Positions 1 to 33,864 of a stretch of DNA of 33,864 bases are shown piece by piece. The notes under the pieces were generated by a model. That model saw nothing but the letters and a program-made list of their open reading frames with translations. It was not told the origin of the DNA and did not search any database. The number at the start of each line of letters is the position of its first letter. Position 1 is the first letter of the stretch. The stretch comes from Candidatus Hydrogenedentota bacterium. Its GTDB lineage: Bacteria; Hydrogenedentota; Hydrogenedentia; Hydrogenedentales; CAITNO01. The stretch lies in contig JAKOTZ010000127.1 in assembly GCA_029776995.1 (NCBI GenBank), positions 1 to 33,864 of the forward strand, written 5' to 3'. Made by a program: the position numbers and the translations under genes.

Positions 1-996
1 CAAATATCAATATTAAAAGACAAAAACGAAAATAAGGGATATTTCGAAATCCAGGTCTCGATAAAGAAAAATGCCTCGCTGAAAATTCTGCCCAAAGACA
101 TCACATTTGTGCTGGACGCATCCAGCAGCATTACCCAGCGGAAGCTGGACCTCAACGTCAGGGCCGTTTCCCGGGTGCTGAACCTGCTGCGTCTGGAAGA
201 CCGCTTCAATATCGTAGTGTTCCGGGATAATCCGGTGTTTTTCAGTCCCAACCGCCGGCCGGCCACGCCGGAAGCTATCGCCGAAGCCCAAAAATTCATC
301 AAAGGGATCCAGTCCATCGGCCAGACGGATGTATTTGCCGCCCTGAGCGCCGTCATTACGGATCCACCCCGAACGGGAATCCCCGGCCTGATCTTCGTAC
401 TGACCGACGGCCAGCCCACCACCGGACTGCAGGATACCCGGGCCATCATTAACCAGGTGTCCGATAACAACCGTTCGGGAAACACCCTGTTTCCCTTTGG
501 CAGCGGCAATCGGGTAAACCAGTATCTAATGGACCTGCTGGCCTACCGCAATCGGGGAAAATCCATGGTGGAACCCAGTATCGACCGCACAGACGACTCT
601 TTCCTGCGGTTTTTTGAAGATTTGCTGGACCCCGTGCTGGTCAATATCCGGACCGATTACAGCCGTACAGGCGCGTCGGAAATCTACCCTTCGGCCATGC
701 CCGACTTTTACCTGAAGTGGCCGGTCAAGGTCTACGGAAGGTTCGATCCGGATAAGGAAAAAGAACTGGTCATGCGCATTTCAGGCCGGGCGCTGGACCG
801 CCAGAAAGAACTTATCTTCAAGGCTCGGCTGGATAACGCCCCTGCAGCCGATCCGGAAGTCCGGAAACGCTGGGCTTTTGCCAAAGCCTACCACATCATC
901 AGCGAAATCGCCCGGTCCGGTGAACGGCCGGAGTTGCTGCAGACGCTTCGGGAACTGCGGGACCAGTACGGCGTAAAAACGGTGTACAGCCAGTGA
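1..996 (+). CDS. VWA-domain protein, C-terminal part (5' truncated by window edge)
   Basis: Frame 1 is open from base 1 (QISILKDKNENKGYFEIQVSIKKNASLKILPKDITFVLDASSS...). MIDAS-type DASSS, then FVLTDGQPTTG; resembles VWA proteins of the inter-alpha-trypsin-inhibitor type. The track's 109 start is an internal GTG. Confidence 0.85.
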   Translation, partial: QISILKDKNENKGYFEIQVSIKKNASLKILPKDITFVLDASSSITQRKLDLNVRAVSRVLNLLRLEDRFNIVVFRDNPVFFSPNRRPATPEAIAEAQKFIKGIQSIGQTDVFAALSAVITDPPRTGIPGLIFVLTDGQPTTGLQDTRAIINQVSDNNRSGNTLFPFGSGNRVNQYLMDLLAYRNRGKSMVEPSIDRTDDSFLRFFEDLLDPVLVNIRTDYSRTGASEIYPSAMPDFYLKWPVKVYGRFDPDKEKELVMRISGRALDRQKELIFKARLDNAPAADPEVRKRWAFAKAYHIISEIARSGERPELLQTLRELRDQYGVKTVYSQ

Positions 997-2702
997 TCTC
1001 CAATGCCCAGCGCCTCCCGAGCGGCAATCTGGTTCCTCCCCTGTCCTGCACCGAATGGCTGGAGCGGCTGGACCGTTCACAGGACGGCTGGCCGGATCTG
1101 TTCCGGATATACGGGAACCGGCCGGATCTGGTCCGCCAAAAGGTGCGGCTAATTCGCGCGGGGCTCTTCCATTTTCTTTCGGTTCACGGGAACCTTTCCG
1201 TCCGCGTGTACCGGGCCCCAGGCCGGATCAACCTGCGGGGGATGCACGTGGATACCCACGGCGGCTGGCTGAACCTGCAGACCCACCACCGGGAAACCCT
1301 GGTTGCGGCCGCCAAAACCGATGATCCTGTTCACCGGTACGCCAACGGGGATCCGGCTTTTACAGGGGTTGAATTTACGCTCACGCCGTACCTGGACCGC
1401 CTGGCATCCGTTCGCCAGCGACACACTCCCGACGATCCCGCGGCCCTGCTGGAACTGGCTGACATTCAGGCAGGTTCCGGACTGCCATCCTGGGGACGTT
1501 ACGCTTTGGGAACCGCCCTCACGGCCATTTTTCATGGATCGCCTCCGGATGGAGGGCTCAGGGCGGTTGTCTGGAGCGATACGGTTCAGGGCGCGTCCCT
1601 GAGTTCGTCGGCATCGCTGTGCGTGGCGCTGACGCTCGCCCAGTGGGGGCGCGCCGGCATGACCCCGCCCCTGGCCCCGCTGGTCCACGGGTCCCGGCAG
1701 GCGGAATGGTTCGCCGGCGCGCGGGTGGGACTGAGCGACCAGGGAGCCGTTGCGCTGGGGCAACCGGGTTCAGTACTGTTTACGGCACTGTGGGGACCGG
1801 AACTTTTTCCTGCACCTCCCGCCTGGCACCCATTTCCGGAGGATGCGACCATTCTTATCCTCCACACGTTCACCAGCAGGCACCTGAGCGGCAGCAGGCG
1901 GGCCGATTACGCGCGCAACCGTTTTGCCTATTCCATGGCGCTGCGCATGCTGGAATCCGCCGCGGCCCCCCTGCGTGGGCCGTATCAGCCGATTGCTTTT
2001 TCCACCTTTCCCGAAGTGCTGGCAGCCTTCCCGGACAACTGCGACCGGTTAAGGCTCATCGCAAACCTACCCGACAGCCTGGATCTCGCGGATCTGGAAC
2101 ACCGGTACGGCATTTTCGCCGTCCGCGAGGCATATGACCGTCTCTTTGGAGACCTCCCCCCCGCGGAGCGGCCGACCCGGTTCGCCATCCGGGGCCCCGT
2201 ACTGTTCGGGCTGGCAGAAACACTTCGGGCCCACCGGTTTTTTGAAGCCCTGCGATCAAACGACCTGGAACGAATGGGCCTGCTGATGCGGATCGGGCAC
2301 GATGGCGACCGGGTTACGGACACGGCCGGACGCCCATATACGGTCCCGACTGACTCGGCAACGATCCGGGAATGGATCGCCCGGAACCGTCCCCTGGAGG
2401 AGTGCCCAGGCGCTTATGGCGCGAGCACGCCGACCCTGGACAGGGCAGTGGATACAGCCACCCAGGCGGGAGCGGTCGGCGCGTGCCTGACCGGCGCGGG
2501 TATGGGCGGGGCGGCGCTGGCATTGTGCCGGAAAACGGACGCGGAAGCGATCCGGGAATCCATCGCGCGCTGCCTGGCGTCAGATGATTTTCAGCGGCTC
2601 CGCGGCCGCGATGCCCAGCCATGGCCGGAAGACGCAGCCCAGACCGCCGTGGAAGAAAATATAGCGGTGGCCGGCGCGGGAATACTTCCGCCACCCGCGT
2701 AA
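993..2702 (+). CDS. GHMP kinase, divergent galactokinase-like
   Basis: APGRINLRGMHVDTHGG (galactokinase-signature-like), GASLSSSASLCVAL (ATP-binding GHMP motif), VGLSDQGAVALGQPGS (catalytic-Asp region), CLTGAGMGGAALALC (motif 3). GTG start overlaps the upstream TGA. Confidence 0.85.
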   Translation: MISNAQRLPSGNLVPPLSCTEWLERLDRSQDGWPDLFRIYGNRPDLVRQKVRLIRAGLFHFLSVHGNLSVRVYRAPGRINLRGMHVDTHGGWLNLQTHHRETLVAAAKTDDPVHRYANGDPAFTGVEFTLTPYLDRLASVRQRHTPDDPAALLELADIQAGSGLPSWGRYALGTALTAIFHGSPPDGGLRAVVWSDTVQGASLSSSASLCVALTLAQWGRAGMTPPLAPLVHGSRQAEWFAGARVGLSDQGAVALGQPGSVLFTALWGPELFPAPPAWHPFPEDATILILHTFTSRHLSGSRRADYARNRFAYSMALRMLESAAAPLRGPYQPIAFSTFPEVLAAFPDNCDRLRLIANLPDSLDLADLEHRYGIFAVREAYDRLFGDLPPAERPTRFAIRGPVLFGLAETLRAHRFFEALRSNDLERMGLLMRIGHDGDRVTDTAGRPYTVPTDSATIREWIARNRPLEECPGAYGASTPTLDRAVDTATQAGAVGACLTGAGMGGAALALCRKTDAEAIRESIARCLASDDFQRLRGRDAQPWPEDAAQTAVEENIAVAGAGILPPPA

Positions 2703-2725
2703 CCGCATGACTGGGAACAAGATAA

Positions 2726-3460
2726 CTACCCGGCTGACAGCCGCGTTCCCAGCCTTCCCAGGGCATTCAGGACCAGCGCGCAGGCTGTAACAGCGGCCAC
2801 CTCCGTCCGCAGCACCTGCGGCCCCAGGGAAATCGGCACTGCTCCCGCGTCACGCAGGAGTGCTGCCTCGTTCCGGGTAAAGCCGCCCTCCGGACCGATA
2901 ACCACACCGCAGTCCCCTTGGATTACGGATCGCTCCGCGTGAGGCAACAGCCCGGGTTCCACCGCGGCCAGCCAGAAACGGCTGGGATTTTCAGCCAGAA
3001 GCTCCTCCAGCCGGGCCGCGACGGCCAGCGCCGGCAGGCGGTTCCGGCCGCACTGCTTGCAGGATGCCACAGCGACCCGGGCCATCCGCTGGGACAGCGC
3101 CGGTTTGTGCTGGGAACGCTCCGCCCTCCAGAACGTAACGCGGTCCACTCCCAGGTCTACGGCGCGGGCCACGATTTCATCGGCCACAGCGGCAGACTGC
3201 GGCCAGGCGCAGGCCATAAGGAAATCCTGACGCGGTAGCGGATCTTCGCCGGTTTCAGCGGACAGCATGGCAGCCCGGTTTTTACCGTATATCCGCAGGG
3301 GACCCAGCGCCCAGGCGCCTTGACCGTTAAATACCATACACGTATCCCCGTCCACCAGGCGCAGTACCCGAACCGCATGGTGGGCTTCTTCTGTCGGTAA
3401 GACAACTTCCTGTCCATTCAGAAAGGCAGCATTCGGAATATAAAAACGGGGCGGCAGCAT
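2726..3460 (-). CDS. rsmE: 16S rRNA (uracil1498-N3)-methyltransferase RsmE
   Basis: VVIGPEGGFTRNEAALLRDAGAVPISLGPQVLRTEVAAVTA matches the SPOUT-knot RsmE signature. Confidence 0.92.
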   Translation of the reverse strand: MLPPRFYIPNAAFLNGQEVVLPTEEAHHAVRVLRLVDGDTCMVFNGQGAWALGPLRIYGKNRAAMLSAETGEDPLPRQDFLMACAWPQSAAVADEIVARAVDLGVDRVTFWRAERSQHKPALSQRMARVAVASCKQCGRNRLPALAVAARLEELLAENPSRFWLAAVEPGLLPHAERSVIQGDCGVVIGPEGGFTRNEAALLRDAGAVPISLGPQVLRTEVAAVTACALVLNALGRLGTRLSAG

Positions 3461-3579
3461 GACTGGATCTCCTACAGATCCGCATTATGCGATTTTGTGG
3501 ACGTGCCGATGCAACCGGCAGCCTCGTGAAATGGTCCAAACAGCAGTCTTCGAATTCCATTGAACAGGAGGTATTCAAG

Positions 3580-5937
3580 ATGGCGTATCCCCGGTGGGTC
3601 TGGCTGCTGTTTTTTTCGGTGTTGGCCATAGTGTTCATGTCCTGGTGGGCCTCCCTTCCCCCTTCTCCAAAACCCATCGACGCGCCTCCCGAACAGTTTT
3701 CGGCAGAGCGGGCCATGGTCCACCTGAAAGACCTGGCGCGGGCGCCTCATCCGGCGGGGTCTCCGGAGAACGATCGGGTATTTGAAAGGATTCAGGAGAT
3801 CCTTCGGGAAATGGGGGTTGAGATGGAGGTCATCAATGAACCGGCAGTCCATGGAGACCGAAGGGCGGCCTGGGGGCGCGCGGTGCTGGCGCGTATCCGC
3901 GGCACAGACCCGGACGGCAAAGCGATCGCGGTGGATGCCCATTTCGACTCTGTACCGTATGGTCCCGGAGCGGCGGACGACCTGTCCGGGGGAGTGGCAA
4001 TGCTCGAGGCCTGCCGCGCCCTGAAATATCTTCCTCCCCTGCGCCATGATGTGATTTTCGTATTTTCTGACCAGGAAGAAGTAGGCGGCGACGGCGCGCG
4101 GGCTTTTTCGCGCCATCCCTGGTACAACGACGTGGCCGTGGTGCTGGGGCTCGAGGTGCGGGGGGTAAAAGGTCCTTCCCTGATGTTTGAAACATCGGAC
4201 CGCAATGGGCCGATCATCCGCCATCTGGCCCTGTCCGGCGCGCCGGTCAGAACCAATTCCATTTTTTTCGGCATCTACGACCGACTGCCCTTTGGCAGTA
4301 ATTTCGGCCACTACAAACGTTCGCGCCCCGGTTACAACCTGGCTTTCGTCGACGGATTTGCCTATTACCACACCATGCTGGACCGGCCGGACAAAGTCAG
4401 CCTGGCCTCCATACAGCACCACGGGGAACAGGTGCTGGCCCTGTGCCGGTATTTTGGCAGCCTGGAGCAATTGGACCGCGAAAAAATGTACGGTCCAAAC
4501 CTGACCTACTTCAATCTGATCGGCTCCAAGGTTATCCTTTATCCGCCCTGGGTGGACCAGGCGCTGCTGGGGCTTGCGCTGATCCTGCTGGGGCTTGCAC
4601 TGGGAACCGGTTTTACCCGGGGCGCGCTGCGTCCGTCCGGAATGTTGTCGGCCATGGGCGTGGCGCTGGTCTGCCTTGCGCTGGGGGCGGCAGCCGCCTT
4701 CGCCGCGGGCGTGGTGCCCATATTCTTCTGGCGGGAAGCGGCGCTGTACAGTTATAAGTACTACGCGCTTGCGGCGCTCCTGCTGGCGGCCGGCCTGTGC
4801 GCCGCAGCATCCGGATGGCGGCATCCCCGGCCGGCGGAACTTGCTGCCGCGGGCCTGCTGCTCTGGCTGGCTCCCACGGCCGTGTTCTTCCGGTACGCCG
4901 CGGAAGGGCTGCACTTGGCGGTATTCCCCCTGCTGGCGGGCACGCTGGGTGTACTGGCCTCCGTCCGCAACCCGGAAGCGGAACCTTCACCGGCCGCCCG
5001 GTGGGTACTGCTGGCGTGCTGGGCTCCGGTAATCAGCATTCTCACGCCACTTTTTGATTATTCCCTGCACACGCTGACCAGCGCGATCATGCTGGGGCTG
5101 TGTCCCCTGTTCGCGCTGCTGACGCTTATGATGGCTCCCCTGACCGAGCCGCTGTTCCGCATGGGCTGGAAACTCCGGGTTGCGGCAATGCTTGCTCTGC
5201 TGCTGGCAGGAACAGCCGTACTGGGGGTTGGCATCCTGAAAAACCGTCCGACGCCGGATTCGCCCGCGCTGAACTGCCTGTGCTACGCCGTTGATTTCCG
5301 GGAAAGCAAAGCCTGGTGGCTCAGTTCGGACCGCAACAACGCGGAATGGTTCCGGGATATTTTCAAACGGGAGTTTCCTTTTGGGCTTTACCGGAATGAT
5401 CCTCCCACGGACGCGTGGACATCCCGGTATTTTCCCGCGGGCACGCCACGGGAGAGCGCGGAACCGTTCCGCCCGGGCGACCAGCGTCTGTACCTGAAGG
5501 CGCCCGCTCCGCTTCCGCCTTTTAAACCGCTGGAGATGGAAGTCCTGGAACGGTCTGAAGACAACGGACAGGTCCACTGGAAGGTCCGGGTATGGTCTCC
5601 CCGCCAGGCGTCCCGAATCTGGATTAAAAACGCCGGCAACAGTGCGCTGGCGTCGTTCAGCATAGCGGGGAACAGCGTGAAGGACTGCGGTCCCGGAGAA
5701 GATTTTGCCCTGTACTACATGCCGGCAGCGGGCACGGAAATCGCGTTTTCTCTGCCGGCCGGAGAATCACCGGCCTTTGACGTCCGGGAAGAATCCTGGA
5801 TTATGCCGACCGACATCGAAGGATACGAACCCAGGCCGCCGCACATGATTCCGGAGCCAAACCGGGTACTCGACTTTTACTCGCGCATGCACAGCGAACA
5901 CGTTTACAGCGTCTCCCGGATCAGCCTGGCTCCGTAA
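3580..5937 (+). CDS. M28-family metallopeptidase with multi-TM C-terminal half (ERMP1-like)
   Basis: AVDAHFDSVPYGPGAADDLSGG, FSDQEEVGGDGARAF, LEVRGVKGPSLMFETS, YYHTMLDRPDKVSLASIQHHGEQVLAL; followed by many hydrophobic segments. Start chosen at the ATG 3580, preceded by AGGAGG. Confidence 0.88.
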   Translation: MAYPRWVWLLFFSVLAIVFMSWWASLPPSPKPIDAPPEQFSAERAMVHLKDLARAPHPAGSPENDRVFERIQEILREMGVEMEVINEPAVHGDRRAAWGRAVLARIRGTDPDGKAIAVDAHFDSVPYGPGAADDLSGGVAMLEACRALKYLPPLRHDVIFVFSDQEEVGGDGARAFSRHPWYNDVAVVLGLEVRGVKGPSLMFETSDRNGPIIRHLALSGAPVRTNSIFFGIYDRLPFGSNFGHYKRSRPGYNLAFVDGFAYYHTMLDRPDKVSLASIQHHGEQVLALCRYFGSLEQLDREKMYGPNLTYFNLIGSKVILYPPWVDQALLGLALILLGLALGTGFTRGALRPSGMLSAMGVALVCLALGAAAAFAAGVVPIFFWREAALYSYKYYALAALLLAAGLCAAASGWRHPRPAELAAAGLLLWLAPTAVFFRYAAEGLHLAVFPLLAGTLGVLASVRNPEAEPSPAARWVLLACWAPVISILTPLFDYSLHTLTSAIMLGLCPLFALLTLMMAPLTEPLFRMGWKLRVAAMLALLLAGTAVLGVGILKNRPTPDSPALNCLCYAVDFRESKAWWLSSDRNNAEWFRDIFKREFPFGLYRNDPPTDAWTSRYFPAGTPRESAEPFRPGDQRLYLKAPAPLPPFKPLEMEVLERSEDNGQVHWKVRVWSPRQASRIWIKNAGNSALASFSIAGNSVKDCGPGEDFALYYMPAAGTEIAFSLPAGESPAFDVREESWIMPTDIEGYEPRPPHMIPEPNRVLDFYSRMHSEHVYSVSRISLAP

Positions 5938-6106
5938 CGTAACAGAATAACAGAAAAACTGCCGGGTTGACGGACAGTCGCGGTGGAAGGTATGAGTATT
6001 CTCCGACCGCGGCGAACAACAGGGTTATCCTTTCGCGAACCCGTATTGCATTATGGCCGGATGCTCTGGCATGCTGTGTTTTAATCATGAAGAGGGAGGC
6101 CAAAAC

Positions 6107-7915
6107 ATGCCGCAAAGCAAGTTTCTTCCAGTTGTGGCGGTTCTTCTTTTTGCGACCGCGCCGGGGATGAACCAGGGATTCTGTGACGGCCATTTCATTC
6201 CCGGGGGGGAACTGGCCGCCCGGATCGACCTGACCCACCAGCGGTTCGACTGGATCCAGGAACCGGCCTTTTCAGATGTGTTCATCCTGCAGGACGTGGC
6301 CCTGGACCCGGCTACGCCGCGGCGGTTCCAGGAATTCAGCGGAGACGTATCGGGGCGTTTTCTGGGCGCCCTGGCCCTGACGGCGCGGGGGGCATCAGAC
6401 TGGCAGCGCCTGGACCGCCTGGTTGAAAAAATCATCGGCTTTCAGCGAGCAGACGGCAGGTTCGGCAACGCGGAGCTGCCCTTTGACGCGGCATCGGTGG
6501 GGCGGGACCAGATGGCGCTTCTGTGGGGCAACGGCCGCCTGCTTACCGGGCTGATGGAATACTGGGACAAACGCCGGAATCCCGAGGCGCTCGCCGCGGC
6601 CCGCCGGCTGGGCGATTTTCTGCTGGGCGTTTTTGAAGACTGCTCTTCTCCCGCCGTGGTTGAACGGCTCCGAGGCGCCGCGGCCAATGGGTATATCTGC
6701 TTCACGCAGCTGAACGAGGGGCTGGAGCTGCTCAGCCGCGCCACGGGGGAAGAAAAGTACCGCCATGCCGCCCGGCGGATGCTGTCCATGATGGATCCCG
6801 CCGCGGAAGGCGCCCAGCATACCCACGGTTTCCTGACCACCATGCGGGGCCATATGATGATCTTTGAAAGCACCGGAGACCGGACGCTGCTGGAAGAAAC
6901 GCTGGGCCGCTGGCGGGAAATTGAAGCGGGAAGCTTTCTGCTGACCAACGGCGGGGTGCTGGAGTATTTCAAACACGACTACAACCGGGATGAGGGATGC
7001 TCCGAATCGGATCTGCTGCGGCTCTGCCTGCAGCTTTGGCGCGCGACCGGCAATAACATCTGGCTGGACCGCGCGGAAAAATGCCTGGTGAACGTGTTCA
7101 GCGCGTGCCAGTTTGAAACGGGCGATTTCGGGCACCGGTGCTACGACCACTGGGGCTACATCGCCACGCCCGGTCCCGGAAGGGCCTGGTGGTGCTGCAC
7201 AATGCACGGCCTTCGCGCGCTCGCCGACGTGGCGGATGCGGTAGTTACAGCGGCTTCCGACGGCATCCGGGTAAACCTGTTTTTCAGCGGCCATTACGAG
7301 GAAGACGGCTTCGCCCTCGACATGAGCAGGACCGGGGGTAATGGCGGAACTTTTACGTATAACATCCGGTTCAGCCGCGTGGAGCCGGACGCCCGCGAGA
7401 AACCGGTGCTGATCCGATACCCGGAATGGGCCGGCCCAATAGCCGCGCGGGTCAATGGACAGCCGGTCCAGCCTGAAATCAGCAACGGCTACGGACGGCT
7501 TACCGGCCCGTGGCACACGGGGGATACCGTCGAGGTTGCTGTTACCTGCCGCGTACGGATGCTGTCCCGGGATGGAAGTGAAATTAAGGAACCGCTTCCG
7601 GACCAGCCCTTTGAAGCGGCGCTCTTCGTGGGCCCCTGGCTGATGGCGGTAAGCGCGGCTGTCAATCCGATGTTCCACGGGGAGCCTTATCTGGAAAACA
7701 TCATGGAAGTGGGCAGCCTGGCGACCCTGCAGGAATCCGTATTCTTCGCGGATGAAGAACGGTATCCCCTGGAAAGCGGCCCCCGGCTGACGGTTCCCTA
7801 TCGGCATAGAGGCTTCACGGAACCCGCAACGGCGGAATTACGGCCCATTTCGGACCAGACCCGGTATGTCCAGACGACACTGACCTACTGGCACCGCTGG
7901 CAGAAAGCGCGATAA
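6107..7915 (+). CDS. Secreted glycoside hydrolase, GH127-like (beta-L-arabinofuranosidase family, DUF1680)
   Basis: Signal peptide MPQSKFLPVVAVLLFATAPG; RDEGCSESDLLRLCLQLW and AWWCCTMHGLRALADV resemble the GH127 Glu-X-Cys and Cys-Cys metal/nucleophile motifs. ATG at 6107 preceded by GAGGGAGG. Confidence 0.78.
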   Translation: MPQSKFLPVVAVLLFATAPGMNQGFCDGHFIPGGELAARIDLTHQRFDWIQEPAFSDVFILQDVALDPATPRRFQEFSGDVSGRFLGALALTARGASDWQRLDRLVEKIIGFQRADGRFGNAELPFDAASVGRDQMALLWGNGRLLTGLMEYWDKRRNPEALAAARRLGDFLLGVFEDCSSPAVVERLRGAAANGYICFTQLNEGLELLSRATGEEKYRHAARRMLSMMDPAAEGAQHTHGFLTTMRGHMMIFESTGDRTLLEETLGRWREIEAGSFLLTNGGVLEYFKHDYNRDEGCSESDLLRLCLQLWRATGNNIWLDRAEKCLVNVFSACQFETGDFGHRCYDHWGYIATPGPGRAWWCCTMHGLRALADVADAVVTAASDGIRVNLFFSGHYEEDGFALDMSRTGGNGGTFTYNIRFSRVEPDAREKPVLIRYPEWAGPIAARVNGQPVQPEISNGYGRLTGPWHTGDTVEVAVTCRVRMLSRDGSEIKEPLPDQPFEAALFVGPWLMAVSAAVNPMFHGEPYLENIMEVGSLATLQESVFFADEERYPLESGPRLTVPYRHRGFTEPATAELRPISDQTRYVQTTLTYWHRWQKAR

Positions 7916-7976
7916 AACGTCTGACCGGGGTCCGCGGAAAACTGATACCCCTACACCGGAGCAGGCTCAGGACCGG

Positions 7977-8540
7977 TTACTTTTTACGCGACTTTTCCTG
8001 CTGCCTGATTAATTCTTCTTCCCGCTGAAACTCAATGCGGTACCGGTCTCTTCCGAAACGGGCGGCCAGTTGGGCCAGCTCCTCCTGTCCTTTGCCGTCC
8101 AGTTTACGGCCATCGATCCCATAGCGGGGCTTGACTTTCTGGGTCTTCATGGGGCGGAACCACGCCATCAGCGCCAGAATAACCACCGCAAAGGCAAGTT
8201 CCACGTACACGACCCACTCGGGATCATAGCGATCCAGCTTCCACGGAACGAACAGCGGAGTGGTCCACTCTACCGCATCCACGGGCATTCCATCCGGCCG
8301 CAGCGCTTTCATGGAGGAGCTGTTTCTGAACCAGGCGGTCAGCCGGGTGAACACGTGCACCACGGAGTGCATGATCAGCAGATAAATGGAGTATTCGATC
8401 GCGTAGAGGATCAGCGGAATACTCCACTTCCGCAAAAGCACAATGAGAATCAGCGCGACCACGCCCCCCGCGCCATAAGCCACCGCATTTTCCAGAATAT
8501 GGTCCTGAATCGGCTGAATTTCGTATAAAAGTTCGTCCAT
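7977..8540 (-). CDS. Hypothetical membrane protein
   Basis: MDELLYEIQPIQDHILENAVAYGAGGVVALILIVLL...; at least two or three hydrophobic segments and a charged C-terminal tail. Start set at the internal ATG 8540. Confidence 0.65.
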   Translation of the reverse strand: MDELLYEIQPIQDHILENAVAYGAGGVVALILIVLLRKWSIPLILYAIEYSIYLLIMHSVVHVFTRLTAWFRNSSSMKALRPDGMPVDAVEWTTPLFVPWKLDRYDPEWVVYVELAFAVVILALMAWFRPMKTQKVKPRYGIDGRKLDGKGQEELAQLAARFGRDRYRIEFQREEELIRQQEKSRKK

Positions 8541-8568
8541 AGCACACCGCCCGAAACAATCTGTTTTT

Positions 8569-8574
8569 ATTATA
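8569..8574 (-). promoter_or_regulatory. Possible -10 element (TATAAT on minus strand) upstream of the membrane-protein gene
   Basis: Plus-strand ATTATA at 8569-8574, about 30 bp upstream of ATG 8540; no convincing -35. Confidence 0.3.
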
Positions 8575-8614
8575 CCCGAGCCTTCCGCCCTGAGCGGATA
8601 CCCCAAACCTCACC

Positions 8615-8635
8615 TTGAAAATAAAATTATTTCAA
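8615..8635. promoter_or_regulatory. Candidate operator dyad TTGAAA-N9-TTTCAA
   Basis: TTGAAAATAAAATTATTTCAA: 6-bp perfect arms in the gap between the TetR gene and the downstream membrane-protein gene. Confidence 0.4.
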
Positions 8636-8643
8636 CCACGGCA

Positions 8644-9288
8644 TCAGACGTATCGGAATTGCGCGGACAGGTGGAAAGGCGAAACTTCCTTGTAACAGGC
8701 GCCGTAGTAGAACAGGTCCACCAGGGCATCAGCGAGTTCGTCGGTGAGCACCATGCCCCGGATGTGGGTTTTTGCCATGATATGGGTATCCATAAGCCCA
8801 ATGAAGGCGAGAGTAAGGCTTTGCGCGTCACCGCCGGCCAGTTCTGCCCGGTCCAGCCCTTCCTGAATGATTTCGAGCACCCGCTGGAACCGTTTACGGC
8901 GGAAGGCCAGTTTATCAAGCCGCGGCGCGCTGGCGGGAGGAGTAAAATACATCTGAAAGATCAGCCGGATCTCGCGCGGATACTGTTCAGCGACGGAAAA
9001 AGTCAATCTCATAACCGCTTTGAGTCGTCCGATGGTGTCAGCATAGTGCTGGCGGATGGCGGTGAGCTTTTCCAGGAAGTCGTTGAAGATGGGTTCAACC
9101 AGCCTTCTGAAAAGATCTTCCTTGTTTTTGAAATAGTAATACAGCACAGGCCTGGTAACGCCAGCCCCGGCAATAATTTCCCGGATACTGGTACCGTCAT
9201 AGCCTTTTTCTGAAAAGAGGTCCAGCGCGCTTTGCAGGAGCCTGATTTCAGCTTCATTTCCAGTGTAGGCGGGCAACTGATCCGTCAT
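8644..9288 (-). CDS. TetR/AcrR-family transcriptional regulator
   Basis: N-terminal HTH: LLQSALDLFSEKGYDGTSIREIIAGAGVTRPVLYYYFKNKEDLF. Confidence 0.92.
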   Translation of the reverse strand: MTDQLPAYTGNEAEIRLLQSALDLFSEKGYDGTSIREIIAGAGVTRPVLYYYFKNKEDLFRRLVEPIFNDFLEKLTAIRQHYADTIGRLKAVMRLTFSVAEQYPREIRLIFQMYFTPPASAPRLDKLAFRRKRFQRVLEIIQEGLDRAELAGGDAQSLTLAFIGLMDTHIMAKTHIRGMVLTDELADALVDLFYYGACYKEVSPFHLSAQFRYV

Positions 9289-9400
9289 AAGCGATTTCCC
9301 GGGGATAATACTTACCGTTAATTATATCACAATTTACTAATAAAAATGATAAAAACTGAATGAGATAGTGCCTGAGGCGCACAATTCAGCGGCCGCGCGC

Positions 9401-10402
9401 CTAGAGATTGTAATCTTCGAGGGAAATACGCAGCACGTATACCGGAATATCCGTTTCAGGCGGATGAAAATCCAGGCGGGCCGCATCCTTTTCCGTGATG
9501 ATGATTGGACGCGTTCCCTGAAAGAGATGCCGGTGAAAGACCGCGTGATCGCGCAACGCCTGAGACCGGCACAGAACCACGCCGAGGCGTTCGAGCAGTT
9601 CGAAGAAACCGCGGCTGTCGCCAATCGCGCACAGGGCGTCCGCTTCGACGCCGCGCAAGGCATCGATCGGCAACATGGCCCCGTCCCGCAGCCGTTCAAA
9701 ACCTTCCGGCGCGTGCCGGGTCAGCCGAACCGGCCGTCCTGGACACAACGCGGCGATGGTGTCCAGCAAAGCAGGGAGTTCCGCGCAACGATCGGCATGG
9801 GTAATGAGGACATGGGTGGCCCGGGCCGCGGCGGACGGGTATTCGCGAAGGATCCCCCGCGGAATAAGCGAACCGTTTCCGAAAGGATTCGCCGCGTTGA
9901 CTACCAGAATATTTTCATCCCGATCCAGGGAAACCGCCTGAAATCCGTCGTCCAGAATCAGGCAATCGCACCCCCGCTCTATTGCGGCTTTCGCGCCGGC
10001 CACGCGGTCTCGGCAGCGCACTATGGTAAGCCCGGGCAGACGCCGCGCCATCAGGGCGGCCTCATCGCCCAGCTCGCGCCAGTGAATGGGTTTTTCTGAT
10101 GTCCAGATGAAAGGTTCCCGGACGCGCGGCGCGCCGTACCCGCGGGTAAGCACCGCCACGCGGGCCCCCGCGGCAAGTTCCGCCGCGGCCCGCTCGAGCA
10201 CAGCGGGCGTCTTTCCGGTTCCGCCGGCGGTGAGATTACCGAAACTGATCACCCGGGCGGGCACACGGACGCGCGGCGCAGCCAGACGCCGGCTCATGCC
10301 CCACGCCTGAAAGGGTGTGGCAGTTCCCAGCAACAGGTCCAGCCAGGCGGGCGCACGCCCTCCGCGGCTGATTTCGTCCATCCAATGCCGCAACGGTCCC
10401 AT
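9401..10402 (-). CDS. lpxK: Tetraacyldisaccharide 4'-kinase
   Basis: VISFGNLTAGGTGKTPAVLE (LpxK Walker A), LTRGYGAPRVREP, LILDDGFQ. Confidence 0.93.
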   Translation of the reverse strand: MGPLRHWMDEISRGGRAPAWLDLLLGTATPFQAWGMSRRLAAPRVRVPARVISFGNLTAGGTGKTPAVLERAAAELAAGARVAVLTRGYGAPRVREPFIWTSEKPIHWRELGDEAALMARRLPGLTIVRCRDRVAGAKAAIERGCDCLILDDGFQAVSLDRDENILVVNAANPFGNGSLIPRGILREYPSAAARATHVLITHADRCAELPALLDTIAALCPGRPVRLTRHAPEGFERLRDGAMLPIDALRGVEADALCAIGDSRGFFELLERLGVVLCRSQALRDHAVFHRHLFQGTRPIIITEKDAARLDFHPPETDIPVYVLRISLEDYNL

Positions 10403-11628
10403 TATCCGCGCCCTGAGCGCCGCGCGCCGGCCGGAGCGAAGCGCTGTCCGCTGAACTGCCTGGCCAGACCCTTAAGCTCCAGCATGGTAAGCGCCGCCAG
10501 GGCCTCTGGAACCGGAATCCGGCAAACCATGGCGACCTCATCCACAAACGATCCCTCCGGATTCAGCGCAGCCAGGACATCGGCCTCCACCGGGGTAAGC
10601 GCCTGCGCCGACGCCGGAGGGACGGGAAATTCCTCCGTATGCCGGCCCGCCTGCCTCTGCTTACCGGAATGGGCTTGTGCCGTCTCCCGTTCTTCCGCGG
10701 CACCGAATAAATCCTCCGCATCCGCGCCGCTCCGGGTATCTTTGGGATAAAAATCCTGTGGCAGCCTGAGTTCCTGAAGGATATCATCGGCGGATTCAAC
10801 CAGTTTTGCCCCTTCCCGGATGAGCGCATGGGGTCCCCGGCTGTTGGCGCGGTTCACCGGCCCCGGCACCGCGAACACTTCACGTCCCTGCTCGGCGGCC
10901 AGCCGCGCGGTAATAAGGGAACCGCTTCCGGGCGGCGCTTCCACCACCACCACGCCCATGGACAACCCGCTGATGATGCGGTTACGCTGGGGGAAATGTC
11001 CTTTGAGCGCTTTGGCCCCCATTGGAAAAGGCGAGATCACCGCGCCGTTCCGGATAATGTCCGCCATGAGGTGGGCGTGAAGGGCCGGGAAGACTTCATC
11101 CACTCCGCAACCCAGCACGGCAATGGTCCTCCCGCCGGCCTGGATGGCGCCCCGGTGCGCGGCGCCGTCAATGCCCTCCGCCATGCCGCTTACGACAGTA
11201 ATACCCCGGCGCGCGAGATCCCCTGCGATCCGCTCTGCCTGCTCCAGGCCATAGGAAGAAGGGCGGCGGGTTCCAACGACCGCGACTGCGTAATGATCCG
11301 TTTCAAGCAGCGTACCCCGGACAAACAGCGTCAGGGGGGGATCGTAAATTTCGGCGAGACTGGGAGGATAGTCCGGACATTCCATCGTAACGAGGCGCGC
11401 GCCGCAGGCATCCATGAGCTGTTCCTGCAGGCGGATATCTACCTGCCCGGATGCGCCGTGAACTTCCCGGGCCACTTTGTCTCCGACGATCTCGGCCAGC
11501 GCGGCAACCGGCTGGCGGAGCACTTCACCCGGATCACGGTATCGGGCCAGCAGGCGCAAGAACAGGGCGCTTCCCACCCCTGGCACCATGGCCAGGGTTA
11601 ACCAGTCCTTTTGTCGCGGCGTGAGCAT
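10402..11628 (-). CDS. dprA: DNA-processing protein DprA (Smf)
   Basis: AVVGTRRPSSYGLEQAERIAGDLARRGITVVSGMAEGIDGAAHRGAIQAGGRTIAVLGCGVD plus a C-terminal winged-helix-like segment (ALTPVEADVLAALNPEGSFVDEVAMVCRIPVPEALAALTMLELKGLARQ). Confidence 0.95.
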   Translation of the reverse strand: MLTPRQKDWLTLAMVPGVGSALFLRLLARYRDPGEVLRQPVAALAEIVGDKVAREVHGASGQVDIRLQEQLMDACGARLVTMECPDYPPSLAEIYDPPLTLFVRGTLLETDHYAVAVVGTRRPSSYGLEQAERIAGDLARRGITVVSGMAEGIDGAAHRGAIQAGGRTIAVLGCGVDEVFPALHAHLMADIIRNGAVISPFPMGAKALKGHFPQRNRIISGLSMGVVVVEAPPGSGSLITARLAAEQGREVFAVPGPVNRANSRGPHALIREGAKLVESADDILQELRLPQDFYPKDTRSGADAEDLFGAAEERETAQAHSGKQRQAGRHTEEFPVPPASAQALTPVEADVLAALNPEGSFVDEVAMVCRIPVPEALAALTMLELKGLARQFSGQRFAPAGARRSGRG

Positions 11629-12983
11629 CAGCGTTTTCTTCCAATACTTTTCGGGTTGCGCGCGGATCCCGGTTGGGATGACGCACTGCTTTCCGCCGAA
11701 GATGCCCGCGGGACCGTGCCGTCAGACGCCGGCAACAGGGGCGGCTCCTCTCGGGGAAATTCCAGCGGCTGCGGCGTTACGGCTTCATCTGGGGATTTTG
11801 GGGGAGGCTGCGGCGGAGGGGGCAACATGATCCCCGTTTCCTCCTGATACCAGACCCGCCAAAGTCCCGCGTCTGTTCCCAGGGGCTGTCCCGTTAACGC
11901 GCGCAAGGCTTTTGCGGCGACTTCCCGCATGCCCCGGTTTTGCTCCATTACGGCGATCAGCGCCGGAACCGCGCGAATGGGATCCTTTCGGGCCACACAT
12001 TTCACCGCCACTTCTTCCTGGTACCGACCAACATTTTTCCTGCCGCAGGCGGCCTCGAAAATCCAATTTTCGGATTCCAGGGTACCCAGGGCATCCAGGG
12101 CGGTAACGGCGTCCGGTCCAGCTTCTTCCGGCCGGTTCTCCAGCAGCTCGATCCATACCCTCGCCGCGCAGGGGGGGCGGAGACACCTGAGCGCTTCCTG
12201 GCAACAGCGCGCCAAATCGCCGGTTGCATCCAGCGCCAAAGCGCACAGCAGATCGGACGCGATCCCCGAACCTGAGCGACCCAGCGCCCACGCGGCGACG
12301 CACCGGTGGCGTGCCGGCTCGGACTCCGCCTCCAGGGTTTTCCGCAACAGCGGCGCGATCATGGGACCGATTTCGGGAAGCATGCAGTCCACCGAGAAAA
12401 CCGCATCAGCTTCTCCCCAGGACAGCGTCCGCATAACATACGCGAACAGCTGTTCCCGGGGAATATCCAGCAGGGCATTCCGCGCGCTCAGCCGTACGCG
12501 CTCGTCGGGATGATAACAGGCGTCCGTAAAAATCCCCGGCATGTCCCGAAGCTGTTCCGCGGTGAGCGGCCAGAGTTCGACCGCTTTGGCGTAATCCTCG
12601 GGAGGAGCTGTTTCCCGCAGCCGGTTCAAGAAATCGACCGTTTCCTGTCGGCTGGAAGAGGCGTATCCGGCATCCTCCTCCCGGATTGCCGCATCAGGAA
12701 AGGCCGGCGGCACTTCAGCAGGCGGCATGGAACGGAAGTCCGATCCGTCCTGCTGATCTGTTTCGCTTTCCGGAAAGGCTACGGCTCCGACCGACCGCTC
12801 CGGCACAGCGTTACCGGATGGCGGCAACCGGTCGTCCCGCCCGGGAACGAACGGCGGCGTCTGGGCCAGCGAGAATGTCTGGGCCACGATCCATACCGCC
12901 ATCAGGCAGGAGAAACCACACGGCCGACGCAGGCCACGCATTGGATAACTGCCCATTCCTGTATCCCGTCCGGTGCCAGTCAT
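11628..12983 (-). CDS. Secreted HEAT-repeat protein
   Basis: N-terminal hydrophobic signal; repeated helical HEAT-like segments (ACYHPDERVRLSARNALLDIP; RHRCVAAWALGRSGSGIASDLLCALALD; AVPALIAVMEQNRGMREVAAKALRALTGQPLGTDAGLWRVWYQEE). Confidence 0.75.
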   Translation of the reverse strand: MTGTGRDTGMGSYPMRGLRRPCGFSCLMAVWIVAQTFSLAQTPPFVPGRDDRLPPSGNAVPERSVGAVAFPESETDQQDGSDFRSMPPAEVPPAFPDAAIREEDAGYASSSRQETVDFLNRLRETAPPEDYAKAVELWPLTAEQLRDMPGIFTDACYHPDERVRLSARNALLDIPREQLFAYVMRTLSWGEADAVFSVDCMLPEIGPMIAPLLRKTLEAESEPARHRCVAAWALGRSGSGIASDLLCALALDATGDLARCCQEALRCLRPPCAARVWIELLENRPEEAGPDAVTALDALGTLESENWIFEAACGRKNVGRYQEEVAVKCVARKDPIRAVPALIAVMEQNRGMREVAAKALRALTGQPLGTDAGLWRVWYQEETGIMLPPPPQPPPKSPDEAVTPQPLEFPREEPPLLPASDGTVPRASSAESSASSQPGSARNPKSIGRKR

Positions 12984-13040
12984 AGCGATATTCTAGCGGT
13001 CCCTGCCGTCATTCGCATACGGCCACCCGGCCGCACGCGG

Positions 13041-14285
13041 TCAGGCCGTGTGAAAGATGCCGCCAAGCCTGGCAATGATATCCGCGGGATCTCCCGCGGT
13101 AAGATCCTCAGCCAGGAAGGCCTGTTTGGTGGTCCGCAGCGTAACCACCAGCGTAGGCGGAGCGCCTGGGCGGGGCTGGTCTTCCACGAACATGTATCCG
13201 TCAAAGTGGATCTGGTCCACCCTGCCGACCTCATCTCCGGCGAAGAGTTCATACATGACACGCAGGACGGTATCGCACAGCGCGGTGGTGTATACCGCGG
13301 CGCGCTGTTCCTCCGTGAGCAGCCGCTCATGGAACGTATTGGTCTGTGGGTCATAATCGACGGCGTAAAGCCACGGAAATGTCCGCAGGGGCGGCAACAG
13401 ATACTCGACCTGGATACCCCGGTCCAACTCGTAATAATCCATATCGTAGGAATGCGGAAAGAATTCGGGCAGGCGGGCGTGGGTCAACAGGAGATCGCAG
13501 TAATCCAGCACGGCATAGGGCTCACCCAGCATGTAGGCTTTGCGTTTGGCATCAATGATGGGCTTGCACTGCTCGCGCTCGGTAAGATAACGCTTTCTGG
13601 CCTGTTCCCAAAGGGCAAGCGCCTGTTCATGCTGGGCCTTGAGCGCGCGGACCACCTGCTGGTGACGCTGCAGTTCAGCCTGGTGATGCTGCATGATCCG
13701 CTTGCAGACCTCTTCCCACTGTTTATGGGCCGCTTCGTAGCGGGCCAGCGCCTCCGCTTCTTTTTCTTCGCGCCTGGACCGCACCAGCTTATCCATGGCG
13801 TCCAATTTTGGAATAAAGACTTCGTCCGTGCGCAGGGGTTCCCGTGGAATCCTGGGCATTTCCGGCGGGGGGGGAAATTCCGGAGGATCCGGCTGGGGGA
13901 CCGTGTAGTCGGGATACTCTTTGACTTTTTCCCAATCCAGCCTGGGCGTAGTTTTTACGGCTTCGGACAGGATGCCCGCGATTTCTCTGAGCTCATCCTG
14001 AGCCAGGGCGGTCCGGGCTTCAGCAATTTTAATTTTCTGGGCGGGCTTGAGATCGGGCCTTTTGGCGTTCATTTCCAACCCAAGCCGTTTCCGTTTGACC
14101 TCATTGCGGTGGTCCTGAATGCCCTGCCAGATTTTTTCGACGAGCGCGGCTTTGTGGATTACCAGGAGGGGCATATCACTGAAAACCACCCGCTGTTTAC
14201 CCAGCGAGGGATAGCGAACCGGCATACGGTATAACTGCAGTCCGGATCCGCTCTGGTAACTTTCGAGATCCTGTTCGTCGTACAT
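13041..14285 (-). CDS. Uncharacterised protein: coiled-coil/Pro-rich N-terminal part plus a conserved C-terminal domain of a type often seen in restriction-system-like proteins
   Basis: Long charged helix (RSRREEKEAEALARYEAAHKQWEEVCKRIMQHHQAELQRHQQ...) then PEFFPHSYDMDYYELDRGIQVEYLLPPL...YTTALCDTVLRVMYELFAGDEVGRVDQIHFDGYM...LVVTLRTTKQAFLAEDL. Start set at ATG 14285; a TTG at 14303 is possible. Confidence 0.6.
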   Translation of the reverse strand: MYDEQDLESYQSGSGLQLYRMPVRYPSLGKQRVVFSDMPLLVIHKAALVEKIWQGIQDHRNEVKRKRLGLEMNAKRPDLKPAQKIKIAEARTALAQDELREIAGILSEAVKTTPRLDWEKVKEYPDYTVPQPDPPEFPPPPEMPRIPREPLRTDEVFIPKLDAMDKLVRSRREEKEAEALARYEAAHKQWEEVCKRIMQHHQAELQRHQQVVRALKAQHEQALALWEQARKRYLTEREQCKPIIDAKRKAYMLGEPYAVLDYCDLLLTHARLPEFFPHSYDMDYYELDRGIQVEYLLPPLRTFPWLYAVDYDPQTNTFHERLLTEEQRAAVYTTALCDTVLRVMYELFAGDEVGRVDQIHFDGYMFVEDQPRPGAPPTLVVTLRTTKQAFLAEDLTAGDPADIIARLGGIFHTA

Positions 14286-14353
14286 CAGGCTTCCCGCCGG
14301 CAACTTTTTGCTTAATGAAAGATTTTACACTATACGGTACATTATGTCCAGTA

Positions 14354-15175
14354 TTATTCCAAATTTTTTGGGCCGGAAATCATCCAGCCGTGGTGCAACG
14401 GGCCGTGCCCCTGCCCCACCTTCAATTCATCGGCTCGCCGAATAGCTTCCGTAAGATAATCTTTAGCCCGGCGAACGGCTTCGGGGACCGGATATCCGAA
14501 ACCGACCATAGTTGCGATGGCGGCCGAAAAGGTACAACCTGTTCCATGGGTATTGGGCGTATTTATTCTTGAACTACGAAAAACACGTATTTCCTCGCCG
14601 TCGTAGAGGTAATCCGTCACATCCTGTCCGTCGGCATGTCCCCCTTTGAGCAGGACCCAGGCGGGACCCAAATCTTTCAGGGCTTTCAGCATATCCTCCG
14701 GTTTATTCACATCCATTGGACGTCCGGTCAGCAGTTCCGCCTCGGGCAGATTCGGGGTCAGTACTGAACAAAGGGGAATAAGTTTCCGGCGCAGCACCTC
14801 CCGCGCGTCGGGCTCTAAAAGGGGATCTCCGCTTTTGGCGGCCATGACCGGATCCACGACGATATTGCGCGCGCCATAACGGTCAAGACGGTCTGCGACC
14901 GCCTCCACAACCGCCGCATCCGCCAGCATCCCGGTTTTGATGGCGTCGCATCCGATATCGTCCATCACCGCGTCCAGCTGGGCCACCACCATATCAGGAT
15001 GCAGGGCTACCGCCCGGGTAACAGCGCGGGTATTCTGCGCGGTAACCGCCGTGATCACGGACATGCCATACCCGCCCAGGGCCAGTATCGTTTTCAGGTC
15101 TGCCTGAATGCCGGCACCTCCGCCGCTGTCACTTCCGGCAATGGTAAGAATTCTTGGAATCCGCTTCACTTTCAA
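14354..15175 (-). CDS. thiD: Hydroxymethylpyrimidine/phosphomethylpyrimidine kinase
   Basis: [79 protein letters not shown]. Start may be TTG 15175 or, more likely, GTG 15169. Confidence 0.94.
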
Positions 15176-15199
15176 TCCTCTTAAGCTGTTTTGGCTCTG

Positions 15200-17089
15200 T
15201 CATGCCGTATTCTGCTGTGTTCCCCGCTTCTTTTCCAGCCATATGTGCAGCATGGCGACATCGGAAGCGCGAACACCGGGAACCCGGGCCGCCTGTCCCA
15301 GGGTCATGGGCCGCATTTCCGTCAGGCGCTGGCGGGTTTCACGGGGCAATCCGGGTATGGATGCGTAATCCAGGTCCGAGGGAATCGCAAGATGCTCAAC
15401 GGCCTGAAACCGCTGAATGGACAGGCGTTCCCGTTCGAGATAACCGGCGTATTTGACTTCGATTTCCACTTTTTCCATAACTTCCCTGGGCAGCGATTCC
15501 GGCGGCGGAGAAAAACGCCAGAGATCCGCGAGCGCAATACCCGGGCGGCTCAAAAGAGCGGCTACCGTCTGAGGCGCCGTTATGGGTTTCCCTCCGCAGG
15601 ATTCCAACAGGGCATTCAGTTCGGGGCACGGACCCAGCCGGACGGATTCAATCCGGCGCCGTTCGGCATCGGCCAGGGCACGCTTACTCCGCGCCTGATC
15701 CAGAATACGCCGGTCGGCAAATCCCAATTCGGCCAGCCGTTCGTCGGCGTTGTCGTGCCGGAGATGGAGCCGGTACTCGGCGCGGGAAGTGAACAGCCTG
15801 TACGGCTCCAGCACGCCGCGGGTGACAATATCATCCACCATCACACCGATATAGGCCTGGCTCCGGTCAATAATCAGCGGCGGCCTTCCCTCCAGTTTCC
15901 GGACGGCATTCAGGGCGGCATAGATTCCCTGTCCCGCTGCCTCTTCATATCCGGAGGTGCCATTGATCTGGCCGGCATGGTACAGCCCCTCCACCCGCCG
16001 GGTCTCCAGGGTAAGGTACAACTCGGTGGGCGGCACGAAATCATATTCCACGGCGTAACCGGGGCGGATAATTTCGGCATTCTCCAGGCCGGGGCAGCTG
16101 TGGAGCATTTCCAGCTGCACGTCCTCGGGAAGGCTGGTGGACAGGCCGTTGACATAGAACTCAGCGGTCTCCAGTCCTTCCGGTTCAAGGAAAAGATGGT
16201 GGCTGTCGCGGTCCGGAAATTTTACGTATTTATCCTCGATGCTGGGGCAGTAACGAGTCCCGATTCCTTCAATGCGCCCGGAGTAAAGCGGCGACCGGTC
16301 CATGGCCGCCAGAATGATCTCGCGGGTACGGGCCGTCGTGCGGGTCAGCCAGCAGGAGACCTGAAAGGGATGAAAGGATTCGCGGTCCGTACTGAAGGAA
16401 AACGGGACCGGGTCGCTGTCTCCAGGCTGTTCTTCGAGCACGGAGAAATCAATGCTGCGGCGGTGTATACGGGGACAGGTTCCGGTTTTCAGACGCCCCA
16501 CCGGAAAACCCAACTGCCGGTACGCTTCACTGAGGTGATCCGCCGGCGGCGCCCCTCCCCGCCCGCCCGCAATGGATGTCATCCCGTAATGGAGGCGTCC
16601 TCGCAGAAAGGTGCCGGTACAGATGATAACCGCGCGGGCGTGAATTTCTTCACCGAGTGAGGTCCGCACCCCGCGGATACGCAAACGATCGCCGGATCCG
16701 GAGGGTTCGGTAATCAGGCCGGTAACTTCGGCCTGTTTGAGCAGAAGGTTTTCCTGGGCTTCGCAGACGGCTTTCATCCGGTACTGGTACCGGACGCGGT
16801 CGGCCTGGGCGCGGGGGGAGTGGACGGCAGGCCCTTTGGACCGGTTCAGCATGCGAAACTGGATGCCCGTGGCATCAATGGCGCGCGCCATTTCACCGCC
16901 GAGCGCGTCGATTTCACGGACGAGCTGGCCTTTGGCCACGCCGCCGATGGCGGGATTACAGGACATCTGGCCGATGGTGTCCATGTTCAGGCCGATCATC
17001 ATGGTCCGATGCCCCATACGGGCGCAGGCCAGCGCGGCCTCAATGCCCGCGTGTCCGGCCCCAACCACAATGACCTCGGGATCCGCCAT
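15200..17089 (-). CDS. mnmG: tRNA uridine-5-carboxymethylaminomethyl modification enzyme MnmG (GidA)
   Basis: [92 protein letters not shown]. Confidence 0.97.
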
Positions 17090-17097
17090 GGAGACGA

Positions 17098-17592
17098 TCA
17101 GTCCTCCAGTTTGATTGACAGGATCCGTTCGGCCTGGCTGGCCCGGAATTCCTGGAGTTTTTGGGCGAGCCCGGAATCTTCGAGGGCGAGAATTTCCACG
17201 GCCAGCAGCGCGGCATTCGTGGCGCCGGCGGAACCGATTGCCACCCCCGCCACAGGCACGCCGGGAGGCATCTGGGCGATGGCATACAGGGCATCCACGC
17301 CGTTGAGGGCGCCGGATGCGAGGGGTACGCCGATGACCGGCTTGACGGTCAGGGCAGCCACAGCGCCGGGAAGCGCGGCGGCCATTCCCGCGCCGGCGAT
17401 GAAGACTTTAACCCCCTCGGCATCCTTGCGGCGGACATACTCCGCCACGGCGTCCGGGGTGCGATGGGCGGACAGCACCCGGCTCTCATGGGGCACACCG
17501 AACTGCGCCAGGATCTGGTGCGTCTTTTTGAGCACCTCCCAGTCCGAGTCGCTGCCCATCAAGATGCATACGAGGTGTGAGGAAGTATTCAC
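17098..17592 (-). CDS. purE: N5-carboxyaminoimidazole ribonucleotide mutase
   Basis: [75 protein letters not shown]. Confidence 0.95.
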
Positions 17593-17621
17593 GGTATCTC
17601 CTTTCCGGTTTTGTTATCCGT

Positions 17622-18029
17622 TCAGAAATGGCGTTCGATATAGTCCAGCGCGGCCTCCAGGCTGGGGAGAATTTTGGTGCAATACCGCACCATCCAGGGG
17701 GACATGTCCTGAAAAGAAAATGGGCTGAAAGCAATCACAAATTTACCCAGGTCGTGCGCGGCATAAAAAACCTCCATGGAGGTACCTATGGAAGGCTTGC
17801 AGTAATTTACCAGCAGGATATCGGCATCCCGGACATCCTGGAGGTCAAATTCCACGATTTCGTTCGCGCTGTCCAGCTCACGGTCGCGGAAGTTTCGCCG
17901 CATGGGATCCAGCAGGATAAAGCGACCCGCAAGGCGCTCCTTGGCCCGCTGGCGCCAGGGGACCGACTCTTCCGCTGAAGCGTCCATGATAGGCCCGCTG
18001 AGGTAAATCTTTTTTGCCTGGTTCGTCAT
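17622..18029 (-). CDS. Nucleoside 2-deoxyribosyltransferase-like protein
   Basis: KKIYLSGPIMDAS...WRQRAKERL...LDPMRR...ADILLVNYCKPSIGTSMEVFYAAHDLGKFVIAFSP: small NDT fold with candidate catalytic Glu in TSMEVFYA. Confidence 0.78.
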   Translation of the reverse strand: MTNQAKKIYLSGPIMDASAEESVPWRQRAKERLAGRFILLDPMRRNFRDRELDSANEIVEFDLQDVRDADILLVNYCKPSIGTSMEVFYAAHDLGKFVIAFSPFSFQDMSPWMVRYCTKILPSLEAALDYIERHF

Positions 18030-18057
18030 GGGATCTGTATTCTCCCGAAGCTTTCCG

Positions 18058-19050
18058 TCAGGCGAGGGGCCAGTCCTGCTCTACCCAGGTCCGGATCTGC
18101 TGAACCTCATCATCATCCAGGATCAGATCCCCCGCCGCGGCATTTTCGATGACCTGGCTTTCGGACCGGGCACCTGCCAGGGCGGTAGTCATGCCCGGCT
18201 GCGCGACCAGCCAGGCGAGAAAGACCTGTCCCAGGGTAGCCCCATGGCGTTCCGCAATGGGGCGTGTCTTTTCGAGCAGGTCCCAGACCTTAACACGGTT
18301 TTCCCTGCTGAACAGGGGTTTGGTCCGGCGCAGATCGCCTTCCGGAAACTCGCGGTCCGGCGTAACTTTTCCGGTCAGCAACCCCTGCGCAATGGGGCTG
18401 TACGCCAAAATTCCGATCTGATGCTCCCGGCAGAAGGGCAGGACATCTTTCTCAATCTTCCTGACCAGGGCGCTGTATTCCGGCTGGTCCGAAACGATCT
18501 CGCCATGCCGCAGGCATTCTTCCATCATGGCAGGCGTGAAATTGCTGACGCCGGCATACCGGATTTTGCCTTCTTTTTTCAGGTCCATCAGCGCGCCCAT
18601 GGTATCGGCCAGGGGCGTGGTGGAGTCCGGCCAGTGGCACTGATACAGGTCGATGCAATCCACGCCCAGGCGGCGCAGGCTCTGTTCACATTCCCACCGG
18701 ATGGATTCCGGGCGGAGATTTTTGTAAATGGCCCTCGGGTTCCCGTCATTGTCCCGGGTATCGAAGAATTTTTCACCCTCAGCCAGGTCCCAGCGGAGTC
18801 CACATTTGGTGGCAATAATAACTTTGTCGCGCCTGTCCGCGATGGCCCTGCCGACCACCCGCTCACTGTGCCCCATACCGTAAATGGGCGCCGTATCAAT
18901 AAGCGTCATCCCGTGGTCAACCGCGGCATGGATGGCCCGAACGGCCTCGTCGTCCTGCGTTCCCCCCCACAGCCAGCCGCCGATCGCCCATGCCCCGAAA
19001 GAAATCACCGGAACATTCAGGTCACTGGTACCCAATTGACGAAATTTCAT
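18058..19050 (-). CDS. Aldo/keto reductase
   Basis: MKFRQLGTSDLNVPVISFGAWAIGGWLWGG; LIDTAPIYGMGHSERVVGRA; IDLYQCHWPDSTTPLADTMGALMDLKKEGKIRYAGVSNF. Confidence 0.93.
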   Translation of the reverse strand: MKFRQLGTSDLNVPVISFGAWAIGGWLWGGTQDDEAVRAIHAAVDHGMTLIDTAPIYGMGHSERVVGRAIADRRDKVIIATKCGLRWDLAEGEKFFDTRDNDGNPRAIYKNLRPESIRWECEQSLRRLGVDCIDLYQCHWPDSTTPLADTMGALMDLKKEGKIRYAGVSNFTPAMMEECLRHGEIVSDQPEYSALVRKIEKDVLPFCREHQIGILAYSPIAQGLLTGKVTPDREFPEGDLRRTKPLFSRENRVKVWDLLEKTRPIAERHGATLGQVFLAWLVAQPGMTTALAGARSESQVIENAAAGDLILDDDEVQQIRTWVEQDWPLA

Positions 19051-19089
19051 AGCGTGCCTCCTGTATGTTGTTACCCGGCGGATATGCTG

Positions 19090-21216
19090 TTACTGTTCCG
19101 GCTGGGCCGATTCAGCGGATTCCCCCGCCTTGACCGGCACCTTCAGCCTGGACCCGAGCTTAACCAGATTTTTATCCTGGATATTGTTAATCCGCATCAG
19201 TTCCGCCTGACTGATGCCATAACGGGCGGAGATCCGCCCCAACGTATCACCGGGCTGCACCACATAAATTTCATAGGCTGTTTCATCAGCAGCTGAAACA
19301 GAAACGGTTGGATCCGGGGATTTTATTTCTTGCTGCCCCTCAGCCGCAGGCGTGGATTCCGGGACAGCCGGCGCCGCGTCCGAGCCGGGGGCAGGATTGG
19401 CGCCTTCGTCCACGGCAGGCGCCGATGGGGCGGCCTGATTCGCGTCCGCGGCATCATCTGCCTGACGGTATATTCTGAGCACGGTCCCCGCGACAATACG
19501 GTTCGCATCCGTAATCCCGTTCCACGCTTTCAGGTCAGCCAGCGGGACCCCGTATTTTTGGGCGATGGTGGAAAGTCCCTCCCCCGGTTCTATACGGTGC
19601 TCAATGAATGGCGTATCCGGAGGCGGTAAGACGGCGGAAGACTCCGCCGAAGCTCCCTGTGCTTCGGAGACAGACTCCCCTGCCTGGGAAACAGGAGCCG
19701 TCTCCGTACCGCCCTCCTGTCCTGCTTCGGACGCAACGGCCTGATCGGCCTGCGCTTCCGGCGACGGCGGAGCAGCAGGTTCTTCCGTCTTTTCCGACAC
19801 ATCATGCGCGGGGCTGCCTGTATCCGTCCGCGGTGAAGGTTCTGACTCCGTCTCGGAGTCGGCATCTGCTCCTGAAACCGGCTTTTCCGGGGCAGGGGCG
19901 GTCGAAACGGTATCTGTGGTGATCCCCCCCGTCGTTTCAGCCTCTCCCGGCTCTGCAGCCTGGGGAGCATGCTCCGGAACAGACGGGACGGTTTGACTGC
20001 CATGATCCGAATCCGGCCTGCCGGGAGTTTCTGAAGAAGCGGGTTCGGCTTTTTCCGGAGCAGCCGCCGCCCGCCCGGCGTAGCGTTGCCGGAAACGTTC
20101 GAGCCGCTCCGCGCTCTGCCGCAGCTGCTCGGCCGGCAGCCCGGCGAGGTTGAAGGACATCAGCACCCCCACGGCCGTATCCTGACGGTCGAAATCAACC
20201 AGCGCGGCGTCACATCCGGCCGCCAGGCAGCGAACGGCGAGCGATGAAATGTCTTCCTCTCCGGCAATTTCAACCGGATCCAAAGCATCCCCCAGGATCA
20301 GCCCGTCATACTGCCATTTCTGGCGCAACAAGTCCCGGACAATGACGGGAGAGGCACAGGCGGGCCGGGGCGGCTTTCTGGCATCAAGGGCAGGCACCGC
20401 AATCTGTCCGACCACCAACGCCGGAGATCCCGCCTGTATGGCCTGAAGAAACGGTTCCACGGACCGCGCCAGGAGATCAAAATCGCTTTCCGTGATCAGA
20501 GGTAATCCTTCCGGCGAATAGCTGTCCGGAGCGCCGGGAAACGACCATGCCGCGACGGCCATACCATTTTCAAGCAGGAACCGGTTCAGGTTCAACCCCA
20601 CCTGAACGGCATCCGCCGGCGGCATAGAAATGCCGAAAAAGTCCACTGCCTGAGACACGGATCCGCCTTTGGGGGAAGCATAGGCCAGACAGGGACCGAA
20701 CCAGCCTGAAACTTCCCACTGCCGAAGGGTTTCGAGAAGTCCCGCGGCAAGCAGTTCTGTTGCCGCCTGCCCCTCCCGGGAATCCGGAACTGACAGCATC
20801 CCCTTTTCCCCCGCCGTATCCAACAGCACCGCGGGAGCATTTCGCAAGCCATTCAGCACGGCAATGGCTTCCCGCATTATTCTTGGGTCTCCGCCGCCAT
20901 CAGCGCGCAGCACTACGACAGCCGGGCGCAGCTCAACAATAACGTCCCGCCAGAGATACCGAAACGTATCCGGACGTAACACCGGAATAATGTGTCGTCC
21001 CTGTTCCCCTTCGATGTTCTGGAGGGTAGTGGATGCATTGAGGGGGTTCTCCGGAAACTGCCGGACTTCAGCAACAGGCGCCGTTCCCTGTTCACGGGCG
21101 CCGAACAGCGCCATGAACAGGTACATGATGCCCATGCCCAATGCGAACCCGAGAATAAACGTCATAACCAGCGATACAGAACCGCCGTATGATTTTCTGC
21201 GCCGATAATACGCCAT
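19090..21216 (-). CDS. Membrane-anchored GH3/NagZ-like domain, low-complexity linker, two LysM domains
   Basis: N-terminal TM (SLVMTFILGFALGMGIMYLFMALF); GH3-like core with VEPFLQAIQAGSPALVVGQIAVPALDARKPPRPACASPVIVRDLLRQKWQYDGLILGDALDP; Pro/Glu/Ala/Ser-rich linker; LysM copies HRIEPGEGLSTIAQKYGVPLADLKAWNGI and YVVQPGDTLGRISARYGISQAELMRINNI. ATG at 21216. Confidence 0.8.
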   Translation of the reverse strand: MAYYRRRKSYGGSVSLVMTFILGFALGMGIMYLFMALFGAREQGTAPVAEVRQFPENPLNASTTLQNIEGEQGRHIIPVLRPDTFRYLWRDVIVELRPAVVVLRADGGGDPRIMREAIAVLNGLRNAPAVLLDTAGEKGMLSVPDSREGQAATELLAAGLLETLRQWEVSGWFGPCLAYASPKGGSVSQAVDFFGISMPPADAVQVGLNLNRFLLENGMAVAAWSFPGAPDSYSPEGLPLITESDFDLLARSVEPFLQAIQAGSPALVVGQIAVPALDARKPPRPACASPVIVRDLLRQKWQYDGLILGDALDPVEIAGEEDISSLAVRCLAAGCDAALVDFDRQDTAVGVLMSFNLAGLPAEQLRQSAERLERFRQRYAGRAAAAPEKAEPASSETPGRPDSDHGSQTVPSVPEHAPQAAEPGEAETTGGITTDTVSTAPAPEKPVSGADADSETESEPSPRTDTGSPAHDVSEKTEEPAAPPSPEAQADQAVASEAGQEGGTETAPVSQAGESVSEAQGASAESSAVLPPPDTPFIEHRIEPGEGLSTIAQKYGVPLADLKAWNGITDANRIVAGTVLRIYRQADDAADANQAAPSAPAVDEGANPAPGSDAAPAVPESTPAAEGQQEIKSPDPTVSVSAADETAYEIYVVQPGDTLGRISARYGISQAELMRINNIQDKNLVKLGSRLKVPVKAGESAESAQPEQ
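19611..20076 (-). other. Low-complexity Ala/Glu/Ser/Pro-rich linker inside the LysM protein
   Basis: Translation EKAEPASSETPGRPDSDHGSQTVPSVPEHAPQAAEPGEAETTGG...GASAESSAVLPPPD, compositionally biased between the GH3-like core and the first LysM. Boundaries approximate. Confidence 0.75.
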
Positions 21217-21268
21217 GAGACACCTTTTCGTACGGAAGGAGTGAAGTTTGCACATTATTATTGCACTT

Positions 21269-21297
21269 TTGGGGCAAAAAGAGTAAAATTGTATATA
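21269..21297 (+). promoter_or_regulatory. Possible sigma70-type promoter for the plus-strand run
   Basis: TTGGGG (21269-21274), 17-nt spacer, TATATA (21292-21297), in the divergent intergenic region. Confidence 0.35.
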
Positions 21298-21330
21298 GAG
21301 CGAGAACGAGAACGGATGAAAGGATGGGTT

Positions 21331-21558
21331 ATGAAGCCGCGTATATTGTGGCGGGTGTTGGCGGTGTGTGTGATCCTGAGTGTGGTTACGCTGTGGTGGG
21401 CTCCCGCAGCCTCAGCACAGTCAGCAGACCAGAAACTGGCCACCCAGTCCGGGCTGGGATCAAAACAGCTCGACAAAGATAAACTCCCCGGGAAACTTGA
21501 GTTCGGCATCACCGCGGCGTCCGTGATCGGAGCAATCGCCGCAATCAAGTACTTGTAA
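21331..21558 (+). CDS. Small secreted or membrane-associated protein, unknown function
   Basis: MKPRILWRVLAVCVILSVVTLWWAPAASAQSADQKLATQSGLGSKQLDKDKLPGKLEFGITAASVIGAIAAIKYL: signal peptide with ASA-Q cleavage-like site and hydrophobic C-terminus; GAAAGGA precedes the ATG. An in-frame ATG at 21316 also exists. Confidence 0.6.
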   Translation: MKPRILWRVLAVCVILSVVTLWWAPAASAQSADQKLATQSGLGSKQLDKDKLPGKLEFGITAASVIGAIAAIKYL

Positions 21559-21585
21559 TTCCATGGCCTGAGCGGAACGTCAGGA

Positions 21586-22953
21586 GTGACCCATCATCCC
21601 AGGCACAAAGGGGGTAAAAGTACGCGGGTCCAGGATGTTGGCTCCGTTCCGCGGGTGTTGATTGCCGACGCCGACCCCAATACGCAGTCCGTAACGAAGA
21701 TTTATTTTGAAGACGAGGGGATGGCCGTTACGTTTGTGTCAAGCTTCAGGGAAGCCCAGGAGGAACTGTCCGGGAAGGAATACGACCTCGCGCTGATAGA
21801 TCTTGCCCTGCCCGGGGGCACCGCGCTGGAACTGCTGGAATGGATCCGAGACCAGGGGTTAACCACGGCTGCCGTGGTGCTTGCCGCATCGATGGACGTG
21901 CAGGAGGCGCTCGCGGCGCTGCACCTGGGGGCGTATGATTTTCTGCTGAAGCCGTTCCACCTCAGCCAACTGGCGTTCGCCGCCCAAAAAGCCCTGGAAC
22001 GCCGTCGTTTACTGCTGGAAAACCTCTCCTATCAGCGGGACCTGGAACGCCGTGTGGAAGAAGCAACCGCCGACCTGCGCAAGGCGAATGAAGCGCTGTA
22101 CGACACCAAAGAATACCTGGAACGCCTCCTGGACAGTTCGACCGACGCAATTTTCACCGTTGACCGGGAGTTCAACATCTCCTACACCAACCGGGGCGCC
22201 AAAGCCATGCTGGGGGATCCGGGGAACCAGCTTGAAGGCATGCCGGTCTCCGCAATCCTGGCCCGGGGCGAAAGCGAAGTCCTGGAACTGCAGGAAGACC
22301 TTCAGGTCGGGCCGGTATATTCCCATGAATCCGTGCTTCGCGCGCTGGACGGACGCCTGATCTCGGTTATCGCGTCGTGTTCCTATGTTCGGGACCAGTC
22401 GGGCAACATCCGCTCGGTCGTGGTGCTGTGCAAAGACATCACCCGCCAGAAACAACTGGAAGAAGAACTGAAAGAGCTGTCCATCAAGGATGGCCTGACC
22501 GGGCTCTACAACCACCGGTATTTCCACGAGAAACTTCGGGAAGAGCTTGAGCGCGCCCGGCGGCAGCGCCGCCCGCTGTCCATGCTGATATTTGACGTGG
22601 ACCACTTTAAGCAATATAACGACACCCACGGGCACCTGGAAGGCGACAAGGTACTGAGAACCATTGGAGAGGTGATCCGGGAACACACCCGGGGCTACGT
22701 GGACACCTGTTTCCGGTACGGCGGGGATGAGTTTGTTGTACTGCTGCCAGACACCGATGAAAGTCAGGCCGAAGGCGTCGCGGAACGGATCCGCCTCGCG
22801 TTTGAAGAAAAGAAGTTCGGCGACTGCACGCTCAGCGTGGGGGTGATGGAATACCGCGACGAGATATCCCCGGAAAGCTTTTTCGCAAAAGCCGACCAGA
22901 TCATGTATGATGCCAAACGCGCGGGGGGAAACCGGGTATACTCGGTCCGGTAA
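21586..22953 (+). CDS. Receiver-PAS-GGDEF diguanylate cyclase-like regulator
   Basis: REC (RVLIADADPNTQ...DLALIDLALPGG...GAYDFLLKPF), PAS (LLDSSTDAIFTVDREFNISYTNRGAKAMLG), GGDEF (DGLTGLYNHRYF...FDVDHFKQYNDTHGH...FRYGGDEFVVLLP). GTG start is uncertain. Confidence 0.92.
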   Translation: MTHHPRHKGGKSTRVQDVGSVPRVLIADADPNTQSVTKIYFEDEGMAVTFVSSFREAQEELSGKEYDLALIDLALPGGTALELLEWIRDQGLTTAAVVLAASMDVQEALAALHLGAYDFLLKPFHLSQLAFAAQKALERRRLLLENLSYQRDLERRVEEATADLRKANEALYDTKEYLERLLDSSTDAIFTVDREFNISYTNRGAKAMLGDPGNQLEGMPVSAILARGESEVLELQEDLQVGPVYSHESVLRALDGRLISVIASCSYVRDQSGNIRSVVVLCKDITRQKQLEEELKELSIKDGLTGLYNHRYFHEKLREELERARRQRRPLSMLIFDVDHFKQYNDTHGHLEGDKVLRTIGEVIREHTRGYVDTCFRYGGDEFVVLLPDTDESQAEGVAERIRLAFEEKKFGDCTLSVGVMEYRDEISPESFFAKADQIMYDAKRAGGNRVYSVR

Positions 22954-22999
22954 GGGGAAATCGACGCGCACGCAAAAAGGCAACAGCGGGAGCCAATCC

Positions 23000-23821
23000 A
23001 TGAAACTGGGAATCTGCAACGAGATTTTTAAGGAATGGAATGACATCGAACGGACGATCCATTATGTCCGGGAAATCGGCTACGATGGGCTCGAGATTGC
23101 GCCCTTCACGCTGGCGCCCTACGTAACGGAGATATCCGACCAGACCCGGCGTCAAATCACACGCGCCGCCAGCGCGGCGGGCCTGGATATTCTGGGAATC
23201 CACTGGGTATTTGTCGGCCCGAAACCTGAAGAGGTTTACCTGACCCATCCCGACCCGGAGGTCAGGCGGTTCACGGCACAATACCTGATTGATCTGGTCC
23301 GCTTCTGCGGAGATATCGGAGGGCGGATTCTGGTTTTCGGTTCGCCCAGGCAGCGAAACGTCCTTCGGGACGTGACCTATAACCAGGCTTTCGGCTGGGC
23401 GAGGGAAGTCTTTGAGCAGGCGCTGCCCGCCTGCGAACAGCACGGCGTAACCATCTGCATGGAACAGCTGACCCACCTGGAAACCAATTTCTGCCAGACG
23501 CCGGAAGAAACGGTGGAACTGATTGAAGCGATCAACCACCCGAATTTCCAGCTGCTGCTGGACACAAAGGCGATGTCCTTTCTGCCGGAAGACCGGCCGA
23601 CGGTGATCCGGAAATATGGAAAATACCTGAAACATTACCACGCCAATGACGCCAACATGCACGGTCCGGGGTGGGGTGATGTGGATTTCGGCCCGATTTT
23701 TGACGCGCTATACGATATAAACTATACAGGATATGTTTCTGTGGAAGTATTCCGTTTTGAGGCGGGACCGGAGGCCATAGCCACCCGCAGCCTGGAATAT
23801 CTGAAACGCTTTCTGCGTTAG
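23000..23821 (+). CDS. Sugar phosphate isomerase/epimerase (xylose-isomerase-like TIM barrel)
   Basis: MKLGICNEIFKEWNDIERTIHYVREIGYDGLEIAP; GVTICMEQLTHLETNFCQTPEETVELIEAINHPNFQLLLDTKAMS; KHYHANDANMHGPGWGDVDFGPIFDAL. ATG 23000. Confidence 0.88.
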   Translation: MKLGICNEIFKEWNDIERTIHYVREIGYDGLEIAPFTLAPYVTEISDQTRRQITRAASAAGLDILGIHWVFVGPKPEEVYLTHPDPEVRRFTAQYLIDLVRFCGDIGGRILVFGSPRQRNVLRDVTYNQAFGWAREVFEQALPACEQHGVTICMEQLTHLETNFCQTPEETVELIEAINHPNFQLLLDTKAMSFLPEDRPTVIRKYGKYLKHYHANDANMHGPGWGDVDFGPIFDALYDINYTGYVSVEVFRFEAGPEAIATRSLEYLKRFLR

Positions 23822-23845
23822 GAACTATCCAATTCGGAAAGAACC

Positions 23846-24442
23846 ATGCAGACAATTCCCCAGGAACCTGATCCTTTCACGCTGTTCACCGCGTGGTACG
23901 CAGAAGCGGAGGCATGCGAGGCCATAGATGACCACACCGCGGTGGCCCTGGCCACGTGCGGCGCGGATGGCCAGCCGGACGCGCGCATGGTGCTGCTGAA
24001 AGGATACGATACGAAAGGATTTGTTTTTTACACGAACCTGACCAGCCCGAAAGCCCGGCAGCTGCAGGAGAATCCCCGGGCCTGCCTGTGCTTCTACTGG
24101 ATGCCGCTGGAAAAGCAGGTGCGCATCCGGGGGAGCATCGAACCGGTAACCGACGCCGAGGCCGACGCTTACTTTTCGACCCGCCCGCGGCAAAGCCAGA
24201 TTGGCGCGTGGGCGTCAAAGCAATCCCAGACGCTGGAAGGCCGGTTCGAGCTGGAAAAACGGATCATCAAATATGGCGCGCGGTTCGCGCTGGGATCCAT
24301 CCCCCGTCCGCCATTCTGGTCCGGATTCCGCCTCCGGCCGGAAGAAATTGAATTCTGGCTGAAAATGCCGTATCGTCTTCATGATCGGGTGCTGTACACG
24401 CGCGGAGAATCCGGGTGGGAATCCCGGCGTCTCTTTCCGTAG
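23846..24442 (+). CDS. pdxH: Pyridoxamine 5'-phosphate oxidase
   Basis: PDARMVLLKGYDTKGFVFYTNLTSPKARQLQENPRACLCFYW; EKQVRIRGSIEPV; RPRQSQIGAWASKQSQ; WSGFRLRPEEIEFW; RLHDRVLYTR. Confidence 0.95.
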   Translation: MQTIPQEPDPFTLFTAWYAEAEACEAIDDHTAVALATCGADGQPDARMVLLKGYDTKGFVFYTNLTSPKARQLQENPRACLCFYWMPLEKQVRIRGSIEPVTDAEADAYFSTRPRQSQIGAWASKQSQTLEGRFELEKRIIKYGARFALGSIPRPPFWSGFRLRPEEIEFWLKMPYRLHDRVLYTRGESGWESRRLFP

Positions 24443-24452
24443 GAGCACGGCA

Positions 24453-24983
24453 ATGACGCTGTACTATATCTGCATAGCGGCAGGCTTTGCGGCATGGTTG
24501 CTGATTGCCCTGGGATCGGTCCGGAAAACGTGGAAACGTCCCGCGGACCGCCTGCACAGGCTCCAGACGGAAGGCGTCCTGATGCTGCTTTTCGGAATGT
24601 TCGCGGCATGGGCGCTTTTTGACCGCCAGTGGGGCATTGACCGCGAACGGACCAGCGCGTTCGCCTACTGGTTCACCCACGGAGAACGGGGACTGTTCTG
24701 GATTGGGCAGCTGCTGCTGTTTATGGCCTATTTTCTGGAGCGGCGCCCCCGCCCCGGACTGAGGCCCTGGCCATCCGGAATCCGGTTGATTTCAGTGGCA
24801 GGCATCACCGCCGGGCTTTGCGGCGCGGTATTGGGTTTGTTCGCGCTGAATCCTTCAGCGTGGACACTCCCCTGGTCATGGTCCCGCGAATGGTGGTCCC
24901 TGGGGCTGATTCCCTTTGCCGCGCAGTACGCCAGGGAAGGCTGGACGGTATTATCTGAAGCAGGAACCGTTAATAACTTATAA
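24453..24983 (+). CDS. Hypothetical membrane protein
   Basis: MTLYYICIAAGFAAWLLIALGS...; several hydrophobic segments; ATG preceded by GTAGGAGCAC. Confidence 0.7.
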   Translation: MTLYYICIAAGFAAWLLIALGSVRKTWKRPADRLHRLQTEGVLMLLFGMFAAWALFDRQWGIDRERTSAFAYWFTHGERGLFWIGQLLLFMAYFLERRPRPGLRPWPSGIRLISVAGITAGLCGAVLGLFALNPSAWTLPWSWSREWWSLGLIPFAAQYAREGWTVLSEAGTVNNL

Positions 24984-24996
24984 ACAGGATCATTGT

Positions 24997-26052
24997 ATGG
25001 AAAACGCCAACACCAGACTGATTATCGGCATGCCGGCCGGATCACTTGCTGATCCCAAACGCGGAGGCAACCTGGTTACCCTGCTTAAATCCGCGGGGTT
25101 TCCGACCAAAGGCTATGAGGATGGGGGGCCGACCACTTTTACGCTGCACACGGCGCTGGTGGGTTGGGACGGCCGTCCGCAGGAATTCGGCGCGCAGCTG
25201 GCCCTGGATGAGCTGGACCTGGCCATCGGCGGAGACGACTGGATCACGGAACGACTCCTGGAGTACCGGTACGAATACGGGAAAGAGGTGTTCCTAAACA
25301 AGGTGCTCTCCCTGAACCGCGGTTCCGTTCGGATTGTGGCCGTATGCCGTCCGATAGAACAGCATCCGAACTTTGACGCCTGGCTGAAAAGCCTGCTGGA
25401 GCGGGAAGGGCTGATCCGCATGGTTTCGGAAATGCCCTACCTGGCGGTGGAATGGTTCCGGAAAAAGGCGTCCACCCTTGGGGTCGACTCCGCCGACCTG
25501 CCTTACGCGGTACAGAAGTACGGCGCGCCGCCGCGTATTGAACGGGGGCTCGTGGTCTACGAGTCGTGGGGAAAAACCGAGTCTAAGATCGCCAACGGAG
25601 CGGTGGACCTCGGCCTGGAAATCACCCAGACCGGCAGCGCCATCCGCAATTACGGACTGCACATCGCGGAGACCATCATGAACTCGGAAACAGGAGTATG
25701 GGCATCCCCCAGCCTGCGGAACAACCCCGAGAAACTGGAACTGGCCCGGATGTTTCTGCTGAACCTTTACGGCGCGGTGTTCGCGGAAAATAAATCGCTT
25801 CTGCTGTTCAACATCAAGCGGGAACAGGCTGCCGCCGCTCAGCAGTACCTTCAGGAAAACGGGCTGTTCGGCGATGAGCCGACCATAAACGAAGGCGTCA
25901 ACTACGTGGAATTCAGCATCCAGGTGGACCTGTCCAGAAGCGACCTTTCCGTCGCGCGGGTCCGGTATGAACTGGCAAAACTGGGCGCGACCCACATCGA
26001 AACGATCCCCCTGAATTCGTGCATCCCCAGCGTAAACGTTATTGATCTGTAA
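24997..26052 (+). CDS. hisG: ATP phosphoribosyltransferase (HisG), long-form-like with C-terminal ACT-like domain
   Basis: IIGMPAGSLADPKRGGNLVTLLKSAGF; GRPQEFGAQLALDELDLAIGGDDWITE; KIANGAVDLGLEITQTGSAIRNYGLHIAETIMNS; C-terminal LLLFNIKREQAAAAQQYL...ATHIETIPLNSCIPS. Start set at ATG 24997. Confidence 0.8.
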   Translation: MENANTRLIIGMPAGSLADPKRGGNLVTLLKSAGFPTKGYEDGGPTTFTLHTALVGWDGRPQEFGAQLALDELDLAIGGDDWITERLLEYRYEYGKEVFLNKVLSLNRGSVRIVAVCRPIEQHPNFDAWLKSLLEREGLIRMVSEMPYLAVEWFRKKASTLGVDSADLPYAVQKYGAPPRIERGLVVYESWGKTESKIANGAVDLGLEITQTGSAIRNYGLHIAETIMNSETGVWASPSLRNNPEKLELARMFLLNLYGAVFAENKSLLLFNIKREQAAAAQQYLQENGLFGDEPTINEGVNYVEFSIQVDLSRSDLSVARVRYELAKLGATHIETIPLNSCIPSVNVIDL

Positions 26053-26083
26053 CCGGCCTCCCCAAACCTGGCGTTCTACCAGT

Positions 26084-26112
26084 CCCGCCCTTCCCGGGCG
26101 GGCTTGTTTTTT
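26084..26112 (+). terminator. Rho-independent terminator downstream of hisG
   Basis: CCCGCCC (26084-26090), loop TTCCC, GGGCGGG (26096-26102), then CTTGTTTTTT: perfect 7-bp GC stem followed by a T tract. Confidence 0.9.
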
Positions 26113-26177
26113 GATCGGCCATATGACCATACTACTAGCAGTCAGTACACCTTGAAATTCGCCTGGAGGAAAAACCC

Positions 26178-28169
26178 ATGAAACAGCTGATGGTTTTCAG
26201 TGCGGCAATGGCGGTTTTGGTTCTGGCTACGCCAACAGGCGGGCTTGCCCTGGACGGCATGTCCGCCGATGAAACCGGCATTTCGATCGATGTCTCCTCA
26301 GAAACCGCCCCCATATCGCCATATATTTACGGCCAGTTCATCGAACATCTCGGCCGGTGCATCTATGGTGGAATCTGGGCGGAAATGCTGGAAGACCGGA
26401 AGTTTTATTATCCGGTAGACGGCACGGAGCCGGCGTGGAGGCCTGCTGAGGGCAATCCGCCGACCGAGGAAAACGGCGAGCTGCCATTTAAAATCCTGGT
26501 CGCATCGCCATGGAAAATCGTTGGAGACCGCCAGGCCGTCAGTATGACACGGGAAAACGTGTGGACAGGCGAACACGACGTGCTGTTGTCAGGAGGATCG
26601 GCAGAGGCGCCCAACGGCATATGCCAGGAAGGATTAGCCCTCGTGGCCGGAAAATCCTACCTGGGACGGGTGGTCATCAAAAAACTGGAGGGGAACCCGG
26701 TCCTGCGGATCAGCCTGCGCGACAGTGTTCAGGGAAGTATTATCCAACAGTCGGTCTTTGAAAAACTGACGCCGGATTTTTCTTCGTATGAGTTTGAATT
26801 CAACGCTGACGGGGACAACAGTAACGCCGCGCTGGCTTTGGAAATAATTGCCCCGGGCAAAGTGCAGATTGGCGCGGTTTCGCTGATGCCGTCGGATAAC
26901 GTGGAGGGATTCCGGGCGGATACGCTCGCGCTGCTGCGCGAACTGAACGCTCCGGTATACCGGTGGCCGGGAGGCAACTTTGTCAGCGGTTACGACTGGC
27001 GGGATGGAATCGGAGAGCGGGATAAACGCCCGCCCCGGAAAAATCCGGCATGGACAGGGGTGGAACCCAATGACGTCGGCATCCACGAATTCCTCCGGTT
27101 CTGCGAACTGGTTAACGCGGAACCCTATGTGGCGATCAATACCGGCCTGGGTTCAGTGGAATCAGGGGCTTCACTGGTCCGGTATGTAACTTCGCCGCCT
27201 GATACGCCGGAGGGCGCGGAACGGGCACGCAACGGCCGGAAAGAACCCTGGCCGGTGAAATGGTGGTGCGTCGGCAACGAGATGTACGGGGACTGGCAGC
27301 TGGGACATGTTCCGCTGGAGGAATACCAGAAGCGGCACAACGCTTTTGCCGAAGCGATCCGGGCCGCGCAACCCGACGCCATTCTGGTGGGGGTGGGCGC
27401 CGTGGGCAACTGGTCTGAAGGCATGCTGAAACATTGCGGAAACCATATGGACCACATCAGCGAACACACCTACTGGGGCGATAAAAAGGACGTGTGGGAA
27501 TATACCCAGCAGGCCGTGGAAGCAATCGACAATATCGCCAATGCCCACCGGAAATACCGGATGGACCTCCCGGAACTCGCGGGGAAAGATATCCGGATTG
27601 TCCTGGACGAATGGAACTACTGGCACGGGCCGCACTATTACGGGGAACTGGGCGTCCGGTACTTCCATAAAGATGCCCTGGGAGCCGCCCGGGCTCTCCA
27701 CGCGTTGCACCGTAACAGCGACATGTACGTCATGGCGAATTACGCCCAGACCGTGAACGTGATCGGGGCCATAAAAACCACCCGCACGAAAGCGATCTTT
27801 GACGCCACGGCCCTGCCCCTGAAACTGTATCGCGAACATTTCGGAAACCGGCCGGTGCTGGTTTCGTGCGGCATACCGAAGGTAGACGCTTCCGCCGCGC
27901 TGACGGAAGACGGCAAAACACTCACGCTGGGGATCGTCAACTGCAACGCGGAAAGCATCACAGTCCCGATCAACATCCGCAACGGGAAAGCCAGCCTGGC
28001 TGAACCCCTCAAAGGCTGGCTCATCCAGCAGGATGACCCAATGGCCGCCAACGTGCCGTCCAAACCGGATAACATCACCATCCGGGAACAGGCTTTCACG
28101 GTGGAATCAGGAAACCTGGCGCTGCCTGCCCTGAGCATTTCGCTCATTCATATTCCAGTTACACGATAG
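26178..28169 (+). CDS. Secreted alpha-L-arabinofuranosidase, GH51 family
   Basis: Signal peptide; SPYIYGQFIEHLGRCIYGGIWAEML; YRWPGGNFVSGYDWRDGIG; WWCVGNEMYGDWQLGH (acid/base region); IVLDEWNYW (nucleophile region). Confidence 0.93.
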   Translation: MKQLMVFSAAMAVLVLATPTGGLALDGMSADETGISIDVSSETAPISPYIYGQFIEHLGRCIYGGIWAEMLEDRKFYYPVDGTEPAWRPAEGNPPTEENGELPFKILVASPWKIVGDRQAVSMTRENVWTGEHDVLLSGGSAEAPNGICQEGLALVAGKSYLGRVVIKKLEGNPVLRISLRDSVQGSIIQQSVFEKLTPDFSSYEFEFNADGDNSNAALALEIIAPGKVQIGAVSLMPSDNVEGFRADTLALLRELNAPVYRWPGGNFVSGYDWRDGIGERDKRPPRKNPAWTGVEPNDVGIHEFLRFCELVNAEPYVAINTGLGSVESGASLVRYVTSPPDTPEGAERARNGRKEPWPVKWWCVGNEMYGDWQLGHVPLEEYQKRHNAFAEAIRAAQPDAILVGVGAVGNWSEGMLKHCGNHMDHISEHTYWGDKKDVWEYTQQAVEAIDNIANAHRKYRMDLPELAGKDIRIVLDEWNYWHGPHYYGELGVRYFHKDALGAARALHALHRNSDMYVMANYAQTVNVIGAIKTTRTKAIFDATALPLKLYREHFGNRPVLVSCGIPKVDASAALTEDGKTLTLGIVNCNAESITVPINIRNGKASLAEPLKGWLIQQDDPMAANVPSKPDNITIREQAFTVESGNLALPALSISLIHIPVTR

Positions 28170-28199
28170 CCATGCGGCAGTTTTGCAGGAGATCCAATC

Positions 28200-29213
28200 A
28201 TGAAGGGACGGGAGCGGGTTCTGGCGGTTCTGGAAGGGCGAACACCGGATACGGTGCCTTTTATGCCGATCACCATGATGTTCGCGGCGGACCTGATCGG
28301 AAAGCCCTACGGGAAATACGCGACCGACTACCGGGTACTGGTGGAAGGGCAATTGCGGGTGGCGGAGATTTTTCAGGCGGACCACGTGTCGTGCATCTCT
28401 GATCCCGCACGTGAAGCGGCAGACTGCGGGGCGGCAATCGTGTATTTTGAAGACCAGCCTCCCGCCATCGATGAAAGCAACGCGCTGCTGTCCGACAAAA
28501 CCACCCTGGCGAATCTTCGGAAACCCGATCCGCTGGGGGGAGGCAGAATGCATGACCGGATTCAGGCGGCCGCGCTGTTTGCGGAAAAGGTTGGGCGTGA
28601 CCTGCTGATAGAAGGGTGGGTGGAAGGTCCCATGGCGCTGGGAGCTGACCTTCGGGGCATCAATACGATCATGCTCGATTTCTACGACGATGAGCCGTTC
28701 GTGCGGGACCTCATGGCCTTCTGCGCGGATCTGGCCATTGATTTTGCCCGGGCGCAACTGGAAGCCGGCGCGCATATTATCGGCATAGGCGACGCGGCGG
28801 CGTCGCTGATCGGCCCGGAACTGTACGCGACCTACGTGCGGCCGGAGGAAAAACGGATTATTGACGCGATCCACGCAATGGGCGGCAAAACCCGGTTGCA
28901 CATCTGCGGCAATACCACGCCGCTGCTTCCCCACTTCCGTGATCTGGGCGCCGACATGATTGACCTAGATTCGATGGTGTCCATGGCGGAGGCACGGTCT
29001 ATACTGGGGCCCGCACAGGTACTGTCGGGAAACATCGAGCCGGTAAAAGGGTTGTGCGACGGCACGCCCGCTCAGGTTGCGGCCATCATGCGGGAAACTG
29101 TTGAGACCTGCGGCCCCGCCTACATCATGACTGCCGGGTGCGAGGTAGTACGGACCACACCGAACCGAAACCTGCACGCCATGCGTAACGGGGGACGCCA
29201 CGCACATCCCTGA
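28200..29213 (+). CDS. Uroporphyrinogen-decarboxylase-fold protein, MtaA/CmuA-like methyltransferase
   Basis: MKGRERVLAVLEGRTPDTVPFMPI start typical of the UroD superfamily; TRLHICGNTTPLLPHFRDLGADMIDLDSMVSM; TAGCEVVRTTPNRNLHAM; His-X-Cys...Cys pattern as in MtaA-type enzymes. AGGAG precedes the ATG. Confidence 0.88.
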   Translation: MKGRERVLAVLEGRTPDTVPFMPITMMFAADLIGKPYGKYATDYRVLVEGQLRVAEIFQADHVSCISDPAREAADCGAAIVYFEDQPPAIDESNALLSDKTTLANLRKPDPLGGGRMHDRIQAAALFAEKVGRDLLIEGWVEGPMALGADLRGINTIMLDFYDDEPFVRDLMAFCADLAIDFARAQLEAGAHIIGIGDAAASLIGPELYATYVRPEEKRIIDAIHAMGGKTRLHICGNTTPLLPHFRDLGADMIDLDSMVSMAEARSILGPAQVLSGNIEPVKGLCDGTPAQVAAIMRETVETCGPAYIMTAGCEVVRTTPNRNLHAMRNGGRHAHP

Positions 29214-29251
29214 CAGGCGTTTTCCCGCGGCGCTACCCCGTTTAATTTAAA

Positions 29252-32200
29252 TCAGTCCGTGTCGGTATAACTGAACCAGATGGGGCCGTATATGCCCGTA
29301 ATCCGGATGGATCCGTAGTTGTAATCCAGATAAAATTCGCCGGAGTATTCCCCTGGCTCCGTCTGCGCGCGGTCGGCCTGAACGGTGAATGTGCCGGGGA
29401 CTTCCGTAAGGCCGGAGACCTGCTCGATTACAGGCTCATAAACAAAAGCGCCTACTCCGGTTCCGGACAAAGACATCGGTCCCTGGCGAACCGTCCAGTA
29501 CAGCTGCACGTCCGTCGGGAGATGGGATCCGCCCTTATTGAAGACGTTCATCGTAACCGGCTCCGTAACTGTGTCCAGGTCGATCACGCTGTTCTCCACA
29601 TCCGTGAACAGGTCTGGGGCCAGCGTAACCATGGGCCGTGGCAGCGACGGCGCGCGGAAGGGCGACTCAACAACCCGAATGGTATCGGGGTAGGTGAAGT
29701 ATTTTCCGTCCGGAGAACCATCGTAAACGGGGGCGTCCACCGAAAGCCGCACCAGGAACGGAGCGGTTGCGCCCGTTACCGTAATATTGAACAGGGAGCC
29801 CCAGTCCCCATACTGCAGGGTACGCCCCGCCGGGGCCGTCATGGTAAACGGCGCGCCCACGACCGGCGTGCCGGTCCATTCAGCAAACAATCCGCCTTCT
29901 GTTGATGGAGCCGGCGCAATAGCCACCGTAGCACCCGGCGCATCTTCAACATTGATGGTAAAGGTCATCTGGGTGATATTTCTGGGCGCGTAATCCATAT
30001 AAACCGTCACGGTCGTCGCTCCGCCGCTGACCAGGCCGTCCGACTTCATGCCAATCTGGCCCAGCTTAACGTCATCCGCATAGGCTTCGTAAGGCACATC
30101 ATTAATTTCGATGAAGCCCGAAACCGGAGGCGTACGGTCGGTAACCGTCATTGTCAATCCCATTTTCGCCGTTGTGGATTCGTTCAGGGATACGTACTGA
30201 AGCGTCACGTGGGAACGCAGATCCTTGGGTATGGAGGAGGCGTTCTCAGGGTCACCCGGATCGGTGCGGCACCATTTGAGCAGTTCGCTCAACAACGGAG
30301 TTTTTGATCCGTCGCTGTTGCGCCTGACATCTGTGGCGTAATAATGGCCGCCTATACCCGCAGAGATCCGCACCAGCGAATTGGCCAGGATGTCATTGCC
30401 CCACCCCACGGCGAATACCCGCGTCCTCGTGGATTCCAGGAAATCACGCACCGGTCCCAGTTCGCCCGGCGGCGTAGTGCGGCGTCCGTCACTGACCAGA
30501 ATCAGGATGCTTTCATCGCCGCTGTCGAAGGGGATATAGTGCCTTCCCCGATCCACGCTGTACAGCGTAACCGCGCCGGCAAGCACAGCCGGTAACAGCT
30601 CCGTAGCTCCATTATCCTGAACATCCAGCTGCTGCAGACGGTACTGTAATACGGTTTTGTCCTGTACAAACGCTTCGGAAACCATCCAGGAAGCGGGATC
30701 AGGCGCGCCATAAATCAGCCGCAGCGGTGTCTGGTAGTAAGGACTGCGTTCATTAAAGATGCCAAGCGCCACTTTGCACTGCTGCGGCAGTTCATCAATC
30801 AGTTCGGCCACGCACTGCTGATACAGCGCGGTCAGGGCGTCCACCCCAGGCGGCGGGGTCAGCTGTCCATCCGCCACCAACGCCTCGGCGGCCGCTCTCA
30901 TACTGCCGGAAAAGTCCAGCATGATGAGCACGTTAAAGCTCAGCCGTTCATCTTTTTTGACAAACACGCTGGTTTCAGAGGTTTCGAGCGGCTGATTGTC
31001 TTCGGTAATCAGAGGCTCCAGATTAACCGCCGGATACAGGATCCGGGGATCCACCGGATCATCCTCCAGGAAAGAGAACGGGCGGAACGCGCTGTCCCTC
31101 AGGAGCAGGTTTGCCCTCAGAAGAGACGGCGGCCGAAGCATAGGCAGGGCCGTTTCAATAGTAAGGTCCGCCACATCCACGGATATTTCAATTTCAACCG
31201 GGGTAACCGGGAGGGCATCCGGCGGCACATCCACTGCCCGGACGATCAACTTGCCGACTGCGCCGGTGGAAGAGATGCGCGACCTGTCAATAGAGACGTC
31301 CAGCTGCCGCCAGTCCGGAACAATTCCCGCCGGCACGCCTATACTTTGCCCGAAACGGGGCTCCACAAACAACCATTCGGGCCGGGTGGATTCCACCTCG
31401 AAATATAGTGTTTCACCGGGATCACCCAGATTGGCCACCTCCACGACAGCCGTATTGTCATACCGTCCCATGGCCAGGCGGGATGGACGGGTACCGATAA
31501 TCAGCCTGAAAGGAACCCGTACCTGCACTTCCAAAATCACCTGGGGCCGCAGCGGATCGTTGGACTCCAGCACCAGATTGTACGTTGCGCCTTCGCGGCC
31601 CAGGGTGGAGCGGTCGACAGTAACCGTCACCGACTGTTGGCGTCCGGCGCGCACCTGACCCTGCTGAGGATTAATGGAAGTGATCCAGGAGGGAATCTGC
31701 TGGTCCTGCGCCACCCGCCAGGTCAGGTCACCCTCTCCGCTGTTCACGATGGTGAAAGACTGCTGATCCTCTCCGATGGCCAGATTTATGAAGGGCGTTC
31801 CGGATCCGTCCTGGCCCTCGCCGACCACCTCAAAAACCGGATATTTGGGGACACTTCCGGCAACCGTCACCTGGACAGATCCCGTAAAATCGCCGGATGC
31901 GTTTACAGTAAAGGTATGGCTGAAATTGGTCTGCCCGGCAGTCACCAGAGCACGGTCTACCCGAAGTTCAAAAGTCTGAGTCGCCGCACCAGAAAGGGAT
32001 CCAGAGGTAGGCCCGACCAGCGTAAGCCATGCCGGGAACGCGGAAGTATCAATATTCCAGTTCACCGTCCCGATGCCGTCATTCCACACGGCCACGGTTT
32101 CCCCTGAACGGACATCGCCCAGGTTAATATCGGTAGGCGCCACGCGCAACGCCGCGGGCCGCGGCCTGCTGAAGGCAACGCTGACCGTGTCAAACCCATT

Positions 32201-33457
32201 GTCCGCGCTGATCCGGAGTTCCGCTGAATAAGTTCCCGGATCCACCTGAGCGGGATCAACAGAAACCGTAAGGTCCTGAGATGCCCCGCCCGCCAGGGTC
32301 CCTGAAGCAGGCGAAAAAGATAACCACTGTGATCCGGACACATTCTGAGCGCTCCAGCCCACCGCGGAGGTTCCCAGGTTGGTCAGTGTGACCACGCCCT
32401 GGGTTACGCCGGTAATCTCACCCAAATCCAGGGTTGTCGGCGCCACCTCAAACCGGGAATAGGTCAGGGTAACCGGAACCTCCTGGAACAGCTCGCCGCC
32501 GGGCACAGAAACCGTTACCGTTCCGGAATATGCTCCCGGTACCAGGGAAGCGATATTTGCCGTTACATTCACCAGCCCAGTGCTGGAGGCCGCCACGGTA
32601 ACGCTGGCCTGGCTCACCGTCAGCCAGCTTCCGCCATCCGCGGTCTGAGCGGCCACGTTGAATGTAACCGGCTCCGCGCTCTGGTTGACCAGGCTCAGCG
32701 AGCGGGTCGTGTTCTGTCGGACTCTCCCGAAATCAATGGAAGTTGGCGCCACGCGGAGGTAGGGTACCCGCACAGAGACATTTACCAGGGCATTTCCACC
32801 GTTAGATGAAATGCCCAGCACGGCCGTATACGGATCCGGCCTGCCCGTAACCGCATTTCGGTCGACCTGGACGGTTACCGCGCTTTGCCCGCCAAATACC
32901 GGAATGGTTCCGGTGGCAGGCGTAACCGAAAGCCAGGGCGCCGTGGCCGGAACCGCAATCTGCCATTCCAGCGGGGCATTTCCCTGATTGGTCAGGGTCA
33001 GAACCTGCTCCACCAGGTTTTGCCCGAAATCAATGGAATCCGCGGAAACTTCAAGCAGCGGCGCATATTCCCGCGTAACCGCCACCTTAACTGTCTTATC
33101 CCCTCCGTTGGAAGTGATCAGAATCTCGCCTTTTGGTGTCGGCGTGTTGGGTAACTGTTCCGAAACGATATCCACCTGCAGAAAATACGGGCTGGAGGCT
33201 GTCGCGGTACCGTTAAGGCTGGAAGCCTTTTCCGCCGGTACGGTTTTTTGCGAAAGCTGAATCCAGGGCGTCTGCGTTTCAGCGGAAAAACGCAGTGTCC
33301 CACCACCCGTGTTTTCAATCCGAAGCACCGTTCCCGTGACACTCTGGTCCAGAGCGATGGATCCAGGCGTTACGCTGAGCACAGGAGTCAACGCCGGACA
33401 TCCTGTCAAGAACAGCCCTGTCAGGGAAGCCAGCAACATCAACCATATTCTGGGCAT
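29252..33457 (-). CDS. Large lipoprotein with tandem BACON/choice-of-anchor-like beta repeats and a VWA domain
   Basis: Signal MPRIWLMLLASLTGLFLTGC (lipobox); about seven roughly 100-aa repeats (LLEVSADSIDFGQ..., YLRVAPTSIDFGR..., RFEVAPTTLDLGE..., ALRVAPTDINLGD...); VWA NVLIMLDFSGSM...ILILVSDGRRTTPPG. ATG 33457; 33481 is also in frame. Confidence 0.85.
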   Translation of the reverse strand: MPRIWLMLLASLTGLFLTGCPALTPVLSVTPGSIALDQSVTGTVLRIENTGGGTLRFSAETQTPWIQLSQKTVPAEKASSLNGTATASSPYFLQVDIVSEQLPNTPTPKGEILITSNGGDKTVKVAVTREYAPLLEVSADSIDFGQNLVEQVLTLTNQGNAPLEWQIAVPATAPWLSVTPATGTIPVFGGQSAVTVQVDRNAVTGRPDPYTAVLGISSNGGNALVNVSVRVPYLRVAPTSIDFGRVRQNTTRSLSLVNQSAEPVTFNVAAQTADGGSWLTVSQASVTVAASSTGLVNVTANIASLVPGAYSGTVTVSVPGGELFQEVPVTLTYSRFEVAPTTLDLGEITGVTQGVVTLTNLGTSAVGWSAQNVSGSQWLSFSPASGTLAGGASQDLTVSVDPAQVDPGTYSAELRISADNGFDTVSVAFSRPRPAALRVAPTDINLGDVRSGETVAVWNDGIGTVNWNIDTSAFPAWLTLVGPTSGSLSGAATQTFELRVDRALVTAGQTNFSHTFTVNASGDFTGSVQVTVAGSVPKYPVFEVVGEGQDGSGTPFINLAIGEDQQSFTIVNSGEGDLTWRVAQDQQIPSWITSINPQQGQVRAGRQQSVTVTVDRSTLGREGATYNLVLESNDPLRPQVILEVQVRVPFRLIIGTRPSRLAMGRYDNTAVVEVANLGDPGETLYFEVESTRPEWLFVEPRFGQSIGVPAGIVPDWRQLDVSIDRSRISSTGAVGKLIVRAVDVPPDALPVTPVEIEISVDVADLTIETALPMLRPPSLLRANLLLRDSAFRPFSFLEDDPVDPRILYPAVNLEPLITEDNQPLETSETSVFVKKDERLSFNVLIMLDFSGSMRAAAEALVADGQLTPPPGVDALTALYQQCVAELIDELPQQCKVALGIFNERSPYYQTPLRLIYGAPDPASWMVSEAFVQDKTVLQYRLQQLDVQDNGATELLPAVLAGAVTLYSVDRGRHYIPFDSGDESILILVSDGRRTTPPGELGPVRDFLESTRTRVFAVGWGNDILANSLVRISAGIGGHYYATDVRRNSDGSKTPLLSELLKWCRTDPGDPENASSIPKDLRSHVTLQYVSLNESTTAKMGLTMTVTDRTPPVSGFIEINDVPYEAYADDVKLGQIGMKSDGLVSGGATTVTVYMDYAPRNITQMTFTINVEDAPGATVAIAPAPSTEGGLFAEWTGTPVVGAPFTMTAPAGRTLQYGDWGSLFNITVTGATAPFLVRLSVDAPVYDGSPDGKYFTYPDTIRVVESPFRAPSLPRPMVTLAPDLFTDVENSVIDLDTVTEPVTMNVFNKGGSHLPTDVQLYWTVRQGPMSLSGTGVGAFVYEPVIEQVSGLTEVPGTFTVQADRAQTEPGEYSGEFYLDYNYGSIRITGIYGPIWFSYTDTD
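31180..33420 (-). repeat. Coding tandem repeat of about seven BACON-like beta-sandwich units
   Basis: Recurring protein motif [V/L]xVxPxSIxFGxV...LTNxGxxPLxWxxxxxxxWLxVxPxxGxL...VxVDxxxxxxGxYxAxLxIxSxxG at about 300 bp spacing. Boundaries approximate. Confidence 0.75.
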
Positions 33458-33520
33458 ATGAGTAACCCCGTTTTCAGTCATCGAGCCGGCAAGTCATAAC
33501 CGACCCTGAAGACGCTACCT

Positions 33521-33864
33521 TCAATTCTGTGTGTAAATCAGCCTGTATCGAATCGAGCCGAACGCATCGGTATTTACAACCAGCACCGCTTCATAGGAAC
33601 CATTAGGAAGACCGGAACTGTCGATGCTGACCTGGAAATTGGCTGTTTCGCCGGGCGCCAGCGGCGCGCCACCAGTATTAGGTGTCAGCGTAATTCGGGA
33701 AATGATTGAATTGCCCGGCAGGGTGCCCGGCAGGTCCTCCAGGCTGAGAGACCAGGAAAACGTGTCCAGGCGGTTGTTGGCCAGTACCGCCGTAACTGAA
33801 CCGCCGCTCAAGTCAATAACCGACGGCGCAATCAACCCGCCGGGATAACGGGCATCCGCCGGAT
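33521..33864 (-). CDS. C-terminal part of a beta-sandwich repeat protein (5' truncated by window edge)
   Basis: Frame open to the right edge (...PADARYPGGLIAPSVIDLSGGSV...); ending PNGSYEAVLVVNTDAFGSIRYRLIYTQN resembles the C-terminus of the 29252-33457 product. Confidence 0.7.
   Translation of the reverse strand, partial: PADARYPGGLIAPSVIDLSGGSVTAVLANNRLDTFSWSLSLEDLPGTLPGNSIISRITLTPNTGGAPLAPGETANFQVSIDSSGLPNGSYEAVLVVNTDAFGSIRYRLIYTQN

Follow-up and report, generated by a model that had tools for sequence, protein, structure and literature searches.

The window analyzed in this study is a stretch of 33,864 nucleotides from a genome of Candidatus Hydrogenedentota, in which the GH3-LysM gene occupies positions 19090 to 21216 on the reverse strand. 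Its product of 708 amino acids contains a GH3 domain and two LysM domains according to Pfam. The underlying frame is longer and open throughout (19090-21255, reverse strand, 721 codons, corresponding to 721 amino acids). The internal ATG at 21216 (MAYYRR) was taken as the start because homology to the sister species begins there, and the coordinates 19090-21216 of the first-pass annotation were thus right. An assembly error or a pseudogene was ruled out, as the frame is open in two species and dN is well below a dS that is, however, saturated.

The protein starts with a basic stretch followed by a hydrophobic helix with a GxxxG motif (FILGFALGMGIMYLFMALF, 21103-21159, reverse strand), which was located by a hydrophobicity scan and bears out the membrane tether of the first-pass annotation. 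The helix is predicted to be a signal anchor with the body of the protein outside; the cytoplasmic N-terminus comprises only about 19 residues and lacks a signaling domain. The helix is followed by a catalytically degenerate GH3 barrel of the NagZ type (about 20077-21033, reverse strand; Pfam, AlphaFold2, and Foldseek), a fast-evolving linker rich in Pro, Ala, and Glu (19600-20076, reverse strand; 29.5% identity to the sister species), and the LysM domains 1 (19471-19599) and 2 (19135-19266), both on the reverse strand and separated by a second linker. Both LysM domains pass the PF01476 cut-off (94 bits), so that the fusion to two such domains was confirmed by the HMM check. No LytM/M23 domain was matched by Pfam in this protein.

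The gene heads a run of ten genes that extends from 21216 down to LpxK at 9401 with gaps of less than 60 nt. While this run, noted before, does exist in the window, other genera keep only the link to the next gene, which encodes an aldo/keto reductase (AKR; 18058-19050, reverse strand; PF00248 and synteny), and a conserved operon was ruled out on these grounds. In the families f1 and f11, the AKR and GH3-LysM genes share a strand and are either adjacent or separated by a single gene (window 18058-21216, reverse strand; L034, L040, L041, L046, L049, L051, and L052).

Predicted fold and catalytic site

The AlphaFold2 model of residues 55-405 reached a mean pLDDT of 83.8 and a pTM of 0.85. The best solved structural matches found by Foldseek were the GH3 beta-N-acetylglucosaminidases 3tev, 6k5j, Amuc_2109, and YbbD/NagZ, with a probability of 1.00 and a TM of about 0.7 for a predicted model, not a solved structure. 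A PDB sequence search concurs with these matches. In Pfam, PF00933 was matched at 20098-20577 with 61.8 bits (cut-off 27), spanning only profile positions 157-314 of 316, that is, the second half, because the first half has diverged. The barrel is predicted to retain the TIM-barrel fold of GH3 beta-N-acetylglucosaminidases, and both the Pfam score and the Foldseek matches uphold the GH3/NagZ fold first read from the sequence.

The nucleophile of GH3 enzymes is the first Asp of the SDD motif. The corresponding position in the window protein is Asp323 (20287-20289, reverse strand), as established from alignment and coordinates. The surrounding LGDALDP (20275-20295) had been described as an altered SDD region. 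This is correct for the flanking Ser and the second Asp, which are changed, but not for the nucleophile itself, which is intact; because of its retention, the altered specificity considered in the first-pass annotation is conceivable.

The NagZ loop reads KH(F/I)PG(H/L)GxxxxD(S/T)H, with the final Asp and His as acid/base dyad (PMC5615308), and the conservation of this dyad in NagZ-type enzymes is also given elsewhere (PMC6572805). The location of the acid/base varies among GH3 proteins, and an Asn-x-His variant of the loop occurs in an active enzyme (PMC5615308). As reference for the catalytic columns, 22 canonical NagZs from other phyla were used, all of them invariant at these sites and all (22/22) with the dyad. 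In the alignment, the former acid/base loop of the window protein (20506-20547, reverse strand) has the sequence WSFPGAPDSYSPEG in place of KHFPGHGxxxxDSH. The first-pass reading of WSFPGAP (20527-20547) where NagZ has KHFPGHG is exact: Trp and Ser replace Lys and His, and Ala and Pro replace the second His and Gly. The catalytic His, however, had been placed inside KHFPGHG, whereas the dyad is the Asp-x-His that ends the loop (PMC5615308). This is lost as well, as PEG stands in place of DSH. That a dyad had been overlooked through misalignment was ruled out when the 22 residues following PG were searched for the motif. The loss of catalytic residues, and with it the pseudoenzyme as leading reading, stands, although the decisive loss is that of the downstream dyad. 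Judged from these replacements, it is well supported that the barrel has lost glycosidase activity of the ordinary kind.

The Arg of the RSF motif is replaced by Asp, so that in the window protein Trp, Ser, and Asp occupy the positions of the substrate-binding Lys, His, and Arg. Binding of muropeptides in the dead pocket, as proposed before, is disfavored by these exchanges for this genus; it appears more plausible in many other genera, because Lys, His, and Arg are kept there. Even the sister species does not share WSFPGAP, as its loop reads WPFPGVA, and the sequence was ruled out as a functional motif.

Distribution and catalytic state across the phylum

Sixty-eight genomes of the phylum, all from one order, were examined. 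A match to the family profile was found in 67 of them, which is an upper bound, as the profile also picks up other GH3s. Copies were sorted individually, fragments included, in the 59 genomes with GH3 hits. The GH3-LysM family, designated F1, was present in 55 of these, a second family, F2, in 56, and both in 52; such proportions for F1 and F2 are based on genomes and genes as units and do not give numbers of independent events. Of the order's 11 family codes, 10 contain orthologues of F1. The branch of the window genus is very long (3.04). The gene order, however, with AKR on one side and GGDEF, TIM-barrel, PNPOx, and HisG genes on the other, is the same in genomes G002 and G007, which speaks for the orthology of the window gene to F1.

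The dyad is absent from 50 of 52 near-complete F1 GH3 domains (about 95%; 49 if Asn-x-His counts as active), in agreement with an independent motif search; a degeneration limited to the window genome was ruled out by this phylum-wide pattern. Dyad and nucleophile are intact in two members (L013 and L082), and a third (L023) carries Asn-x-His. The nucleophile Asp is retained in 41 of the 52 domains and lost in 11. Ranked by variability, the acid/base His column lies at the 87th percentile of F1 and the nucleophile column at the 16th. The barrel is present in every F1 member, over 10 family codes, with invariant columns, of which the polar ones are either common to canonical NagZs or outside the loop. 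LysM was matched in 51 of 52 proteins scanned (49 F1 proteins and three intact sister copies), and GxxxG was found in 51 of 54 orthologous transmembrane helices, compared to 16.3 expected from shuffling each helix.

The retained nucleophile raises the question of a still-active enzyme with altered chemistry. Asp323 would form the glycosyl-enzyme, while the part of the His would be taken by a different residue or by phosphate or a sugar hydroxyl as external acceptor, resulting in a slow glycosidase, phosphorylase, or transglycosylase acting on wall glycans held by LysM. The low variability of the nucleophile column, with Asp in 41 of 52 domains, is in line with this, as are the variable place of the acid/base in GH3 and the activity elsewhere of the Asn-x-His variant found in L023 (PMC5615308). 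On the other hand, 11 of 52 domains lack the nucleophile as well, the window genus has lost the substrate-binding Lys, His, and Arg, and the family columns show no Asp, Glu, or His that is conserved in dyad-less members only and could substitute for the dyad. Even with the persistence of the recycling genes AnmK and MurQ in its favor, we consider such an enzyme unlikely.

Within F1, both Lys and His are kept by 18 dyad-less orthologues, and the RSF Arg is present in 28 of all 52 domains. These residues would suit the muropeptide sensor of the first-pass annotation, in which the dead pocket binds GlcNAc-MurNAc fragments and the transmembrane helix relays its occupancy, and a divergently transcribed GGDEF response regulator is its neighbor in the window as well as in G002, G005, and G007. 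Nevertheless, the binding residues are replaced in the window genus, the loop differs between its two species, and the cytoplasmic N-terminus is short and without a signaling domain, which makes a sensor rather improbable.

In a tree calculated without the catalytic columns, F1 grouped with an intact GH3-LysM clade (L078, L079, and L081) with a support of 100, and F1 without this clade had a support of 82. On this tree, the catalytic state has to change 12 times or more. Given the intact sister clade and the two intact members, loss within F1 from an active, LysM-bearing ancestor would be the simplest reading. In G003, G011, and G006 (L078, L079, and L081), the genome encodes a degenerate GH3-LysM protein in addition to the intact GH3-LysM enzyme, which makes the two a natural pair. 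LysM was found by Pfam in 0 of 6 GH3 matches from other phyla, taken from 35 matches of one scan with one peptide pattern, which was built from a 7-row subset of the 26-row family alignment. Among the open-access papers searched for GH3 pseudoenzymes or for NagZ with LysM, no prior report of such a protein was found.

Like F1, family F2 is phylum-wide and has a catalytically degenerate GH3 barrel, which hhalign matched to that of F1 at 99.9%. In contrast to F1, LysM is absent in the members scanned, and the architecture is GH3 plus a GH3_C-like domain, often with PKD (L053-L072, e.g., L059:655-2730 and L064:400-2508, both on the reverse strand). Dyad and nucleophile are missing in all 53 of 53 near-complete members, and both FPGG and a Gly-Pro at the nucleophile site are invariant. 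As these replacements are invariant, they suggest a selected, non-catalytic role of F2. The window genome contains F2 only as a fragment at a contig edge (C243:6-242, L002).

Selection within the genus

Selection was compared for the two congeneric species; Gw_SlDig_bin_152 was the only genome of the genus examined besides that of the window. For the barrel, dN was 0.31 and dS 1.75, which is near saturation and leaves the ratios rough. The dN values were 0.12 for the transmembrane region, 0.12-0.16 for the LysM domains, 0.70-0.76 for the linkers, and 0.07-0.10 for the neighbors AKR and PurE. Purifying selection is strongest in the transmembrane region and the LysM domains and weaker in the barrel. 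By these substitution rates, the barrel is under constraint, although weaker than that on the neighboring genes, with the ratios rough at a dS near saturation.

The transmembrane region and LysM are the best conserved parts within the genus, which would also fit a plain tether from the inner membrane to the wall, for which nothing but these parts matters and the barrel would be a spacer in decay. The relaxed catalytic columns and the very long branch of the window genus point in the same direction. Against this stand the occurrence of the barrel in every member across 10 family codes with invariant columns and, within the genus, a barrel dN far lower than the (saturated) dS; we regard a mere tether as quite unlikely.

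Peptidoglycan recycling genes

A dyad-intact NagZ-type GH3 was found in only 9 of 59 genomes and was not seen in 50; the window genome is a draft (97.3% complete), and an intact NagZ could sit in its unassembled part. G018 may be a tenth genome with an intact copy (L153, a fragment). The recycling kinase AnmK is present in 39 of 40 genomes, and strong MurQ matches were obtained in 23 of 25. Since AnmK and MurQ are kept without an intact NagZ in most genomes, some NagZ-like activity must exist somewhere: either the NagZ step comes from another glycosidase, or some of the degenerate GH3s are still active. GH1 or GH20 may fill this step. The GH20 of the window genome has the GCDE motif and looks intact.

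AnmK clusters with a fusion of a BadF-type kinase and MurQ in L218 (G007), L219 (G014), and L220 (G002). SpoIID lies beside the AnmK/MurQ cluster in G014 and G002, and GH1 beside MurQ in G007 and G014.

Proposed role

The GH3-LysM protein is probably a membrane-anchored, wall-binding scaffold or regulator rather than an enzyme. This reading is based on the loss of the dyad in 50 of 52 domains with the predicted fold kept and the transmembrane helix, GH3, and LysM kept together, and on purifying selection that is strongest in the transmembrane region and LysM and weaker in the barrel. A precedent is provided by inactive LytM factors, which regulate wall amidases, and of which NlpD also has LysM (PMC8416486). 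F1 would consist of single-pass envelope proteins derived from a NagZ-type GH3 beta-N-acetylglucosaminidase with C-terminal LysM, the acid/base loop of which has, by sequence, decayed in most lineages, including the window genus. The N-terminal helix would anchor the protein in the inner membrane with its body in the periplasm, and pairing, either between copies of the protein or with a partner, is probably mediated by the GxxxG motif. From what is typical of the LysM family, the LysM domains on their long flexible linkers would bind glycan strands of peptidoglycan. The barrel most likely docks, positions, or regulates peptidoglycan enzymes, by analogy with degenerate LytM domains; the two Amidase_3 proteins encoded in the window genome are possible candidate partners.

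For the specific proposal of a bitopic pseudoenzyme that serves wall enzymes as scaffold or regulator in the manner of NlpD and EnvC, we see an about even chance. A pure scaffold needs no nucleophile, and its retention in 41 of 52 domains and in the window protein argues against one. So do the preservation of AnmK and MurQ without a dyad-intact NagZ in 50 of 59 genomes and the recurring neighbor, which is an aldo/keto reductase and not a wall enzyme. More tentatively, and with somewhat less than an even chance, the NagZ-type GH3s of the phylum became two conserved, non-catalytic envelope proteins, the membrane-anchored LysM scaffold F1 and the secreted PKD protein F2 with an invariant Gly-Pro at the nucleophile, while the recycling genes remain and the NagZ step falls to GH20 or GH1. 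If true, the conversion of F1 and F2 would parallel, on the basis of GH3, the degenerate LytM regulators.

The window protein shares with NagZ, YbbD, and LpqI (PF00933) the barrel fold, the position of the nucleophile Asp, the FPG base of the loop, and position-specific A/S/R/GCD structural residues; LpqI is an envelope protein, too, namely a lipoprotein (PMC6572805). It differs from NagZ-type enzymes by the missing Asp-His dyad and KH pair and by its transmembrane anchor, two LysM domains, and long linkers. The sister clade L078, L079, and L081 of the same phylum likewise combines a NagZ-type GH3 with C-terminal LysM, but has the full KHFPGHGxxxxDSH and TDD, one LysM domain, and a short linker. 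NlpD and EnvC are also envelope proteins with an inactive wall-hydrolase domain, with LysM in NlpD (PMC8416486). Their domain is LytM/M23 instead of a GH3 barrel, without common ancestry, and NlpD is an outer-membrane lipoprotein. On this comparison of domains, the GH3-LysM protein is not a degenerate LytM factor, and the likeness is an analogy only.

A routine annotation of GH3 as beta-N-acetylglucosaminidase would be wrong for most copies in Hydrogenedentota, and recycling models built on it would hide the gap of AnmK and MurQ without a recognizable NagZ. With fold and nucleophile kept and the acid/base lost, F1 forms, together with its intact members and the sister clade, a natural series for the change from wall hydrolase to regulator, and hints at a wall scaffold of a new type that is open to testing.

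Other genes in the window

A response regulator-PAS-GGDEF gene (21586-22953, forward strand) is oriented divergently from the GH3-LysM gene, an arrangement kept in G002, G005, and G007 (L034, L039, and L052). The small frame between the two (about 21331-21558, forward strand) seems to encode a signal peptide and a short protein for secretion. A frame of 420 amino acids between ThiD and a HEAT-repeat protein (13041-14303, reverse strand) has no Pfam match. Elsewhere in the window genome, a frame of 732 amino acids with five LysM domains was found (G000:C198:40222-41253). A protein of 1409 amino acids (29252-33481, reverse strand) contains repeated BACON/HYDIN-like Ig domains according to Pfam.
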